64,000 bases of DNA, taken from NCBI RefSeq assembly GCF_040907265.1, contig NZ_JBFOHP010000002.1, forward strand, positions 3,930,501-3,994,500. Direction: 5' to 3'. The translations under genes were made by a program, and so were the position numbers. Below the pieces are notes generated by a model. It saw only the letters and a list, made by a program, of their open reading frames with translations. It ran no database searches and was not told where the DNA came from. The DNA is from Streptomyces sclerotialus. GTDB lineage: Bacteria; Actinomycetota; Actinomycetes; Streptomycetales; Streptomycetaceae. Shown piece by piece: positions 1 through 64,000 of this stretch (positions are counted from its first letter, which is position 1; each line of letters opens with the position of its first letter).

Positions 1-437
1 CCGAGGGAGTGGATGACCAGCTCCGGGAACTCCTTCTTGATGGCCGCGAAGTGCTTCTCGTAGTACTCCACGCCGTAGTCCGGGTGGTGGCCGCCCTGGA
101 ACATGATCTGGGTGCCGCCCAGCTCGACGGTCTCCGCGCACCGGCGCAGGATGTCGTCCAGGTCCCGCGTCCACACGTCGGGGCTCTTCGGCGCGGCGAA
201 GAAGGCGCAGAACTTGCAGGCCGTCACGCAGGAGTTCGTGTAGTTGATGTTCCGCTCGATGATGTACGTCGCGATGTGCTCCGTACCGGCGTAACGGCGG
301 CGGCGCACGGCGTCGGCGGCCTTGCCCAGGGCGTGCAGCGGCGCGTCCCGGTACAGCTCGACGGCTTCCTCGGGGGAGATCCGCCCGCCTTCCGCGGCGC
401 GGTCGAGTACGGACTGGAGGTCGGCGTTCTCGGTCAC
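1..437 (-). CDS. mqnC: Cyclic dehypoxanthinyl futalosine synthase MqnC (partial, N-terminal part)
   Basis: About 145 N-terminal residues are visible; the gene runs off the left edge. The radical-SAM cluster motif CVTACKFC follows the segment NINYTNS, and GGTQIMFQGGHHPDYG with EYYEKHF is typical of MqnC. The enzyme cyclises dehypoxanthine futalosine in the futalosine route to menaquinone, in the cytoplasm, using SAM and a 4Fe-4S cluster. The GTG start at 437 is chosen because an AAAGGGAC ribosome-binding sequence precedes it and the protein then begins TENADLQSVLDRAAEG, a normal N-terminus for the family. The kinase gene lies 111 bases upstream on the same strand. mqnA, mqnE and the later-step genes are elsewhere in the window. 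Confidence 0.92.
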   Translation of the reverse strand, partial: MTENADLQSVLDRAAEGGRISPEEAVELYRDAPLHALGKAADAVRRRRYAGTEHIATYIIERNINYTNSCVTACKFCAFFAAPKSPDVWTRDLDDILRRCAETVELGGTQIMFQGGHHPDYGVEYYEKHFAAIKKEFPELVIHSL

Positions 438-548
438 CGGGCGTCCCTTTCGAGGTTCTTGGGCGGGCATGCGTAACAACCCGGTCCAGCGTACGCCAGG
501 GGTCCGACGAGGCCAGGGGCGGTCGGCCGGTCCGCCCCGGCCGGGCGG

Positions 549-2255
549 TCAGCCGACCCGCGAGAGGCGCGCCGTCGGGCGGCCGCCGCGCTCGTCGTCG
601 GAGGCGTACGCGAGCTCGTCGCCCTCCCTGGTGAGGGTGACGGTCGCGGTCCGGCCCGTGCACAGCGCGCCCGCGTCCCCGTCCGAGGTCTCCCGGAGGG
701 TGAGCCTGCGGCCGGTGGCAGCCCGCAGCTCGCCCGTGGCACGGCACTTCACGACCATCGCGTCGTACGTCAGCTTCGCCACCTTCTCGCCCGGCGCCCC
801 CTTGCTGACGGTCACCGTGACCGAGCCGTTGGGCGAGCCGTCGTCCTGCCGGACGGTGCCCGTCCACGTACCGAGGAACGCCTTGGGCACGGCGCTCTCC
901 GGGCGGTCGTCCGGGGTCGCGCCGGGCGGCGGCGTGCCCTGGGCCCCGCCGGTCCCGCCCCCGCCGCCCGGCAGCAGCTGGAAGACGAAGGCGGCGGTGG
1001 TCGCGGCGGCCAGTGCCCCGGCGACGGACAGTACGAGCGTGCAGCTCATGCGGCGGGGCCGGGCCCGGCCGCCGAACATGCCGGTGAGCGAGAACCGGCG
1101 CTCCCTGGCGCCGGTGGCGTTCCCGCCGGTACCGGTGGCGGCGGCAGGTGCCGGCCACTCCTGGCGCGGTGGCACCACGGCCGGGGCGTCGAAGGGGACG
1201 GGCCCGGAGACCGGCTGCCCCGGAGCGCCGGGTCCGTACGCCGGCGCAGGGTACGAGGGGTCGGCGGCGTACGGCGGGCCGGCCGCGTACGAGGGGTCCG
1301 GCGGGCCGAAACCGGCGGCGGGGGCCGGCCCCGGGGGCGCGTCCTGCCGGGTCTCCGCCTCCAGGTTCAGCACCTCGACGGCCCGGCGGCTGACCTGTTC
1401 GACCACCCGCGGCGGCAGCCACCCGGCACGCACCAGGCCCGCCGCGCCCTGCTCCCCCGCCAGCCGCCGGGCGACGGCCGCGGGCGACGGCCGGTCACCG
1501 GCGCGCTTGAGGAGGCAGTCCGAGACCAGGGCCCGCAGGTCGCCGGTGAGTTCCGGACCGAGCCGCGGCTCCTCGTGCACGACCTTGTAGAGGAGCGCGG
1601 CCGAGCTGTCCCCGGGGAAGGGGTTCGTCCCGGTCGCCGCGTACGCCAGCACCGCGCCCAGCGAGAAGACGTCCGACGCGGCCGTGACGCCGTCGCCGAG
1701 GATCTGCTCCGGCGCCATGTAGCCGGGCGAGCCGACCGAGACGCCGGTGGCGGTGAGCGAGGCGGTGCCGTCCGTGGCGCGGGCGATCCCGAAGTCGATG
1801 AGCAGCGGGCCGTCCAGGGTGAGCAGCACGTTGGACGGCTTCACGTCCCGGTGGACGAGGCCCAGGCCGTGCACGGCGGCCAGCGCCTCGGCCAGGCCCG
1901 CGCCCAGGGCCCGTACGGAGTGTTCGGGCAGCGGGCCGTGGCCGGCGACGGCGGCGTCGAGCGCGGGGGCAGCGACGTACGCGGTGGCGACCCAGGGCAC
2001 GGGTGCCTCGGCGTCGGCGTCCAGGACGGGTGCGGTCCAGGCGCCGCCGACCCGGCGTGCGGACGCCACCTCGCGCCGGAAGCGGGCCCGGAACTCGTCG
2101 TCGGCCGCGAACTGCGGGTGGACGGCCTTCACCGCGACCGTCCGGCCACCGGCGCTGCGGCCCAGGTAGACCCGTCCCATGCCGCCCGCGCCGAGCCGGG
2201 CCAGCAGCCGGTACGTGCCGATCTCCGCCGGGTCCTCCGCTGCCAGCGGCTGCAT
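549..2255 (-). CDS. Membrane-anchored serine/threonine protein kinase (PASTA-less, 568 aa)
   Basis: The N-terminal half is a complete Hanks-type kinase: glycine loop LGAGGMG (residues 21-27), AVK lysine (about 43), catalytic HRDVKPSN, DFG in LIDFGIAR, and the APE segment YMAPEQ. A Pro/Ala/Gly/Tyr-rich linker follows, then one membrane helix around residues 404-427 (VLSVAGALAAATTAAFVFQL), a glycine run and an extracellular domain of about 120 residues. That domain resembles the small beta-rich sensor domains of Streptomyces kinases and has no PASTA repeats. The ATG start has a GGGAGG site 9 bases upstream. It phosphorylates proteins on the cytoplasmic side; substrate and ligand cannot be inferred. 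It is transcribed toward mqnC but 111 bases separate them, so a shared operon is uncertain. Confidence 0.93.
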   Translation of the reverse strand: MQPLAAEDPAEIGTYRLLARLGAGGMGRVYLGRSAGGRTVAVKAVHPQFAADDEFRARFRREVASARRVGGAWTAPVLDADAEAPVPWVATAYVAAPALDAAVAGHGPLPEHSVRALGAGLAEALAAVHGLGLVHRDVKPSNVLLTLDGPLLIDFGIARATDGTASLTATGVSVGSPGYMAPEQILGDGVTAASDVFSLGAVLAYAATGTNPFPGDSSAALLYKVVHEEPRLGPELTGDLRALVSDCLLKRAGDRPSPAAVARRLAGEQGAAGLVRAGWLPPRVVEQVSRRAVEVLNLEAETRQDAPPGPAPAAGFGPPDPSYAAGPPYAADPSYPAPAYGPGAPGQPVSGPVPFDAPAVVPPRQEWPAPAAATGTGGNATGARERRFSLTGMFGGRARPRRMSCTLVLSVAGALAAATTAAFVFQLLPGGGGGTGGAQGTPPPGATPDDRPESAVPKAFLGTWTGTVRQDDGSPNGSVTVTVSKGAPGEKVAKLTYDAMVVKCRATGELRAATGRRLTLRETSDGDAGALCTGRTATVTLTREGDELAYASDDERGGRPTARLSRVG

Positions 2256-2489
2256 GGACTCTCGCCTCCCCCTCGCGTCCCACCCGTTCGCCTCAGCTTA
2301 GGACGGCGGCGATCCGGCCATCGGCGGAATGCGGCGGGCCGGCGTCACGCGCCGCGGCCGGAAAGCGGGTCCTTTCCGGCCACGGGACGGGCGAACGGGC
2401 GCCGGGAAATCGGACCTCAATTCCGGCGGCCACCCATTCCGGGAATTGCCGCCGTCTCGTTCGCGCAGAGTTCACGAAGAATTCCCGCG

Positions 2490-2590
2490 CGGAAGGCGCG
2501 GCCGGAAGGAGGAGCGGAAGGGGCCGGAAGGAGAGGGCGGAGAGGAAGGGAGAGACGGGAGAGACCGGCAGGAACACCAGAAAGGTGTAT
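2490..2590. other. Purine-rich intergenic tract between mqnA and the kinase
   Basis: The 416-base gap between the two minus-strand genes holds no credible gene. About 100 bases here are almost entirely A and G on the plus strand, with repeated GGAAGG, GGAGAG and GAGAGAC words. The rest, 2256-2489, is G+C-rich and should contain the kinase promoter, although no clear -10/-35 pair stands out. Confidence 0.6.
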
Positions 2591-2608
2591 ACGGCATGAA
2601 AAATGCGA

Positions 2609-2640
2609 GGGGCCGGCGTCGCATACGGGCGACCGGCCCC
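2609..2640 (-). terminator. Rho-independent terminator of mqnA
   Basis: GGGGCCGG (2609-2616) pairs with CCGGCCCC (2633-2640), and an inner GTCGC/GCGAC pairing extends the stem. Read on the minus strand the hairpin is followed by CTCGCATTTTT, a U-tract. It lies 32 bases past the mqnA stop codon. Confidence 0.8.
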
Positions 2641-2671
2641 CGCATCCGGACCGGCACGGCCCGGCAACAGC

Positions 2672-3568
<897 letters not shown>

Positions 3569-3783
3569 CTAGACCCGCGGGGCGGACGGCGAGGCGGCGG
3601 GGGCCTCCGCACGGCGTGCTCCCGCCACACGCGCGTACGTGCGTCCGCCTCTCGCGCGTATCGGCACGCGGTCCCCGGCGGCTCCACGAAGACGTACCGA
3701 AGAGGCACCGGAGAGACACCCGTCCGCCTCGGCGCGGCGATAAACGTGATCTTTGGCTCTTCCGCCTTCTGAGCGCACCGTGC

Positions 3784-3919
3784 TAGGCTCAGCGCAAGTT
3801 GCAGTTTGGTTTCCCTTGCAGTACAGAGCCTGCGGATCATGTGACCCGCAGGCATTTGTAGTTTTCAGACTTCTTTGCAGGTTCTGGAGCAGGGCAACCC
3901 TTTGGCCCAAGGAGGGCTT
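3784..3919 (+). promoter_or_regulatory. Promoter end and structured 5' leader of the cold-shock gene
   Basis: The 360-base gap upstream of the cold-shock gene contains a possible -10 hexamer TAGGCT (3784-3789), an unusually T-rich leader, and a perfect hairpin GCCTGCGG (3828-3835) / CCGCAGGC (3846-3853). Long structured leaders are known to control csp mRNA translation and stability in other bacteria. That this leader acts so is inference. Confidence 0.5.
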
Positions 3920-4123
3920 ATGGCTACCGGAACCGTCAAGTGGTTCAACGCCGAGAAGGGCTTCGGCTTCATCGCCCAGGACGGCGGCGGCCCCGATGTC
4001 TTCGTCCACTACTCCGCGATCAACGCGTCTGGCTTCCGCTCCCTGGAGGAGAACCAGACCGTCACCTTCGACGTCACCCAGGGCCCGAAGGGCCCGCAGG
4101 CGGAGAACGTCACCCCGGCCTAG
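3920..4123 (+). CDS. Cold-shock protein (CspA family, 67 aa)
   Basis: A single OB-fold cold-shock domain that binds single-stranded RNA and DNA and acts as an RNA chaperone. The RNP1 motif KGFGFI and RNP2 motif VFVHYSAI are intact, and the start [12 protein letters not shown] is canonical. The length of 67 residues is exactly that of the family. The ATG at 3920 is preceded by AAGGAGG (3909-3915) at good spacing, so the in-frame upstream start at 3875 is not used. A strong hairpin terminator follows. Streptomycetes carry several such paralogues, so the symbol is left blank. Confidence 0.97.
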
Positions 4124-4165
4124 TTGCCCGGGTCGGCCGATCGCGGCCGTGAGTAGCAGTACCCA

Positions 4166-4213
4166 AGGAGCCCTGCTCCGTCGCTCCGGCGGCGAGCGGG
4201 GCTCCTGCCTTTT
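4166..4213 (+). terminator. Terminator after the cold-shock gene
   Basis: AGGAGCCC (4166-4173) pairs with GGGGCTCCT (4198-4206); the inner GCTC/GAGC also pairs, and TTTT follows at 4210-4213. It starts 42 bases after the stop codon. Confidence 0.85.
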
Positions 4214-4435
4214 GCCACCCTCACCCCGCGGTGCCTTTTCGGCCCTTTCCGCATCCCTTCCGGCCTTCTCGGGCCTCCTGGATCTTCCCGGGCCCCTTCC
4301 GCCCGTCTCCGGCCCGGCCCGGGCAAAACGGGCACAGAAGGGTGAAGCCCCGCGCCGCCTCCCCCACAGAGGCGACACGGGACTCCAGTCTGACGCGCCC
4401 GGTTCGACGTGCGACGGGCGGGGTCGGTTCCGCGC
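4214..4435. other. Pyrimidine-rich spacer between convergent genes
   Basis: Between the cold-shock terminator and the stop codon of the acyl-CoA synthetase the sequence is C/T-rich with scattered short GC hairpins (for example CCCGGCCCGGG near 4313). No gene or further motif is visible. Confidence 0.5.
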
Positions 4436-6346
4436 TCAACTACTTTCGTACAGCCCGTCGATGTCTTTCGCATAGTCCCGTGCGATGGCCGCTCGCTTCA
4501 GTTTCAACGAAGGAGTGAGATGGCCGGCCTCCTCGGTGAAGTCGGCCGGCAGCACGGTGAAGCGGCGGATGGACTCGGCGCGCGAGACCAGCCGGTTGGC
4601 GTCGTCCACGGCGCGCTGCAGATCGGCGAGGAGCCGTTCGTCGCGTACCAGCTCCGCGAGCGGCACGTCCTGCTTCTTCTGCATCTGCCGCCAGTGCGCG
4701 AGCCCGTCCGGCTCCAGGGTGATCAGCGCGCTGATGTACGGCCGGTCGTCGCCGACCACCATGCACTGGCCGACCAGGGGGTGCGCGCGCAGCCGGTCCT
4801 CCAGCGGCGCGGGCGCGACGTTCTTCCCGCCGGAGGTCACGATGATCTCCTTCTTGCGGCCCGTGATCGTCAGGTAGCCGTCCGCGTCCAGCGCGCCGAG
4901 GTCCCCGGTCGCGAACCAGGCCTGGTCGTCGACCGCGGGTACGGCTGTCCCGCTCGCCGGGTCCCAGTAGCCGGTGAAGACCTGGCCGCCGCGCAGCAGC
5001 ACCTCCCCGTCGTCGGCGATGCGGACCGCGCTGCCGGGCAGCGGCCAGCCCACGGTGCCCAGGCGCGGCTTGAGCGGCGGGGTGACCGTGGCGGCCGCGG
5101 TGGTCTCCGTCAGGCCGTACCCCTCGAAGACCTGGATGCCGACGCCCTCGTAGAACGCGGCCAGCCGCCGGCCGAGCGGGGAGCCGCCGCAGATCGCGTA
5201 CCGGACCCGGCCGCCGAGCGCCGCCCGTATGCGGCGGTAGACCAGCGGGTCGTACAGGCCGCGCGCCGCCTTCAGGCCGAGCCCGGGGCCTGGTCCGGTG
5301 CCGTGCTCGGCGGCCTCGACGGCCTGGCCGAACGCGCGGGCGATGCGTGCCGCGCGGTCGAAGGAGGCGGCCCGGCCCATCTTCTCGGCGGTGGCCCGCC
5401 CGGTGTTGTGGACCTTCTCCAGTACGTACGGGATGGCCAGCAGGAACGTGGGACGGAAGCCGGCCAGGTCCGCCAGCAGATCTTCGGTCCGAATGCTGGG
5501 CGCGTGGCCCAGCTTCACCCGGGCCCGCAGGCAGCCGACCGCGACCATCCGGCCGAAGACGTGACTGAGCGGCAGGAAGAGCAGGGTCGAGGCGGGGTCC
5601 TTGCTGACCGACCTGAAGACCGGGTGCAGCAGTTCGATGGAGTTGTCGACCTCGGCGAAGAAGTTGCCGTGCGTCAGGACGCAGCCCTTGGGGCGGCCGG
5701 TGGTGCCGGAGGTGTAGATCAGGGTGGCGGTGTCGCCCGGGCCGCGTCCGGCGCGGCGCTTGGTCACCTCGTCGGCGAGCAGGTCGCGCCCCGCCGAGGT
5801 GATCTGGGCGACGGCACCGGCGTCCAGCTGCCAGAGGTGGGCGAGTTCCGGGAGGTCGCCGCGTACGCCGCTGACCATGCGGGTCTGTTCGACGTGCTCC
5901 ACGACGCAGGCCGCGGCCCCGGAGTCCCGCAGGATCCACTGGACCTGGTGTGCCGAGGAGGTCGGGTACACGGGGACGGTGACCAGGCCCGCCGCCCAGG
6001 ACGCGAAGTCGAACAGGGTCCACTCGTAGCTGGTCCTGGCCATGATGGCGAGGCGGTCGCCGGGGCGCAGGCCGTGGGCGATCAGGCCCTTGGCGAGGGC
6101 GAGCACCTGGTCGGCGAATTCGGCGGCGGTCACGTCGCGCCAGCTGCCGTCGTGCTGCTTGCGGCCGAGGACCGCCTCGGTGGGGGCCTCGGCGGCGTTG
6201 TCGAAGGGGATGTCGCCGAGGGAGCCGGTGCGGACGGCGGGGGCGAGCGGCGGGACGGAGACCTCGCGGACGACGCCGTCCTCGACGGTCTTGTGCGGCG
6301 GGACCAGTACGGGGTGCGTGGGTGGTGCGGCTTCCTGGCGTGACAC
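4436..6346 (-). CDS. AMP-dependent long-chain fatty acid-CoA ligase (FadD-type)
   Basis: 636 aa from a GTG start with AGAGGAG 8 bases upstream. The adenylation motifs are present: P-loop YTSGTTGRPKG (residues 211-221), GYGLTETT, the WFATGDLG aspartate, and GRKKEIIVTSGGKNV with the hinge and catalytic-lysine region. It activates a fatty acid to acyl-AMP and then acyl-CoA, probably at the membrane face. The C-terminus ends in the FDFTEEAGHLTPSLKLKR-type tail of this family. The thiolase gene lies upstream on the same strand (180 bases), separated by a tandem repeat. The frame stays open for 207 codons further upstream, but that stretch overlaps the thiolase and the repeat and is not family sequence. 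Confidence 0.93.
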   Translation of the reverse strand: MSRQEAAPPTHPVLVPPHKTVEDGVVREVSVPPLAPAVRTGSLGDIPFDNAAEAPTEAVLGRKQHDGSWRDVTAAEFADQVLALAKGLIAHGLRPGDRLAIMARTSYEWTLFDFASWAAGLVTVPVYPTSSAHQVQWILRDSGAAACVVEHVEQTRMVSGVRGDLPELAHLWQLDAGAVAQITSAGRDLLADEVTKRRAGRGPGDTATLIYTSGTTGRPKGCVLTHGNFFAEVDNSIELLHPVFRSVSKDPASTLLFLPLSHVFGRMVAVGCLRARVKLGHAPSIRTEDLLADLAGFRPTFLLAIPYVLEKVHNTGRATAEKMGRAASFDRAARIARAFGQAVEAAEHGTGPGPGLGLKAARGLYDPLVYRRIRAALGGRVRYAICGGSPLGRRLAAFYEGVGIQVFEGYGLTETTAAATVTPPLKPRLGTVGWPLPGSAVRIADDGEVLLRGGQVFTGYWDPASGTAVPAVDDQAWFATGDLGALDADGYLTITGRKKEIIVTSGGKNVAPAPLEDRLRAHPLVGQCMVVGDDRPYISALITLEPDGLAHWRQMQKKQDVPLAELVRDERLLADLQRAVDDANRLVSRAESIRRFTVLPADFTEEAGHLTPSLKLKRAAIARDYAKDIDGLYESS

Positions 6347-6450
6347 GAGCGGCTCCTCTGGCGGGCGGGTGCCCCGGGGGGCGGGGCACCCTGGACTGTC
6401 CGGCGGAACTTCCGTGGTGCTTCGGTGCTGCGGGAGGGGTGGTGGGCAGG

Positions 6451-6530
6451 GGCTCAGGCGCTCCTGCCGCTGTGGGCTCAGGTACTTCTGAGGCTGTGGG
6501 CTCAGGTACGTCTGACGCTGTGGGCTCAGG
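6451..6530. repeat. 24-bp tandem repeat running over the thiolase stop codon
   Basis: Units beginning GGCTCAGG recur at 6451, 6475, 6499 and 6523, an exact 24-base period with about 3.3 copies. The last partial unit contains the TGA stop of the thiolase (6526-6528, minus strand). Confidence 0.85.
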
Positions 6531-7812
6531 CCCGTTCGAGGATCGCCGTCACGCCCAGGCCGCCCGCCGCGCAGATCGAGACCAGGCCGCGTACGGGCGT
6601 GCCGTCGGCGGCCGGTTCGCGTTCGGCCAGCAGCTCGGCGAGGGTGGCGACGATGCGGGCGCCGGTCGCGGCGAAGGGGTGGCCGGTGGCGAGGGAGGAC
6701 CCGGCGACGTTGAGCCGGTCGCGGTCCACCGGCGCCAGCCCCTGCTTCTCCCAGGCGGCGAGGGTGGCGAGCACCTGGGAGGCGAACGCCTCGTGGATCT
6801 CCACCAGGTCGAAGTCCTCGATGCCGAGCCCGGCCCGTGCCAGCATCCGCGGCACGGCGTACGCGGGCGCCATCAGCAGCCCGTCGTCCCCGTCCACGAA
6901 GTCCACGGCGGCCGTCTCGTACGCGGTGAGGTACGCGAGCGGCTTCAGGCCGCGCTGCCGCGCCCACTCCTCGCTCGCCAGCAGCACGGCCGCCGCGCCG
7001 TCGGTCAGCGGCGTGGAGTTGCCCGCCGTCATCGTCGCGCCGCCGTCCCGGACGCCGAAGACGGGCTTCAGCCGGGCGAGCTTCTCGGGCGTGGAGTCCG
7101 GCCGGAGGTTCTGGTCGCGGTCCAGGCCGCGGAAGGGGACGACGAGGTCCTTGAGGAAGCCGCGCTCGTAGGCGGCGGCCAGCCGCTGGTGGCTGGCCGC
7201 CGCCAGGGCGTCCTGGTCAGCGCGCTGGATGCCCCACTTCCTGGCCGTACGGGCCGCGTGCTCGCCCATGGAGAGGCCGGTGCGCGGCTCGGCGTTGCGG
7301 GGAATCTCGGGGACGAGGTGGCGCGGGCGGATGCGGGCGAGCTGCTTCAGGCGGGCGCCGGCGGACTTCGCGCGGCGGGTGGCCAGCAGGATCTTCCGCA
7401 GCTCCTCGTTGACGCCGAGCGGCGCGTCGCTGGCGGTGTCGGAGCCGGCGGCCACCGCGCTGTCGAGCTGGCCGAGGGCGATCTTGTTGGCGGCGGTGAT
7501 CACGGCCTGGAGGCCGGTGCCGCACGCCTGCTGGATGTCGTACGCGGGGGTGCGGGGGTCCAGCCCGGAGCCGAGCACCGTCTCGCGGGCGAGGTTGAAG
7601 TCGCGGCTGTGCTTGAGCACCGCGCCCGCGACGACCTCGCCGATCCGCTCGCCCTCCAGGTCGAACCGGCCGACCAGGCCGTCCAGCGCCGCGGTCAGCA
7701 GCTCCTGGTTGGCGGCGGTGGCGTACGGGCCGTCCGAGCGGGCGAAGGGGATGCGGCTGCCGCCGATCACCGCGACCCGCCGGATGCCCGCGGTGTGCTC
7801 CTGCGTACTCAT
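6526..7812 (-). CDS. Acetyl-CoA C-acyltransferase (thiolase, FadA2-like)
   Basis: 428 aa. Thiolase signature elements: nucleophile Cys97 in QQACGTGLQA, NEELRK/SMGEHAA in the loop domain, HEAFASQ, the ATGHPFAATGAR histidine and CAAGGLG with the second catalytic cysteine. It cleaves 3-ketoacyl-CoA (or condenses acyl-CoAs) in beta-oxidation. The gene is divergent from a FabG4-like reductase and MaoC dehydratase; the same trio in the same arrangement (fadA2, fabG4, htdX) is known in Mycobacterium tuberculosis. The shared intergenic region carries two palindromes and a motif repeated before the nearby TetR gene. The acyl-CoA synthetase downstream fits the same lipid pathway. Confidence 0.95.
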   Translation of the reverse strand: MSTQEHTAGIRRVAVIGGSRIPFARSDGPYATAANQELLTAALDGLVGRFDLEGERIGEVVAGAVLKHSRDFNLARETVLGSGLDPRTPAYDIQQACGTGLQAVITAANKIALGQLDSAVAAGSDTASDAPLGVNEELRKILLATRRAKSAGARLKQLARIRPRHLVPEIPRNAEPRTGLSMGEHAARTARKWGIQRADQDALAAASHQRLAAAYERGFLKDLVVPFRGLDRDQNLRPDSTPEKLARLKPVFGVRDGGATMTAGNSTPLTDGAAAVLLASEEWARQRGLKPLAYLTAYETAAVDFVDGDDGLLMAPAYAVPRMLARAGLGIEDFDLVEIHEAFASQVLATLAAWEKQGLAPVDRDRLNVAGSSLATGHPFAATGARIVATLAELLAEREPAADGTPVRGLVSICAAGGLGVTAILERA

Positions 7813-7834
7813 CCTCGACCAGCTCCTGACCCAT

Positions 7835-7863
7835 GAGTAACCTTACTCGGAAGTAAATTTACG
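7835..7863. promoter_or_regulatory. Probable operator between thiolase and fabG4
   Basis: Two perfect inverted repeats lie side by side: GAGTAA-CC-TTACTC (7835-7848) and GTAAATTTAC (7853-7862). The word AAGTAAATTTACG (7851-7863) recurs with one change before the TetR gene at 11252-11264. Position between divergent starts (7812 and 7884) fits control of both. Confidence 0.6.
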
Positions 7864-7883
7864 CGAGAACCAGGAGCCGGCCA

Positions 7884-9209
7884 ATGCCCGATCGCTACCT
7901 TCGTTTCACGCAATCCGGTCCGGGCCGCTTCGTGACCCGGCGGCTGGGGCTGCCGCAGCCCGCCCCGCTGCACCGCTGGAGCGCGGAACGGCCGGTGCTG
8001 GAAGGCCCGCTGCTGCACGTGACGGCCGGGAAGAGCACGGCGGAGCCCGCTGCGGTGCTGGACCGCACCGGACTGCCCGTGCACACCTCCCGCCAGGACG
8101 GGGCGCGGTACGCGGCGGTCGTCGTCGACGCCACCGGCGCCGCGGACGTGGCCGCCCTGCGCGAGGTGTACGACGGGCTGCACCCCGTGATGCGGTCGCT
8201 GACGGACGGCGCGCGGCTGATCGTGCTCGGCTCGGCGCCCGATCCGGCCGACCACCACCAGGCCGCGGCGCAGCAGGCCCTCGAAGGGTTCGTGCGGTCG
8301 CTGGGCAAGGAGGCGGGCCGCGGCCGCACGGCACAGCTGCTGCGGCTGGCGCCGGGCGCGGCCGAGGCCGCCGAGTCCACCCTCCGCTTCCTCCTCTCCC
8401 CCCGGTCCGCGTACGTCAGCGGCCAGGTCATCGGGGTCGGGGCCGCCGACGTCACCGCGCCCGAGAACCGGGACCGGCCGCTGGACGGCCGTACGGCGCT
8501 GGTGACCGGCGCGGCGCGCGGCATCGGCGAGGCGGTCGCGGCGACGCTGGCCCGGTACGGCGCGCGGGTCGTCTGCCTGGACGTGCCGCAGGCCGAGGCG
8601 GACGTACGGGCGGTCGCCGAGCGGCTGGGCGGGCAGGCCCTCGCGCTGGACATCACCGCGGCGGACGCGGGCGAGCGCATCGCCGCCGCCCTCCCCGACG
8701 GCCTGGACGTCCTCGTCCACAACGCGGGGATCACCCGGGACCGGCGGCTGGCCAACATGGCGGCCGACCGCTGGGACGCGGTCCTGGACGTCAACCTCGC
8801 CGCGGTGCTGCGGACGACCGATCAGCTGCTGGCCGCCGGCACGCTGCGGCACGGCACGGGCCGGATCGTCGCCACCGCGTCCATCGCCGGGATCGCGGGC
8901 AACACCGGGCAGACCAACTACGCGGCGAGCAAGGCCGGAATCATCGGCCTGGTCCGTTCACTGGCACCGCGGGCCGCGGCCGAGCACGGCGTCACCGTCA
9001 ACGCCGTCGCCCCCGGCTTCATCGAGACGAAGATGACCGCGGCCGTACCCCTCTTCATCCGCGAGGCCGGGCGCCGCATGAACTCACTCGGCCAGGGCGG
9101 CCTGCCGGTCGACGTCGCCGAGACCGTCGCCTGGCTCGCGGACCCGGCCTCCGGCGGCGTCAACGGCCAGGTCGTCCGGGTGTGCGGGCAGAGCCTGCTG
9201 GGGGCGTGA
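7884..9209 (+). CDS. fabG4: High-molecular-weight 3-oxoacyl reductase, FabG4-like (SDR)
   Basis: 441 aa, nearly twice the length of ordinary FabG. Residues 1-190 form a degenerate Rossmann-like N-terminal domain. From about 200 on is a full SDR: TGAARGIG cofactor motif (208-215), NAG (280-282), catalytic Ser333, Tyr346 and Lys350 in NYAASK. This two-domain layout is that of HMw FabG (FabG4, Rv0242c), which reduces 3-ketoacyl-CoA with NADH. The ATG has AGGAG 8 bases upstream. The stop overlaps the ATG of the MaoC gene by one base, implying translational coupling. Partner genes (thiolase, MaoC, acyl-CoA ligase) support a fatty acyl-CoA role over type II fatty acid synthesis. Confidence 0.92.
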   Translation: MPDRYLRFTQSGPGRFVTRRLGLPQPAPLHRWSAERPVLEGPLLHVTAGKSTAEPAAVLDRTGLPVHTSRQDGARYAAVVVDATGAADVAALREVYDGLHPVMRSLTDGARLIVLGSAPDPADHHQAAAQQALEGFVRSLGKEAGRGRTAQLLRLAPGAAEAAESTLRFLLSPRSAYVSGQVIGVGAADVTAPENRDRPLDGRTALVTGAARGIGEAVAATLARYGARVVCLDVPQAEADVRAVAERLGGQALALDITAADAGERIAAALPDGLDVLVHNAGITRDRRLANMAADRWDAVLDVNLAAVLRTTDQLLAAGTLRHGTGRIVATASIAGIAGNTGQTNYAASKAGIIGLVRSLAPRAAAEHGVTVNAVAPGFIETKMTAAVPLFIREAGRRMNSLGQGGLPVDVAETVAWLADPASGGVNGQVVRVCGQSLLGA

Positions 9210-10063
9210 TGACGGAGCTGACTCTCCCGCGGGCGCCGCGGCTGATGCCCGCGCTGGCCAAGGGCGCGCTGACCGGGGCGGGCAAGCGGCCGCGGGCGGA
9301 CGCGCCGCTGCCCGCCGTACGCCTCACCCTGCCCGGCGTACGGGCCGACGCCGTACGCACCGCCGCCTACGCCGAGGTCTGCGGCTTCCGCGCGGACAGC
9401 CCTTTCCTGCCGGTCACCTGCCCGCACATCCTCGGCTTCCCGCTGGCCGCCCGGCTGATGAGCGCCCGGAGCTTCCCGCTCCCGATGCTCGGCCTCGTCC
9501 ACACCACGATCGAGATCGTCCAGCACGCGCCGCTCCCCGCCGACCGGCCACTGGACCTGACGGTGTACGCGGCGGAACTCCGCCCGCACCGCCGGGGCAC
9601 CGAGGCCGTCCTGGTGACGGAGGCCCGGCGCGACGGCGAGCTGGTCTGGGAGGACCGCAGCACCTACCTGGCCCGCCACCGCACAGGAAGCGCACCGGGC
9701 ACTTCCCCGCCGGCCGCCCCCGAACTGCCGCCCCGCGCCGAGTGGCGGCTGCCCGCCGGTCTCGGCCGCCGCCACGCCGCCGTCTCCGGCGACTACAACC
9801 CGATCCACCTGCACCCGCTGACGGCCCGTCCGCTGGGCTTCCCGCGCGCCATCGCCCACGGCATGTGGACCTTCGCCCGCTGCGCCGCCGAGGCCGTGCC
9901 CGAGGACGCCCCCTCCGTACGCCTCACCGCGGAGTTCCGGGCGCCGGTACTGCTCCCGGCCACGGTGACGTACGCCTCGGACGGCTCCGCGTTCGCCCTC
10001 CGCGGCGGCCCGGGCCACGAGACCCGCCTGCACCTCTCCGGCGAGGCGGAGATCAGGACCTGA
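9209..10063 (+). CDS. MaoC-type (R)-3-hydroxyacyl-CoA dehydratase (HtdX-like)
   Basis: 284 aa double hot-dog protein. The C-terminal half has the hydratase-2 signature SGDYNPIHLHPLTARPLGF with catalytic Asp195 and His200, then AIAHGMW. The N-terminal half (about 50-160) is the decayed hot-dog repeat. It interconverts trans-2-enoyl-CoA and (R)-3-hydroxyacyl-CoA, the product of the FabG4-like enzyme. The ATG at 9209 sits in TGATG with the fabG4 stop; a GTG three bases earlier is also possible. Its 3' end overlaps the convergent gene at 10053 by 11 bases. It matches htdX (Rv0241c) by context. Confidence 0.93.
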   Translation: MTELTLPRAPRLMPALAKGALTGAGKRPRADAPLPAVRLTLPGVRADAVRTAAYAEVCGFRADSPFLPVTCPHILGFPLAARLMSARSFPLPMLGLVHTTIEIVQHAPLPADRPLDLTVYAAELRPHRRGTEAVLVTEARRDGELVWEDRSTYLARHRTGSAPGTSPPAAPELPPRAEWRLPAGLGRRHAAVSGDYNPIHLHPLTARPLGFPRAIAHGMWTFARCAAEAVPEDAPSVRLTAEFRAPVLLPATVTYASDGSAFALRGGPGHETRLHLSGEAEIRT

Positions 10064-10562
10064 GCAAGCCGCTCCGGCAGAACACGCACCCGTGCCACTG
10101 CGGCAGCCCGCTGAGCACGCGGTGCCGCAGGCAGCTCGCGCTTGCCGCCTCTTCGGGGGCGGGGAAGTCGGTACAACCGGCGAGGAACCCGGGTGGCGGC
10201 GGGTCCAGTGGATCGAACGCCGCCACCATCGCTTCGTAACGCCGCAGGTACCCCTCGGCGTGCGGCGGGTCGTACCGCAGCTCGTCCCAGCGGTGGCGAT
10301 GACGGGCGAGCCGTACGGCACGGAGGACGAAGTCCCGGGCACCGTACGGATCGGCACCCCAGTCGACGTCCGCCAGGTCGAACCCGACGACGCCGTTGCC
10401 CATGACGTGCTGGTCCTGCTGGTTCAGCAGGGCGGCGAAGCGGCGCTCCCACTCGCTCTCGGCGAGCGCGGACACCGCGAGCATCAGCACCTCGACGAAG
10501 ACGTCGGTACCGCCGTTGCTCAGGTCCAGTCGCTCCTCACCCGCCGTGAAGACGTTGGCCAC
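10053..10562 (-). CDS. Conserved hypothetical protein (169 aa)
   Basis: Not recognised. It is a soluble, acidic protein without membrane segments. Tryptophans lie in DWGADPYG and RHRWDELRYDPP, and the C-terminus holds LRHRVLSGLPQWHGCVFCRSG, where two cysteines and a histidine could bind a metal. The GTG start lies 4 bases after the TetR stop, so it is very probably co-transcribed with TetR. Its stop overlaps the end of the convergent MaoC gene. Codon use is normal for the region, which supports a real gene. Confidence 0.7.
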   Translation of the reverse strand: MANVFTAGEERLDLSNGGTDVFVEVLMLAVSALAESEWERRFAALLNQQDQHVMGNGVVGFDLADVDWGADPYGARDFVLRAVRLARHRHRWDELRYDPPHAEGYLRRYEAMVAAFDPLDPPPPGFLAGCTDFPAPEEAASASCLRHRVLSGLPQWHGCVFCRSGLLRS

Positions 10563-10566
10563 CGGC

Positions 10567-11217
10567 TCACCCGCCCGGCGACCAGCGGGTCCCCGACATC
10601 AAAGGGCCCAGGCCGGTCCAGGCGAAGTTCATGAGGGTGGCGGCCGTTTCCTTGGCGGAGGGGCGGGCGTCGGCCGGGCGGGCGTTGGCCCACTCGGCGA
10701 GGGACTCGGCGGCACCGACGAGGGCGTGGGCCAGGCCGGAGACCTCGCGTTCCGCCAGGTTCTCGTCACAGCCCGCCTCCTGCGCGGCGGCGCCGATCAG
10801 GCCGGTCACGAACTCGGTGATCTCGGCCCGCATCGCGGCGACCTCCAGCGCGAACGGCTCGCCGTGCGTCCGGGCCTGCTGGTGCAGCACCGCCCAGCCC
10901 TCCGGGTGCTCGGCGGTGTGCGCGAAGAAGCCCTGCAGGCCGCTCCACAGCTGCCGGTCGGCCGGCGCCCCGGCCTCCACGGCGGCCCGTACGGCGGCGA
11001 CCAGGGCCGTGGCCTCCCGCCGGATGACCGCGCTGAACAGCTCCTCCTTGGAGTTCAGGTAGAGGTAGACCAGCGGCTTGGAGACGCCGGCGACCTCGGC
11101 GATCTCGTCCATGGAGGCGGCACGGTAACCGCGCCGCGCGAACGTCAGCACGGCCGCGTCCATCATCTGCTGCTCGCGCACCGCCCGCGGCACCCGCTTG
11201 TTCTTCACGCCACTCAC
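10567..11217 (-). CDS. TetR-family regulator, probable controller of the fadA2/fabG4 genes
   Basis: 216 aa. N-terminal helix-turn-helix: EQQMMDAAVLTFARRGY, then MDEIAEVAGVSKPLVYLYLNSKEELF, the classical TetR DNA-binding layout. The C-terminal ligand domain is typical but gives no ligand. The GTG start has GGAAGG upstream. The promoter region has the motif AAGTAAGTTTACG, which also lies between the thiolase and fabG4 genes. Autoregulation plus control of those genes is therefore likely. Acyl-CoA is the natural guess for the inducer. The hypothetical gene at 10053-10562 follows in the same operon. Confidence 0.93.
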   Translation of the reverse strand: MSGVKNKRVPRAVREQQMMDAAVLTFARRGYRAASMDEIAEVAGVSKPLVYLYLNSKEELFSAVIRREATALVAAVRAAVEAGAPADRQLWSGLQGFFAHTAEHPEGWAVLHQQARTHGEPFALEVAAMRAEITEFVTGLIGAAAQEAGCDENLAEREVSGLAHALVGAAESLAEWANARPADARPSAKETAATLMNFAWTGLGPLMSGTRWSPGG

Positions 11218-11242
11218 ACCGAACGTCCTTCCGCCCCGCCCT

Positions 11243-11264
11243 CTTACCGCTAAGTAAGTTTACG
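11243..11264. promoter_or_regulatory. Probable TetR operator upstream of its own gene
   Basis: AAGTAAGTTTACG (11252-11264) matches the fabG4 intergenic motif at 12 of 13 positions. CTTAC (11243-11247) and GTAAG (11254-11258) form an additional inverted pair. It lies 35-47 bases from the GTG start. Confidence 0.55.
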
Positions 11265-11326
11265 GATCCGCCCCTCCGGGGCCCCGCCCTCCGCCGGTGT
11301 TATCGCGTGGACTGGCCGCCGAGGTT

Positions 11327-11367
11327 GCGAGACGGTACGGTTCGTTACGCGAGACGCCACGTCTCGC
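11327..11367. promoter_or_regulatory. Inverted and direct repeats before the hydrolase gene
   Basis: GCGAGACG occurs at 11327-11334 and 11349-11356, and its complement CGTCTCGC at 11360-11367, leaving a perfect 8-bp inverted repeat with a 3-base loop. The first copy leads into GAGACGGTACGGTTCGT, which looks like the operators of many actinobacterial TetR proteins. The controlled gene would start at 11386. Confidence 0.45.
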
Positions 11368-11385
11368 GACGGGAGGGAGGACGCC

Positions 11386-12279
11386 ATGGACGGCGAGCGG
11401 TACGTGGAGGTGGCGCCCGGGGTACGCCTGTGGACCGAGCAGCGCGGCGCGGCGGACGCCCCGCCGCTGCTGCTGATCATGGGCGCGCAGGCATCCGGGC
11501 TGGGCTGGCCCGACGAGCTGGTCGACACGCTGGCCGCGCACCACCGGGTCATCCGCTACGACCACCGCGACACCGGGCGTTCCCCCTGGGCGTTCGACGA
11601 GCGGCCGTACCGGATCACCGACCTGGCCGAGGACGCGCTCGGCGTGCTCGACGGGCTGGGGGTGGCGCGGGCGCACGTCGTCGGCCTGTCGCTGGGTGGC
11701 ATGCTCGCGCAGCTGCTGATCGCCGATCACCCGGAGCGGCTGCTGAGCGCGACACTCATGGGGACGTGCGCACTCAGCACGACGGACTACGTACGGACGG
11801 ACGGCACCCGGGTGCCGGTCACGGAGCTGCCGGGCATCGCGCCGGAGATCCTGGAGGCCTGGGCACAGCCTGTGGAGGACCGCGGCCCGGAGGCCGAGCT
11901 GGACCGGCGGGTCGCGCACTGGCGGCTGCTGACCGGCGGCGGCATCCCGTTCGACGCGACGTACTTCCGCGCGCTGGAACAGCGGATCATCGCGCACGCG
12001 GGGCGGTACGACACCAACGGCGCGCACGGCCGCGCCGACGACTCGGGGATGCTGCGGACGGCGGAGCTGGCCCGGACGGAGGTGCCCACGCTCGTCGTCC
12101 GCGCGAGCGCCGAGCCGGTGTTCCCGCCGCCGCACGCGGAGCACCTCGCGCAGGTGATCGGACACGGCACCCGGCTCGTGGACATCCCCGGCATGGGGCA
12201 CGCCCTGCCGAGGGAGGTACTGGATCCGCTGGCCGGCGCCCTGCTGGAGCACACCCTCCGAGCGTCCGCGGCCGCCTGA
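11386..12279 (+). CDS. Alpha/beta hydrolase
   Basis: 297 aa. Alpha/beta-hydrolase fold: oxyanion region LLLIMGAQASG, RYDHRDTGRS, nucleophile elbow GLSLGG with Ser102, and a C-terminal PGMGHALP histidine. The sequence type is that of esterases annotated near RdmC/aclacinomycin methylesterase, but substrate prediction from this is unsafe. GGGAGGGAGG precedes the ATG by 4-10 bases. The gene appears monocistronic: it has its own repeat-rich promoter and a strong bidirectional terminator downstream. Confidence 0.9.
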   Translation: MDGERYVEVAPGVRLWTEQRGAADAPPLLLIMGAQASGLGWPDELVDTLAAHHRVIRYDHRDTGRSPWAFDERPYRITDLAEDALGVLDGLGVARAHVVGLSLGGMLAQLLIADHPERLLSATLMGTCALSTTDYVRTDGTRVPVTELPGIAPEILEAWAQPVEDRGPEAELDRRVAHWRLLTGGGIPFDATYFRALEQRIIAHAGRYDTNGAHGRADDSGMLRTAELARTEVPTLVVRASAEPVFPPPHAEHLAQVIGHGTRLVDIPGMGHALPREVLDPLAGALLEHTLRASAAA

Positions 12280-12301
12280 TCCCACGGCCGCCTGACGCAC
12301 G

Positions 12302-12333
12302 AGCGCCCCGGAACCGGGCGGCTCCGGGGCGCT
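12302..12333. terminator. Bidirectional terminator between hydrolase and symporter genes
   Basis: AGCGCCCCGGA (12302-12312) pairs perfectly with TCCGGGGCGCT (12323-12333), an 11-bp stem with a 10-base loop lying between two convergent genes. Confidence 0.8.
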
Positions 12334-12361
12334 GCGGCCGTACGGGGGCGAACCGGGAAGG

Positions 12362-13720
12362 TCAGCCGGCGGGCGCCGGGACGGTGACCTTCTGCTCGGC
12401 CTCCTGCGCGGCGGACGGCGCCTCGGCGTCGCCGTCCAGGCTGATGCTGGTGGCCGAGGCGTACGCGTCGCGGTCCAGGATCCTCTCCTTGGCGGAGACC
12501 AGGATGGGGACGACGACCTGGCCGGCCACGTTGGTGGCGGTACGCATCATGTCCAGGATCGGGTCGATGGCCATGAGGAGACCGACACCGGCCAGCGGGA
12601 GCCCCAGGGTGGACAGGGTCAGGGTCAGCATGACCGTGGCGCCGGTGAGGCCGGCGGTGGCGGCCGAGCCGATGACCGAGACGAAGGCGATCAGGATGTA
12701 GTCACCGATGTGCAGCGGCACGTCGAAGATCTGCGCGATGAAGATCGCGGCGAGCGCCGGGTAGATGGAGGCGCAGCCGTCCATCTTGGTCGTCGAGCCG
12801 AAGGGCACCGCGAAGGACGCGTACTCCTTCGGGACGCCGAGGCGCTCGGTGACCCTCTGGGTGACCGGCATGGTGCCGACCGAGGAGCGGGAGACGAACG
12901 CCAGCTGGATCGCGGGCCAGGCGCCGCGGAAGAACTGCAGCGGGTTGACCTTGGCGACCGCGGAGAGCAGCAGCGGGTAGACGCCGAACATCACCAGCGC
13001 GCAGCCGACGTAGATGTCGACGGTGAAGGTCGCGTACTTGCCGATGAGGTTCCAGCCGTACGTGGCGATCGCGTTGCCGATGAGGCCGAGGGTGCCCAGC
13101 GGGGCCAGCCGGATGACCCACCACAGGGCCTTCTGCAGCAGCTCCAGCGCCGAGCGGCTGAGCTTGAGGACCGGCTCTGCCTTCTCGCCCAGCTGGAGCG
13201 CGGCGATGCCGACGACGGCCGCCATGAAGACGATCTGCAGGACCTGCAGCTCGGTGAAGGGCGTGATGATGTCGGTCGGGATGATCCCGGTCAGGAAGTC
13301 GATCCAGGTACCGGCGTGGTCGGGCTTGGAGCCGTCGGCGGGCGTGAGGCCCGTACCGGAGCCGGGGTTGGTGACCAGGCCGATGGCCATGCCGATCGCG
13401 ACCGCGATCAGCGAGGTGACCATGAACCACAGCAGGGTGCGGGTGGCGAGCCGGGCGGCGTTGTTGACCTGCCGCAGGTTGGTGATCGACACCACGATGG
13501 CGAAGAAGACCAGCGGGGCCACGGCCAGCTTCAGCAGCTGGACGAAGAGCTCACCGATCTTGCCGAGGGTGGTGACCAGCCAGCCGACGTCGCCGCTCTT
13601 GGCGATCCAGCCGAGGAGCACACCGAGGACGAGACCCAGCAGGATCTGGGCCCAGAAGGGGACCTTCGGTATGCGGGAGGTTCTGCGAGAGGTCTCGGAA
13701 GACGTGGACAACGGGCACAC
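12362..13720 (-). CDS. Dicarboxylate/amino acid:cation symporter (DAACS, GltP/DctA type)
   Basis: 452 aa polytopic inner-membrane carrier with about eight helices and two re-entrant loops. Family motifs are clear: SSVGTMPVT (serine-rich hairpin 1), FGSTTKMDGCA, and DMMRTATNV (substrate-binding aspartate and arginine). It takes up glutamate, aspartate or C4-dicarboxylates with Na+ or H+. A hydrophilic C-terminal tail of about 40 residues is extra. The start is uncertain: GTG at 13720 has a ribosome-binding site that is too close, while a TTG at 13711 would have GGAG at normal spacing. The gene is alone, with an AT-rich promoter upstream. Confidence 0.93.
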   Translation of the reverse strand: MCPLSTSSETSRRTSRIPKVPFWAQILLGLVLGVLLGWIAKSGDVGWLVTTLGKIGELFVQLLKLAVAPLVFFAIVVSITNLRQVNNAARLATRTLLWFMVTSLIAVAIGMAIGLVTNPGSGTGLTPADGSKPDHAGTWIDFLTGIIPTDIITPFTELQVLQIVFMAAVVGIAALQLGEKAEPVLKLSRSALELLQKALWWVIRLAPLGTLGLIGNAIATYGWNLIGKYATFTVDIYVGCALVMFGVYPLLLSAVAKVNPLQFFRGAWPAIQLAFVSRSSVGTMPVTQRVTERLGVPKEYASFAVPFGSTTKMDGCASIYPALAAIFIAQIFDVPLHIGDYILIAFVSVIGSAATAGLTGATVMLTLTLSTLGLPLAGVGLLMAIDPILDMMRTATNVAGQVVVPILVSAKERILDRDAYASATSISLDGDAEAPSAAQEAEQKVTVPAPAG

Positions 13721-13925
13721 TCCGGGTGCGTGCAGGCTTCGGGAAGAGGGCGTGTGGCGCCAGGAGGTCCGTTTTCGGGATCTCCGGCCGCTGCGGCGGA
13801 CGTCGCGCGGACGTCAGCGGCGGCAACAGGCCGCGGACTCACAGCGGCAAAGATCGACGTGCAGGCGCGCCACGAGCGTGAGGCTCATGGGGAACGAGTG
13901 CGCTACTGCTGTCTTCATGTCCGAT

Positions 13926-13966
13926 ACGTTAACACTTGAACTTTGGGTTACTCAAAGAAAATCTTT
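13926..13966 (-). promoter_or_regulatory. AT-rich promoter/operator region of the symporter gene
   Basis: A locally AT-rich patch with TTGAGT (complement of 13950-13955) about 18 bases from TAACGT (complement of 13926-13931) makes a plausible minus-strand promoter. CAAAGA-AAA-TCTTTG (from 13953) and CTTTG-n7-CAAAG are overlapping inverted repeats. The rest of 13721-14001 shows no gene. Confidence 0.4.
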
Positions 13967-14001
13967 GGCATGCTCCGCCGCGGACCGGACGGGAGACACC
14001 G

Positions 14002-14039
14002 ACGCCCGCCGGTGGAGCGGAAACTCCACGGGCGGGCGT
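14002..14039 (-). terminator. Terminator downstream of the DUF4229 gene
   Basis: ACGCCCGCC (14002-14010) pairs with GGCGGGCGT (14031-14039), and GTGGAG (14012-14017) with CTCCAC (14024-14029). One mismatch separates the two stem parts. Confidence 0.7.
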
Positions 14040-14090
14040 GAGTGGTGTGTGAGGCGCCTTACACGTCCGGCCGGCGACGGCCGGGCGGTC

Positions 14091-14378
14091 TCAGACGCCG
14101 TCCTCCTGGCTGCGGTTGGCGGCGAGCCGCGCCTTCTGCCGGTCGACCTTGGCCACGATCTGCTCGGACATCGCGTCCCGCTGCTTGCGCAGCAGCACGA
14201 AGCTGAGCGGCGCGGAGATCACGATGGCGAGCAGCAGCATCCAGATGGTGTTCGAGCTGCCCACACCCAGCGGGATGACGCGGAAGTACGCGAGGACCCA
14301 GACGACCGCGAAGCAGACGACAAAGATGCCCACACGGGAAGCGGTGTAGAGGAGTGCGGCGTGCTTCTGGCTGCTCAC
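14091..14378 (-). CDS. DUF4229 membrane protein
   Basis: 95 aa. Two hydrophobic helices (ASRVGIFVVCFAVVWVLAY and IWMLLLAIVISAPLSFVLL) are followed by a basic, charged C-terminal tail ending QKARLAANRSQEDGV. This is the DUF4229 family found across actinobacteria, commonly near menaquinone genes; function unknown. mqnE is about 0.7 kb upstream on the same strand, with the GNAT gene between them. Confidence 0.85.
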   Translation of the reverse strand: MSSQKHAALLYTASRVGIFVVCFAVVWVLAYFRVIPLGVGSSNTIWMLLLAIVISAPLSFVLLRKQRDAMSEQIVAKVDRQKARLAANRSQEDGV

Positions 14379-14472
14379 GGTCGGACCTTCTTCTCAACGA
14401 CAACCGAAAGGGTCTGCATCCAGTCAAGCACAGCACCCTGTGTGATCTTTGCCGCCCCCGGCGCCGGGACCG

Positions 14473-14997
14473 TCAGGCCACTTCCCGCCACATCGTGATG
14501 TCGTCGCGGTAGTCGTCATCGGCGACCTTGATGGCGTCGGGGACCCGGCCGACCTCCTTGTACCCGCAGGAGGCGTAGAAGCGGTCGGCGCCGGTGCCGC
14601 CGCGGCAGGTGAGCCGGACGCCCCGTATCCCCTCGGCACCGCGCGCCGCGTCCTCGACCGCGGCCATCAGCTCCCGGCCCACGCCCTGCCCCTGGAGGGA
14701 CGGGTGGACCATCACGCTGTAGACCCACAGCCAGTGCCGCATGAGGCGGTGGGTGTTGGCGTACACGAAGGCGGTGGCCAGCGGCGTGCCCGCAGCGTCC
14801 CGGCCGACGATCAGCCGGGCCTGGCCCTCGGCCATCGCCGCCAGGTGCTTCACCAGCTCGGGGCGGATGTCGTCCTGGGTCACAGGCGGCACGAACCCCA
14901 CCGCGCCGCCGGCGTTCGAGACGTCCGCCCACAGCGCGCAGACGCCGTCGCGCAGCTCCGGAGTGACGGAAGGGTCCAGATCGAAGCGGAGGCTCAT
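14473..14997 (-). CDS. GNAT-family N-acetyltransferase
   Basis: 174 aa from the ATG at 14997, which has TAGGG 7 bases upstream; an in-frame start at 15021 would add eight residues. The acetyl-CoA pyrophosphate loop LQGQGVGRELM and the downstream RLTCRGGTGADRFYASCGY segment define the GNAT fold. The acceptor substrate is unknown. It lies between mqnE and DUF4229 on the same strand, with 68 bases to mqnE. Confidence 0.85.
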   Translation of the reverse strand: MSLRFDLDPSVTPELRDGVCALWADVSNAGGAVGFVPPVTQDDIRPELVKHLAAMAEGQARLIVGRDAAGTPLATAFVYANTHRLMRHWLWVYSVMVHPSLQGQGVGRELMAAVEDAARGAEGIRGVRLTCRGGTGADRFYASCGYKEVGRVPDAIKVADDDYRDDITMWREVA

Positions 14998-15065
14998 GAT
15001 CTGGACCCTAATCGTCACCACTGACGACGCGGAGCGCGTGCGTCACACGCGCACCGAGCGTTGTG

Positions 15066-16229
15066 TCACACCCGCATCGGCTGGGGCTCGTCGCGGCGGT
15101 GCGCGTCGGGGCCCGGGTACTCGCGGATGATCTCGTACCGGGTGTTCCGCTCGACCGGCCGGAAGCCGGCGTCCCGGATGAGGTCCAGCAGGTCCTCACG
15201 GGTGAGCTTGTTCGGCGTGCCGTAGTTGTCGGCGTCGTGCGTGATCTTGTACTCGACCACCGAGCCGTCCATGTCGTCGGCGCCGTGCTGGAGCGCCAGC
15301 TGCGTGGTCTGGAGGCCGTGCATGACCCAGAAGCACTTCACGTGCGGCACGTTGTCGAACAGCAGACGGGAGACCGCGAAGGTCTTCAGCGCCTCGGCAC
15401 CGGTGGCCATCGTCGTGCGCGCCTGCAGCTTGTTGCGGACCTTGCCGTCCTTCATGTCCACGAAGTCGTGCTGGTAGCGCAGCGGGATGAAGACCTGGAA
15501 GCCGCCGGTCTCGTCCTGCAGCTCACGCAGCCGCAGCACGTGGTCGACGCGGTGGCGCGGCTCCTCGATGTGCCCGTACAGCATCGTGGAGGGCGTCTTG
15601 AGGCCCTTCTCGTGCGCCAGGCGGTGGATCCGCGACCAGTCCTCCCAGTGGGTGCGGTGGTCGACGATGTGCTGCCGGACCTCCCAGTCGAAGATCTCGG
15701 CGCCGCCGCCGGTCAACGACTCCAGGCCGGCCTCGATCAGCTCGTCGAGGATGTCGGAGGCGGACAGGCCCGAGATGGACTCGAAGTGGTGGATCTCCGT
15801 GGCCGTGAAGGCCTTGAGGCCGACGTTCGGCAGCGCTTCCTTGAGGGCCTTCAGGGAGCGGGGGTAGTAGCGCCAGGGCAGGTTCGGGTGCAGGCCGTTG
15901 ACGATGTGCAGCTCGGTGAGGTTCTCGTGCTCCATGGCCTTGGCCAGGCGGACGGCCTCCTCGATGCGCATCGTGTACGCGTCCTTCTCGCCCGGCTTGC
16001 GCTGGAAGGAGCAGTAGGCGCACGAGGCGGTGCACACGTTCGTCATGTTGAGGTGACGGTTCACATTGAAGTGCACCATGTCGCCGTTCTTACGGGTCCG
16101 CACCTCGTGCGCGAGGCCACCGAGCCACGCCAGGTCATCGGACTCGTAGAGGGCGATGCCGTCCTCACGGGTCAGCCGCTCACCGGCGTGGACCTTCTCC
16201 TCCAGCTCGCGCTTGAGCCCAGCGTCCAT
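15066..16229 (-). CDS. mqnE: Aminofutalosine synthase MqnE (radical SAM)
   Basis: 387 aa. The cluster motif CTASCAYCSF sits in NMTNVCTASCAYCSFQRKPG, and GGGAEIFDWEVR and ETGGFQVFIPLRYQHD are diagnostic of MqnE. It joins the MqnA product to SAM-derived adenosine to make aminofutalosine. The ATG at 16229 is chosen over an in-frame start 36 bases earlier because MDAGLKRELEEKV is the normal N-terminus of the family. The Lrp gene upstream (16334-16789) has its own start and a hairpin in between, so the two may be separate transcripts. MqnA, MqnC and the late decarboxylase/prenyltransferase genes are also in this window. Confidence 0.95.
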   Translation of the reverse strand: MDAGLKRELEEKVHAGERLTREDGIALYESDDLAWLGGLAHEVRTRKNGDMVHFNVNRHLNMTNVCTASCAYCSFQRKPGEKDAYTMRIEEAVRLAKAMEHENLTELHIVNGLHPNLPWRYYPRSLKALKEALPNVGLKAFTATEIHHFESISGLSASDILDELIEAGLESLTGGGAEIFDWEVRQHIVDHRTHWEDWSRIHRLAHEKGLKTPSTMLYGHIEEPRHRVDHVLRLRELQDETGGFQVFIPLRYQHDFVDMKDGKVRNKLQARTTMATGAEALKTFAVSRLLFDNVPHVKCFWVMHGLQTTQLALQHGADDMDGSVVEYKITHDADNYGTPNKLTREDLLDLIRDAGFRPVERNTRYEIIREYPGPDAHRRDEPQPMRV

Positions 16230-16284
16230 TCCGGCCCGCCCTTTCCTGTTTCTGCCGAATAACAAGCCTCACCGAGCCTACTCC

Positions 16285-16301
16285 CCCGGCCTTCGGCCGG
16301 G
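16285..16301 (-). terminator. Hairpin between Lrp and mqnE
   Basis: CCCGGCC-TTC-GGCCGGG forms a 7-bp stem, with a second weaker GC hairpin near 16317-16334. No U-tract follows, so termination of the Lrp transcript is possible but not certain. Confidence 0.45.
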
Positions 16302-16333
16302 CGGTGCCCCCGTACGCAGCCGCTTCGCGGCCG

Positions 16334-16789
16334 CTAGGCCTCTTCAGGAAGCTCTCCGACCCGGTTCTCCCACTTCGTGGAGAGCACGACCGTGGTCCGC
16401 GTACGGGACACGCCCTTGGTGCCGGACAGCCGGCGGATGGTGCGCTCCAGGCCGTCCACGTCGTCGACGCGGACCTTGAGCATGTAGGAGTCGTCGCCCG
16501 CGATGAACCAGCAGTCCTCGATCTCGGAGAGGTCGCGCAGCCGGTGGGCGAGCTCCTCGTGGTCGGTGGCGTCCGTCAGCGAGATGCCGACCAGGGCCGT
16601 GACCCCCAGGCCCAGCGAGGCGGCGTCGACCGTGGCGCGATAGCCGGTGATCACACCGGCCGACTCCAGCCGGTTGATGCGGTCCGTGACGCTGGGGCCG
16701 GAAAGACCCACGAGCCGGCCGAGCTCCGCGTAGGAGGCCCTGCCGTTCTCGCGCAGTGCCTGGATGAGCTGCCTGTCCACCGCGTCCAT
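16334..16789 (-). CDS. Lrp/AsnC-family transcriptional regulator
   Basis: 151 aa. N-terminal helix-turn-helix (VDRQLIQALRENGRASYAEL, then LSGPSVTDRINRLESAGVI) is followed by the RAM ligand-binding domain (GLGVTALVGISLTDA; DSYMLKVRVDDVDGLE). Such proteins sense amino acids and form octamers on DNA. The gene sits between mqnE and the UbiX-like gene, a conserved position in streptomycetes. A role in controlling menaquinone genes is only suggested by location. A TGCAGG/CCTGCA inverted repeat lies 60 bases upstream. Confidence 0.93.
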   Translation of the reverse strand: MDAVDRQLIQALRENGRASYAELGRLVGLSGPSVTDRINRLESAGVITGYRATVDAASLGLGVTALVGISLTDATDHEELAHRLRDLSEIEDCWFIAGDDSYMLKVRVDDVDGLERTIRRLSGTKGVSRTRTTVVLSTKWENRVGELPEEA

Positions 16790-16848
16790 TGCGTCCCCGA
16801 CCTTTCAATCTTTCCGCACTGCCACTACTGATTACAGAATCTAAGGCA

Positions 16849-16869
16849 TGCAGGGCGATTTAGCCTGCA
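16849..16869. promoter_or_regulatory. Possible Lrp box upstream of the Lrp gene
   Basis: TGCAGG (16849-16854) and CCTGCA (16864-16869) are an inverted pair separated by nine AT-richer bases, the spacing expected of Lrp/AsnC binding sites. It lies between the Lrp start and the UbiX stop. Confidence 0.4.
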
Positions 16870-16894
16870 ATCCCAGGTAAAAAACGGAGTTGGA

Positions 16895-17671
16895 TCACCG
16901 ATTTCTGCTGGGTCGGCCGGCGTTGCCGCCGTCCTCCCCGCGCGCCGCACCGCCACCGTCACCGTTCCCGCGCGCCGCGCCGCCGAGCTCGCCCTCCCAG
17001 CGCCGGTACAGGCCGTGCGGCACTCCCGCGGCGTCCAGCGCCCGGCCCGCCACGAAGTCCACCAGGTCCTGGATGTGCGTCGCCCCCGCGTAGAACGCGG
17101 GCGAGGCCGGCAGCACCACGGCGCCCGCCTCGTCCAGGGCGACCAGGTGCTTGAGGGTCTGCCCGTTCAGCGGCGTCTCGCGCACCGCGACGACCAGCTT
17201 CCTGCGTTCCTTCAGCGTCACGCTCGCCGTCCGCTGCAGCAGGTCCTTCGACAGCCCCAGCGCCACCCCGGCCACGCACGCCGTGCTGGCCGGCACGATC
17301 AGCATGCCCTTGGCCGGGTACGAACCCGACGACGGGCCCGCCGCCAGGTCACCGGCCGGCCAGTGCCGCACGTCCGCCAGGTCCGCCTCGGTGACCGGAA
17401 AGGTGTCCGGTTTGCCGTCGGCCCCGCGCGCCAGCCACTCGCGCAGGTCGGCGCGCCAGTGCGCGTCCCGGAAGGAGATGCCGGTCTCGTCCAGCAGGGT
17501 CAGCCGCGAGGCCCGGCTCACCACCAGGTCCACGGCCTCGCCCGCGGCCAGCAGCCCGCGCAGCACGGACGCGGCGTACGGGGTCCCGGACGCGCCGGAG
17601 ATCCCGACGACCCACGGCCTGCGGCGGTCCGGGCCGGCGTGCTGACTGGTGACGTTGTGCGGCGGCTCCAC
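16895..17671 (-). CDS. ubiX: UbiX-family flavin prenyltransferase
   Basis: 258 aa from a GTG at 17671. The family begins at VVGISGASGTPYAASVLRGL; the flavin/phosphate site continues in VVSRASRLTL, and KGMLIVPASTACVAGVALGLSKDLLQRTASVTLKE has the UbiX core. It prenylates FMN to make the prFMN cofactor of UbiD-type decarboxylases, so it should serve the UbiD-like gene at 20373-21830. Longer starts back to 17806 would overlap the divergent rhomboid gene and encode unlikely sequence. The C-terminal Gly/Ala/Arg-rich tail is an extension of unknown role. Only weak ribosome-binding sequence precedes the chosen start. Confidence 0.9.
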   Translation of the reverse strand: MEPPHNVTSQHAGPDRRRPWVVGISGASGTPYAASVLRGLLAAGEAVDLVVSRASRLTLLDETGISFRDAHWRADLREWLARGADGKPDTFPVTEADLADVRHWPAGDLAAGPSSGSYPAKGMLIVPASTACVAGVALGLSKDLLQRTASVTLKERRKLVVAVRETPLNGQTLKHLVALDEAGAVVLPASPAFYAGATHIQDLVDFVAGRALDAAGVPHGLYRRWEGELGGAARGNGDGGGAARGEDGGNAGRPSRNR

Positions 17672-17796
17672 GGCACCGAGCCTATCCGGCGGAACCAGAA
17701 GCACCGTCACAGCCGTTGTTGCTTGTGAGCTCGTGCGGCCGTGCCGGCCGCACGCACTCGGGCGGACGCCCCGGCGCACAGGTGAGGAGGGCCGAC

Positions 17797-18381
17797 ATGG
17801 GAGCACGCGCCAAGCCCGCCGCGCTGCTGGTGCTGGCCTGGGTCGGAGTGCTGTGGGTCCTGGAGGCGGTGGACACCGCCGGTGACCACGCCCTGGACAC
17901 CTTCGGCATCCGCCCGCGCGAGCTGGGCGAGCTGATCGACGTGGTCCCCGCGACCGCCGTCCACTTCGGCTTCGCCCATCTGATGGCCAACACCCTCCCG
18001 CTGCTCGTGCTCGGCTTCCTGGCCGCTCTCCGCTCCGGCATCCGCAGACTGGCCGGCGTGGCGCTGCTCATCGCCGTCGTCAGCGGCCTGGGCGTCTGGC
18101 TGATATCGCCGCCGGGGAGCAATACCGCGGGCGTCTCCGGCGTGATCTTCGGGCTCTTCGGCTACCTCGTCGTGCGCGGATTCATCGAGCGCAAGGCCCT
18201 GGACATCGCCATCGGTGTGCTCGTCGCGGTCCTGTACGGCTCGATCCTGTGGGGCGCGCTCCCGGCCGCGGACGGCATCAGCTGGCAGGCGCACTTCTTC
18301 GGGCTCGTCGGCGGAGTGCTGGCCGCCTTCGTCTTCCGGGTGCGGACTCCAGGCCTCCGGTCCGCGGGCCACGTCCCGTAG
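17797..18381 (+). CDS. Rhomboid-family intramembrane serine protease
   Basis: 194 aa with about six membrane helices. Rhomboid hallmarks: FGFAHLMANTLPLLVLG (the HxxxN element), catalytic Ser in GVSGVIFGLFGYL, and catalytic His in WQAHFFGLVGG. It would cleave membrane proteins within the bilayer; no substrate can be named. GAGGAGG lies 7 bases before the ATG at 17797, which rules out the longer in-frame start at 17716. It is divergent from ubiX and upstream of the DUF4870 gene. Confidence 0.92.
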   Translation: MGARAKPAALLVLAWVGVLWVLEAVDTAGDHALDTFGIRPRELGELIDVVPATAVHFGFAHLMANTLPLLVLGFLAALRSGIRRLAGVALLIAVVSGLGVWLISPPGSNTAGVSGVIFGLFGYLVVRGFIERKALDIAIGVLVAVLYGSILWGALPAADGISWQAHFFGLVGGVLAAFVFRVRTPGLRSAGHVP

Positions 18382-18474
18382 TCTCGCCTGCACGCGGACG
18401 CGCCGGTCTACGCCGCGCGCCGCCTGAGTCCAGCGCTTCACGCGCGAGAGCTACGTCATCGGGGGGATCAGCCC

Positions 18475-19173
18475 ATGGTCGAATTCGACAAGTCAGCATC
18501 CGAACCGCCGCAGGACGGTCAGCAGCAACCGGGCCAGCAGCAGCCGCCGCAGGGCGGCGCGCCGGGGGCCGCTCCCGGGTACGGCCAGCAGCCGTACGGC
18601 GCCGCGCCCGGCGGCCAGCCGTACGGCGCGTACGTCCCCGGCGCGGGGCAGCCGCACCAGCCGTACGGCGCCCCCGGCGCTCCCGGCGCCCCCGGCTGGG
18701 GCGGCCAGCCCGGGTACGGCTACGCGCAGCCCCGCCCCTCGTCCAACGCCGCGATGTGGGCGCACCTCGGCGCGCTGCTCACGGTCTTCGTCGGCACGGG
18801 CATGTGCTGCATCGGCATGGTCTGCGGCTGGATCGCCCCGCTCTGCATCCGGAACAACGGGCAGAACGGCCAGGACCCGTACACCCGCCACCACGCCACC
18901 CAGGGGATGAACTACGGCATCACCCAGGCGGTCATGGCGGTGCTCACCGGCATCCTCTACTTCGTCGTGGTGGTCGGCGGCGCCGTGTCCGCCGACTCCG
19001 GGACGGGCGACCCGGGGGCCGGGTTCTTCATCCCCCTGATCATCTACCTCGTGGTCTTCGGCGCGTACTGGATCACCACGCTGGTCTTCGGCATCATCGG
19101 CACGGTGAAGGCCAACAGCGGCGAGATGTGGTCCTACCCGAAGTTCGTGGCCTGGCGCTTCGTCAAGAACTGA
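18475..19173 (+). CDS. DUF4870 (Tic20-like) membrane protein with Gln/Pro/Tyr/Gly-rich N-terminus
   Basis: 232 aa. The first 95 residues are low-complexity, rich in QPYG repeats, and probably disordered in the cytoplasm. The rest is the DUF4870 domain with four helices (WAHLGALLTVFVGTGMCCIG, QAVMAVLTGILYFVVVV, FFIPLIIYLVVFGAYWIT and the end). DPYTRHHATQGMNY is the family's characteristic soluble stretch. Function unknown. A very strong terminator follows, so it ends a transcript, possibly shared with the rhomboid gene 94 bases upstream. Confidence 0.9.
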   Translation: MVEFDKSASEPPQDGQQQPGQQQPPQGGAPGAAPGYGQQPYGAAPGGQPYGAYVPGAGQPHQPYGAPGAPGAPGWGGQPGYGYAQPRPSSNAAMWAHLGALLTVFVGTGMCCIGMVCGWIAPLCIRNNGQNGQDPYTRHHATQGMNYGITQAVMAVLTGILYFVVVVGGAVSADSGTGDPGAGFFIPLIIYLVVFGAYWITTLVFGIIGTVKANSGEMWSYPKFVAWRFVKN

Positions 19174-19190
19174 GCGCCCGCCGACACGCG

Positions 19191-19226
19191 GAAGGGGCCG
19201 GTACCCAGGCGGGTACCGGCCCCTTC
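19191..19226 (+). terminator. Strong terminator after the DUF4870 gene
   Basis: GAAGGGGCCGGTACC (19191-19205) pairs perfectly with GGTACCGGCCCCTTC (19212-19226), a 15-bp stem with a 6-base loop. Confidence 0.88.
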
Positions 19227-19239
19227 CCGGTGCTCACTC

Positions 19240-19470
19240 GCCGGTCAGAGCCTGTGTCATCACCCTGGTCGGATCAGCGAACGTCGTCCGGTGCGTGCGA
19301 TCGCAAGGCGCGGGACGGCCCTCGAGGGGCACCTCCCTGGCCCTCAAGGCCTTGGGGGAGGAGCTACCAGGGCCTTTCGGCAACGCCGCGAGGACGGGGT
19401 CTCCCCTGCTCGAGCGAAGCCGAGGGGGGAGTGCCAGGCGGCGGGCGCCCGGCCGGGGTGAGGACACCGG
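19240..19470. repeat. Non-coding stretch resembling a dispersed Streptomyces repeat
   Basis: This gap holds no gene. It includes a GCGATCGC palindrome in GTGCGTGCGATCGCAAGG and the string GCTCGAGCGAAGCCGAGG preceded by GTCTCCCCT. Such strings, by memory, recur between genes in many Streptomyces genomes and look like remnants of a small mobile repeat. No terminal repeats or open frame could be fixed. Confidence 0.4.
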
Positions 19471-19473
19471 CTC

Positions 19474-20376
19474 TCACGGCGTCAGCCCGCGCACGAGCAG
19501 GTCCAGCAGCGCGCAGACGAACAGCGCTATGCCGATGAAGCCGTTGACGCTGAAGAAGGCGCGGTTCAGGCGGGACAGGTCGTTCGGGCGGACGATCGTG
19601 TGTTCGTACAGGAAAGCGCCCGCGACGATCACCAGGCCGAGCCAGAAGAACACCCCGGCACCGGTGGCCAGCGCGAACCAGACGAACAGCGCCGTGGTGA
19701 CCGTGTGGCAGACGCGGGCGCCCCAGATGGCGGCGGGGATGCCGAAGCGGGCCGGTACGGACTTCACGCCGACCTCGCGGTCGGTCTCGACGTCCTGGCA
19801 GGCGTAGATCAGGTCGAAGCCACCGATCCAGATGCCCACCGCGAAACCGAGGATCACCGCCTCCCAGGACCACTCGCCGGTGATCGCCAGCCAGCCGCCG
19901 ACCGGGCCCATGGCCTGGGCGAGGCCGAGGATGGCCTGCGGGAAGTTCGTGAACCGCTTGCCGTACGGATAGACCACCATCGGGATCACCGCGACGGGGG
20001 CCAGGGCCAGGCACAGCGGGTTGAGCAGCGCGGCAGCGGCGAGGAAGACGACGACGGCGACCAGCGCGCCCGTCCAGGCGTGCTTCACCGACATCGCGCC
20101 GGTGACCAGCTCGCGGTGGGCGGTGCGCGGGTTGCGGGCGTCGATCTCGCGGTCGATGATCCGGTTCGCGGCCATGGCGAAGGTGCGCAGGCCCACCATC
20201 GCGACGGTGACGAGCAGCAGCTCCCACCAGTGGACGGACCCGTCCACCTGGAACATCGCGGTCAGCGCCGCGATGTACGCGAAGGGCAGCGCGAACACCG
20301 AGTGCTCGATCATGACAAGGCGCAGGAAGGCCTTGGTACGGCCTGGTTGCGGAATGGCTGCGGAGGCGCTGCTCAC
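19474..20376 (-). CDS. mqnP: UbiA-family prenyltransferase MqnP of menaquinone synthesis
   Basis: 300 aa, about eight membrane helices. The two Asp-rich prenyl-diphosphate motifs are present: NRIIDREIDARN and DVETDREVG. It attaches a polyprenyl chain to the futalosine-derived dihydroxynaphthoate at the membrane. The GTG at 20376 has AAGGAG 8 bases upstream and overlaps the stop of the UbiD-like gene by four bases (GTGA), so translation is coupled; longer in-frame starts lie inside that gene and are rejected. The pairing of UbiA- and UbiD-like genes near ubiX is the conserved late futalosine set. Confidence 0.92.
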   Translation of the reverse strand: MSSASAAIPQPGRTKAFLRLVMIEHSVFALPFAYIAALTAMFQVDGSVHWWELLLVTVAMVGLRTFAMAANRIIDREIDARNPRTAHRELVTGAMSVKHAWTGALVAVVVFLAAAALLNPLCLALAPVAVIPMVVYPYGKRFTNFPQAILGLAQAMGPVGGWLAITGEWSWEAVILGFAVGIWIGGFDLIYACQDVETDREVGVKSVPARFGIPAAIWGARVCHTVTTALFVWFALATGAGVFFWLGLVIVAGAFLYEHTIVRPNDLSRLNRAFFSVNGFIGIALFVCALLDLLVRGLTP

Positions 20377-21830
20377 AGGCCGTACTCCTTCCATCGGCGG
20401 GTGACCTTCTCGGCGGTGGCCGGGTCGGAATCGACCATCTCCGGCCAGCCGCCGTCGCGGGTGTACCCCTCCTCGGGCCACTTCGCGGTGGCGTCGATCC
20501 CGGCCTTGCCGCCCCAGAACTGCTGGTACGAGGCGTGGTCCAGATGGTCGACCGGGCCCTCGACGACGGTCAGGTCGCGGGCGTAGTCGGTGTTGCCCAG
20601 CGCCCGCCAGGCCACCTCGTGGTAGTCGTGCACGTCGCAGTCGGCGTCGACCACCACGATCAGCTTGGTCAGGGACATCATGTGCGCGCCCCAGATGGCG
20701 TGCATGACCTTCTGCGCGTGCTTGGGGTACTTCTTGTCGATCGAGACGATCGCGCAGTTGTGGAAGCCCCCGGACTCCGGCAGGTGGTAGTCCACGATGT
20801 CCGGGATGATGATCTTGAGCAGCGGGAGGAAGAACCGCTCCGTGGCCCGGCCCAGCGGCCCGTCCTCCGTCGGCGGCCGGCCGACCACGATCGACTGGAG
20901 CAGCGGACGCTTGCGCATCGTGACGCAGTCGATGGTCAGTGCCGGGAAGTCCTCCTGCGGCGTGTAGAAGCCGGTGTGGTCCCCGAAGGGCCCCTCGGGC
21001 CGCATCTCGCCCGGCTCCAGCCAGCCCTCCAGGACCACCTCGGCGTTGGCCGGGACCTGGAGCGGCACGGTCTTGCAGTCGACCATCTCGATCCGCTTGC
21101 CCTGCACGAAGCCCGCGAAGAGGTACTCGTCGATGTCACCGGGCAGCGGCGCGGTCGAGGCGTACGTCACGGCCGGCGGGCAGCCGAAGGCGATGGCGAC
21201 CGGCAGCTTCTCACCGCGCTTGGCGGCGACCTGGTAGTGGTTCCGGCTGTCCTTGTGGATCTGCCAGTGCATGCCGATGGTGCGCTTGTCGTGCCGCTGG
21301 AGGCGGTACAGACCGAGGTTGCGCACGCCCGTCTCGGGGTGCTTGGTGTGGGTCAGGCCCAGATTGAAGAACGAGCCGCCGTCCTCGGGCCAGGTGAACA
21401 GGGCCGGCAGCCGGTCCAGGTCCACCTCGTCGCCCTGGAGGACCACTTCCTGCACGGGCGCGTCGTCGGCCTTCACCTTGCGCGGCGGGACGTGCGTCAT
21501 GTTCGCGAGCTTGCCGAACGCCTCGCGGATGCCGACGAAGCCCTGCGGCAGCTCGGGCTTGAGCAGGCCGCCGATCGTGCTGCTGATCTCGTCGTACGAC
21601 TTCAGGCCGAGCGCCTTCAGCAGGCGGCGGTCGGTGCCGTAGACGTTCATGGCCAGCGGCATCGCCGAGCCCTTGACGTTCTCGAAGAGGAGCGCCGGAC
21701 CGCCGGCCTTCTGCACCCGGTCGACGATCTCCCCGACTTCCAGGTGCGGGTCGACCTCGGCCTTGATGCGCTTGAGGTCGCCTTCGCGGTCGAGCGCGCG
21801 CAGGAACGAGCGAAGATCGTCATAAGCCAT
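20373..21830 (-). CDS. UbiD-family menaquinone biosynthesis decarboxylase (MqnL-type)
   Basis: 485 aa. UbiD fold: [22 protein letters not shown] start, [17 protein letters not shown], the prFMN/Mn site region [24 protein letters not shown] stretch, and the catalytic Glu-Arg-Glu area [16 protein letters not shown]. It decarboxylates the 1,4-dihydroxy-6-naphthoate skeleton late in the pathway, using prenylated FMN from UbiX. It is translationally coupled to mqnP. The upstream region to the divergent gene at 21920 is only 89 bases. Confidence 0.92.
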
Positions 21831-21919
21831 GCATCCCAGTATCCGGTACGCACTACCCTGGACTGGTCACTGGGGCCGCTCCGACCGGCCCGCCCGGCCA
21901 CTCCCAGGGGGAGCGACAC

Positions 21920-22363
21920 ATGCTGCGGGTGCTGATGATCCTGGTGCCGCTGGCACTGAGCATCTACGCGTTCATCGACTGCGTCACCACCGATGAGAAG
22001 CATGTGCGCCACATGCCGAAGCCGCTGTGGGCGATCCTCGTGCTGCTCTTCCCCCTCGTCGGGTCGGTGTCCTGGCTGATCGCCGGGAAGGACCGCGCCG
22101 CACAGGCCGCCGAGGGCGGCGGGCCCCGGCGCGCCCGTGGCGGCCGGGGCGGCTGGGTCGCGCCGGACGACAACCCCGAGTTCCTCCAGTCGCTGGCCGC
22201 GCAGGAGCGGGAGCAGCGCCGGGACGAGGACGAGGCGCTGCTCAAGGACTGGGAGGCGAACCTGAAGCGCCGCGAGGAGGAGCTGCGCCGCCGCGAGACC
22301 GGCGAGTCCGAGGAGCGCAGAGAGCCCGGCGAGCGCCGGGAGACCGGGGAGCGCGACGAGTGA
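21920..22363 (+). CDS. PLDc_N-domain membrane protein with charged coiled tail
   Basis: 147 aa. Two helices ([21 protein letters not shown] and [21 protein letters not shown]) make the PLDc_N fold, found alone in many actinobacteria and not itself an enzyme. A Gly/Arg-rich linker and a highly charged, probably helical C-terminus ([20 protein letters not shown] and on, residues about 95-147) follow. Its stop overlaps the GTG start of the deaminase by four bases, so the two are coupled. Confidence 0.88.
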
Positions 22364-22863
22364 GCGGCCCGGACACGTCCGCGATGCTGGCCACCGCGGT
22401 GGCCGAGGCCCGGGCCGGCCTGGCCTCCGGCGGCATCCCGATCGGCGCCGCGCTGTACGGCGCGGACGGCACGCTGCTGGGGCGGGGCCACAACCGCCGG
22501 GTGCAGGACGGCGACCCGTCGGTGCACGCGGAGACCGCCGCGTTCAGGGCCGCCGGGCGGCCGAGTAGCTGGAGCGCGCAGCGCTCTCCATCGGGGGCGG
22601 CGGTGGGAGACGGGCGGGCCTACAAGGGCACGACCATGGTCACCACGCTCTCGCCCTGCTGGTACTGCAGCGGGCTGGTGCGCCAGTTCGGGATCTCCCG
22701 GGTGGTGATCGGCGAGGCGGAGACGTTCCACGGCGGCCACGACTGGCTGGCCGAACACGGCGTGGAGGTCGTGGTGCTGGACGACCCGGAGTGCGTGGCG
22801 ATGATGCGCGGCTTCATCGCCGAGCGGCCGGAGCTGTGGCACGAGGACATCGGCGCGGACTGA
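22360..22863 (+). CDS. Nucleoside/cytosine deaminase with an unusual 20-residue insertion
   Basis: 167 aa, starting at the GTG that overlaps the preceding stop (GTGA). Zinc deaminase motifs are complete: HAE (residues 56-58, proton-shuttling Glu) and PCWYC (99-103). The spacing [24 protein letters not shown] is like yeast-type cytosine deaminases, so cytosine or a related base is the likely substrate. Residues 68-87, between the two motifs, encode a Ser/Gly/Arg-rich segment with atypical codons (AGT, TCT, CCA, GGA) that I do not recall in relatives. If it sits on a surface loop the enzyme may stay active. The phosphoesterase gene follows after 98 bases. Confidence 0.85.
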
Positions 22864-22961
22864 CGGCACCCGGACAGACGGGCGGACGGCATCCGGCCGC
22901 CCGCGTGACGTTTCCCTGAGCCTCCGTCAGGAAGCGGCGCGCCCGTCCTAGGCTGCCAGCG

Positions 22962-24422
22962 ATGATCGACTTCGGACGCCGCCGGTCGCGGGCTTGCCCC
23001 GGGCACATGACCCGCCGCAGACTCCTCGGTTCCGCAGCGGGCGCGGTGGGCGGCGCCGCCGCGCTGTCGGTGCTGCCGCCGAGCGTGCGGAAGGCGGTCG
23101 CGGCCGGGCCGCCCCGGTACGGCTCGCCGGCGGACATCGAGCACGTCGTGCTGCTGATACAGGAGAACCGTTCGTTCGATCACTACTTCGGGACGCTGCG
23201 GGGCGTACGCGGCTTCGCGGACCCGGCGGCGCTCACCCTGTCCACGGGGCGCTCGGTCTTCCACCAGCCGGACGCGGCGAACCCGGACGGCTATCTGCTG
23301 CCGTTCCACCTGGACACCCGCAGGTCCAGCGCGCAGTCCATCCCCTCCACCAGCCACGCCCGGTCCGTGCAGCACGAGGCCTGGCACGGCGGCCGGATGG
23401 ACCGCTGGCTGCCCGCGCACCGCAAGGCGGACGGCCGGAACGGCCCGTACGTGATGGGGTACCACACCCGCGCGGACATCCCCTTCCACTTCGCGCTCGC
23501 CGAGGCCTTCACCCTCTGCGACCACTACTTCTGCTCGGTACTGGGACCGACCTGGCCGAACCGGCTGTACTGGATGACCGGCACCCTCGACCCCGGCGGC
23601 ACCCGGGGCGGCCCGGTCCTGAACAACACCGCTTCCCGGCCGTACCGCTGGACCACGTACGCCGAGCGGCTCCAGGCGGCCGGGGTGAGCTGGCGGGTCT
23701 ACCAGCAGGACGACGACTACGGCTGCAACCTGCTGGAACAGTTCAAGTCCTTCCGGGACGCCCGGCCCGGGGACGCGCTGTACGAGCGCGGGGTGCGGCC
23801 GCGGCCCGCCGGCACCTTCGAGGACGACGCCCGGAACGACCGGCTGCCGGCCGTCTCCTGGATCATCCCGACGGCGGCGGAGTCGGAGCACCCGGACTAC
23901 CTGCCGGCCGCCGGTGCCGCCTTCGTCGCGCGGACGGTCGAGGCCCTCGCCGACAACCCCAAGGTGTGGCGGAAGACCGTGTTGATCATGAACTACGACG
24001 AGAACGACGGGCTGTTCGACCACGTGCCGCCCCCGGTGGCGCCCGCCGGGACCGCGGACGAGTTCGTCGGCGGACTGCCCATCGGCGCGGGCTTCCGCGT
24101 CCCCTGCCTGATCGTCTCGCCGTGGACGGTGGGCGGCTGGGCCGCGGGCGACACCTTCGACCACACCTCCGTACTGCAGTTCCTGGAGCGCTTCACCGGC
24201 GTCGAGGAGCCGAACATCTCCGACTGGCGCCGCGCCACCTTCGGCGACCTGACCTCGGCCTTCGGCTTCGTCACCGCGCGGCGCCCACCCCGGCTGCCGA
24301 AGGACACCACCGCCCGGCTCGCGGCGGCGGTCAAGCAGATCACGACCCTGCCGGACCCCGTCCTCCCGGGCGCGGGCCAGACCCCGCCGCGCCAGGAACG
24401 CGGCGGCCGCAAGCGCCGCTGA
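22962..24422 (+). CDS. Secreted Tat-dependent phosphoesterase (phospholipase C / AcpA family)
   Basis: 486 aa. The N-terminus has TRRRLLGSAAGAVGGAAALS, a twin-arginine signal. The phosphoesterase domain follows: VVLLIQENRSFDHYFGTL (metal/nucleophile region with ENRSFDHYFG), GPTWPNRLYWMTG, and NYDENDGLFDHVPPP near the C-terminus. Relatives are non-haemolytic phospholipases C and acid phosphatases released to hydrolyse phospholipids, often under phosphate starvation. The start at 22962 has no clear ribosome-binding site; an ATG at 23007, just before the Arg cluster, is equally likely. No PHO box was seen. The gene is alone and convergent with ccsB. Confidence 0.93.
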   Translation: MIDFGRRRSRACPGHMTRRRLLGSAAGAVGGAAALSVLPPSVRKAVAAGPPRYGSPADIEHVVLLIQENRSFDHYFGTLRGVRGFADPAALTLSTGRSVFHQPDAANPDGYLLPFHLDTRRSSAQSIPSTSHARSVQHEAWHGGRMDRWLPAHRKADGRNGPYVMGYHTRADIPFHFALAEAFTLCDHYFCSVLGPTWPNRLYWMTGTLDPGGTRGGPVLNNTASRPYRWTTYAERLQAAGVSWRVYQQDDDYGCNLLEQFKSFRDARPGDALYERGVRPRPAGTFEDDARNDRLPAVSWIIPTAAESEHPDYLPAAGAAFVARTVEALADNPKVWRKTVLIMNYDENDGLFDHVPPPVAPAGTADEFVGGLPIGAGFRVPCLIVSPWTVGGWAAGDTFDHTSVLQFLERFTGVEEPNISDWRRATFGDLTSAFGFVTARRPPRLPKDTTARLAAAVKQITTLPDPVLPGAGQTPPRQERGGRKRR

Positions 24423-24495
24423 ACCGGCGCCCGAAACGGCCGCGGCGGGCCGGGGACGTGTCCCGGCCCGCCGCGGCTCACGGCTGTCGCCCCGG

Positions 24496-25584
24496 TCAGA
24501 CTCCGGCGTAGGAGTGCAGGCCGGTCACGAAGATGTTCACGCCGTAGTAGTTGAAGAGGTAGCAGGCGAAGGCGATCAGGGCCAGGTAGGCGGCCTTGCG
24601 GCCCTTCCAGCCGGCGGTGGCGCGGGCGTGCAGGTAGCAGGCGTACGCCACCCAGGTGATGAAGGACCAGACCTCCTTGGGGTCCCAGCCCCAGTAGCGG
24701 CCCCAGGCGGCCTCGGCCCAGATCGCACCCGCGATGATCGTGAACGTCCACAGCGGGAAGACGGTCGCGTTGATGCGGTAGGCGAACTTGTCGAGCGAGG
24801 CGGCCGCGGGCAGCCGCTCCAGCACGGACTTGGCGAAGGCGCCGGGCTGCTTGCCCGCGGGGTTCGCGAGCTTGGTCTCGTACCGGTCGCGGAAGAGGTA
24901 CAGCAGGGTGGCGACCGCGCCCATGTAGAGCACGGCGCCGGAGATGATCGCGCAGCTGACGTGGATCCACAGCCAGTAGGAGTGCAGCGCCGGGACGAGC
25001 TGGTCGCTGGCGGTGTAGAGGACCGAGACGGCGAGGCCGAGGTCGAGCAGGACCGTGGTGATCAGCGGCAGGCCGATCCAGCGGACGTTCTTCCTGGCGA
25101 GCAGCAGGATCAGGTACACGGCCACCGCGACCGCGGCGAAGGTCGTGGAGAACTCGTACATGTTGCCCCAGGGGGCACGCTCCACGGACAGGGCGCGGGA
25201 GACCACGCCGCCGACGTGGATCAGCCAGGCCAGCGTGGTCAGCGAGATGGCGATCCGGCCGTACAGGTCGCCCTTCTCGGTGCCGCCGTGCGCGCCGGGG
25301 CCGTCGGGCACGTCCCGGCTGCCGGCCGCCGAGCGGGTGACGACCTTGGGCCGGTCCAGTACGGCCGTGCCGCCGCCCTGGGCCTTGGACCGCACCGTGA
25401 CGGCGGGCGCCGCCGGTTTGTCCGCGGTGAGCGCGGCGGCCGTACGGGCCACCTTGCTGCGGCTGCCGAACACCCATTCCGCCATGTGCGCCAGGAACGC
25501 CAGGGTGTAGATCGCCATCGCCGAATAGATCAGCGTGTTGCTGGTACTGGCCAGGTTCTCGTTGGCCGCGGCCGCGAGGTTCAC
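24496..25584 (-). CDS. ccsB: Cytochrome c biogenesis protein CcsB (ResC)
   Basis: 362 aa membrane protein. The haem-handling WWD domain WGRYWGWDPKEVWSFITW, flanking histidines (WLIHVGG, SYWLWIHVS) and multiple helices identify System II CcsB. With ResB it moves haem across the membrane and ligates it to apocytochrome c outside. The N-terminal third has an extra cytoplasmic loop rich in Ala/Lys. The GTG start overlaps the resB stop by four bases. It is the last gene of resA-ccdA-resB-ccsB. Confidence 0.95.
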   Translation of the reverse strand: MNLAAAANENLASTSNTLIYSAMAIYTLAFLAHMAEWVFGSRSKVARTAAALTADKPAAPAVTVRSKAQGGGTAVLDRPKVVTRSAAGSRDVPDGPGAHGGTEKGDLYGRIAISLTTLAWLIHVGGVVSRALSVERAPWGNMYEFSTTFAAVAVAVYLILLLARKNVRWIGLPLITTVLLDLGLAVSVLYTASDQLVPALHSYWLWIHVSCAIISGAVLYMGAVATLLYLFRDRYETKLANPAGKQPGAFAKSVLERLPAAASLDKFAYRINATVFPLWTFTIIAGAIWAEAAWGRYWGWDPKEVWSFITWVAYACYLHARATAGWKGRKAAYLALIAFACYLFNYYGVNIFVTGLHSYAGV

Positions 25585-27335
25585 GCGCGCGCTCCTTCGG
25601 AGGGATCAGCATTACCGGCGGAGTCGGACGGCTCCGCGGAGTCTTCTGCGTCGGGTGCGGAATCCTGGGGTGCGGACTCCTCGGGCTCTTCGGACGCGGG
25701 CTCGGATGCCTGCGGTGCTTCCGGCTGGAGGGCGTACGCGATGTCCGCCAGCTCCTCGGGGAGCTTCGGGGACTCGCTGCGGCCGAGACCGGCGACCTCC
25801 ACGACGGTGACGCCGTCGGGGCCCTTCTCGGCGCGGACCCACACCCGGCGGCGCTGGATGAACAGCGAGCCGGCCAGGCCCAGCAGGGCCGCGACCGCGC
25901 CGCCCAGCGCGAGCCCGTTGCCGGGCTGGTGGGAGATGGTGAAGCTGGCCCACTGCTTGACGCCGTCGAACCTGATGCTGCCGTCACCGTTCGGCAGCTT
26001 CATCGTCTGCCCCGGCGACATCATCTGGGCGACCGCCCGGCCGTCCTTCTTGTACTGCTTCAGGTTCTTGGTCTCCAGCTGGTACACGTTCTGCGGCAGG
26101 CCGGAGTCCACGCCCAGGTCACCGTGGTACGCGGTGAGGGTCAGCCGGGGATTGTCCAGCGCCGGGAAGACCGAGAACATCGAGCCGGAGCCCTTGCCGC
26201 CGAAGGTCGGGACGAAGAAGCCCTGGAAGCCCAGCTGGTTCTTCTTACCGTCCTTGGTCTTCGCGCCGGGGACCTTCACCACGCCGCTGGAGGTGAAGTT
26301 CTTCTGGTCCTGCGGGAGGAAGGGGACCGCGCCCTCGTAGACGACCTTGCCGGTGCCGTCCTTGACGGTGACCTCGGGGGCGTAGCCGTGCGAGAGCAGG
26401 TAGACCCGGTCGCCGCCGATGTCCAGCGGCTCGTTGACCTTGATCGAGGTCTTGTGCTCCTTGCCGTCGGCACCGTTGAAGTAGGTGACGTCGGCACGGA
26501 AGACGCGCGGGGTACCGTTCTGCGGCCCGCCGCGCTCGTAGGTGGCGACGAACTTGTCGAGCTGGAAGCCGAACGGCGCCAGGTCGTCGGTGTCGAAGAA
26601 CGACCCGGACTTGAAGTCGTCGAACTGGGTCAGGCTGTTGGAGAAGCCGTCCCCCTCGGTGACCAGCTTGCCGCCCTCGGACTTCCACAGCTGGCCGACG
26701 GCGAACGCCACCAGCATCACGATCAGCGCGATGTGGAAGACCAGGTTGCCGGCCTCGCGGAGGTAGCCCTTCTCGGAGGCGACCGAGCTGCCCACGACAT
26801 GGGTACGGAAGCGGCGTTTCTTCAGCGTCCGGCGGGCGGCTTCGAGGACCTGCTCGGGCTCGGCTGTGGTGCGCCAGGTGGCGTAGGCGGGCAGCCGGGT
26901 CAGGCGGCGCGGGGCGCCCGGCGGGCGGCCGCGCAGCTGGCCGACGAACTGCCAGGTCCGCGGGATGATGCAGCCGATCAGCGAGATGAACAGCAGCAGG
27001 TAGATCGCGGAGAACCACACCGAGCTGTAGACGTGGAACATCCCGAGCTTGTCGTAGACCGGCCCGAGGATGTCGTGCTGTTCCTTGAACTCGTCGACCT
27101 TGACCGGGTTGATGCTGGTCTGCGGGATCAGCGAACCGGGTACGGCGCCGAGCGAGAGCAGGAAGAGCAGGATCAGCGCGACCCGCATGGAGGTCAGCTG
27201 GCGCCAGAACCAGCGGGCCCAGCCGAGGGGCCCGAGGGACGGCAGGGTGATCTCTTCCTTCGGTGCGGTGGAGAGCTGGGACCCGGCCGCGCCCAGCTCG
27301 GGCTCGGACTCGCGGGTGTCGTTCGTGGCGGTCAT
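25581..27335 (-). CDS. resB: Cytochrome c biogenesis protein ResB
   Basis: 584 aa. Helices at RVALILLFLLSLGAVPGSLIP, SVWFSAIYLLLFISLIGCIIP, and a later pair (LVFHIALIVMLVAFAVGQLW and the C-terminal LALGGAVAALLGLAGSLFI) frame a large extracytoplasmic domain, as in ResB. It forms the haem-export/ligation complex with CcsB. The C-terminal tail after residue 535 is acidic and Ser/Glu/Ala-rich, a cytoplasmic extension common in streptomycetes. ATG start; only 3 bases separate it from the ccdA stop. Confidence 0.95.
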   Translation of the reverse strand: MTATNDTRESEPELGAAGSQLSTAPKEEITLPSLGPLGWARWFWRQLTSMRVALILLFLLSLGAVPGSLIPQTSINPVKVDEFKEQHDILGPVYDKLGMFHVYSSVWFSAIYLLLFISLIGCIIPRTWQFVGQLRGRPPGAPRRLTRLPAYATWRTTAEPEQVLEAARRTLKKRRFRTHVVGSSVASEKGYLREAGNLVFHIALIVMLVAFAVGQLWKSEGGKLVTEGDGFSNSLTQFDDFKSGSFFDTDDLAPFGFQLDKFVATYERGGPQNGTPRVFRADVTYFNGADGKEHKTSIKVNEPLDIGGDRVYLLSHGYAPEVTVKDGTGKVVYEGAVPFLPQDQKNFTSSGVVKVPGAKTKDGKKNQLGFQGFFVPTFGGKGSGSMFSVFPALDNPRLTLTAYHGDLGVDSGLPQNVYQLETKNLKQYKKDGRAVAQMMSPGQTMKLPNGDGSIRFDGVKQWASFTISHQPGNGLALGGAVAALLGLAGSLFIQRRRVWVRAEKGPDGVTVVEVAGLGRSESPKLPEELADIAYALQPEAPQASEPASEEPEESAPQDSAPDAEDSAEPSDSAGNADPSEGARA

Positions 27336-27338
27336 CGA

Positions 27339-28109
27339 TCAGATCCCAACGGTGAAGCCTGTGGTCCAGCTCTGCAGTGCGGACATCATGCTGTCCCAGA
27401 TTCCTGTGACGAGCAGGACGCCGATCACGACGAGCAGGCCGCCACCGGTCCGCATCACCCAGACATAGTGCCGCTTGACCCAGCCGAACGCGCCGAGCGC
27501 CTTGCGGAAGGCCAGGGCGACGAGGATGAAGGGCAGGCCGAGGCCGAGGCAGTAGGCCACGGTCAGCAGCGCGCCGCGGCCGGCGCTGGCCTCGTTGAAC
27601 GACAGGGCGTTCACGGCCGTCAGGGTGGGGCCCAGGCACGGCGTCCAGCCGACGCCGAAGAGCACGCCGAGCACGGGCGCGCCCACCAGCCCCATCGCCG
27701 GGCGCTTGTGCAGCATCCGGAACTCGCGCTGCCCGAAGCGGCCCAGCACGCCCATGAAGGTGAGGCCGAGCAGGATGGTCAGGGCGCCGAGCACCCGGGA
27801 GATGACGTCCTTGTAGTCCTGGAGCGTCTGTCCGAAGTACCCGAAGAGGGCACCGCCGGAGACGAAGACGACGGTGAAGCCGGCGACGAAGAGGGCCGCG
27901 CCGGTGAGCATCCGGCCGCGCCGGGCGTCACCCAGGTCGGTGCCCGTGACGCCGGTCACGTACGACATGTAGCCGGGTACGAGCGGCAGCACGCACGGCG
28001 AGAAGAAGGACACCAGGCCGCCGAGGAGCGCGACCGGCAGGGCGACCAGCAGGGCGCCGGAGAGCACGGTCTCGTTCGGGGCGGTGCCGGCTACGGCGAG
28101 CACGCTCAC
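27339..28109 (-). CDS. ccdA: Thiol:disulfide transporter CcdA
   Basis: 256 aa, six helices. The paired cysteine motifs are FFSPCVLPLVPGYMSYV and GVGWTPCLGPTLTAV, the two CcdA thiols that carry electrons from cytoplasmic thioredoxin to ResA. GTG start, 4 bases after the resA stop, with GAGAAG upstream. Function: keeps apocytochrome c cysteines reduced for haem attachment. Confidence 0.95.
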   Translation of the reverse strand: MSVLAVAGTAPNETVLSGALLVALPVALLGGLVSFFSPCVLPLVPGYMSYVTGVTGTDLGDARRGRMLTGAALFVAGFTVVFVSGGALFGYFGQTLQDYKDVISRVLGALTILLGLTFMGVLGRFGQREFRMLHKRPAMGLVGAPVLGVLFGVGWTPCLGPTLTAVNALSFNEASAGRGALLTVAYCLGLGLPFILVALAFRKALGAFGWVKRHYVWVMRTGGGLLVVIGVLLVTGIWDSMMSALQSWTTGFTVGI

Positions 28110-28113
28110 AGGA

Positions 28114-28731
28114 TCACTTCTCCGCGATCAGCGGGTCGATCATCTTGCGCAGCTCGCTCTCGCTGAGCGGGGTGAGCGCGCGGGCCGCGATCCGGCCCTT
28201 GCGGTCGATCGCGATGGTGGTGGGGATGGCCTGCGGGTTCAGGCTGCCCTTGGGGAAGCGCAGCATCAGCTTGCCCATGGGGTCGTACAGGCTGGGGTAC
28301 GGGATCTTGTGCTGCTCCTCGAAGCTGACCGCCTGGGTCTTCTTGGAGTCCCGGGTGTTGATCCCGAGGAACTGCACGCCCTCGTCCTTGGTCTCGTTCG
28401 CGACCTTGGCGAAGTTGGGGGCCTCGGCGATGCAGGGCGCGCACCATGATCCCCAGATGTTGAGGACGACGACCTTGCCCTTGTAGTCGGCGGCGTCGAG
28501 GTGCTTGCCCTCGGTGGACTCGCCGGAGATGTCGGGGGCCTGCTGCCGGTCGGCCGGCTTGACCGTGTCGATCCCGTCCTTGCCCTGGACGAACTTGGTC
28601 TGCTGCGAGCCCCCTGACGTACCGCCTGATCCGCAGGCACTCAGGAGCACGGCGGCGGCCGCGACGCCGGCGGCCGGCAGGAGCGTTCGGCGGCGGGTGA
28701 CGCGGCGGCGGGGGACGCGGCAGGCACTCAT
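28114..28731 (-). CDS. resA: Lipoprotein thiol-disulfide oxidoreductase ResA (TlpA family)
   Basis: 205 aa. Basic n-region with RRRTLLP, hydrophobic core and lipobox LLSAC, so it is a lipoprotein anchored outside the membrane. The thioredoxin-like domain has VLNIWGSWCAPCIAEAPNF with the WCAPC active site and a cis-Pro loop IPTTIAID. It reduces apocytochrome c and is recharged by CcdA encoded next. No convincing ribosome-binding site precedes the ATG, so it may be read from a near-leaderless message. First gene of the cytochrome c maturation operon. Confidence 0.95.
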   Translation of the reverse strand: MSACRVPRRRVTRRRTLLPAAGVAAAAVLLSACGSGGTSGGSQQTKFVQGKDGIDTVKPADRQQAPDISGESTEGKHLDAADYKGKVVVLNIWGSWCAPCIAEAPNFAKVANETKDEGVQFLGINTRDSKKTQAVSFEEQHKIPYPSLYDPMGKLMLRFPKGSLNPQAIPTTIAIDRKGRIAARALTPLSESELRKMIDPLIAEK

Positions 28732-28788
28732 GTGAAAAGTTTCGCATGGGCCTTTTGTGGATCTTCCGCACCCCCCTGCCGGCGCGGC

Positions 28789-30000
28789 TCAGGCCGCCGC
28801 GAGGTACCGCCGCCAGCCGCCCGCCGGCCGCTCGCCGACGTCCAGCCCCTGGAGCCTGGCCAGCACCTTCGGGTCCTGCACGGCCAGCCAGTCGGTGAAC
28901 TGCTTGAAGGACACCAGCCGCACGTCCCGGTGTCCCTCGTCCGCGATGTGCTTCAGCGCTTCCTCGACGGCGTCCATGTAGATCCCGCCGTTCCACTCCT
29001 CGAAGTGGTTGCCGATGAAGAAGGGGGCGCGGTTGGTCTCGTAGGCGCGCCGGAAGCCGGATATGTACGCGTCCGTGGCCTGCCGGCGCCAGCCGGGGTA
29101 GTTGTGCCGCGGGGCCCGGGTGGAGTTCCCGGACTGGTTCGCGAGGATGTTGTAGTCCATCGAGAGGACCTCGAAGGAGTGGCCGGGGAACGGTATCTGC
29201 TGGAGCGGGAGGTCCCAGATGCCGCGCTTCTTGGTGGGCCAGGTCTGCCGGCCGCCGGGCGAGCTGGCGTCGTAGCGCCAGCCGAGCTCGCGGGCGGTGG
29301 GCAGCAGGTTGTCCTGGCCGAGCAGGCAGGGGGTGCGCCCGCCGACGAGTTCCTTCCGGTAGTCGAAGGGCAGCGGCTCGACGTCGGTGAAGCCGGTGTA
29401 CGTCCGCCACTTCGTCACGAAGTCGGTGGCCTGGTCGATCTCGGAGCGCCACTGCGCGGGGGGCCAGTGGGCGACCGAGCCGGAGCCGGCACAGAAGTGG
29501 CCGTTGAAGTGGGTGCCTATCTCGTGCCCTTCGAGCCAGGCGGCCCGGACGTTGCGCAGCGTCTCCTTGATGTGCGCGTCGGTGAGGTAGCCGATGTCGG
29601 AGGCGCCGACCGGATTGTTCGGCGGGCGGTACAGGTGCTTCTTGGCCTCCGGCAGGCAGTACAGGCCGGAGAGGAAGAAGGTCATCTTCGCGCCGTGGTC
29701 CTCGGCGAGGCGGCGGAAGCGGGGGAAGAGGCCGTTGCCGACCTCGCCGGCGCCGTCCCAGGAGAAGACGACGAACTGCGGCGGGGTCTGCCCCGGCTCC
29801 AGCGGCTCGGGCTTCGGGGGCTGGTGGGGCTGCGGCCCGGTCTCGGCGGTCGAGCCGTCACCGATCGGCTTCGGGCGGGCCCGTACGGTCTTCTTCCCGG
29901 CGGCGTCGCCGGGCCGTGCGGTGCCGCAGCCCGCGAGCCCGATCGCGGCGGCCGCCCCCGCTCCGATGCCCAGCAGGTTCCGCCGACTGATCGCGCTCAT
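28789..30000 (-). CDS. Polysaccharide deacetylase-like lipoprotein with altered motif 1
   Basis: 403 aa. The N-terminus SRRNLLGIGAGAAAAIGLAGC combines a twin-arginine signal with a lipobox (Cys25). A proline-rich spacer leads to a NodB-like barrel: FVVFSWDGAG (79-85) at motif 1 and HEIGTHFNGHFC with the metal histidines (164, 168) at motif 2. Active deacetylases have TFDDG at motif 1; here the first aspartate, the usual catalytic base, is Trp, while the metal-binding Asp82 stays. It may use another base, act on an unusual substrate, or be a binding protein. It follows no obvious operon; 57 bases separate it from the resA start downstream. Confidence 0.85.
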   Translation of the reverse strand: MSAISRRNLLGIGAGAAAAIGLAGCGTARPGDAAGKKTVRARPKPIGDGSTAETGPQPHQPPKPEPLEPGQTPPQFVVFSWDGAGEVGNGLFPRFRRLAEDHGAKMTFFLSGLYCLPEAKKHLYRPPNNPVGASDIGYLTDAHIKETLRNVRAAWLEGHEIGTHFNGHFCAGSGSVAHWPPAQWRSEIDQATDFVTKWRTYTGFTDVEPLPFDYRKELVGGRTPCLLGQDNLLPTARELGWRYDASSPGGRQTWPTKKRGIWDLPLQQIPFPGHSFEVLSMDYNILANQSGNSTRAPRHNYPGWRRQATDAYISGFRRAYETNRAPFFIGNHFEEWNGGIYMDAVEEALKHIADEGHRDVRLVSFKQFTDWLAVQDPKVLARLQGLDVGERPAGGWRRYLAAA

Positions 30001-30043
30001 ACCGTTCCCGTCCGCACTTACCGTGATTCGCCGTACTCAACGC

Positions 30044-30055
30044 CCGTATATACGG
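30044..30055. promoter_or_regulatory. Perfect palindrome before the deacetylase-like gene
   Basis: CCGTATATACGG is a perfect 12-bp palindrome about 45 bases upstream of the ATG at 30000 in an otherwise AT-enriched patch. It could be an operator. Confidence 0.4.
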
Positions 30056-30134
30056 ACATCCGGTAAGAGGGCGGGACAGGCGCCGGGGTTCCGGCGCGCT
30101 CGCATATATCTACGGCGCTACGGACGGACGCCAC

Positions 30135-30170
30135 GGCGGTACGTACGGACAGCCGCCCGTACGTACCGCC
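30135..30170 (-). terminator. Terminator of the hemL operon
   Basis: GGCGGTACGTACGG (30135-30148) pairs perfectly with CCGTACGTACCGCC (30157-30170), a 14-bp stem with an 8-base loop, 8 bases past the phosphatase stop. Confidence 0.8.
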
Positions 30171-30177
30171 GGCGGGA

Positions 30178-30888
30178 TCAGGCGCCGGCCGCCTTCGGCC
30201 GGCCCTTCACGGAGCCCCGGCCGAACCGCGGCTGGGCCCCGGCGCGCAGGTGCTCCGGCACCAGGTCGAGCGCGGGCTCGGTGTAACCGACCGAGACGAT
30301 CCGGTCACCGTGGAAGGTGAAGGACGTCAGCGAGGCGAGGGTGCACTGCCGCTTGCGCGGGTCGTGCCACAGCCGGCGCCGCTCGGCGAAGCTGCGCACG
30401 ATCCAGATCGGCAGCTGGTGGCTGACCGCCACCGCCTCGTGGCCGCGCGCCGCGTCGCGGGCCGCGCCGAGCGCCGCCATCATCCGCACGACCTGCTCGA
30501 TGTACGGCTCGCCCCAGGACGGCCGGAAGGGGTTGGTCAGGTACCGCCAGTTGCCCGGGCGCTTGAGCGCGCCGTCGCCGACCCCGAAGGTCTTGCCCTC
30601 GAAGATGTTCCCGGCCTCGATGAGCCGCGGGTCGCTGTCGACGTCCAGCCCGTGCGCCTTGCCGATCGGCGCGGCCGTCTCCTGCGCCCGCTCCAGCGGG
30701 GAGGCGACGACGTGCGTGATGTCGCGCTCGGCGAGGTGCTCGGCGACCCGGTCGGCCATCCGCCGGCCGAGGTCGGAGAGGTGGTACCCCGGGCGCCGCC
30801 CGTAGAGGACGCCGTCGGGGTTGTGCACCTCGCCGTGGCGCATCAGGTGGACGACGGTGATGTCCTCGTTCTCGGCACCCGTGCTCAT
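30178..30888 (-). CDS. Histidine phosphatase family protein
   Basis: 236 aa. The RHG catalytic motif [13 protein letters not shown] (phospho-His) and the second histidine in [13 protein letters not shown] identify the phosphoglycerate-mutase-like fold. [14 protein letters not shown] is the conserved arginine segment. Substrate unknown. The ATG at 30888 overlaps the hemL stop in ATGA, so it is coupled to hemL; a longer frame starting at 30981 lies inside hemL and is rejected. This hemL-phosphatase-resA neighbourhood is typical of streptomycetes. A strong terminator follows. Confidence 0.93.
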
Positions 30889-32192
30889 GCGGTGGCCTCG
30901 GCGGCGGCCCGGGCGGCGGCCGGCAGCGCGGCCGCGATCCGCTCGACGGCCTGCGTGTCGTGCGCGGTGGAGACGAACCACGACTCGAAGGCGGACGGCG
31001 GGAGGTAGACGCCCTGGGAGAGCATCGAGTGGAAGAAGGGCGTGAAGCGGAAGGACTCCTGCGCCTTGGCCTTCTCGTAGTCGGTGACGTCCTCGTCGGA
31101 GAAGAAGACCGAGAACATGTTGCCCGCGACCTGGACGCGGTGCGCCACGCCCTCCTTCGTCAGCGCCTCGGAGACCAGCCCGCGCAGCTCGGCGGAGACC
31201 GCGTCGACCTTCTCGTACGCGGCGTCGTCCAGCAGCCGCAGCTGGGTGACGCCGGCGGCCGTGGCGATCGGGTTCCCGGAGAGGGTGCCCGCCTGGTAGA
31301 CCGGGCCGGCCGGGGCGAGGTGGGCCATCACGTCGGCGCGGCCGCCGAACGCCGCGGCCGGGAAGCCGCCGCCCATGACCTTGCCGAAGGTCATCAGGTC
31401 GGGGCGGACCCCGTCGATGCCGTACCAGCCGGCCTTGGACACGCGGAAGCCGGTCATGACCTCGTCGGAGATGTAGAGCGCGCCGTTCTCCGTGCAGAGG
31501 TCCTTCAGGCCCTGGTTGAAGCCCGGCAGCGGCGGGACCACGCCCATGTTGCCGGGCGACGCCTCGGTGATCACACAGGCGATCTGGCCTTCGTGCGCGG
31601 CGAACGCGGCGCGCACGGCCTCGATGTCGTTGTACGGCAGCACGATCGTGTCACCGGCCTGCGCGCCGGTGACGCCCGGCGTGTCGGGCAGCCCGAAGGT
31701 CGCCACGCCCGAGCCGGCCGCGGCCAGCAGCGCGTCGACGTGCCCGTGGTAGCAGCCGGCGAACTTGATCACCTTGGGCCGGCCGGTGAAGCCGCGGGCC
31801 AGCCGGATCGCCGACATGGTGGCCTCCGTGCCGGAGGAGACCAGGCGGACCTGCTCGACCGGCTCGATCCGGCGCACGATCTCCTCGGCGAGCTCGACCT
31901 CGCCGGCGCCCGGCGTGCCGAAGGACAGGCCGCGCGCGACGGCGTCCTGGACGGCCTGGATGACCTGGGGGTGCGAATGACCGAGGATCATCGGCCCCCA
32001 CGAGCACACGAGGTCGACGTACTCACGGCCGTCGGCATCGGTGAGGTACGGACCGGTACCGGACACCATGAACCGGGGCGTACCGCCCACGGCGCGGAAC
32101 GCGCGCACGGGGGAGTTCACGCCGCCGGGCGTCACGACGGCCGCGCGGTCGAAGAGCGTCTGCGAAACTGGGGCATCGTACGAGTGAGTCAC
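30885..32192 (-). CDS. hemL: Glutamate-1-semialdehyde 2,1-aminomutase HemL
   Basis: 435 aa PLP enzyme. [11 protein letters not shown] start, [16 protein letters not shown] (phosphate binding), [10 protein letters not shown], and the PLP lysine in [18 protein letters not shown]. It converts glutamate-1-semialdehyde to 5-aminolevulinate, the haem precursor, in the cytoplasm. Starts at GTG 32192. It shares an operon with the histidine phosphatase. Its location beside the cytochrome c maturation genes groups haem supply and haem attachment. Confidence 0.97.
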
Positions 32193-32491
32193 GCAAGCAA
32201 TGGTCTCAGAGGCGCACGGGGGCGCGCGGCCGGGCGTTTCACACGCCGGTGACGGGGGAGGTCTCTGAGACGATGATCGGGTTGCGCGGCTGAGGCTGCG
32301 AGTGGTCGGGTGGAGATATGCATCGCGGTGGCGAACTGGGCGAAGGGACCGACGACCGGGGCCCCGAGCGCGCCCGGCGTGGCCGCCACCGGCGAGCGGA
32401 GTACAGCGGCGAGCAGGACCGTGCGGAGCACAGCGGCGCCCCTACCAGCGGCGCGGGGAACAACAGCGGGACCAGCAGCAGAGGCGGGCGC
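32193..32491. other. Spacer between hemL and a divergent hypothetical gene
   Basis: About 300 bases with no assured gene. An in-frame ATG at 32318 could extend the next gene by 58 codons, but the encoded stretch is low-complexity Arg/Gly/Glu and its ribosome-binding site is too close. The promoters of hemL and the downstream gene should lie here. Confidence 0.45.
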
Positions 32492-32929
32492 ATGGGGGTG
32501 ACGTACAAGTACTTCGGCGCTCCGGACGGCGCCACGGCGGCCCGGGTACCGATCTCGATGCGCCCCGAGGAGCTGGGCGGCGACGAGCTCGGCATGGGCG
32601 GGATGTTCACGAAGATCAAGCCGGAGACCATGGCGGCGATGGTGCTGACCGGCATCGAGGGCATACCCCTGTCCAAGGTCCCGCCGCTCGAACTGGTCGT
32701 CCTGCACCCCGACTACGCCGTGGTCAAGCTCCCGATGACGGTCGTCGACCCGCTGCGCGGGGTCGGCGAGGAATCGGTGGGCGCCGCCGCCTTCATCTGG
32801 TCCACGGTCCCCGACCGCGGCGGTCCGCGTGATGCCTTCGCCGTCTACCGCCTCCTCCACGAGTGGCAGGACTTCTCGCACCGCCTGCACGAGGCGGGTC
32901 ATCAGGCGTACTGCCTGGTGTGGCCCTGA
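32492..32929 (+). CDS. Conserved hypothetical protein (145 aa)
   Basis: Not recognised. It begins MGVTYKYFGAPDGATAARVP, is soluble, and contains PPLELVVLHPDYAVVKLPMTVVDPLRGVG and a WSTVPDRGGPRDAFAVYRLL segment; no known catalytic motif is seen. GAGGCGG lies 5-11 bases before the ATG. A longer product of 203 aa from 32318 cannot be excluded. Streptomycetes appear to keep this gene beside hemL. Confidence 0.65.
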   Translation: MGVTYKYFGAPDGATAARVPISMRPEELGGDELGMGGMFTKIKPETMAAMVLTGIEGIPLSKVPPLELVVLHPDYAVVKLPMTVVDPLRGVGEESVGAAAFIWSTVPDRGGPRDAFAVYRLLHEWQDFSHRLHEAGHQAYCLVWP

Positions 32930-33070
32930 CCGGCGGAGGGCGGAGCGGACGCCCGGCAGGTGCCGGCCAGGCGCGGCGGGCGCTACGGTTCCCCGTCGCC
33001 GGCAGGCTGCCCGGTACTGCCGCGGTTCCGCTCCGTCCCACGGCGCGCCAGGTCGACTAGGCTCATCTGT

Positions 33071-33691
33071 GTGACGGCAGACGCGCCCGCTCCGGACCAT
33101 GCCCAGTCCGCGCCGGACCACTTCGCCATCGTGGCGGTCGCCTGCTCAGCCGGCGGCATCCGCGCATTGAGCATGTTCCTGCAGCGGCTGGGCTCCGACC
33201 TGCCCGTACCCGTACTGATCGTCCAGCACCTCGACCCCCGGCACGAGACGGTCCTCGCAGAACTGCTCGCCCGCCGCTCGGGGCTCACCGTCGAGCTGGC
33301 GAAGGACAACGATCAGGTACAGGCCGGCACCGTCCACATCGCCCCGCCCGATCATCACCTGCTCGTCAGCACCGAGGGCGTGCTGACGCTCTCCCGCAGC
33401 GCGCCGGTGCACTTCGTGCGGCCCGCTGCGGACCGGCTCTTCGAGTCGGTGGCCACGGCATACGGCCCGCGCGCCATCGTCTGTGTCCTCACCGGTACCG
33501 GCCGCGACGGTTCGCAGGGAGCCGTCGCGGTGAAGTCACACGGTGGCACCGTCATCGCCCAGGATCCCCACACGGCAGAATTCAGTGGTATGCCAGAGGC
33601 AGCCGTGGACACGGGACAGGCGGACTTCGTGCTACCTCTGGAGGAAATCGCCACGGTGGTCCGTGGCCTGGTCGAAACCAAGAGGCAATGA
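33071..33691 (+). CDS. CheB-type methylesterase domain protein, no receiver domain
   Basis: 206 aa. The catalytic triad of CheB methylesterases is present: Ser26 in ACSAGG, His53 in VQHLDP and Asp146 in GTGRDGSQG. The N-terminal response-regulator domain of ordinary CheB is missing, so activity would not be controlled by phosphorylation in cis. GTG start. The stop overlaps the ATG of the CheR-like gene (ATGA), so the pair is coupled. Streptomycetes lack flagella and chemoreceptors, so the target must be something else. The length is about right for the esterase domain alone. Confidence 0.88.
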   Translation: MTADAPAPDHAQSAPDHFAIVAVACSAGGIRALSMFLQRLGSDLPVPVLIVQHLDPRHETVLAELLARRSGLTVELAKDNDQVQAGTVHIAPPDHHLLVSTEGVLTLSRSAPVHFVRPAADRLFESVATAYGPRAIVCVLTGTGRDGSQGAVAVKSHGGTVIAQDPHTAEFSGMPEAAVDTGQADFVLPLEEIATVVRGLVETKRQ

Positions 33692-35556
33692 TGGCTGACA
33701 CGCGGCAAGGCGAGACCGATGAGGGTCTGGAGTCGCTGCTCGGCTTTCTGAGAGACGCCCGGGGTTTCGACTTCACCGGATACAAGCGGTCCTCGCTCGG
33801 CCGTCGCATCCGCAAGCGGATGGCCGACGTCTCCGTCGACAGCTACGCCGACTACCGCGATCTGCTGGAGACCAGCTCGGACGAGTTCGGCGCGCTGTTC
33901 AACACGATCCTGATCAACGTCACCTCCTTCTTCCGCGATCCGGACTCCTGGACGTTCCTCCAGCACGAGGTGCTGCCGGAGCTGCTCGCCCACGTGGCGC
34001 CGGACCACGAGATCCGGGTGTGGAGCGCCGGCTGCTCCAGCGGCGAAGAGGCGTACTCGCTCGCGATGATGTTCGCCGAGGCGCTGGGCCTGGAGGAGAC
34101 CCTCAACCGCGTCAAGATCTACGCCACCGACGTGGACGAGGAGGCGCTGCGCGACTCGCGGACCGGTCTGTATTCGGCCAAGTCGCTGGAGTCGCTGCCA
34201 CCCGAGCTGCGGGAGCGGTACTTCGAGCAGAACGGCGCGCAGTACAGCTTCCGCCCCGACCTGCGCCGCCGGGTGATCTTCGGCCGGCACGACATCACGC
34301 GTGACGCCCCGATCTCCCGGCTGGACCTCCTGGTCTGCCGCAACACGCTGATGTACTTCAACGTCGAGGCGCAGACCCAGATCATCGACCGCTTCCACTT
34401 CGCCCTGCGCGAGAGCGGCTACCTCTTCCTGGGCAAGGCGGAGATGCTGCTGAACGACGCCGACCGGTTCGAGGTCATGAGCATGCGGCAGCGCGTGTTC
34501 CGGCGCCGTCCCGGCGACTCGGGCCCGCCGTACAGCCCGGCCCCGGTCAAGGTCCGGCCGAGCGGCGGCAACGAGACGCACTCCATCGCCCGCAACCGCC
34601 AGCTGCGCGACCTGATCCTGGACGCGGCGCCCGCTCCCTCGCTCGCCGTCGACATCGACGGCACCGTCGTAATGATCAACAACCACGCCCGTACGCAGTT
34701 CGCGCTGACCTCCAACGACATCGGGCGCCCGTTCCAGGACCTGGAGATCTCCTACCGCCCGGTCGAGCTGCGGTCCCTGATCGAGCAGGCCACGCACGAA
34801 CGCCGGACGCTGCGCGTCAACGGTGCCGAGCGCCGGGTCGGGGAGGAGGTGCAGTACTTCGACATCCTCCTCCAGCCGCTGCTGGCCTCCAACGGGATGC
34901 CGGCCGCCACCCACATCACGTTCACCGACGTCACCGTCGCCACGCAGCTGAAGTCGGAGGTCAAGCGCGTACGGGAAGACCTGGAGACCGCCTACGAGGA
35001 GCTCCAGTCCACCAACGAAGAGCTGGAGACGACGAACGAAGAGCTCCAGTCCAGCATCGAGGAACTGGAGACCACCAACGAGGAGCTCCAGTCCACCAAC
35101 GAAGAGCTGGAGACGACGAACGAGGAACTCCAGGCGGGCAACGAGGAACTGGAGACGATGAACGAGGAGATGCGGGTCCGCACCGAAGAGCTGGACCAGA
35201 CCCGTGCCTTCCTCGAAGGGGTGCTGACCAGCATCGCGGCCGGCGTGGTGGTCCTGGACAGCGACACCCGGGTGAAGAGCTGGAACCGCGGCGCCGCCGA
35301 GCTGTGGGGCCTGCGCCCGGACGAGGTGGCCGACGAGCTCTTCTTCTCGCTGGACTTCGGGCTGCCCGCGGAGAAGGTGCGCACCCTGGTCCAGGAGTGC
35401 CTGTCCGACGGCCGGCGTACGGGGCCCCTCGCCCTCCCGGCCGTGAACCGCATCGGCCGCAGCATCCACTGCACCGTGTCGTGTTCCCCGTTCGACGGCT
35501 ACAACGGCGGTGTCGTCCTGCTGATGGAAGAAGTACGTAACGCCTCCCCTTCTTGA
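33688..35556 (+). CDS. CheR-type methyltransferase fused to coiled coil and PAS domains
   Basis: 622 aa. Residues 10-275 are CheR: RSSLGRRIRKRM, INVTSFFRDPDSW, SAM site WSAGCSSGEEAYSLAM (112-127) and CRNTLMYF. A PAS-like domain follows (about 305-415, ILDAAPAPSLAVDIDGTVV). Next is a long coiled coil (about 421-506) made of near-identical 14-residue units such as EELQSTNEELETTN, then a second PAS (FLEGVLTSIAAGVVVLDSDTRV) to the end. Such CheB/CheR-PAS proteins in other bacteria carry histidine kinase domains; here no kinase is present. An ATG three bases later is also possible. ANTAR regulators follow immediately. Confidence 0.92.
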   Translation: MMADTRQGETDEGLESLLGFLRDARGFDFTGYKRSSLGRRIRKRMADVSVDSYADYRDLLETSSDEFGALFNTILINVTSFFRDPDSWTFLQHEVLPELLAHVAPDHEIRVWSAGCSSGEEAYSLAMMFAEALGLEETLNRVKIYATDVDEEALRDSRTGLYSAKSLESLPPELRERYFEQNGAQYSFRPDLRRRVIFGRHDITRDAPISRLDLLVCRNTLMYFNVEAQTQIIDRFHFALRESGYLFLGKAEMLLNDADRFEVMSMRQRVFRRRPGDSGPPYSPAPVKVRPSGGNETHSIARNRQLRDLILDAAPAPSLAVDIDGTVVMINNHARTQFALTSNDIGRPFQDLEISYRPVELRSLIEQATHERRTLRVNGAERRVGEEVQYFDILLQPLLASNGMPAATHITFTDVTVATQLKSEVKRVREDLETAYEELQSTNEELETTNEELQSSIEELETTNEELQSTNEELETTNEELQAGNEELETMNEEMRVRTEELDQTRAFLEGVLTSIAAGVVVLDSDTRVKSWNRGAAELWGLRPDEVADELFFSLDFGLPAEKVRTLVQECLSDGRRTGPLALPAVNRIGRSIHCTVSCSPFDGYNGGVVLLMEEVRNASPS

Positions 35557-35581
35557 GGGAGGGCGGCGGTAGGCTGCGTAT

Positions 35582-36427
35582 ATGGAGACCGGAGGACCGT
35601 CCGGAGACGCAGCGGTCGCGTGGCAGAGGGCCGCGACGGCGCGGGAGCGCGCGGCCCGCGCGGAGGTCTTGGCCGCGCAGCAGGAAGCCCTTGCCCAGCA
35701 GGACCCGTCGTCGGTCCACGCGAAGATCGCAGCCAACCACCGCAGGTCCGCCAACTGCCACCGCTCCTCGGCCGAGCTCCAGGAGGCGTACGCCCGCCGC
35801 CTGACGGCCCTGCGTCAGCCGCACGAGCCGCTGCCCCTCTTCATGGGCGTGGTCGCGGACGCCTGCGGCACGAACAGCGCCGCGCTCACCCTGATCGGCT
35901 CCGACCACAGCCAGCTCGCGGTGGCCGCGTCCGACGAGGGGGCCCGCGCCGCCCAGGACCTGGAGTTCGTGCTCGGCGAGGGGCCGAGCACGGACGCCGC
36001 CGCCCGCCGCAGCCGCGTCTCCGCGGTGGGTACGGCCATCGAGCGGCGCTGGCCCTGCTACGGCCCGGCCGTCGCGGCGCTCGGCGTCGGCGAGGTGATC
36101 GCCGTCCCCCTGGAGACGGCCGACGGATGCCTGGGCTCGCTGGCGGTCTTCGACCCCCGGCCCGGTACGGCCACGGCCGCGGTCTTCGCCGACGTCACCG
36201 AGGCGCTGGTACGTACGGTGCTGCTCGGCCCGGACGCCGACCCGGAGCTGTACGGGGACACGGACCACCGGGACACCGTGCACCAGGCGGCGGGCATGCT
36301 GTCCGTGCAGGAACACTGCGCCGTCGGAGACGCCCTCTCGATGCTCAAGGCAAGGGCCTATGCCGAAGGGGTACCCGTCGATGAAATGGCGCGACGGATC
36401 GTGCATCGGGAGTATCGCCTTGCCTGA
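35582..36427 (+). CDS. GAF-ANTAR regulator
   Basis: 281 aa. Residues 10-80 are a charged helix, then a GAF-like sensor domain (about 85-215: LPLFMGVVADACGTNSAALTLIG). The C-terminal ANTAR RNA-binding domain is VHQAAGMLSVQEHCAVGDAL and what follows to VHREYRLA. ANTAR proteins bind paired hairpins in mRNA leaders to prevent termination. It begins 25 bases after the CheR-like gene and is probably in that operon, possibly as its output. Confidence 0.9.
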   Translation: METGGPSGDAAVAWQRAATARERAARAEVLAAQQEALAQQDPSSVHAKIAANHRRSANCHRSSAELQEAYARRLTALRQPHEPLPLFMGVVADACGTNSAALTLIGSDHSQLAVAASDEGARAAQDLEFVLGEGPSTDAAARRSRVSAVGTAIERRWPCYGPAVAALGVGEVIAVPLETADGCLGSLAVFDPRPGTATAAVFADVTEALVRTVLLGPDADPELYGDTDHRDTVHQAAGMLSVQEHCAVGDALSMLKARAYAEGVPVDEMARRIVHREYRLA

Positions 36428-36483
36428 GAGGCAAAGATGGCGCAAGGTTCGCAGAGCGCTGCGACTGGCCTGAAGGGGGCGTC

Positions 36484-37215
36484 ATGACGACACCGGCACA
36501 GAAGATCGCCGATGTGTTCGTGCAACTGTCCGGAGGAAGCGCGGGCACGCCCTTGCAGGCCCCCGAGCTGCTGACCACCCTCGTGCGGTGCGGTCCCCAG
36601 CTGCTCGGCGTGCACGCGGTCGGCACGGTGGTGGCCCTGGACGACCGTACGGAACCGCAGATCGCCGGCTCCGAGGACAGCGCGCAGGAGCTGAAGCGGG
36701 AAGGGCTGCGCTGGTGCGAGGGCCCCGGTACCGACACCCGCCGCAGCGGCCGGCCGCTGCCCTGCACCGCGTTCGACAGCGAGGCCGCCATGCGGCGCTG
36801 GCCGCGGTACGCGCCCCGGGCGCTGGAGCTCGGGTACACGCGCGTCGCGGCCTACCCGCTGCGGACCCGTGAGCGGCCCGTGGGCGCGCTGGTCCTGCTG
36901 AGCTCGGCGGAGGACACCCCGATGTCCGAGGAGGCCGGTACGCTCGCCCAGTCGCTGGCGGACTTCACCGCGCTCGCCCTGATACGCGAACACGAACTGC
37001 AGAAGAGCCGGACCCTGTCCGGGCAGCTGGAACACGCGCTGGTCAGCCGTGTGATCATCGAGCAGGCCAAGGGTGTGCTCGCCAACAGCCTCGATCTCTC
37101 CATGGACGGTGCCTTCGCTCTCCTGCGCGGCCACGCCCGCACCCACCGCCGGCGGCTGACCGATGTCGCCCACGACGTGGTCGAGGGCCGGCTGAAGCTC
37201 GGCCTCGACGACTGA
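36484..37215 (+). CDS. GAF-ANTAR regulator
   Basis: 243 aa. GAF domain (about 15-160: LQAPELLTTLVRCGPQLLGV; LGYTRVAAYPLRTRERPVGAL) followed by ANTAR (about 180-235: RVIIEQAKGVLANSLDLSMD and on, with the conserved Ala/Leu pattern). AAGGGGG precedes the ATG. It is 56 bases past the preceding ANTAR gene and likely co-transcribed. Confidence 0.92.
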   Translation: MTTPAQKIADVFVQLSGGSAGTPLQAPELLTTLVRCGPQLLGVHAVGTVVALDDRTEPQIAGSEDSAQELKREGLRWCEGPGTDTRRSGRPLPCTAFDSEAAMRRWPRYAPRALELGYTRVAAYPLRTRERPVGALVLLSSAEDTPMSEEAGTLAQSLADFTALALIREHELQKSRTLSGQLEHALVSRVIIEQAKGVLANSLDLSMDGAFALLRGHARTHRRRLTDVAHDVVEGRLKLGLDD

Positions 37216-37340
37216 GCGGGCCGGACACTCCCCGGCACTGTCCGGGAACCGCCGCACCCACTCCTGCAGTTGTCACACTGACGCGTTGTCATATCGATGA
37301 CAACGTCAACCACAGGACAAATGAAGGAGTGGACGCCGCG

Positions 37341-38375
37341 ATGGTGTTCAAACGGCTGCTCGGCGCCCTGGGCGTAGGGGGTCCCTCGGTGGACACGGTG
37401 CTGGAGGGCGGTGCCGTGCCGCCCGGCGGCACGCTGTCCGGACAGGTGCATCTGCAGGGCGGCAGCGCGGACTTCGACATCGAGCACCTCACGCTCGAAC
37501 TGGTCGCGCGGGTCGAGGCCGAGCACGAGGACGGCGAGCACGAAGGGTTCGTGACCTTCGACCGCTTCACCGTCGGCGGCGGCTTCCGCCTCGCCGAAGG
37601 GGAGCGGCGGAGCGTCCCGTTCGCCGTCACCGTGCCCTGGGAGACGCCGGTCACCGAGCTGTACGGCCAGTCGCTGGGCATTGTGCTCGGCGTACGGACC
37701 GAGCTGGCCGTGGCGGGCGCGAAGGACAAGGGCGATTTGGACCCGCTGGCCGTCGCCCCGCTGCCCGCGCAGGAGGCCGTGCTGGAGGCGCTGGGCCGGC
37801 TCGGCTTCGGCTTCCGCTCGGCCGACCTGGAGCTGGGCCACATCCGCGGCACGGGCCAGCGGCTGCCCTTCTACCAGGAGATCGAGCTGACCCCCGCGCC
37901 GCAGTACGCGCACGCGCTGAACGAGCTGGAGGTGACCTTCCTGGCGGCGCCCGGCGGCCTGGAGGTGGTCCTGGAGGCCGACAAGCGCGGCGGGCTGTTC
38001 TCCGGCGGCCGCGACGCCGTCCACCGCTTCGCCGTGAGCCATGACGCCGTCGCGCATCTGGACTGGGACGCCGAGGTCGACGCGTGGGTGCGCCAGGTGG
38101 CCGGGCAGCAGGCCGCCGCCGCTCCGTACGTCCACGGCCACGGCGACGCGTACGGCCACGGAGACCCGTACGGGCACCACGGGCACGATTCGTCGCACGG
38201 GCACGTTGGGCATCACGACGGACACCACCGCTCCGGCCCCGGCACCGGGGCCGTCGTGGCCGGTGCCGCCGCGGGTGTGGCGGCCGGTGTCGTCGGCGGC
38301 TTCGTCGCGGCCGAGGTGATCGACGAGATCGGTGACGCCTTCGAGGACGAGGACGACGGCGGCGACGAGGGCTGA
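37341..38375 (+). CDS. Spo0M family protein (arrestin-like)
   Basis: 344 aa. The family starts MVFKRLLGALGVGGPSVDTVL and has the arrestin-like beta sandwiches DIEHLTLELVARVE and VPFAVTVPWETPVTE. Spo0M proteins modulate sporulation in Bacillus and are also present in streptomycetes. Residues about 255-300 are a His/Gly/Asp/Tyr-rich stretch (GHGDAYGHGDPYGHHGHD) that might bind metal. A hydrophobic Ala/Gly/Val-rich segment and an acidic tail end the protein. The ATG at 37341 has AAGGAG 11 bases upstream; an in-frame GTG at 37329 is less likely. Confidence 0.88.
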   Translation: MVFKRLLGALGVGGPSVDTVLEGGAVPPGGTLSGQVHLQGGSADFDIEHLTLELVARVEAEHEDGEHEGFVTFDRFTVGGGFRLAEGERRSVPFAVTVPWETPVTELYGQSLGIVLGVRTELAVAGAKDKGDLDPLAVAPLPAQEAVLEALGRLGFGFRSADLELGHIRGTGQRLPFYQEIELTPAPQYAHALNELEVTFLAAPGGLEVVLEADKRGGLFSGGRDAVHRFAVSHDAVAHLDWDAEVDAWVRQVAGQQAAAAPYVHGHGDAYGHGDPYGHHGHDSSHGHVGHHDGHHRSGPGTGAVVAGAAAGVAAGVVGGFVAAEVIDEIGDAFEDEDDGGDEG

Positions 38376-38426
38376 GAACCGGGCGGGGTGCGGCCGGTCC
38401 CCTGGGCCGGCCCGCGCCGTCAACTT

Positions 38427-38440
38427 CTACACCCGTGTAG
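38427..38440. promoter_or_regulatory. BlaI-type operator before terB
   Basis: CTACACCCGTGTAG has the 6-2-6 inverted repeat CTACAn-nn-nTGTAG. An almost identical dyad (CTACAGCACTGTAG) lies in the blaI upstream region at 40095-40108. It is 51 bases from the terB ATG. Confidence 0.6.
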
Positions 38441-38490
38441 ATTTCAGCTCGCGTGAGCCCGCGCAAGCGACGGATGACGAGGAGAACGAC

Positions 38491-38946
38491 ATGGCTCTGT
38501 GGGACCGGATCAAGGACTCGGCGCAGACGATGCAGACCCAGCTGGTGGCGAAGAAGAACGACCTCAAGAGCGGCGCCTTCCGGGACGCGAGCATGGCGAT
38601 GTGCGCGCTGGTGGCCGCGGCGGACGGCAGCATCGACCCGTCCGAGCGCCGCCGGGTGGCCCAGCTGATCATGTCGAACGAGGTACTGCAGAACTTCCCG
38701 GCGGACGACCTGCAGCGCCGTTTCGACGGTTACCTCGACAAGCTCATCGCCGACTTCGACTTCGGCAAGGTGAGCGTGATGCAGGAGATCGGCAAGGTGA
38801 AGAAGAAGCCGACCGAGGCGCGGGCCGTCATCCAGATCGGCATCGTCATCGGCGGCGCGGACGGCGACTTCGACAAGACCGAGCAGGCCGTCGTGCGGGA
38901 CGTGTGCTTCGCGCTGGAGATCCCGCCGGCCGAGTTCGACCTGTGA
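38491..38946 (+). CDS. TerB-family tellurite resistance/stress protein
   Basis: 151 aa all-alpha TerB domain. The metal-linked signature AMCALVAAADGSIDPSERRRV and its counterpart VIQIGIVIGGADGDFDKTEQAV are both intact, each with Asp/Glu ligands. GAGGAG is 7 bases before the ATG. Function in stress or tellurite tolerance is general to the family. A BlaI-type operator lies in its promoter, linking it to the BlaI/M56 pair 1.7 kb away. Confidence 0.93.
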   Translation: MALWDRIKDSAQTMQTQLVAKKNDLKSGAFRDASMAMCALVAAADGSIDPSERRRVAQLIMSNEVLQNFPADDLQRRFDGYLDKLIADFDFGKVSVMQEIGKVKKKPTEARAVIQIGIVIGGADGDFDKTEQAVVRDVCFALEIPPAEFDL

Positions 38947-38973
38947 CGCGGGGCCGGGTGCGGCCCGCGGCGG

Positions 38974-39237
38974 TCAGCTGCGGGCCCCCGGCTCGTCCTG
39001 CGCGCGGGACGGCTCGTCCTGGATGCGGGAACTGATCACGTCACCGGGACGGGCGCGGATCACCCGCGGGCGCGTGCCGTCGTCGTCCGGGTGGACGCCG
39101 TCCTTCATCGCCCTGGTCTCACTCTTGAGGATGCGGGTCGCCTTGCCGGCGGACCGTACGAGATCGGGCAGCCGCTTGGCCGCGAGCAGCACGATGACAA
39201 CGATGAGGAGCAGTGCGATCTCACTGATCCCGAACAT
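38974..39237 (-). CDS. TatA/E-like twin-arginine translocase component
   Basis: 87 aa. MFGISEIALLLIVVIVLLAAKRLPDLVRSAGKA is a TatA pattern: short membrane helix, then the amphipathic helix with KRLPDL replacing the more common KKLPDL/FGxxKLP. The tail is acidic/basic and disordered. The start MFGIS at 39237 is chosen because it gives the standard N-terminus, with GAGAGGG upstream; longer starts add non-family sequence. It may be an accessory TatA or TatB, as the main tat genes are elsewhere. The stop converges with terB (27 bases). Confidence 0.85.
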   Translation of the reverse strand: MFGISEIALLLIVVIVLLAAKRLPDLVRSAGKATRILKSETRAMKDGVHPDDDGTRPRVIRARPGDVISSRIQDEPSRAQDEPGARS

Positions 39238-39286
39238 CCCGGCCCTCTCTTCCCCCTCCGCGCGGAGGGCACCCTGAGCGTACTGG

Positions 39287-40054
39287 TCAGCGCCGCGGCC
39301 CGGAATCGGGGCCGCTGAAGTCGGGTCCCGCGTAATCGGGGCTCGCGTAGTCCCCACTGGCGTAGTCCCCGCTCGCGTAGTCGGGTGCCGCGAAGTCCGG
39401 GCTGCTGTAGCCGAGCCGGGGCCGGGTGCCGTCCCGGCCGGGCCGTGGCGCCGACCGGAGCTGCCGCTCCAGGTACGGCACGATCCCGCGCTCCAGCAGC
39501 GCCAGCTGCCAGGCCTCGCGCGCCCGCCGCAGCCGCTCTTCGGGCGCGTCGGCGCCGGCCGCCCGGTGCCGGGCGGCGGTGCCCAGCAGCCCGGCCACCC
39601 CGCAGGCCAGGGACACCGCCGTGAGGACCACGGCCACCTGCCCGGCCGTGATCAGGGCGTCCGCGAGCGGGCGCTGGGAGGCGGCCAGCCGCAGCAGGTA
39701 GCCGAGCAGGAAGAAGACGACGGCCGCCACGGCCGCCAGGCTCGGCACGAGCACGCCGAGCAGGGGCAGCAGCCCGCGCCCCCGCCGCTCCGCCGCGTCA
39801 CCGGTCCCGGCGCCGCCCGCGCCGCCCTCCGCTTCCTCCCGCAGCGCGAGGTAGGTGCGGTACTCCGGTGCGGCCTCCGCCGCGAGCAGCGCGGCCTCGG
39901 CGAGGGCGCCGTCGCGCAGGCTCCGGGTGAGCTCGCCGGTGGGATCGGCGCGTACCGCCCGCGCGACCTCGCCGGTACTCAGCCCCCGCTCCACCAGCCG
40001 CTCGAAGTCCGCCTGGTCCCGCGCCCGCAGGCCGTCCCGCCGTAACCCTGCCAT
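39287..40054 (-). CDS. Membrane protein with repetitive Tyr/Asp tail
   Basis: 255 aa. The first 100 residues are soluble (RARDQADFERLVERGLSTGE). Two helices follow (GVLVPSLAAVAAVVFFLLGYLL and VAVVLTAVSLACGVAGLLG). The C-terminal 35 residues are a five-residue repeat DYASG/DYASP ending DFSGPDSGPRR, encoded by 15-bp DNA repeats at about 39318-39402. No known family recognised. The ATG at 40054 is used because residues further upstream would overlap the blaI promoter region. A BlaI-type dyad is 41 bases upstream, so it is divergent from, and may be co-controlled with, blaI. Confidence 0.75.
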   Translation of the reverse strand: MAGLRRDGLRARDQADFERLVERGLSTGEVARAVRADPTGELTRSLRDGALAEAALLAAEAAPEYRTYLALREEAEGGAGGAGTGDAAERRGRGLLPLLGVLVPSLAAVAAVVFFLLGYLLRLAASQRPLADALITAGQVAVVLTAVSLACGVAGLLGTAARHRAAGADAPEERLRRAREAWQLALLERGIVPYLERQLRSAPRPGRDGTRPRLGYSSPDFAAPDYASGDYASGDYASPDYAGPDFSGPDSGPRR

Positions 40055-40094
40055 CGCTTCCCCGCTTCCGCCCCCGTTCCATGGCCTCTTGAAT

Positions 40095-40108
40095 CTACAG
40101 CACTGTAG
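40095..40108. promoter_or_regulatory. BlaI-type operator between blaI and the membrane protein gene
   Basis: CTACAGCACTGTAG is a perfect 6-2-6 dyad, the form bound by BlaI/MecI-type repressors (CTACAnnnnTGTAG). It lies 41 bases from the minus-strand gene start and 113 from the blaI start. Confidence 0.65.
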
Positions 40109-40220
40109 AAACACGGCGGGACGTGCAGGCGTGCACCCTGGGCTCCCGTCAGTACGATGGCCGCTCCACCGAACGTACGAGCACACGTGCGGGCGGGGTG
40201 CGGCGGAGGGAGACGGCGGA

Positions 40221-40685
40221 GTGGACCGCGGAGCGGGCCGGCGAGCGGGTGACGGACGGCATGAGCGCGACCCCCGCGGGCGCCGGCGCGGCCAGGGCGA
40301 GCTGGAGGCACAGGTCCTGTCCGTGCTGCGGCTGTCCTCGGGCCCGGCGACCGCTGCCTGGGTGCAGGAACGTCTCGACGGCGACCTCGCCTACACCACC
40401 GTCATGACCATCCTGTCCCGGCTGCTGGCCAAGGGAGCCGTCACCCGCGAGCGCCTGGGCCGCGCCTTCGTATGGCAGGCCGCGTCCGACGAGGCCGGGC
40501 TCGCCGCGCTGCGGATGCGCCGGGTGCTGGACGCGGAGGCCGACCGGGAAGCGGTGCTGGCCAGCTTCGTCACGGCCCTCTCCCCCGACGACGAGCGGCT
40601 GCTGCGCGGCCTGCTCCACGAGGCGGCGGACGTCCCCGGCGCCGCCGACGGGACCGGCGCGCCGGAACAGACGCCGGAGGGCTGA
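40221..40685 (+). CDS. blaI: BlaI/MecI-family transcriptional repressor
   Basis: 154 aa from a GTG. Winged helix with GQGELEAQVLSVLRLSSGPA and VQERLDGDLAYTTVMTILSR (recognition helix), then RRVLDAEADREAVLASFVTALS for dimerisation, typical of BlaI. GGAGGG lies upstream. The next gene, four bases on, encodes an M56 zinc protease, the BlaR1-like partner that cleaves BlaI. In streptomycetes the pair need not control a beta-lactamase; the operator dyads here suggest terB and the divergent membrane protein. Confidence 0.9.
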   Translation: MDRGAGRRAGDGRHERDPRGRRRGQGELEAQVLSVLRLSSGPATAAWVQERLDGDLAYTTVMTILSRLLAKGAVTRERLGRAFVWQAASDEAGLAALRMRRVLDAEADREAVLASFVTALSPDDERLLRGLLHEAADVPGAADGTGAPEQTPEG

Positions 40686-40688
40686 CCG

Positions 40689-41627
40689 GTGGGCGTGTTC
40701 GTCTTCCTGCCCCTGGTCCTCCCGCTCACCGCCTGGCCGGTCGCGCGCCTGGCCGAGCAGCATCTGCACCCGCGCAGCGCCACCCGGCTGCTGGCCGGCG
40801 TCGCGGCCGTGCTCGCCGTGTGCAGCACGGTCTGCCTGGGCCTGATCATGGTCGTCGGCACCGCCCAGCTGCCCGGCAACCCGCTGCCGGACGGCTGGTC
40901 CGACCCGGAGGTCCGTGCCGCGGTCCCGTACGACGAGGTCGCGGGCAAGGCCGCGATCCCCGCGCTGTTCGCGGTGGCCGTGGCGGGCGGGCGTACGGTC
41001 CTGCGCCATCTGCGCGTACGGCGCCGCGCGAGCCGCGCGCTGACGGGGCTGCCCGGCTCGCGGGTGGCGGTCCTGCCGGACACCGCGGCGTACGCGTACG
41101 CGCTGCCGTCCCGGCGCCCCCGGCCGGGCCGGGTCGTGGTCTCCACCGCGATGCTGGCGCGGCTGGACTCACGCGAGCGGCGGGCCCTCTTCGCGCACGA
41201 GCGCGCGCACCTGACAGGCCGCCATCACCGGTACCTGCTGGCCGTGCAGCTCGCGGCCCGCGCCAACCCGTTCCTGCTGCCGCTGCGCACGGCGACGGAG
41301 TTCTGCGCCGAACGCTGGGCGGACGAGGAGGCGGCGCGGGCGGTCGGCGACCGCCGTGCGACGGCCCGCGCGGTGGGCAAGGCGGCCCTGGTCGCCGGCC
41401 GCGCCCCGCTGGCGGGCCTGGCGTCCTTCGCCGCTCCGGGCCCCGTGCCGCGGCGGGTGGCCGCGCTGCTCGGGCCCGGCCCGCCGGCCCGCAGCCTGCC
41501 TCCGGCGCTCACCCCGGCCGGGGTCGCCACCCTCGTCGCGGCGGCCGGCACACTCGCCTCGGCACTCTCCTCCGTCAACGCCACGGTCGCGCTCTTCCTC
41601 GTCCTCCAGGCCGCGACCCCGCTGTGA
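40689..41627 (+). CDS. M56-family membrane metallopeptidase (BlaR1-like, no sensor domain)
   Basis: 312 aa. The zinc motif HERAH sits in LFAHERAHLTGRHHRYLL with a downstream Glu in FCAERWADEEA. Several membrane helices flank it, at the N-terminus (LPLVLPLTAWPVARL, TRLLAGVAAVLAVCSTVCL) and the C-terminus (SVNATVALFLVLQ). The penicillin-sensing domain of full BlaR1 is missing. GTG start, four bases after the blaI stop, so the pair is co-transcribed. It would cut BlaI or another repressor on an unknown signal. Confidence 0.9.
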   Translation: MGVFVFLPLVLPLTAWPVARLAEQHLHPRSATRLLAGVAAVLAVCSTVCLGLIMVVGTAQLPGNPLPDGWSDPEVRAAVPYDEVAGKAAIPALFAVAVAGGRTVLRHLRVRRRASRALTGLPGSRVAVLPDTAAYAYALPSRRPRPGRVVVSTAMLARLDSRERRALFAHERAHLTGRHHRYLLAVQLAARANPFLLPLRTATEFCAERWADEEAARAVGDRRATARAVGKAALVAGRAPLAGLASFAAPGPVPRRVAALLGPGPPARSLPPALTPAGVATLVAAAGTLASALSSVNATVALFLVLQAATPL

Positions 41628-41637
41628 ACGGGCTGCC

Positions 41638-42225
41638 TCAGGGCCGCTCGGCCGTCAGGTACCGCTGCACCGTCGGCGCCAGCCAGGCGACGACCTCGTC
41701 ATGACCGAGTGCCGCGGCGGGCGGGATGCGCACGACGTAACGGGCCATCGCCATGCCGATGATCTGCGAGCCGATCAGCGCGGCCCGCACCGGCGCCTCG
41801 TCCGGCACCGGGCAGACCGCCGCGATCACCGGCGCCAGCTGGTCGCGGAAGACCGCCCGCAGCCGCTCGGCACCCGCCTCGACCGTGACGGCGACCCGCA
41901 CCATCCCGGTCAGCCGCTCGTCGTGCTCCCAGACGTCCAGGAAGTGGCGGACCAGCCGCTCGCCCAGCCCGGCGGGGTCCACCGCGGTCAGGTCCGGCAT
42001 CCGCAGGTCGATCTCGGTGGCGGCGACGAACAGGCCCTCCTTGTTGCCGTAGTAGCGCATGACCATGGACGGGTCGATGGCCGCGTCCCTGGCGATGGCC
42101 CGGATGGTCGCGCGCTCGTACCCCTCGGCGGCGAAGCGGTCGCGCGCCGCGGTGAGGATCGCGGCCCGGGTCGCGTCGGAGCGGCGCGGGCGGGCCGGGG
42201 ATTCGGAGGGGGCTCTGTCAGCCAT
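41638..42225 (-). CDS. TetR-family regulator of the adjacent monooxygenase
   Basis: 195 aa. Helix-turn-helix: RAAILTAARDRFAAEGYERA, IRAIARDAAIDPSMVMRYYG, NKEGLF, with the C-terminal tetracycline-repressor-like domain. ATG start. It is divergent from the FAD monooxygenase at 42323. Four 12-bp boxes of the CAACAnGCGTTG type fill the gap, the best candidate binding sites. The signal is unknown; an aromatic substrate would be usual. Confidence 0.92.
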   Translation of the reverse strand: MADRAPSESPARPRRSDATRAAILTAARDRFAAEGYERATIRAIARDAAIDPSMVMRYYGNKEGLFVAATEIDLRMPDLTAVDPAGLGERLVRHFLDVWEHDERLTGMVRVAVTVEAGAERLRAVFRDQLAPVIAAVCPVPDEAPVRAALIGSQIIGMAMARYVVRIPPAAALGHDEVVAWLAPTVQRYLTAERP

Positions 42226-42227
42226 GC

Positions 42228-42307
42228 CAACAAGCGTAGGCCAACAGCTGTTGACACGCCAGAGCCGCCGCCGTACGTTGCCAACAAGCGTTGACCAACA
42301 CGCGTTG
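42228..42307. promoter_or_regulatory. Four-box operator array between TetR and monooxygenase genes
   Basis: Boxes: CAACAAGCGTAG (42228-42239), CAACAGCTGTTG (42242-42253, perfect palindrome), CAACAAGCGTTG (42282-42293), CAACACGCGTTG (42296-42307). Within each pair the period is 14 bases; the pairs are about 40 apart. The last box ends 5 bases before the monooxygenase ribosome-binding site. Confidence 0.8.
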
Positions 42308-42322
42308 GCTCAGGAGGCGGCC

Positions 42323-43858
42323 ATGAACCGCGACAACGGCACCACCACCCGTACGACAGCCCCGCACCCCACCTCCGACGTCCTGGTCGTCGGCGCCGGG
42401 CCCACCGGCCTGCTGCTCGCCGGCGACCTCGCCGAGGCCGGCCTCGACGTCACCCTGCTGGAGCGCCGGCCCCCCGGGATCAGCAACCTCACCCGCTCCC
42501 TGGTCGTGCACGCCCGCACCCTCGAACAGTTCGACGCCCGCGGCCTGGCCGAGGACGTGCTCGCCACCGGCCGGCCGGTGGACTCGCTCCAGCTGTTCGG
42601 CGATGTCTCGCTGGACCCGTCCGTGCTGCGCACGCGCTTCCCGTACGTCCTGGTCACCCCGCAGTTCGAGGTCGAGCGGGTGCTGGCGGAGCGGGCCCGC
42701 AAGGCCGGTGCGACGTTCGCGTACGGCACCGAGGTGACCGGGATCCGCCAGGACGCCGACGGCATCACGGCCACGGTGCGCACCGACGACGGCGCCACGG
42801 GCGAGTACCGCGCGTCCTACCTGGCCGGCACCGACGGCGTGCACAGCGGCGTCCGCCGGGCGCTCGGCCTGCCGTTCCCCGGCAAGGCCGTCATCCGGTC
42901 GGTCGTACTGGCCGACGTGACGCTCACCGAGGCGCCGGAAGCACCGCTCGTCGCCAAGGCCGACGGCGACGCCTTCGCCCTGATCGCGGGCATCGGCGAC
43001 GGCCTGTTCCGGGTGGTCGCCTGGGACCGGACCCGGCAGGACCCCGACGGCGGGCCGCCGGACCTGGCCGAGGTCCGCGAGCTCACCCGGGCCGCGCACG
43101 GCACCGACTACGGCATGCACGAGGCCCGCTGGACCTCCCGCTTCCACAGCGACGAGCGGCAGGTGCCCGAGTACCGCGTGGGCCGGGCGTTCCTCGCGGG
43201 CGACGCCGCGCACGTTCACTCCCCGGCCGGCGGCCAGGGCATGAACACCGGCCTGCAGGACGCCGCCAACCTCAGCTGGAAGCTGATCGCCGTACTGCGC
43301 GGCCGGGCCGGCGACGACCTGCTGGACACGTACCACGCCGAACGCCACCCGGTGGGCCGCACGGTGCTGCGCTCCAGCGGCGCGCTCATCCGGTTCGCCC
43401 TGCTCCAGACCCGCGCGCGGCGCGTCGCCAACGCGCTGGCCGGACAGCTCGTGAAGCGGGTACCCCCCGTGACGCACCGCGCGCTCGCGCAGATCTCCGG
43501 CATCGGCATCGCCTACCGGCGCAGGTTCGGCGACCACCCGCTGACCGGCCGGCGCGCGCCCGACATCCGCCTCGCCGACGGCAGCCGCCTCCACGAAGCG
43601 CTGCGCGGCAACCGCTTCGTGCTCATCACCCCGGCGTACGAGTCGCCCGACCTGGGCGGCCGGGACGCGAGCCGCCTCGTGCACGGCACCTGGCGCGGCC
43701 ACCGGCGCACCGCGCTGCTGGTCCGCCCCGACGGCTACATCGCCTGGGCCACGGACACCATGGACCGCGCGGCGCGTGCGGACGGCCTGGCGGCGGCCCT
43801 GCTGCGCTGGACGGGACCGGCGGAGAAGGAACCGGCCGCGGCGCCCGCCCGGGGGTGA
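42323..43858 (+). CDS. FAD-dependent aromatic monooxygenase (PheA/TfdB/polyketide hydroxylase type)
   Basis: 511 aa. FAD-binding GXGXXG in [21 protein letters not shown], the ERR segment, and the GD motif in [21 protein letters not shown] identify class A flavoprotein hydroxylases. A C-terminal thioredoxin-like region ([20 protein letters not shown]) is present. It probably hydroxylates a phenol or polyketide with NAD(P)H and O2; no biosynthetic cluster surrounds it, so detoxification is as likely. AGGAGG lies before the ATG. Regulation by the divergent TetR is strongly suggested by the operator array. Confidence 0.92.
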
Positions 43859-43934
43859 GCGTCCGGAGCCGTACCGGTCCGGGGGCGGGCGTCCGCGTCA
43901 GCTCCGGTCCGGGAGGTCGGCATACGCTGCCGGT

Positions 43935-44270
43935 ATGTCGATCTTCCGGTCCGTGGTGCTCTTCGTCCTCGCAGCCCTCCTGGAGATCGGCGGTGCCTGG
44001 CTGGTCTGGCAGGGCGTACGGGAGAACCGCGGCTGGGTGTGGGCGGGCGCGGGCGTCCTGGCCCTGGGCGCGTACGGGTTCGTCGCCACGCTCCAGCCGG
44101 ACGCCGACTTCGGCCGCATCCTGGCCGCGTACGGTGGCGTCTTCGTCGCCGGGTCGCTGGTCTGGGGCATGGTCGCGGACGGCTACCGCCCCGACCGCTG
44201 GGACCTCACCGGGGCGCTGGTCTGCCTGGCCGGCATGGCCCTGATCATGTACGCGCCGCGGGGGCGGTGA
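43935..44270 (+). CDS. YnfA/UPF0060 small membrane protein
   Basis: 111 aa, four helices. [23 protein letters not shown] and [20 protein letters not shown] with the conserved Glu-Ile-Gly and Gly-Trp motifs are UPF0060. The family is related to small multidrug transporters. Start at 43935 because [10 protein letters not shown] is the standard N-terminus. Separate from the flanking genes by short gaps. Confidence 0.93.
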
Positions 44271-44367
44271 CGGCCCGGCGGACCGCCCGGCTCCCGGCCC
44301 GCCGCGCATATCCTGATCGCGCACCGCCCACTCGTCCATCCGTACGCCCGTACGCCGAGGAGCACTC

Positions 44368-45114
44368 ATGACCGCCGCCCGTACCGCCGTCGTCACCGGA
44401 GCGAGCAGCGGCATCGGTGCCGCGACCGCCCGGAAGCTCGCCGAGGCCGGCTACCGCATGATCCTCGTCGCGCGCCGCAAGGACCGCCTCGAAGCGCTGG
44501 CCGCAGAGCTGCCGCACGCCGAGGCGTACGCCCTGGACGTCACCGACCGCGCCGCCGTCGACGCCTTCGCCGCCTCCCTGGACCGCTGCGACGTCCTGGT
44601 GGACAACGCGGGCGGCGCGCTGGGCACCGACCCGGTGGCCACCGCCGACCCGGCCGACTGGCGCGCGATGTACGAGGTCAACGTCCTCGGCGTACTCAAC
44701 GTGACGCAGGCGCTGCTGCCCGCCCTGACCGCCTCCGGCGACGGCACGGTCGTGGTCGTCTCCTCCACCGCGGGCCACGGCACGTACGAGGGCGGCGGCG
44801 GTTACGTGGCCGCCAAGCACGGCGCGCACGTCCTCGCCGAGACGCTCCGCCTGGAGCTGTGCGGGCAGCCCGTACGCGTCATCGAGATCGCGCCCGGCAT
44901 GGTCCGCACGGACGAGTTCGCGCTCACCCGCTTCCGCGGCGACGAGGCGAAGGCCGCCAAGGTGTACGAGGGCGTCGCCGAGCCGCTCACCGCCGACGAC
45001 GTGGCCGACACGATCGCCTGGGCGGTCACCCGCCCCGCCCACGTCAACATCGACCTCCTCGTCGTCCGCCCCCGCGCCCAGGCCTCCCACACCAAGGTCC
45101 ACCGCGCACGCTGA
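44368..45114 (+). CDS. Short-chain dehydrogenase (YdfG-like SDR)
   Basis: 248 aa classical SDR: TGASSGIGAAT cofactor motif, DVTD, NAGG, catalytic Ser in VVSSTAG, YVAAKHG (Tyr and Lys), and IAPGMVRTDEF. The type is serine/3-hydroxy acid dehydrogenase like YdfG; the natural substrate is not known. GAGGAG precedes the ATG. A good hairpin follows 50 bases after the stop. Confidence 0.92.
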   Translation: MTAARTAVVTGASSGIGAATARKLAEAGYRMILVARRKDRLEALAAELPHAEAYALDVTDRAAVDAFAASLDRCDVLVDNAGGALGTDPVATADPADWRAMYEVNVLGVLNVTQALLPALTASGDGTVVVVSSTAGHGTYEGGGGYVAAKHGAHVLAETLRLELCGQPVRVIEIAPGMVRTDEFALTRFRGDEAKAAKVYEGVAEPLTADDVADTIAWAVTRPAHVNIDLLVVRPRAQASHTKVHRAR

Positions 45115-45165
45115 CCCGGGCTCCGCCCCGGCCAGGGTCCTAGGGCCCCGGCCAGGGCGCCACAC

Positions 45166-45187
45166 CCGTTCGGCGGAGGCCGAACGG
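45166..45187 (+). terminator. Terminator after the SDR gene
   Basis: CCGTTCGGC (45166-45174) and GCCGAACGG (45179-45187) pair perfectly across a 4-base loop. Confidence 0.65.
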
Positions 45188-45299
45188 CCGATGCGCGGGC
45201 CGCCGCACCGCGGCTACGTTCCTGGTGTCAGCACATGCCATGGACCGGCGGCCCGCCTCCGAGGGAAGGGCGGGCCGCTCCCAGGAGAGGAGCACCACC

Positions 45300-45731
45300 A
45301 TGCGTCCCGGCACTCACGCGCCCGTGACCGTCACCGCCTTCGACCACCTGGTCCTCAGCGTCGCCGACGTCGAACGCGCCCTGGACTTCTACTGCGGCCC
45401 GCTCGGCCTCGAACCGGTCAGGGTGGACGAATGGCGGGCCGGCGAGGTGCCGTTCCCTTCGGTCCGGGTGAGCCCGACGACCATCATCGACCTGGTACGG
45501 GCCCCGGACGCGGCCCCCGGCGAGGATCCCGCGGCGGCCCGCCCCAACGTCGACCACCTCTGCCTCGTCGTCGCGCCGCTGGACTGGCAGCAGGTCGTCG
45601 ACTCCGGCGTCTTCACCGTCGTCGACGGCCCCGGCAAGCGCTTCGGCGCCCGCGGCACCGCGGAGTCCCTCTACGTCCAGGACCCCGACGGCAACACCGT
45701 GGAGCTGCGCTGGTACCCGGCGGACGCGTAG
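45300..45731 (+). CDS. VOC-family (glyoxalase/dioxygenase superfamily) protein
   Basis: 143 aa, two beta-alpha-beta-beta-beta modules. AFDHLVLSVADVERALDFYCG, NVDHLCLVV and YVQDPDGNTVELRWYP carry the metal His and Glu ligands of the VOC superfamily. AGGAGAGGAG precedes the ATG. The product may be a lyase or resistance protein; no substrate can be given. Single gene. Confidence 0.9.
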   Translation: MRPGTHAPVTVTAFDHLVLSVADVERALDFYCGPLGLEPVRVDEWRAGEVPFPSVRVSPTTIIDLVRAPDAAPGEDPAAARPNVDHLCLVVAPLDWQQVVDSGVFTVVDGPGKRFGARGTAESLYVQDPDGNTVELRWYPADA

Positions 45732-45813
45732 GGCACACCACGCGCGACGGACCTTCACAAGATCCACAACGATCACGCCACATGATTTTCCGCCCGCCGG
45801 GCACGGGACCCGC

Positions 45814-46254
45814 GTGAGCACTTTCCGCATCCCCACCCCCCGTTTCCGCACGTCCGCCAGGGCCGTCAAGCGCGCGGCCGTACTGGCCGCCGGCGCCGGC
45901 CTGTTGACCACCGGCCTGCTCGCCACGCCCGCCTCCGCCGCCATGGGTGACAACGTCGTGCAGTCCCCCGCCGCCTGCGCCTTCTCCGAGGACCGCGGCA
46001 CCGTCGCCCTCGGCGCGGCGGGCGACCAGGTCTCCCAGGTCCAGTGCCTGCTGGCCAACCGCCAGTACCTGGGCTGGAACAAGCTCAGCGGCACCTTCGA
46101 CGCCGACACCATGGCGGCCGTGGCCCACTTCCAGTCCGACCACGACCTCGTCCCGAACGGCGTGGTCAACCCCACCACCTGGCTCGCCCTGTACCAGGCG
46201 GGCCTGCCGGCCGGCCCGGTCCAGTCCCCGGCGCAGCCGGCACCGACCGTCTGA
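45814..46254 (+). CDS. Secreted peptidoglycan-binding domain protein
   Basis: 146 aa. A long signal peptide (basic n-region AVKRAAVLAAGAGLLTTGLLA; cleavage near ATPASAA) precedes a PG_binding_1 domain: VALGAAGDQVSQVQCLLANRQYLGWNKLSGTFDADTMAAVAHFQ. It binds the cell wall outside the membrane; no catalytic domain is attached. GTG start with a weak ribosome-binding site. A near-perfect terminator follows. Confidence 0.9.
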   Translation: MSTFRIPTPRFRTSARAVKRAAVLAAGAGLLTTGLLATPASAAMGDNVVQSPAACAFSEDRGTVALGAAGDQVSQVQCLLANRQYLGWNKLSGTFDADTMAAVAHFQSDHDLVPNGVVNPTTWLALYQAGLPAGPVQSPAQPAPTV

Positions 46255-46274
46255 CCGTCAGCTCCACCGCACAC

Positions 46275-46310
46275 CGAGAGGGCCGGACCCCGCCGGGTCC
46301 GGCCCTCTCG
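46275..46310. terminator. Bidirectional terminator
   Basis: CGAGAGGGCCGGACCC (46275-46290) pairs perfectly with GGGTCCGGCCCTCTCG (46295-46310), a 16-bp stem with a 4-base loop, placed between the convergent PG-binding and ANTAR genes. Confidence 0.9.
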
Positions 46311-46322
46311 TCACTCCGGCCG

Positions 46323-47069
46323 TCACTCCGGCTCCGAGGACGGGGCCGGGGCCTCGGGGTCGGGGTCCTCCCGGCGGTCGATGATCTCGCGGGCCACTTC
46401 CAGGATGGGACGGCCGCTGCTGAACGCCTCGGTACGGATCTCCAGCAGCGCCTCGTCCAGGGAGATGGCCAGCCGGACGGCGAGCATTCCGGTGGCCTGG
46501 TGGACCTCCGCGCGGTGCAGGGTGGCGAGGTCCGTCAGCGGGTCACGCCGGCCGTCGGTCCCGGGCACGGTCCCCAGGAGCAGGAACGTGACGGTTTCGG
46601 TGAAGGCGAGGGCGTCCCGGTACTGCTGGGGTGTGAGCGAACCCGGACGGGTCCGGTAACCGGCGAAGACGCCCTGCTGGATGGCGCCGATCCGTAAGGA
46701 GAAGGCGAAGCAGGCCTGGGCCCCCGCGTGCAGGGCGTCGGGGACGAACACCGGCCAGCGGGTGTCGGGCGTGCGGGTGAGGTCCGGTACGAGAACGGCC
46801 CGGTTGCGGCGGGCGCACTCCACGGTGGGCCCTTCGCCCAGGGTGTACTGCAGGTCCTCCAGGGCGGCCCCGAGCATGTCGGCCTGCGAGTGCCAGATCA
46901 GTTCGAGGCTCCGGGAACGGGTCAGCGCCGAGACGGTGACGCCGGTGAGGCCCAGTACCTCGGCGCACCGGTCCGCCGGCACCTTCGCGAGTCCAGGGGG
47001 GACGGTTGCGGCCATGGCGAGAACAGCGGTCATCTCCGGACTGACCGGGGCCTCGGGAGTCGTCGGCAT
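46323..47069 (-). CDS. GAF-ANTAR regulator
   Basis: 248 aa. GAF sensor (about 15-160: ADRCAEVLGLTGVTVSAL; LEDLQYTLGEGPTVECARRNRAV) and ANTAR (about 180-230: LHRAEVHQATGMLAVRLAIS; ARE IIDRRED). The same EDLQYxxGEGP segment is in the protein at 50418. It shares the strand with the next ANTAR gene, 59 bases away. Confidence 0.92.
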   Translation of the reverse strand: MPTTPEAPVSPEMTAVLAMAATVPPGLAKVPADRCAEVLGLTGVTVSALTRSRSLELIWHSQADMLGAALEDLQYTLGEGPTVECARRNRAVLVPDLTRTPDTRWPVFVPDALHAGAQACFAFSLRIGAIQQGVFAGYRTRPGSLTPQQYRDALAFTETVTFLLLGTVPGTDGRRDPLTDLATLHRAEVHQATGMLAVRLAISLDEALLEIRTEAFSSGRPILEVAREIIDRREDPDPEAPAPSSEPE

Positions 47070-47128
47070 CGAATCACCGCGTCAGGCGTGCAGGAAGCAG
47101 GAGAAGGGGCGCCGGAGAAGAAGCGCCC

Positions 47129-47908
47129 TCAGGAGCCGACGTGCGGCGGCTCCTCGAACGTGCCCACTCCCGCGCGGCCGTCGACCACCGCCTGGGAGAG
47201 GTCGGTCAGCAGCAGCCGCCGGCCGCGCGCCCGCGCACGGAGGCGTCGGAAGGACTCGTCCAGGCTCAGCCCGAGCCGTTCCGAAAGCATCCCCTTGGCC
47301 TGCTCGATGACGACGCGGCCGCTCAGGGCTTCCTCCAGGTGTTCGTTCACGTGTCCCTGATGGCGGATGGCGCGGTACTGGAGGATGCCGACGGCGGCCA
47401 CGTCGGCCAGCGCCTGCGCCAGGCGCAGTTCGCCCCCGCCGAGGGATTCGGGCCGGTTGCGGAAGACGTTCAGGGCACCGACGGTCCGCTCCCGCAGCCG
47501 CAGCGGCAGACCGGCCACCCCGACGAACCCGCGCGCCGCCGCCCAGCCGGTGAACCGCGGCCAGCGGTCCTGCGCCTCGGCGGAGTCCAGGTAGGTGTAC
47601 GGGATCTGCGAGCCGGTACGGGTGCAGTCCTGGCAGGGGCCCTCCTCCCAGTCGATCTGGGCCAGCTCCAGCTGTCGTGTCGTCTCGTCGGAGGCGGAGG
47701 CGTCGACCATCCGGCCACGGGCGTCGACGAGGATGACCCCGGCGGCGTCCACGGGCAGCAGGCTGACCGACCGCTCGGTGAGGGTGTGCAGAAAATCCAT
47801 GATGTCGAAGTCGGCGACCAGCGTGTCGGCCAGTTCGACGAATGCGGCGGCGACCTCTTCCTCGCGCGTGGTGCGTCCCTCGGCGTGTTCGGCTGGTTCG
47901 GTGGGCAT
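47129..47908 (-). CDS. GAF-ANTAR regulator
   Basis: 259 aa. GAF domain (about 18-170: AAFVELADTLVADFDIMDFLHTL; WEEGPCQDCTRTG, a conserved Cys pair) and ANTAR (about 190-245: RVVIEQAKGMLSERLGLSLD, LLLTDLSQAVVDG). AGGGAG precedes the ATG. It precedes the ANTAR gene at 46323 on the same strand, so the two may form one operon. Confidence 0.92.
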   Translation of the reverse strand: MPTEPAEHAEGRTTREEEVAAAFVELADTLVADFDIMDFLHTLTERSVSLLPVDAAGVILVDARGRMVDASASDETTRQLELAQIDWEEGPCQDCTRTGSQIPYTYLDSAEAQDRWPRFTGWAAARGFVGVAGLPLRLRERTVGALNVFRNRPESLGGGELRLAQALADVAAVGILQYRAIRHQGHVNEHLEEALSGRVVIEQAKGMLSERLGLSLDESFRRLRARARGRRLLLTDLSQAVVDGRAGVGTFEEPPHVGS

Positions 47909-48331
47909 GGCCGGCTCCCTGACCTTTACAGGAGCGAGAAATATCGGTGGTGCGGGGTCTCGGCCGGGCCCTTGCCACGTGCGGCGAGGCAGCAGCGCAG
48001 GGGCAGGAACACGCCCTCAGGATGACACCGCTCCGTTTGCGGCCGGGCCGCCCGCACCGGAAATGCGACAGCCGGCGGGGCCCGCCCTCCATCGTCGCGA
48101 GGAGCAGGAGGCCCCCTTTTTCCGTACTACCCGCTCGCCCCTCCCCCAGACCGGCCGTACGGCCGGGTTGCCCCTGCGAGTCACCAGAATCGGGCACGGA
48201 ACGGTCCCCGAACGCGGAAAGCTGGAATCTCCGGTCGGATTCTTGCATCGGCCCCGTGACGCGACGGCAGTCGGCACACTGTGTCCTCGCCCTGGCGCGA
48301 ACACGTGCGGCAGCGGCGGGGGAGGGCGAAC
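47909..48331. other. Divergent promoter region, no gene seen
   Basis: 423 bases between the starts of the ANTAR gene and the ATPase gene. Open frames cross it but none has the codon pattern of a gene. It must hold two promoters; no convincing operator or hairpin pair stands out. Confidence 0.45.
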
Positions 48332-50428
48332 GTGACCGGTGACCAGCGACGGACGGGCAACGTGCCGGCCGCGAGGACGCGGCTGGTGGACCGCCGCGCC
48401 GAACTGGCCGAAATACAGCGGTTGCTCTCGTCGGGCGCGCGGCTGGTGACGCTGACCGGCGCCGGCGGGATCGGCAAGACCCGCCTCGCCCTGGAGACCG
48501 CGGCCGCCCTCCGGCCCCGCTTCCAGGACGGGGCGTGGCTGGTGGAGCTGTCGCCGCTGAGCAAGGGCACGCTGCTCCCGCTCACCATCGCCGAGGCGCT
48601 GCCGCTGGCCGACCTGACCACCCGCCCGGCCATCGACGTACTGGCCGAATACCTCGCCGACCGGGAACTGCTGCTGGTCCTGGACACCTGCGAGCACCTG
48701 ACCGACGCCTGCGCCATGGCCGTCCAGGTGCTGGTGCGGGCCGCGCCGGGCCTGCGGGTCCTGGCCACCAGCCGCCGCACCCTGGACGTCCCCGGCGAGG
48801 AGGTGTTCACGGTGGAGCCGCTGTCGGTACCGGACCTGGCGGACGACGCACGGACGCACGAGGCGGCGGCCATGGTGCTGCTCGCCGAGCGTGCCGCCGC
48901 GGTGGTGCCCGGCTTCGCCCTCACCGACGTCAACCGGACCGAGGTGGCGTGGCTGTGCCGGCGTCTCGAGGGGCTGCCGCTGGCCCTGGAGCTGGCCGCG
49001 GCCCGGCTCCGGGACCACTCGGTGACCGAGCTGACCGCACGGCTGACGGACCGGTACGCGGTCCTCGACGGCACCGACGACGAGCTGACGCACGCCGGTC
49101 CTCCCTGGCACCGGGCGCTGCGGACCGCGATCGGCTGGAGCCACCAGCTGTGCACCCCGCCCGAACGGCTGTTGTGGGCCCGGCTGTCGGTCTTCGCCGG
49201 CACCTTCGACGCGGAGGCGGTCCGCCAGGTGTGCGCCGACGCGCACCTCCCCGGCCGGAAGGTTCCCGCACTGCTGGGCGCGCTCGTCGACAACTCCGTC
49301 CTGACCTGGGTCCCCACCGGGGCCGGGGAGCGCTACCGGATGCTGGACACCCTCCGCGAGTTCGGCGAGGGCTGGCTGCGGCGCCTCGGCGAGGAGGACG
49401 CGCTGCGGCGCAGGCACCGCGACCACTACCTCGCCCTGGCCCGCCGGGGAGACGCCGCCTGGCTGGGGGCCGACCAGTTCGCCTGGTACGACCGGACGAC
49501 CGCCGAGCACGACAACCTGCGCGCCGCGCTGGAGTTCTGCCTGGCCCACCCCGAGGACCACACCGCGCTGGAGCTCGCCGGGGCCCTGTGGTTCTTCTGG
49601 AACGGCTGCGGCATGCAGAAGGAAGGGCAGCACTTCATGGAGCGGGCGCTGGCCCTGGACCCCGCGCCGGTCCCGGCCCGCGGCAAGGTCCTGTGGGCCT
49701 GTGGTCTCGCCCTCCTGACGCTGGGGGACGCCGACGGCGGCGCGGCGTACGCCGCCGAATGCACGGCCGCCGCCGAGCGGTCGGGCGATGCCGACACGGC
49801 CGCCGCCGCTGCGGCCATCACCATGGGCACGGCGATGCTGCGCGGCGACGTGGAGCGGATGACGTCCCTGGCGCGGCGCCTGCTCGCCACCGAGCGGCCG
49901 GGCAGCGCGCTGACCCTGCCCCAGCACCTGGCCCGGCTGGTCTCCGGCCACGCGCACATCATCACCGGCCGGTTCGAGGAGGCCATCGCCGTACTGGAAC
50001 AGTGGCGCGTCGCGTGCGACCGGCACGGCGAGCGGTGGATGCGTACCTTCAGCGACTCCTACCGCGCCCAGGCGGAGCTGGCGCTCGGCCGGCCCGCCGC
50101 CGCGCAGTCGTACGCCCAGGCCGCCCTGGAGGGCAAGCACCGGATGCACGACAGCCTGGGCGTCGCCATGGCGCTCGACGTCCTGGCCCAGGCAGCGTCC
50201 GCCACCGGCCAGGACGAGCGCGCCGCCCGCCTGCTCGGCCTGGCCCGGCAGGTGTGGGAGGCCCTGGGCGGCCGGCCGCAGGCCGGGATCGCCGCATGGA
50301 TCGCCGCCCGCCGCTCCTGCGAGGAACGGTGCCGCGACGCCCTCGGCGACCACGCCTACGAGACCGCGTACCGCATCGGCCGCGAGACCGGCCTGGACAC
50401 CGGCATCGCCTACGCCCTCACTCCCTGA
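48332..50428 (+). CDS. STAND-type ATPase (NB-ARC plus helical repeats) lacking a DNA-binding domain
   Basis: 698 aa from a GTG with GGAGGG 6 bases upstream; an in-frame GTG at 48281 would add 17 residues. P-loop LTGAGGIGKT (residues 41-50), Walker B LLLVLDTCEH, and GLPLALELAAARL are of the AfsR/LuxR-type STAND class. The C-terminal half is TPR-like helices. Related regulators carry a LuxR helix-turn-helix at the end (or a BTAD domain at the start); this protein stops at IGRETGLDTGIAYALTP, exactly where the LuxR domain would begin. It could therefore act by protein contact only. Convergent with an ANTAR gene, whose end it overlaps by 11 bases. Confidence 0.9.
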   Translation: MTGDQRRTGNVPAARTRLVDRRAELAEIQRLLSSGARLVTLTGAGGIGKTRLALETAAALRPRFQDGAWLVELSPLSKGTLLPLTIAEALPLADLTTRPAIDVLAEYLADRELLLVLDTCEHLTDACAMAVQVLVRAAPGLRVLATSRRTLDVPGEEVFTVEPLSVPDLADDARTHEAAAMVLLAERAAAVVPGFALTDVNRTEVAWLCRRLEGLPLALELAAARLRDHSVTELTARLTDRYAVLDGTDDELTHAGPPWHRALRTAIGWSHQLCTPPERLLWARLSVFAGTFDAEAVRQVCADAHLPGRKVPALLGALVDNSVLTWVPTGAGERYRMLDTLREFGEGWLRRLGEEDALRRRHRDHYLALARRGDAAWLGADQFAWYDRTTAEHDNLRAALEFCLAHPEDHTALELAGALWFFWNGCGMQKEGQHFMERALALDPAPVPARGKVLWACGLALLTLGDADGGAAYAAECTAAAERSGDADTAAAAAAITMGTAMLRGDVERMTSLARRLLATERPGSALTLPQHLARLVSGHAHIITGRFEEAIAVLEQWRVACDRHGERWMRTFSDSYRAQAELALGRPAAAQSYAQAALEGKHRMHDSLGVAMALDVLAQAASATGQDERAARLLGLARQVWEALGGRPQAGIAAWIAARRSCEERCRDALGDHAYETAYRIGRETGLDTGIAYALTP

Positions 50429-51365
50429 CCGGCCCCCCTGGACACGTGCCTGGCGGACACTCGCCGTCGTCATCGAAGCGGGTGCCATTCCGGAGCGCGG
50501 CATGGGCGGTGCCCAGGAGCGTGCGGCCGTGCCGGAAGGCGTGCGCCCGCAGGCGGAGCAGCGCATGTTCCGGAGAGATGCCCAGCCGCTGGGCGAGCAT
50601 GCCGACCGCTCGGTGCACGGCGGCGAACGGCAGGTGATCCACACCGGCGAGCCAGTCGGTGTCGTCCTCGGCGGCCCGCGCGACGGCCCGGGCCAGGGCA
50701 TCGGCAAGCAGCAACCCGTTGCGCAACTGGCCGGGACTCACCGGCCCCGGAACCTTGCGGTGCCCGATGAGCACGCCGAACGTGTCCTGGCCCAGTCTCA
50801 GGGGGAAGGCGAACACCGCCGCCACCCCCAGCTTCTGCATGGCGGACAGCAGGCCGGCCCAGTCGGCCGAGGTGTCGGCGGACAGGGCGGACAGGTCGGA
50901 CACCATGACCATCCGCCCGCTCTGCGCCACGTCGTAGCTGGGGCCCTGCCCGTACACGTACTGCAGGTCCTCCAGCAGTACGGTGAGCGCGCCGCAGCAG
51001 TGCACGGCCTCAGGAGGGCGGTCTCCGGGAGCGAGCAGCACCGCCAGTCCATCCAGCCCCATCCTGGCCGCGCACTCCCTGAGCGGAGGGGAGGAAAGGT
51101 CGAAGTCCCGCAGTACGGCGGAGAATTCGGCCGTCGGCCACGCCAGCCGCATCTCCAGGGCACGTTGTCGCATCTGCTGGGCCCGCAGACGTGCCTGACG
51201 GGTCTGCTGACGCGTCCGACGGGCCTCCGCCCGGACCTGGCGCGTCCGCTCGCACGTGTTCAGGGACCGCTCCAGGAGGACGTACGCCCTGGTCATCGCC
51301 CTGGCGTACCGTTCGTCCTCCGCTGGTCCCGGCTCGCGGACGCCGGCACTGCCTTGAGCAGCCAT
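50418..51365 (-). CDS. Coiled-coil GAF-ANTAR regulator
   Basis: 315 aa. Residues 20-75 are an Arg/Gln-rich helix (RTRQVRAEARRTRQQTRQAR) likely to form a coiled coil. The GAF domain follows (about 95-240: MGLDGLAVLLAPGDRPPEAV; LEDLQYVYGQGPSYDV) and then ANTAR (about 250-300: VHRAVGMLAQRLGISPEHAL). AGGAAG precedes the ATG. It is the fifth ANTAR gene in the window, oriented toward the ATPase gene. Confidence 0.9.
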   Translation of the reverse strand: MAAQGSAGVREPGPAEDERYARAMTRAYVLLERSLNTCERTRQVRAEARRTRQQTRQARLRAQQMRQRALEMRLAWPTAEFSAVLRDFDLSSPPLRECAARMGLDGLAVLLAPGDRPPEAVHCCGALTVLLEDLQYVYGQGPSYDVAQSGRMVMVSDLSALSADTSADWAGLLSAMQKLGVAAVFAFPLRLGQDTFGVLIGHRKVPGPVSPGQLRNGLLLADALARAVARAAEDDTDWLAGVDHLPFAAVHRAVGMLAQRLGISPEHALLRLRAHAFRHGRTLLGTAHAALRNGTRFDDDGECPPGTCPGGPVRE

Positions 51366-51459
51366 CGGTCTTCCTGTTTCTGAGAACCACCGGGGGGCCG
51401 ATAACTCGTGGGACCCGGCAGGACAGTCCCGGCCGGGCCGCTGGAAGGAGGTGTCCGGT

Positions 51460-51473
51460 CAGTTGTACAACTG
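51460..51473. promoter_or_regulatory. Perfect 14-bp palindrome upstream of the ANTAR gene
   Basis: CAGTTGTACAACTG is a perfect palindrome in the gap between the P450 end and the ANTAR start (95 bases upstream of the latter). Confidence 0.45.
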
Positions 51474-51558
51474 CCGCCGCGGAACAGCTTGGCAGATATG
51501 CAAGGTGATCGCCACGCAGTCACCGCTCCCGGGCGGCGGACGAAGAGCCCGGTTCACC

Positions 51559-51589
51559 GGACCAGCTGGACCGCCGGTACAGCTGGTCC
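51559..51589 (-). terminator. Likely terminator of the P450 operon
   Basis: GGACCAGCTG (51559-51568) and CAGCTGGTCC (51580-51589) make a 10-bp stem with an 11-base loop, 36 bases past the P450 stop. Confidence 0.65.
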
Positions 51590-51624
51590 CCGCGCGAGGT
51601 CACGCCGCGGAGTGGCCTCACCGC

Positions 51625-53013
51625 TCATACGCCGTCCACTGCCCGATGGTGTCCCTCCGCCCGGGTCAGACGCAGCGGGAGGTGCTGGAGGCGCCAGGCG
51701 CCCGGCTGGCGGCGGCGTACCTGGGTCTTGAGCATGTCGGGGGCGACGGCCAGGGAGAGGTCGGGGAAGCGTCGCAGGAGGCGGCCGATGGCGACCTCCC
51801 CCTCCTGCCGGGCGAGCGCGGCGCCCAGGCAGTAGTGCGCGCCGTGTCCGAAGCCGACGTGGTCCTCGCCGCGGTCCGTCGCCTGCCGGGCCAGGTCCAG
51901 GCGCTCGGGGTCGTCGTAGTGGCGCGGGTCGTGGTTCGCGGAGACCAGGACGGGCTGTACGGCCTCGCCTTTGCGGATCCGGGTGCCGGCCAGCTCCAGG
52001 TCCTCGGTGGCGTAGCGCAGTTGGGTCATCTGTACCGAGCCGCACCGGCGCACCAGCTCATGAACGGCATGGGGCAGCAGTCCCCAGTCCTCCTTGAGCA
52101 TCCGCAGCTGATCGGGGTGGGTGAGCAGGGCAGTGATGCCGTTGCCGATGAGGTGGGCGGTGGTCTCGTGTCCGGCGAGCACCAACGCCATCACGAGGGT
52201 GACCATCTCCGTGTCGCTGAGCCGGCCGCCGTCGTCGTCCTGGGCACGGATGAGGGCGCTGATCAGATCGTCCCGCAGGTCGGCGCGGCGTTCCGCGATC
52301 AGTTCGTGGAGGTGGTCGATGACGGCCGGGAAGGACGCGCCGATCCGCTCGGGCACCAGCGAGGCCAGGTCGGAGCCGAAGCTCCGCCAGCGGGGCCGGT
52401 CCGCCTCGGGTACCCCCACCAGCTCGCAGATGACGGTGATCGGCAGTGGGTAGGCGAAGTGCTCGATGAGGTCGACCACCCCGCCGTCGTCGGCCTGCCC
52501 GGGGAGTGCGTCGAGCAGGGTGTCGGTGATCTCCTCGACGCGGGGCCGCAGGTCGGGGACCCGGCGGGCGGTGAAGGCGCGGGAGACCAGACGGCGCAGT
52601 CGGGCGTGGTCCGGCGGGTCGCTGGTGAGGATCGACTCCAGGATGTACACGCTGTACTCCGCGGGGATGCCGAGTACGTCCATGAGGCGGTCGCGTGCGT
52701 CCGGGCCGGTGCGGCCCGGAACCGAGTACGGGTTGTTCACGAAGCGCGGGTCCCGCAGGACGGCGCGCACCTCCTCGAAGCGCGTCACGAGCCAGATGGG
52801 CGTGTCGTCCATGAAGCGTGCGCGGAGGACGGGGCCCTGCTCGCGCAGCCGGCCGTAACCGCCGAAGGGGTCGGCGAGCAGCTCCGGGTCCATCACGTTC
52901 GGCTCACCGGGATGCTTGCCGATGAAGTCCTGCATGGCGGGCGGGAGGCCGGAAGGCGCGGTCCTGGCCGGGGTGGTCGTCGGGGAACCCGGGTCGGCGG
53001 GCCTGCTCGGCAT
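51625..53013 (-). CDS. Cytochrome P450 of a candidate RiPP cluster
   Basis: 462 aa. I-helix AGHETT (280-285), ExxR motif ELVRR (319-323), and haem loop GFGHGAHYCLGAALAR with Cys395. All P450 landmarks are intact, so it should be an active mono-oxygenase or cross-linking oxidase. The ATG at 53013 has AGAAGGAG about 8 bases upstream; a longer frame to 53130 overlaps the SagB end and is rejected. It lies 58 bases after the SagB-type gene, itself preceded by the 31-codon peptide gene. In known peptide clusters P450s cross-link Tyr, Trp or His side chains of a precursor; this is the likely role here. Confidence 0.9.
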   Translation of the reverse strand: MPSRPADPGSPTTTPARTAPSGLPPAMQDFIGKHPGEPNVMDPELLADPFGGYGRLREQGPVLRARFMDDTPIWLVTRFEEVRAVLRDPRFVNNPYSVPGRTGPDARDRLMDVLGIPAEYSVYILESILTSDPPDHARLRRLVSRAFTARRVPDLRPRVEEITDTLLDALPGQADDGGVVDLIEHFAYPLPITVICELVGVPEADRPRWRSFGSDLASLVPERIGASFPAVIDHLHELIAERRADLRDDLISALIRAQDDDGGRLSDTEMVTLVMALVLAGHETTAHLIGNGITALLTHPDQLRMLKEDWGLLPHAVHELVRRCGSVQMTQLRYATEDLELAGTRIRKGEAVQPVLVSANHDPRHYDDPERLDLARQATDRGEDHVGFGHGAHYCLGAALARQEGEVAIGRLLRRFPDLSLAVAPDMLKTQVRRRQPGAWRLQHLPLRLTRAEGHHRAVDGV

Positions 53014-53071
53014 CGTGCGCTCTCCTTCTGGTGAGGGTTCTCCGGGCACCGGTGGGGCACCGTCGCGCGCC

Positions 53072-54184
53072 TCAGGCGTGGAGGGGTGTCTCCCTGAAGG
53101 TGTCGAGGGTGGCCGGCTGCGGCGCTTCACGCGGTTCCGGGTGGGGGTGGCCGGCCGCCAGGACGTAGAGCGGGGTGTGCCCGGTGTTGTCCAGGGTGCA
53201 GCGCTCCGCGAGCAGCGCGTCGGCGAAGGCTCCGGTCTGGGCCGGGCCCAGACCGAGCGCGGTGGCGGTCAGCGCGAAGGTCTGGCCCAGATGCCCGGCG
53301 TTCAGCAGGCACACGCGGTAGCACCGCGGGGTGTGGTACTTCACGCTCATGCGCTCCAGCCTGGCGGCGAGGACCACCAGGAAGGCGGCGTTTCCCGTCC
53401 ACTCCTGGCCGGCGCACAGACGCGTCGTCTCCTCGGCGGTGAGGCCCTCGGAGAGCAGTTCGAGGGAGTGCTGCAGGCTGTTGTAGTGGTACCAGCCAGG
53501 GGCGACGCCGGCCACGTTGAGCGCGCCGAGGTAGGCGTCGAGTTCCTGGCGCGAGCCGCCGGAGGGGCTGGTGCGGCGGAAGACCGCGCCGTGGCCGCTG
53601 TCGATGAAGTCCACCGGCCCGAAGACCGTGGACAGCAGCGTGGCGAGGGTCTCCAGCGGTACCGGGGCGGTGGTGAAGTCCCGGTGCGTACGGCGGTCGT
53701 GGAGCACCGTCTCGTACGGGGCCCCCAGGCCGGCCCGGCGGCGGGGCAGCAGCAGCCGCTCGGCGTCCGGGTAGCCGGTGAAGAGCACCGGCATGCCTGC
53801 CGTGTCAGGCGTGATGCGGGTGTCCCCGGTGTCGGTCCCGTTGTCGGCGCAGTCGTTCTGCGTGGCGTAGTGGAAGAAGGACGCCTCCGGTGACCACGCG
53901 GCCCACTGGCGGGCGATGTCCTCGTCCTGGGCAGCCGCAGGGCTGTCCTCCGCCAGCAGCGCGCCGGCCCCCGCAAGGGCGGCGACGGCCTCCTCGACGG
54001 TCTCCGGCGCGAGGTGGTCCAGGCTCTTGGCCGCCTCGTCAGGCGTCACCCAGTCCTCGAAGACCGAAAGGATCTCGGCAGCCGCCGGGTGCAGCGCGGT
54101 GGGCGTGCCGTGGGGATAGGGGTGCACGACGAACGTGCCCTGGTGCCAGTAGCAGGTCAGGCAGCGGGAACGGCGAAGGCGCAC
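53072..54184 (-). CDS. SagB-type dehydrogenase (FMN nitroreductase fold)
   Basis: 370 aa from a GTG with GGAG upstream. Residues 5-80 form the winged-helix-like region of the ThcOx/SagB family (CLTCYWHQGTFVVHPYPHG; EILSVFEDWVTPDEAAKSLD). The FMN domain follows from about 150: HDRRTHRDFTTAPVPLETLA (164 on), FRRTSPSGGSRQELDAYLGA (203 on), and RCYRVCLLNAGHLGQTFALT. SagB enzymes oxidise azolines to azoles on RiPP precursors, but the required YcaO cyclodehydratase is not encoded nearby. It may therefore oxidise another bond, for example in aromatic residues. It begins 76 bases after the peptide gene, across a stable hairpin. Confidence 0.88.
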   Translation of the reverse strand: MRLRRSRCLTCYWHQGTFVVHPYPHGTPTALHPAAAEILSVFEDWVTPDEAAKSLDHLAPETVEEAVAALAGAGALLAEDSPAAAQDEDIARQWAAWSPEASFFHYATQNDCADNGTDTGDTRITPDTAGMPVLFTGYPDAERLLLPRRRAGLGAPYETVLHDRRTHRDFTTAPVPLETLATLLSTVFGPVDFIDSGHGAVFRRTSPSGGSRQELDAYLGALNVAGVAPGWYHYNSLQHSLELLSEGLTAEETTRLCAGQEWTGNAAFLVVLAARLERMSVKYHTPRCYRVCLLNAGHLGQTFALTATALGLGPAQTGAFADALLAERCTLDNTGHTPLYVLAAGHPHPEPREAPQPATLDTFRETPLHA

Positions 54185-54222
54185 GAGAACTCCAGCAGCG
54201 GGACGAGCGGGGCCGGGACGAG

Positions 54223-54253
54223 GGACGGCGGGGGCGCGCGGCCCCCGCCGTCC
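54223..54253 (-). terminator. Hairpin between precursor gene and SagB gene (attenuator)
   Basis: GGACGGCGGGGGC (54223-54235) pairs perfectly with GCCCCCGCCGTCC (54241-54253), a 13-bp GC stem with a 5-base loop, 7 bases past the peptide stop. No U-tract follows. Such hairpins commonly sit after RiPP precursor genes to favour the short transcript. Confidence 0.7.
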
Positions 54254-54260
54254 GGTGGGT

Positions 54261-54356
54261 TCACTTGTAGCCGTAGCTGCGGAACCGGAAGATGTAGTAC
54301 CCGGTCCGACGGTCGGTACGGGCAACTGCCTTGGCGTTCATTGCGATCTTGCGCAT
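54261..54356 (-). CDS. Candidate RiPP precursor peptide (31 aa)
   Basis: The gene has an exceptional ribosome-binding site (GAGGAGGTGAC, ending 3 bases before the ATG). The peptide starts MRKIAMNAKAVARTDRR, a basic leader, and ends TGYYIFRFRSYGYK. The tail holds six aromatic residues (Y20, Y21, F23, F25, Y28, Y30) alternating with Arg, Ser and Gly. It is followed by a hairpin, then a SagB-type dehydrogenase and a P450 on the same strand, the order expected of a precursor with its modifying enzymes. A longer frame to 54509 exists but would run through the promoter and operator. The core boundary and modification are inference. Confidence 0.75.
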   Translation of the reverse strand: MRKIAMNAKAVARTDRRTGYYIFRFRSYGYK

Positions 54357-54393
54357 GACTGTCACCTCCTCAGGGGATTCGACAGAATTCGAA

Positions 54394-54418
54394 CGTATGA
54401 CCCGAATTCGGTCATACG
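54394..54418. promoter_or_regulatory. Operator-like inverted repeat upstream of the precursor gene
   Basis: CGTATGACC (54394-54402) and GGTCATACG (54410-54418) are 9-bp arms around CGAATTC. Two further GAATTC-like words (from 54375 and 54385) lie beside it. It is 38-62 bases from the ATG, in an AT-enriched patch, where a promoter should be. Confidence 0.65.
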
Positions 54419-54493
54419 CATGCCCGCTCGCTATCCTGGCACTCAGCACCACCGCCCGAACCACCCGAACGGCGGTACGCGCCGCGCTGCGCC

Positions 54494-54889
54494 TCACCCC
54501 TTCACACACACCACCTGCTTGAGCTTCGCCACGACCTGCACCAGGTCCCGCTGCTGGTCGATGACCTTCTCGATCGGCTTGTACGCACCGGGGATCTCAT
54601 CCACCACGCCGGAGTCCTTACGGCACTCCACACCCCGCGTCTGCTCCTCCAGGTCCTTCGTGGAGAACCGCTTCTTCGCGGCGTTCCGGCTCATCTTCCG
54701 GCCCGCACCGTGGGAGGCGGAGTTGAACGACTTCTCGTTGCCGAGGCCCTTCACGATGTACGAACCGGTCCCCATCGACCCCGGAATGATCCCGAAGTCC
54801 CCGCTCCCGGCCCGGATCGCCCCCTTCCGCGTGACCAGCAGATCCATACCGTCGTACCGCTCCTCGGCCACGTAGTTGTGGTGGCAGAA
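54494..54889 (-). pseudogene. rtcB: Duplicated 3' end of rtcB (C-terminal fragment)
   Basis: Encodes about 130 residues from HHNYVAEERYDGMDLLVTRK to the end KLKQVVCVKG, matching the last part of the intact rtcB at 57637-58893. Nucleotide identity is about 85-90% by eye, and includes an identical 32-base block (54654-54685 versus 57797-57828). Homology stops abruptly at about 54889. It retains the SHGAGRKMSRN guanylation histidine but lacks the rest of the enzyme, so it cannot be active. It marks the far edge of the inserted cargo at 54.9-57.6 kb. Confidence 0.85.
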
Positions 54890-54911
54890 GGCCATGGTGT
54901 CAGGCCATCCC

Positions 54912-55664
54912 TCAGGGCTTGATTGCGGTGATGGTGTGCAGCCCGCGCGAGTCAACAGCGCTGTGCTGGATGTCCAGCCCCTCCGCGCGGCATTGCTCAG
55001 AGAGCCAGGCAGAGCTGATACGGAGTTTGGGATAGCTGCTGGTCTGTAGGGCCCATGTGGCGCCGCAACGTGCGTGGATCAGGTCGTGGACCATGACAGT
55101 GTCTTCGTCCACGTACTCCAGGAAGCACGTCATGACCCGGTTCTCAGTGGCACGTACCTGAAGGAAGCGGTCAGTGCCGGTGAGTGGTGTGGTCAGGTCG
55201 CGGTAAGTAAGGACGAGTCGTCCACCGCCGACCAGGTGTCGGCTCACGTCGGCCAGTAGTGAGGTGACGTCCTTCTTGCTCGGCAGGTGCGTCAGCGTGT
55301 CGCCCATGCATACGACAGCGGCTACGCCGGCCGGTCGGGCGTGCGCCGAGAGTACGTCTCGAATGTCGGCGTGCAGGGGGCGGACAGCCGGCAGGTCCGT
55401 CGCACGGTCTGCCAGCTCACTCAGCAGCGCTTCGCTGGTGTCGACGGCGAGGACGCGGGAGAAACCCAGCTCTGCCAGGGCCAGGCTCTGTGTACCCGGG
55501 CCGCAGCCCAGATCGACCGCGAGCGCGTCGTCGGTGGCGGGTCGCACGCCCAAGTCGGAGAGGACACGAAGCTGGTCGGCGGCGAGTGCGGCGATGTCCC
55601 CGCCCAGCATCCAGGTGTAGTGCGCAGCCAGGAACCGGTCGTAATGATCAGTTGCAGCAGTCAT
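54912..55664 (-). CDS. Class I SAM-dependent methyltransferase
   Basis: 250 aa. SAM motif I is VDLGCGPGTQSLALAELGF; motif post-I VLAVDTSEALL; the DxxxH-type motif VCMGDTLTHLPSKKDV follows. Similar to small-molecule methyltransferases; no substrate is implied. Lower G+C than its neighbours on both sides. It follows the permease gene by 6 bases, so it should be co-transcribed with it. It could modify a product exported by the permease. Confidence 0.88.
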   Translation of the reverse strand: MTAATDHYDRFLAAHYTWMLGGDIAALAADQLRVLSDLGVRPATDDALAVDLGCGPGTQSLALAELGFSRVLAVDTSEALLSELADRATDLPAVRPLHADIRDVLSAHARPAGVAAVVCMGDTLTHLPSKKDVTSLLADVSRHLVGGGRLVLTYRDLTTPLTGTDRFLQVRATENRVMTCFLEYVDEDTVMVHDLIHARCGATWALQTSSYPKLRISSAWLSEQCRAEGLDIQHSAVDSRGLHTITAIKP

Positions 55665-55670
55665 CCGGGG

Positions 55671-56978
55671 TCAGGCCTTTCGGGGAGTACGGGTGGCTCG
55701 CGAAGGAAGGTTGCGGACGCGGAAGGCGACGGCGGCGACAGCCAGTGCCGCGGGCAGCAGTAGGAACGGCCCGCAGAAGAGGAGCACGACTCCCATCGCG
55801 GCGCTGCCGACCAGAGCGCCGGTGCGCAGGGAGCTTCGTCGGGGCAGTAGAACGACCGCGGCCAGCAGACCGGCCAGGGTGACGGCGACGAGACAGGCGG
55901 AAGTGGCCCGGAACAGCGAGTCCAGGCCGAGCAGCCCGAAAGCGGAGGCCAGCATGACGGCCACGGAAGACAGGGCGAGAACCGTGAGGGGGCGTCGGGG
56001 CTCAGCTCCAGGTCCGGCGGAATCCGTCGCCAGCAGACGGGGCATGGCGCCCTCACGGCCGAGAGCCTGTCCCAGGCGAGCGCCTCCCGCCAAGTAGGTG
56101 TTGACGGCTCCGAAGGTGAGCAGGAGTGCTGCCGCGGCGGCCAGTGGGCGGGCAGCTGGGCCGATTCCCCGTTCCAGCAGGAGCGTGAGCGGAGTCGTGG
56201 TCGTTCCGGCCCGTCCTCCGAGCACTCCGATGGTGACCACCGCCAGGCCCAGATAGAGCACAGCGACGATTCCCCAGGCCAGCAGGGTGGCACGGGGCAG
56301 ATCCCGCTGGGGTGCGGAGAACTCCGCCGAGAGATGGCTGAGAGCCTCCCAGCCCGCGAAGGCGAAGAAGAGGACCACGGCCGCGTCACCCACCGATGCC
56401 CACCCCTGAGGCAGGAAGGGAGTGAAGTGGTCACGCTCGACCTGTGGACTCGTCACGGCGATGGTGACCGCCAGCAACAGGGCGAGGAAGCCGACCATGA
56501 GCAGCTGCAGCCGGCCGGACAAGCGCAGACCCACGAGATTGGCCCCGTAAGCCGCGGCGAGGACCAAGAGCGCGAACACCAGGGCGGCACCGCGCCCCCG
56601 CCCCCCGACAGCAGCCGCGTACTGACCACCGATCAGTGCCGCAGCGGGTACGCCTAGGGGCACGGCCCAGAAGAACCACCAGCCTGCCGGGGCCGCCCAC
56701 CGCTTGCCGAAGGCCCGCTGGACGAAAGAAGCAACGCCACCACCGCCCGGATGACGGGCCCCCAGCGCCGCGAAGGCCAGGGCGATCGGCAGGCTCACGG
56801 CGATCAGGCCGAGCCAGGCCAGCACCGAAGCAGGTCCCGCGACCGCCGCCGCTGAGGACGCCAGAGCCAGTGCCCCCGGCCCCAGCACCGCCCCTACGCA
56901 CAACGCCGTACCCGTCCCGATTGCCAGCCCTCCGCGTGAGCGCCCCGGAACAGTGTCCGGCAGCTGCGTCCTCTCCAT
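55671..56978 (-). CDS. APC-superfamily amino acid permease (YjeH-like)
   Basis: 435 aa, about twelve helices. The start LAIGTGTALCVGAVLGPGAL has the glycine-rich first helix of APC transporters; FFAFAGWEALSHLSAEF is the conserved helix-6 segment. Closest in style to YjeH exporters of methionine and branched-chain amino acids. Divergent from an Lrp/AsnC gene 107 bases away, the classic layout of a regulator and its amino acid exporter. GGGAGAG precedes the ATG. Lower G+C than the surrounding core. Confidence 0.88.
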   Translation of the reverse strand: MERTQLPDTVPGRSRGGLAIGTGTALCVGAVLGPGALALASSAAAVAGPASVLAWLGLIAVSLPIALAFAALGARHPGGGGVASFVQRAFGKRWAAPAGWWFFWAVPLGVPAAALIGGQYAAAVGGRGRGAALVFALLVLAAAYGANLVGLRLSGRLQLLMVGFLALLLAVTIAVTSPQVERDHFTPFLPQGWASVGDAAVVLFFAFAGWEALSHLSAEFSAPQRDLPRATLLAWGIVAVLYLGLAVVTIGVLGGRAGTTTTPLTLLLERGIGPAARPLAAAAALLLTFGAVNTYLAGGARLGQALGREGAMPRLLATDSAGPGAEPRRPLTVLALSSVAVMLASAFGLLGLDSLFRATSACLVAVTLAGLLAAVVLLPRRSSLRTGALVGSAAMGVVLLFCGPFLLLPAALAVAAVAFRVRNLPSRATRTPRKA

Positions 56979-57085
56979 AGCACTCTCCCGTCGATATTCG
57001 GCGTGCCAGAGAGAAGGTAGAGCGATGAACCAGAAGGTGGGTAAATAACTGAATCTAGTTCGGCGAGCGATGCAGAATACCGGTC

Positions 57086-57553
57086 ATGGACGAACTTGAT
57101 TCGCTGATCCTGGATCACCTGCAGCGCGATGCGCGGATCACCAACCGGGAGCTCGCCCGCACGCTCGGCATAGCCCCGTCCACGTGCCTGGAACGAGTCC
57201 GAGCTCTGCGCGAACGCGGCGTGATCACCGGCTACCATGCGGCAGTCGACCTACGAAGCCTCAACCGTCGGGTGCAGGCACTGCTGTCCATTCAGGTGCG
57301 GCCACTGAGCAGAGACGTCATCGAAGGCTTCAAGAGCTACGTCACCGACCTGCCGGAAGTACTGTCCGTCTTCGTCATCGCCGGTAGCGACGACTTCCTG
57401 GTGCACGTGGCCGTTCAGGACGTCGACCAGCTGCACACTTTCCTCATGGACCGCTTCAGCCAGCGCCGCGAGATCGTCAACTTCCGCAGTTCAGTGATCT
57501 ACCAACACGTCAGCACGCCCGTGGTCAGCCGTTTGGAAGACGGCTCTCCGTAG
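57086..57553 (+). CDS. Lrp/AsnC-family regulator of the divergent permease
   Basis: 155 aa. Helix-turn-helix: DSLILDHLQRDARITNREL, LGIAPSTCLERVRALRERGV; RAM domain: VQALLSIQVRPLSRDVIEGF and VLSVFVIAGSDDFLVHVAV. Likely amino-acid-responsive activator of the permease-methyltransferase operon. ATG start. Lower G+C than flanking genes; part of the cargo between the two rtcB 3' ends. Confidence 0.92.
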   Translation: MDELDSLILDHLQRDARITNRELARTLGIAPSTCLERVRALRERGVITGYHAAVDLRSLNRRVQALLSIQVRPLSRDVIEGFKSYVTDLPEVLSVFVIAGSDDFLVHVAVQDVDQLHTFLMDRFSQRREIVNFRSSVIYQHVSTPVVSRLEDGSP

Positions 57554-57636
57554 GCAGCCACCGCCGACAGGGCTGCCGACCGAGCGCGACGCCTTCACGG
57601 TGCCCGACCACTGCAGCCCGGGCAGCAGCGCTGCAC

Positions 57637-58893
57637 TCAGCCCTTCACGCAGATGACCTGCTTGAGCTTGGCGACGACCTGTACCAGGTCGCGCTGCTGC
57701 TCGATCACCTTGCCGATGGGCTTGTAGGCGCCGGGGATCTCGTCCACGACGCCGGAGTCCTTGCGGCACTCCACGCCCGCTGTCTGCTCCTCCAGATCCT
57801 TCGTGGAGAACCGCTTCTTCGCGGCGTTGCGGCTCATCTTGCGGCCGGCGCCGTGGGAGGCGGAGTTGAAGGACTTCTCGTTGCCCAGGCCACGGACGAT
57901 GTAGGACTCCGTCCCCATCGAGCCGGGGATGATGCCCCACTCACCGCCCCGGGCGCTGATCGCTCCCTTACGGGTGACCAGGAGATCCATACCGTCGTAG
58001 CGCTCTTCGCTGACATAGTTGTGATGGCAGCTGATCACGCCAGGGCGGTACTCGACGGTCCTCATCTGACCTTCGGCATCCTCCTGCTGGCAGGAGATCA
58101 CCGGCTCGAAGGTCGGGCGGGCCTTCGCGAACTCCTTGCGGACGACGTCCTGGAAGAGGGCCATCATGATCGCGCGGTTGTGCTTGGCGTACTCCTGCGC
58201 CCAGAACAGGTCGTTGCGGTACGCCGCCATCTGCGGGGTGTCCGCGATGAAGACGGCGAGGTCGCGGTCGACCAGGCCCTGGTTGTGCGGCAGCTTCTGG
58301 GCCTCGCCGATGTGGAAGTCGGCGAGCTCCTTGCCGATGTTGCGGGAGCCGGAGTGCAGCATCAGCCAGACGGAGTCGTTCTCGTCCAGGCAGAACTCGA
58401 TGAAGTGGTTGCCCGAGCCGAGCGTGCCCATCTGCTTCACCGCCCGGTCCTGCCGGAACTTGACCGCGTCGGCGATGCCGTCGAAGCGGGTCCAGAAGTC
58501 GTCCCAGCCGGCCGTGCCGTAACCGTGCAGGCGGGCCGGGTCCACCGGGTCGTCGTGCATGCCGCGCCCCACCGGGATCGCCTGCTCGATCCTCGAGCGG
58601 AGGCGGGAGAGGTCGGCGGGCAGGTCGTCCGCCGTGAGGGAGGTCTTGACCGCGGACATCCCGCAGCCGATGTCGACGCCGACCGCCGCCGGGCAGACCG
58701 CGCCGTGCATCGCGATGACCGAGCCGACCGTGGCGCCCTTGCCGTAGTGCACGTCCGGCATCACGGCGAGACCCTTGATCCACGGCAGTGTCGCGACGTT
58801 GCGCAGCTGCTGGAGTGCGGCCCCTTCGACCGTGGCCGGGTCCGTCCACATGCGGATGGGGACCTGAGCACCGGGCACTTCTACGTACGACAT
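57637..58893 (-). CDS. rtcB: RNA-splicing ligase RtcB
   Basis: 418 aa. VDIGCGMSAV (metal Cys), LGSGNHFIEF, HSGSRNIGKELADFH, CHHNYVSEERY, and SHGAGRKMSRNAAKKRF with the guanylated His347 are all intact. RtcB joins RNA 2',3'-cyclic phosphate and 5'-OH ends using GTP and Mn2+; in bacteria it repairs tRNA or rRNA cuts. The ATG at 58893 follows GAGGAAG; longer in-frame starts up to 59034 add sequence not of the family. About 395 bases at its 3' end are duplicated at 54494-54889, with foreign-looking genes in between. Confidence 0.95.
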   Translation of the reverse strand: MSYVEVPGAQVPIRMWTDPATVEGAALQQLRNVATLPWIKGLAVMPDVHYGKGATVGSVIAMHGAVCPAAVGVDIGCGMSAVKTSLTADDLPADLSRLRSRIEQAIPVGRGMHDDPVDPARLHGYGTAGWDDFWTRFDGIADAVKFRQDRAVKQMGTLGSGNHFIEFCLDENDSVWLMLHSGSRNIGKELADFHIGEAQKLPHNQGLVDRDLAVFIADTPQMAAYRNDLFWAQEYAKHNRAIMMALFQDVVRKEFAKARPTFEPVISCQQEDAEGQMRTVEYRPGVISCHHNYVSEERYDGMDLLVTRKGAISARGGEWGIIPGSMGTESYIVRGLGNEKSFNSASHGAGRKMSRNAAKKRFSTKDLEEQTAGVECRKDSGVVDEIPGAYKPIGKVIEQQRDLVQVVAKLKQVICVKG

Positions 58894-59072
58894 GACTTCC
58901 TCATTCCCCCGAAATGACAGAAAAAGTAAAAAGAGAAGGAAACGCAAAACGCAGACATAGCACCCGATCGGCGACAACGAACCGGCGTGCGTGGCGATGC
59001 GTGCGGTAGACATTGTGTCCATCAGCCGCCGCACGGCGGCAACCGGATTTCGTACGGAAGGAGCCGGTGACG

Positions 59073-60146
59073 GTGGAGCGAAGGTCGTCCGTACGAGGGG
59101 CTGCCGTGGCGGCCGCCGTGGCGCTGGCCACCCTCCTCACCAGCTGCTCCGGCGGCTCCGACGCCGACTCGGGGGCCGCGGACTCCAAGGGCGGCGGCAG
59201 CACGTCGTCGGCGCCGGTGGCCGAGCCGGGCAAGTTCGACTCGCTGCCCGAGCCGTGCGGGCTGCCCGCCCGGAGCACGCTGCGCAGCCTGCTGCCCACC
59301 GACGGCACCCCGGAGACCCGCGCCGAGGCCGAGAAGGTCTACCGCGGCCAGGCCGACATCACCTTCGACACCGACCGCCGGGTCGGCTGCCGCTGGAAGC
59401 GCGAGACCTCCGAGGGCTCCCGTCACCTCACCATCGACCTGCAGCGCGTCGTGTCGTACGACGGGTCAGCCAGCGATGACGACAAGGCCCAGGAGCTGTA
59501 CGCCAAGAAGGAGCTCGCGGCCCACATCCCGACCGACTCGTCGAAGACCCCGCCGGTCCGCACCCCGACAGCGGACGCGAGCAAGGGGTCGGGCGGGCAG
59601 CAGGACGAGAAGGACGAGCAGGGCCGGAAGGCGAGCGACGAGCCGGGCGGCTCCGGCGCCGCGGCCGACGAGCGCGGCAACCGCCCCTCCGGCGGCAAGG
59701 GTGCCGCCGCCGATCCCTCGGGCGGTCCGTCCGCCCGTCCGGAGAAGGGGGGCGCCGGCGAAGCCACCGGGAAGGGGGCCGGTGACGGCTCGCAGCCGTC
59801 GGGCACCCGTACGGCCGAAAGCGACGCGTCCGGTTCCCCCGACGACTCCCCTTCCCCCGGCTCCCCCGGCTCCTCCGGTTCCGAGGAGTCCCCCGACACG
59901 GCGGCGAGCCTCGCGCCGCGCCCGCTCAGCGACCTCGGCGACGCCGCCTTCCTGGACGACGCGCTGGTCACGGCGGATTCCGGCCTGCACCGCGACATCA
60001 CGGTCGTCTTCCGGTCCTCGAATGTGATCGTCACCATTGAGTACGACCAGTGGTCCACCGACAAGACCGTCCTTCCCGACCGTCGTGAGCTGCAGGAAAA
60101 GGCCCAGAAGCTGGCAGCGGAGCTGGCCGCGCACTGGACCGGATGA
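59073..60146 (+). CDS. DUF3558-like lipoprotein with long Ser/Gly/Pro linker
   Basis: 357 aa. Signal peptide and lipobox LLTSC; then a short DUF3558-like domain (LPEPCGLPARSTLRSLLPTD; GCRWKRET). Residues about 165-285 are a low-complexity acidic linker (Ser, Gly, Pro, Glu, Asp), followed by a final domain (DALVTADSGLHRDITVVFRS to AHWTG). The GTG at 59073 has AAGGAG at 9-base spacing; another GTG six bases earlier is too close. Neighbour and probable paralogue of the next gene. Role unknown, at the outer membrane face. Confidence 0.82.
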   Translation: MERRSSVRGAAVAAAVALATLLTSCSGGSDADSGAADSKGGGSTSSAPVAEPGKFDSLPEPCGLPARSTLRSLLPTDGTPETRAEAEKVYRGQADITFDTDRRVGCRWKRETSEGSRHLTIDLQRVVSYDGSASDDDKAQELYAKKELAAHIPTDSSKTPPVRTPTADASKGSGGQQDEKDEQGRKASDEPGGSGAAADERGNRPSGGKGAAADPSGGPSARPEKGGAGEATGKGAGDGSQPSGTRTAESDASGSPDDSPSPGSPGSSGSEESPDTAASLAPRPLSDLGDAAFLDDALVTADSGLHRDITVVFRSSNVIVTIEYDQWSTDKTVLPDRRELQEKAQKLAAELAAHWTG

Positions 60147-60295
60147 GCGGTGACGGCCGCCGTGACCGGTTACCGTCGGCGAGTAACGACGTGAATCGGC
60201 CACCGGCGCCCGGCCGCCGCGTACCGTGCGACCCAGGGGCCACCTGGGCCCTGCGCGCGGAACGGCCGCTCGCACGACGATGAAGCGAAGGAACC

Positions 60296-61006
60296 ATGCA
60301 CCGTTCAGCCAAGCGACTCGCCAGCTACCTCGCCTGCGCAGCCGTACCGGTGATGCTCGTCGCCGGCTGCTCCGACGACTCCGGCAAGGAGTCGGGCGAC
60401 GAGGCCTCGAAGTCCGCCTCCCCGAGCTCCTCGCCGAAGGTGGCACCGGGCAAGTACAAGAAGCTCCCCGACCCCTGCAAGGCCATCACCAAGGACCGCG
60501 TCAAGAAGATGCTGCCCGCCGTGAAGGACGAGAGCGGCGAGGAGGGCAAGAGCAGCGACACCGCCGCGCACGGCACCTGCACCTGGAGCAGCGAGGAGCG
60601 GCAGGGCAAGGGCGGCATCGACGGCACGCAGTTCCGCTGGCTCGCGGTCAACCTGCAGCGCTACGACTCCGACCCCGCGCTGGGCTCCGGCGACAAGCGC
60701 GCCACCGGCTTCTTCAACAAGCAGGTCGACGCCGCCAAGACCACCAAGGACGCCAAGAACGTCAAGAGCGAGGCCGCCAAGGACATCGGCGACCAGGCGA
60801 CGATGGTCACCTACGACCTGAAGAAGGACGGCAACGACTTCAAGAACCAGACGCTCGTCGCCCGTACCGCCAACGCCGTGGTCACGATCAACTTCAACGG
60901 CGCGGGCCTGGCCGGCGCGAAGACGCCGAAGGGCGACGAGATGGTGAAGGACGCGGAGGAGGCCGCGAAGCAGGCCGTCAACGCGATCGCCCAGGCGAAC
61001 AAGTAA
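60296..61006 (+). CDS. DUF3558-family lipoprotein
   Basis: 236 aa. Lipobox VMLVAGC, then the DUF3558 domain with its paired cysteines in LPDPCKAITKDRVKKMLP and AAHGTCTWSSEE. The Lys-rich C-terminus runs into a tandem DNA repeat that crosses the stop codon. AAGGAA precedes the ATG. Function unknown; the previous gene is a paralogue, separated by 149 bases. Confidence 0.88.
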   Translation: MHRSAKRLASYLACAAVPVMLVAGCSDDSGKESGDEASKSASPSSSPKVAPGKYKKLPDPCKAITKDRVKKMLPAVKDESGEEGKSSDTAAHGTCTWSSEERQGKGGIDGTQFRWLAVNLQRYDSDPALGSGDKRATGFFNKQVDAAKTTKDAKNVKSEAAKDIGDQATMVTYDLKKDGNDFKNQTLVARTANAVVTINFNGAGLAGAKTPKGDEMVKDAEEAAKQAVNAIAQANK

Positions 61007-61067
61007 TCGCCGAGGCGGACAAGCAACCGCCGAGGCGAACAAGCAGCCCTCGAGGCGAACAAGCAGG
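60988..61067. repeat. 20-bp tandem repeat across the lipoprotein stop codon
   Basis: Four units (60988, 61008, 61028, 61048) share the core GAGGCGAACAAGCA; the first unit reads CCAGGCGAACAAGTAA and supplies the TAA stop (61004-61006). The 20-base period shifts the frame at each copy, so units 2-4 are 3' untranslated. Confidence 0.88.
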
Positions 61068-61205
61068 TCATACCCGCCGTACCCGTACCACGGGCCCACG
61101 CCCCGGCGTACCACTCGGGTAACGCCTGCGGCCCTCCCCGCTCCCGGCCCCACAGGTGTGCCAGGCTAGGCGCGCCAGTCAGCCGAGTACGGGGAGGGAT
61201 CGCGG

Positions 61206-62483
61206 GTGGCCGCGATGCGGATGAGTCGTACGCACCGAATACTCATCGGCGTGGTCGTCGCGGGCGCGCTGGTGATCGCCGCGATCGGCTTCGCGGGGTC
61301 GTACTCGGCGGTCCGCGCCCTCGCCGAGAAGAAGGGCTTCGGCGCCTTCTCCTACGTCTTCCCGATCGGCATCGACGCGGGGATCGTCGTCCTCCTCGCC
61401 CTCGACCTGCTGCTGACCTGGATCCGCATCCCCTTCCCGCTGCTGCGCCAGACCGCCTGGCTGCTGACGGCCGCGACGATCGCCTTCAACGGCGCCGCGG
61501 CCTGGCCCGATCCGCTCGGCGTCGGCATGCACGCGGTGATCCCCGTGCTCTTCGTCGTCGCGGTCGAGGCCGCCCGGCACGCGGTCGGCCGGATCGCCGA
61601 CCTCACCGCCGACAAGCACATGGAAGGCGTCCGGCTCTCCCGCTGGCTGCTCGCCCCCGGTTCGACGTTCCGGCTGTGGCGCCGGATGAAGCTGTGGGAA
61701 CTGCGCTCGTACGAGCAGGTGATCAAGCTGGAGCAGGACCGGCTGGTGTACCAGGCGCGGCTGCGGTCCCGGTACGGGCGTGCGTGGCGGCGCAAGGCGC
61801 CGGTGGAGTCGATGATGCCGCTGCGGCTGGCGCGGTACGGCGTGCCGCTCGCGGAGACGGCCCCGGCGGGACTCGCGGCGGCGGGGATCGAACCCTCGCG
61901 CGAGCCGCGGGGAGCGGAACTCCGGGCCGAGCTCGACCCCGCGGAGCGCGACGTGGCGCCCCGGGAGCACCCGGCGCCGGTCGGCCCGGGCGAGGCCGTC
62001 GAGCCGATCGAGGCGCCCGCTCCCGCCCACGAAGTGACGAACTTCGCCCACGAAGTGACAGCCTCCGCCCATGAAGTGACCGCCCGGGAGGAGGCCGTCT
62101 CGCAGCTCACCGTCCCCGTCGCCCCTGGTCGCAGTCGCCCCCTCGGCAACGCCGGCGCGCCGGTCCCGACCCCGGCCCCGGCCCCCGAGCAGCGGACGGC
62201 GGCCGTACCCGAGCCGGAGCTGGAGTACGTCCCCGAGCCGCCTGTGGAGACACTGCCCGACGGGCTGACCCGCGACGAGCAGTTCTACGTGGCGTACCGC
62301 GCATACGTGGCCGAGAAGAACGATTTCCCCGACCCGCACCAGTTCGCCCGCTACCTGCTCAACACCTACAACGTCACCGGCAGGGACGGGGACGGCCCGC
62401 TGAGCGGCAACTACCTCCGCCCGCACCTGCGCGAGTTCCGTCAGCGCTTCCGCCAGGAGATGGAGAGCGAGCACATCGCCTGA
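61206..62483 (+). CDS. DUF2637 membrane protein
   Basis: 425 aa. N-terminal DUF2637 domain with four helices (ILIGVVVAGALVIAAIGFAGS; SYVFPIGIDAGIVVLLALDLL; WLLTAATIAFNGAAAW; AVIPVLFVVAVEAARHAVG). Residues about 275-295 have three HEVT units in a seven-residue repeat (21 bp in DNA). The C-terminus (DGLTRDEQFYVAYRAYVAE, PHQFARYLLNTYNVTG) resembles the replication-spread (Spd/KorSA) type winged domain of streptomycete plasmid proteins. GGAGGG precedes the GTG. Known from chromosomes and from conjugative elements; here no transfer gene is seen. Confidence 0.8.
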   Translation: MAAMRMSRTHRILIGVVVAGALVIAAIGFAGSYSAVRALAEKKGFGAFSYVFPIGIDAGIVVLLALDLLLTWIRIPFPLLRQTAWLLTAATIAFNGAAAWPDPLGVGMHAVIPVLFVVAVEAARHAVGRIADLTADKHMEGVRLSRWLLAPGSTFRLWRRMKLWELRSYEQVIKLEQDRLVYQARLRSRYGRAWRRKAPVESMMPLRLARYGVPLAETAPAGLAAAGIEPSREPRGAELRAELDPAERDVAPREHPAPVGPGEAVEPIEAPAPAHEVTNFAHEVTASAHEVTAREEAVSQLTVPVAPGRSRPLGNAGAPVPTPAPAPEQRTAAVPEPELEYVPEPPVETLPDGLTRDEQFYVAYRAYVAEKNDFPDPHQFARYLLNTYNVTGRDGDGPLSGNYLRPHLREFRQRFRQEMESEHIA

Positions 62484-62570
62484 CCGGGCGGGTCGGACGG
62501 CAGCCTTTCCCCCGTCAGGCGGGTCGGACGGCGGTCTTTCCCCGTCAGGCGGGTCAGACGGCGGTCTTTC
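62480..62570. repeat. 30-bp tandem repeat across two stop codons
   Basis: Three units of 30 bases (62480-62510, 62511-62540, 62541-62570), each containing GGGTCGGACGGC or close. Unit 1 includes the DUF2637 TGA stop (62481-62483); unit 3 includes the stop of the minus-strand gene (62554-62556). Confidence 0.85.
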
Positions 62571-62805
62571 CGCCGTCCGCCGCCCTCGTCTCCCTCGTTT
62601 TCTTGCGGTCGGTCTCGCTCCACCAGACGACCGCGGCGCCCGCGGCCAGCATCGTCACGTAGGCCCACAGTGGCGGCGTGTCGACCCAGCGGTGCAGCAG
62701 GCCCCATTCGGAGTCGGTGAAGAAGCGCCCGCCGAGGCCCATCGCGCCCTGGATGAGGGCGAGCCAGCCGAGGAGACCGACGCCGGCCTTCAGGTATCCG
62801 TTCAT
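62554..62805 (-). CDS. Small membrane protein (83 aa)
   Basis: Two helices (VGLLGWLALIQGAMGLGG; PPLWAYVTMLAAGAAVVWW) around a soluble loop, with a charged Lys/Arg tail. Not recognised. The ATG at 62805 gives MNGYLKAGVGLLGW; a longer frame to 62895 runs through the lysS terminator. Only weak ribosome-binding sequence. The last codons fall in the 30-bp tandem repeat. Convergent with DUF2637. Confidence 0.7.
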   Translation of the reverse strand: MNGYLKAGVGLLGWLALIQGAMGLGGRFFTDSEWGLLHRWVDTPPLWAYVTMLAAGAAVVWWSETDRKKTRETRAADGGKTAV

Positions 62806-62824
62806 GTGTCCACGGTCACGGAAA

Positions 62825-62854
62825 CGGCCCCGGGAATCATCGTTCCCGGGGCCG
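62825..62854 (-). terminator. Terminator downstream of lysS
   Basis: CGGCCCCGGGAA (62825-62836) pairs perfectly with TTCCCGGGGCCG (62843-62854), a 12-bp stem with a 6-base loop, 84 bases past the lysS stop. Confidence 0.75.
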
Positions 62855-62937
62855 AGCCCGTCCTGCGTGGCCTCCGCCGAAAGTCGCAGCCGCACGCCCT
62901 CCCGGCGGCGGGTGCGTCCGCGGCGGACGCCTGCCGG

Positions 62938-64000
62938 CTAGCCGGCGAGCAGCTTGCGCACCCGGTCGGCGCCGACGGCGAGCAGCAGCGTGGGCAGCCG
63001 CGGGCCGGTCTCACGGCTGACCAGCAGGCGGTACAGCAGCGCGAAGAACGCCCGCTGGGCGGTCTTGATCTCCGGCGGCAGCTCCTTCGCGGTGGCGTCG
63101 GCGGAGAAGCCCGCCTGGACCTTCGGCACGCCGTAGACCAGGTGCGTCAGGCCATCGAGCGACCAGTGCTCGTCCAGGCCGTCCAGCAGCAGCCGGAGCG
63201 ATTCGCGCGCCTGGTCGTCCAGGGACGCCAGCAGCTCGGTGTCCGGCTCGTCGCGGACGATCGTGCGCTGCTCGGCGGGCACCTGGTGGGTGATCCAGTG
63301 CTCGGCACGGTCCAGCCGAGGCCGGACCTCGTCGAGTGAGGCGACCGGCTTCTCCGGGTCCAGCTCGGTGAGGATGCGCAGGGTCTGCTCGTCGTGGCCG
63401 GCCGTGACGTCCACGACGGAGGCGAGCGTGCGGTACGGCAGCGGGCGCGGCGTACGCGGCAGCTCACCCGCTGCGGTGCGCACCGCGCGGGTGTGCGCGG
63501 CGGCGTCGGCCGGCAGCACCGAGCCGTCGGCGACCTTGGCCTCCAGCTTGTCCCACTCGTCGTACAGCCGCTGGATCTCCTGGTCGAAGGCGATCTTGAA
63601 CGACTGGTTGGGCTTGCGGCGCGCGTACAGCCAGCGCAGCAGCGGCGCCTCCATGATCTCCAGGGCGTCGGCCGGGGTCGGCACGCCGCCCTTGGAGGAG
63701 GACATCTTGGCCATGCCGCTGATGCCGACGAAGGCGTACATCGGGCCGATCGGCTGCGCGCCGTCGAAGACCTGCCGGACGATCTGGCCGCCGACGACGA
63801 AGGACGAGCCCGGCGAGGAGTGGTCCACGCCGCTGGGCTCGAAGATCACGCCCTCGTACGCCCAGCGCATCGGCCAGTCGACCTTCCACACCAGCTTGCC
63901 GTGGTCGAACTCCTTCAGGACCACGGTCTCGCGGTGCCCGCAGGCGGTGCACTCGTACGCCAGCTCGGTGGTCTCGTCGTCGTAGGACGTGACCTTGGTG
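62938..64000 (-). CDS. lysS: Class I lysyl-tRNA synthetase LysS (partial, C-terminal part)
   Basis: About 354 C-terminal residues; the 5' end is beyond the right edge. KMSSSKG (SKGGVPTPADALEIM) is the class I signature; CTACGH in TELAYECTACGHRET is part of the zinc site; KVDWPMRWAYEGVIFEPSGVDHSSPGSS is typical of archaeal-type LysRS. It charges tRNA-Lys, but streptomycetes normally also have a class II LysRS for this. The class I form is thus probably an additional enzyme. TAG stop at 62938. Confidence 0.92.
   Translation of the reverse strand, partial: TKVTSYDDETTELAYECTACGHRETVVLKEFDHGKLVWKVDWPMRWAYEGVIFEPSGVDHSSPGSSFVVGGQIVRQVFDGAQPIGPMYAFVGISGMAKMSSSKGGVPTPADALEIMEAPLLRWLYARRKPNQSFKIAFDQEIQRLYDEWDKLEAKVADGSVLPADAAAHTRAVRTAAGELPRTPRPLPYRTLASVVDVTAGHDEQTLRILTELDPEKPVASLDEVRPRLDRAEHWITHQVPAEQRTIVRDEPDTELLASLDDQARESLRLLLDGLDEHWSLDGLTHLVYGVPKVQAGFSADATAKELPPEIKTAQRAFFALLYRLLVSRETGPRLPTLLLAVGADRVRKLLAG

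Follow-up and report, generated by a model that had tools for sequence, protein, structure and literature searches.

A small peptide gene paired with a SagB-type dehydrogenase in the absence of YcaO suggests a ribosomal natural product family not yet described in Streptomyces and other actinobacteria

The window, a 64-kb stretch of DNA from the soil actinobacterium Streptomyces sclerotialus, carries a three-gene cassette on the minus strand; open reading frames and translations place a precursor peptide gene first, followed by genes for a SagB-type dehydrogenase and a cytochrome P450. The precursor gene (31 codons plus stop, MRKIAMNAKAVARTDRRTGYYIFRFRSYGYK; positions 54261–54356, minus strand), homologues of which are found before SagB in relatives and in the protein database, is preceded by a ribosome-binding site, GGAGGTGA (54362–54369, minus strand), that we judge perfect and that lies 5 nt upstream of the ATG, confirming the preliminary description of a 31-codon gene with a strong ribosome-binding site. 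Alignment divides the product into a putative leader, the portion common to the nearer clades (codons 1–16, MRKIAMNAKAVARTDR; 54309–54356, minus strand), and, beyond a presumptive border, a putative core (codons 17–31, RTGYYIFRFRSYGYK; 54264–54308, minus strand). The peptide has the composition previously claimed for its tail, six aromatic residues and no cysteine; the core includes one threonine and one serine. The intergenic gaps, 76 nt between peptide and SagB genes and 58 nt between SagB and P450 genes, make a single operon likely. No promoter- or terminator-like sites were found between positions 51300 and 55000, and no tRNA genes within the window. A plasmid home for the cassette was ruled out, with zero matches among 72,556 plasmid records at 1e-40.

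The second gene (53072–54184, minus strand) encodes a SagB/ThcOx-type dehydrogenase of 370 residues, the start of which was assigned, by comparison with relatives, to the GTG at 54184 rather than to the TTG of the ORF list. The protein scores 109.4 bits against the NCBIfam SagB model TIGR03605 (cut-off 78.4), and PF00881 (Nitroreductase, E 1.7e-18) is the sole Pfam domain found in it; Pfam and fold matches locate the nitroreductase-fold catalytic domain at residues about 140–350 (53135–53767, minus strand). In structure comparisons it resembles ThcOx over its full length, including the architecture with an N-terminal domain. The Lys282-Tyr283 pair (53336–53341, minus strand), at least 90% invariant across 71 homologues, aligns with Lys201-Tyr202 of McbC, which we take to be the catalytic pair of that enzyme. 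Residues 1–80 (53945–54184, minus strand) form an RRE-like (PqqD-like) domain in the predicted structure: the model of residues 1–98 has a pLDDT of 94, and the top rows of its Foldseek and VIA-align matches comprise TigE, TbiB1, LynD/TruD, MccB, PqqD and PbtF. A fold resembling that of RiPP recognition elements is thus predicted for this domain, which we propose to be the leader-binding part of the enzyme.

Conservation of the cassette was assessed at 30 loci, a set that leaves out L001–L016 (weak matches, except the window's own locus) and from which five duplicates were dropped before counting (L045, L049, L057, L068 and L069, judged equivalent to L017, L026, L020, L019 and L022, respectively). 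At 26 of the 30 loci, SagB is preceded by a small gene whose product has a related N-terminus, 24 being recognised by a fixed pattern and two by eye (one a poor fit); at three of the other four the 5' end of the SagB gene is lost or rearranged, and at the fourth a YcaO gene is adjacent. The pattern, which combines leader, ribosome-binding site and size, is present in 24 of the 30 350-nt stretches upstream of SagB and, beyond the tested stretches, gives nine matches on the two strands of 981,018 nt, three of these being further real precursors (expectation 0.003 per 350 nt); since it was composed after the peptides were known, this count is no independent test. The precursors of the family, 19–34 residues long, were read in Streptomyces, Amycolatopsis and Mycobacterium, and the SagB relatives extend into further actinobacterial families. 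A test set beforehand, namely whether a homologous small gene precedes the SagB/P450 pair, had a positive outcome for all four intact readable pairs (the window, L017, L018 and L067); L028, the one other locus with a P450, has undergone rearrangement. To judge from these sequences, peptide and SagB are the conserved unit of the family, and the earlier reading of a RiPP-like precursor with a YcaO-free SagB and a linked P450 is supported.

The leader is kept while the tail differs between SagB clades, yet the tail is conserved inside each clade: WNWTWAYRQA occurs at 3/3 loci whose SagBs are 70–76% identical, and GYYI at 4/4 loci whose SagBs are 70–84% identical. Tail constraint in the P450 clade, the other test set beforehand, was likewise borne out, the conserved core being G-Y-Y-I-[FYH]-[KR]-[FI]. 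The terminal SYGYK of the window peptide is replaced by GGTAK, GSTAK or APTSK in relatives, which rules out its last two tyrosines as part of a conserved core; hence the suggestion that all six aromatic residues are the target is too broad, conservation being limited to Y-Y-(I)-F/Y/H. A codon pattern for DRRxGYYI gave three matches in 392 genomes of the genus: the window, G382 and G294, the last rejected as a chance match within a longer ORF, the surrounding 15.5 kb yielding no match to either SagB or the P450. Streptomyces tails include WNWTWAYRQA, RYYIHEYK and GYYIYKIQGGTAK. Among ten representatives, all from the nearer clades and none from the distant ones, F, W and Y make up 32 of 128 tail residues versus 2 of 150 leader residues (background 5.9%).

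The third gene (51625–53013, minus strand) encodes a CYP107Z-like cytochrome P450 of about 462 residues, probably starting at the ATG at 53013, which Pfam (E 6e-36), database matches and the tree identify as a clade-specific partner. Its translation contains AGHETT, ELVR and FGHGAHYCLG, presumably the motifs of an intact P450, so that ORFs and profile matches agree with the description of a SagB-type dehydrogenase and an intact P450 downstream on the same strand. Nine P450s at least 80% identical to it occur among the matches listed, and a SagB relative is found in 7/7 of the named strains, apparently on the same contig; these matches omit the P450 read in L067, and P450s more than 90% identical may be hidden inside the window P450's own cluster. 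The closest SagB relative, at 85%, is from Streptomyces rimosus.

A P450 at least 80% identical is missing from 25 of the 30 SagB loci in the flanks examined, which differ in length (about 1.5 kb downstream only for L020); L024, L058 and L072 have P450 matches of just 31–37%, about 7–8 kb from SagB. The P450 therefore appears to be accessory to the peptide–SagB unit rather than class-defining, and neither a class defined by the P450 nor the SagB/P450 pair as its hallmark is upheld. It was seen in no clade other than that with GYYI(F/Y/H)(K/R) tails, and its gain maps to one change on the SagB tree (branch support 98). This tree, built by a quick method, comprises 26 database proteins together with 26 of the 30 loci (the sequences from L025, L027, L028 and L051 being too short to enter). 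Of the 52 rows, 22 are unlabelled and uncounted, three of them within the P450 clade, and four of the eight P450 labels were assigned indirectly, without reading of the locus. When the neighbours of SagB were compared, the queries for the GYYI clade being the genes from two of its four loci (two loci per clade), only SagB and the P450 were in common, bar one 47% match at unlike positions.

Close to the preliminary description is the idea that SagB and the P450 are an aryl cross-linking pair, in which SagB would oxidise phenols, indoles or a P450-made intermediate and leave the backbone alone, so that the tail of a RiPP would carry biaryl or ether bridges. The aromatic-rich tails of the nearer clades, with their frequent i, i+2 spacing (WNWTW, WQWRWRW), and the link between the P450 and the YYI(F/Y/H) tail fit this idea, but SagB is retained in clades with weakly aromatic tails, and we know of no cross-linking activity of a SagB. 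Moreover, the closest PDB relative of the P450 is CYP107Z12, and none of the 60 P450 matches listed could be recognised from its name as a RiPP cross-linking P450; from its sequence the P450 is a recruited CYP107Z paralogue and at most a candidate cross-linker, and the cassette lacks defining features of biarylitide and atropopeptide systems. We therefore regard such a pair as unlikely. Even less probable in our opinion is that SagB modifies the peptide of a RiPP cassette in which the P450 merely hitch-hikes or has some unrelated molecule as its substrate. Its absence from most loci would be explained, as would its descent from a lineage with other substrates (the matches listed include 'Ema' variants, which we assume act on avermectin); however, after that single gain it was kept beside SagB in otherwise dissimilar contexts, and it is restricted to a clade with its own tail motif.

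The small ORF might instead be a cis-acting regulatory leader, an attenuator or a ribosome-arrest peptide, with the enzymes acting on a small molecule: it is short, has a strong ribosome-binding site, stands right before an enzyme gene, and its homologues often have basic C-termini. Against this, the N-terminus is conserved and the C-terminus variable, the reverse of the pattern of arrest peptides; SagB carries the predicted RRE-like domain; and extra precursor copies, found as an identical tandem in L072, on the opposite strand in L052 and L070 and 5 kb away in L053, fit a substrate rather than a cis-acting leader, making this explanation very unlikely. SagB-type nitroreductases in RiPP clusters are usually read, alongside YcaO, as azole makers. 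No YcaO was found in the whole 8.28-Mb genome, where the cassette's lack of one is thus confirmed genome-wide, by a search that was positive in 5/14 control genomes, nor was one found in 12 of the 22 other SagB genomes; the YcaO that marks linear azol(in)e peptides (TOMM) is accordingly missing from this genome. That an unrecognised cyclodehydratase makes azolines from Ser/Thr for SagB to oxidise, as its family membership, full-length ThcOx similarity and retained Lys-Tyr pair, and the YcaO beside SagB in L048, might suggest, is most improbable, given the missing YcaO, its adjacency to SagB in just one of those 22 genomes (L048, where no precursor was found) and the lack of Ser, Thr and Cys in 2/10 representative tails and of Cys in 9/10.

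The assignment of the cassette to the RiPPs is, on sequence grounds, strong. The explanation we favour, and consider slightly more likely than not, is that of a YcaO-independent RiPP cassette whose peptide is desaturated at tail residues by SagB and is also a substrate of the P450. The RRE-like domain would take up the leader as a β-strand, and the flavin centre with the Lys-Tyr pair would strip two hydrogens from Cα–Cβ of at least one hydrophobic or aromatic tail residue, so that an α,β-dehydro amino acid (dehydro-Tyr or dehydro-Phe within GYYIFRF of the window peptide) would take the place of the azoline targeted by SagB enzymes elsewhere. Before or after SagB, the P450 may hydroxylate or cross-link the conserved Tyr-Tyr-Ile-aromatic motif. 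Protease and transporter are both missing from the cassette; therefore, leader removal and export would fall to host proteins. More tentatively, and as a possibility rather than an expectation, the whole class may be defined by a self-sufficient RRE-SagB that desaturates aromatic or aliphatic residues of a minimal precursor (dehydro-Tyr, dehydro-Trp, dehydro-Leu and so on, depending on the tail), with clade-specific add-on enzymes (the P450, or the ATP-grasp and acetyltransferase found in the IKH clade) building on the dehydro residue.

No matching class was found, in line with the earlier view that the peptide class is unrecognised, and the open-access literature, to which our search was confined (subscription papers being outside its scope), yielded no description of a SagB that has a precursor of this type and no YcaO. 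The relatives suggest that peptide and SagB are the core of an undescribed ribosomal natural product family. If SagB does work alone on 19–34-residue precursors in YcaO-free genomes, this would be new class-defining RiPP chemistry, missed by YcaO-based mining. A cassette of two or three genes is small enough for immediate reconstitution, and the natural series of tails on one enzyme family constitutes a substrate panel for the residue oxidised by a YcaO-free SagB, a question met, within the open-access literature, solely for PflD.

Among known systems, the azoline oxidases ThcOx/CyaGox and McbC share with the cassette enzyme the SagB family, the Lys-Tyr pair and the ThcOx-like architecture with an N-terminal domain, and the SagB of streptolysin S is likewise an azoline oxidase; the cassette, however, has no YcaO partner, and some related tails lack azoline-forming residues. 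Atropopeptides and biarylitides resemble it in having a tiny precursor adjoining a P450. The former are defined by a KSLK leader motif and an xWxxxx core (PMC11450843), whereas the window peptide has neither KSLK nor Trp, the P450 is nearest to CYP107Z and a SagB is present; the latter have a five-residue precursor (PMC13417212), whereas that of the window has 31 residues and is accompanied by SagB and by a P450 that its best matches place in CYP107Z. RiPP clusters of marine Synechococcus combine a SagB-like enzyme and a P450 with YcaO and with Cys-, Ser- and Thr-rich cores (PMC10783134), the last two features being missing here. The cyclodipeptide oxidases AlbAB and NdasCDO, which have a nitroreductase fold and yield α,β-dehydro residues (PMC11055893, PMC11760959), provide the model reaction, Cα–Cβ dehydrogenation, although they are two-subunit filaments acting on cyclic dipeptides and match the SagB fold no better than ordinary nitroreductases. 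Finally, PflD, from the pfl/pos RiPP clusters of Pseudomonas, has a nitroreductase domain that makes Z-dehydrophenylalanine without YcaO (PMC12636437). By analogy, both would be nitroreductase-fold flavoenzymes acting without YcaO on a ribosomal peptide, as proposed here for SagB; unlike PflD, with which it is compared by description only, the cassette SagB has no MNIO fusion, carries its own RRE-like domain and is paired with precursors of 19–34 residues and other sequence. The PflD authors regard nitroreductases without YcaO or fused to MNIOs as rare and of uncharacterised function, and raise the possibility that others form dehydro amino acids (PMC12636437).

The cassette lies on the minus strand and comprises (i) a 31-codon precursor gene (54261–54356), with GGAGGTGA 5 bases ahead of its ATG; (ii) after 76 nt, the gene of a SagB-type dehydrogenase (53072–54184); and (iii) after a further 58 nt, that of an intact cytochrome P450 (51625–53013; Pfam E 6e-36). 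Every component of the preliminary description, namely a small gene with a ribosome-binding site followed on the same strand by SagB and P450, is thus present. The SagB scores 109.4 bits against the NCBIfam SagB model, above its cut-off of 78.4, and 145 bits against TIGR04511, below the cut-off of 240. The precursor is the only one of its kind in its own genome (E 2.5e-11; next best 1.28). The claim that YcaO is missing holds beyond the cassette: no YcaO was detected in the whole genome (8.28 Mb, two contigs) by a search that gave a signal in 5 of 14 control genomes. The cassette is closely preceded by a 3′ fragment of rtcB, which over 300 nt matches the end of the full-length gene, 3 kb off, at 86% identity (fragment and gene at window 54494–54955 and 57637–59034); genes for a methyltransferase and an amino-acid permease separate the two. 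The fragment has the look of a scar left by duplication or insertion, and the neighbor comparisons found no rtcB-region gene common to any other locus.

Among the 7997 candidates that a protein search scored, at least 209 were SagB relatives with an E-value of 0.001 or better; of the 120 matches listed, all that carry a name are actinobacterial. Close relatives (E 1e-60) are sparse: 13/392 genomes in the genus, 14/391 in the order and 5/394 in the class, in overlapping sets that each include the window's own genome. After removal of duplicates, 30 distinct loci were retained (the window, 12 from database records and 17 from genomes). In 24 of them, the 350 nt ahead of SagB contain a small ORF that has the leader pattern and a ribosome-binding site, and two more precursors were assigned by eye, MRKLSITARPMVRTDRGRAGRRTWGPPFSCKNDR in L022 and a poorly fitting one in L059. 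The four loci in which no precursor was found are L025, L027 and L028, where the SagB 5′ end is lost or rearranged, and L048; the only locus with a whole SagB and no precursor found is therefore the one with a YcaO. Some species show decay or rearrangement of the cassette, SagB being truncated or rearranged in S. monomycini, S. varsoviensis and S. iconiensis (L025, L027 and L028). L050 has a whole precursor gene and an in-frame stop near the start of SagB. Precursor and SagB are also paired in Mycobacterium persicum and M. attenuatum (L023/L024, tail TSATPFWYPER) and in L058 (tail VPFFYREK).

Residues 1–16 of the precursor, the putative leader, are common to the nearer clades as M-(R/K)-K-hydrophobic-x-hydrophobic...R-x-D-R with single departures; distant clades retain little beyond the M-(R/K)-K-hydrophobic start. 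A profile built from 19 peptides matched 14 database proteins, all with the leader, at an E-value of 10 or better; for 12 of these, the window's included, the value was 0.06 or better. The part after residue 16 varies by clade and is conserved inside clades: L026, L046 and L073 (SagBs 70–76% identical) share WNWTWAYRQA, the window, L017, L018 and L067 (SagBs 70–84% identical) share GYYI-[FYH]-[KR]-[FI], and the database yielded a further tail, ...AGYYIFKFVGSTAK. In ten hand-picked, mutually related representatives of the nearer clades, F/W/Y account for 32/128 tail residues versus 2/150 leader residues and 5.9% in surrounding proteins; these tails contain one Cys in all, and two are devoid of Ser, Thr and Cys. 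Given how the ten were chosen and their relatedness, the p-value computed for this enrichment is only nominal. The distant-clade tails (L052–L056, L059, L070–L072), left out of this count, are shorter and less aromatic. Constraint on the tail was borne out in part: the GYYI portion is kept in four loci, and the codon comparison within the GYYI clade found no strong constraint over the tail as a whole, 9 of 15 tail codons differing in sense and 1 silently between the window and L017. Judged from these sequences, the constraint sits on the GYYI part.

Could the small gene instead encode a cis-acting leader peptide? Two identical precursors stand in tandem in L072, and a second copy lies on the opposite strand in L052 and L070 and 5 kb away in L053; such copies favor a substrate role and count against a cis-acting one. 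The SagB clade of L052, L053 and L070, with tails IK(I/V)H(Y/F)QR and the second precursor copy, also retains neighboring genes for an ATP-grasp ligase and a hexapeptide acetyltransferase, whose order varies. In the WNWTWAY clade (L026, L046, L073), many flanking genes are 85–99% identical, unlike the gene downstream of SagB (just 53–60%), whose L046 version (about 494 aa) has no Pfam or NCBIfam match.

The window P450 is closest to CYP107Z enzymes (PDB 9v2t). Nine P450s among the matches listed are at least 80% identical to it; seven can be assigned to strains, all of which also have a SagB relative on a contig of equal length. Since four of these strains (CT34, piniterrae, MST-110588 and NPDC057743) have a second P450, 67–69% identical to the window's, and the window's own genome has another that is 76% identical to CT34's second, the cassette enzyme looks like a recruited paralogue. 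A P450 of at least 80% identity adjoins SagB in 5 of the 30 loci (inverted in L028), whereas the stretches read at the remaining 25 have none; on the SagB tree this P450 maps as one change (branch support 98). The linked pair with its small gene recurs in L017, L018 and L067. Apart from antisense shadows and a single 47% match of L017 to L067, in unlike places, SagB and P450 are all that the GYYI loci have in common in the stretches compared (queries: window and L017 genes). Precursor, SagB and P450 therefore travel together.

Among 22 other SagB genomes (those of the genus, order and class searches with a SagB match), YcaO is absent from 12 and present in 10, and adjoins SagB in only one of these, G369 (L048), where the matches are 144 bp apart; the next nearest same-contig distance is about 123 kb. 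The L048 YcaO (Pfam E 9.5e-37) lies directly upstream of SagB, where the precursor would stand. The L048 SagB forms a long branch on the SagB tree; this locus is possibly a bridge between the SagB–precursor family and azole clusters.

Given the established genes, linkage, leader/tail pattern and YcaO absence, a pathway can be proposed. SagB residues 1–80 are predicted to adopt a PqqD-like, RRE-like fold, through which SagB might bind the leader. By analogy with the nitroreductase PflD, the enzyme would then dehydrogenate tail residues within GYYIFRF; loss of 2 H at Cα–Cβ would require no heterocycle, which is compatible with tails devoid of Ser, Thr and Cys. The P450 would act on the same peptide, perhaps by hydroxylation or by coupling within the Tyr-Tyr-Ile-aromatic stretch.

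We rate the window cassette among the RiPPs with a YcaO-independent nitroreductase, of which, to our knowledge, one example has been characterised. The open-access literature searched yielded no account of a standalone SagB that goes with a precursor of this type and lacks a YcaO. Azole peptides, atropopeptides and biarylitides each have at least one defining feature that the cassette lacks. Synechococcus clusters also combine a SagB-like protein and a P450, but together with YcaO (PMC10783134), unlike the window cassette. The nearest chemical precedent for the window SagB is PflD, a nitroreductase acting on a peptide without YcaO: its nitroreductase domain converts Phe to Z-dehydro-Phe in a YcaO-free cluster (PMC12636437).
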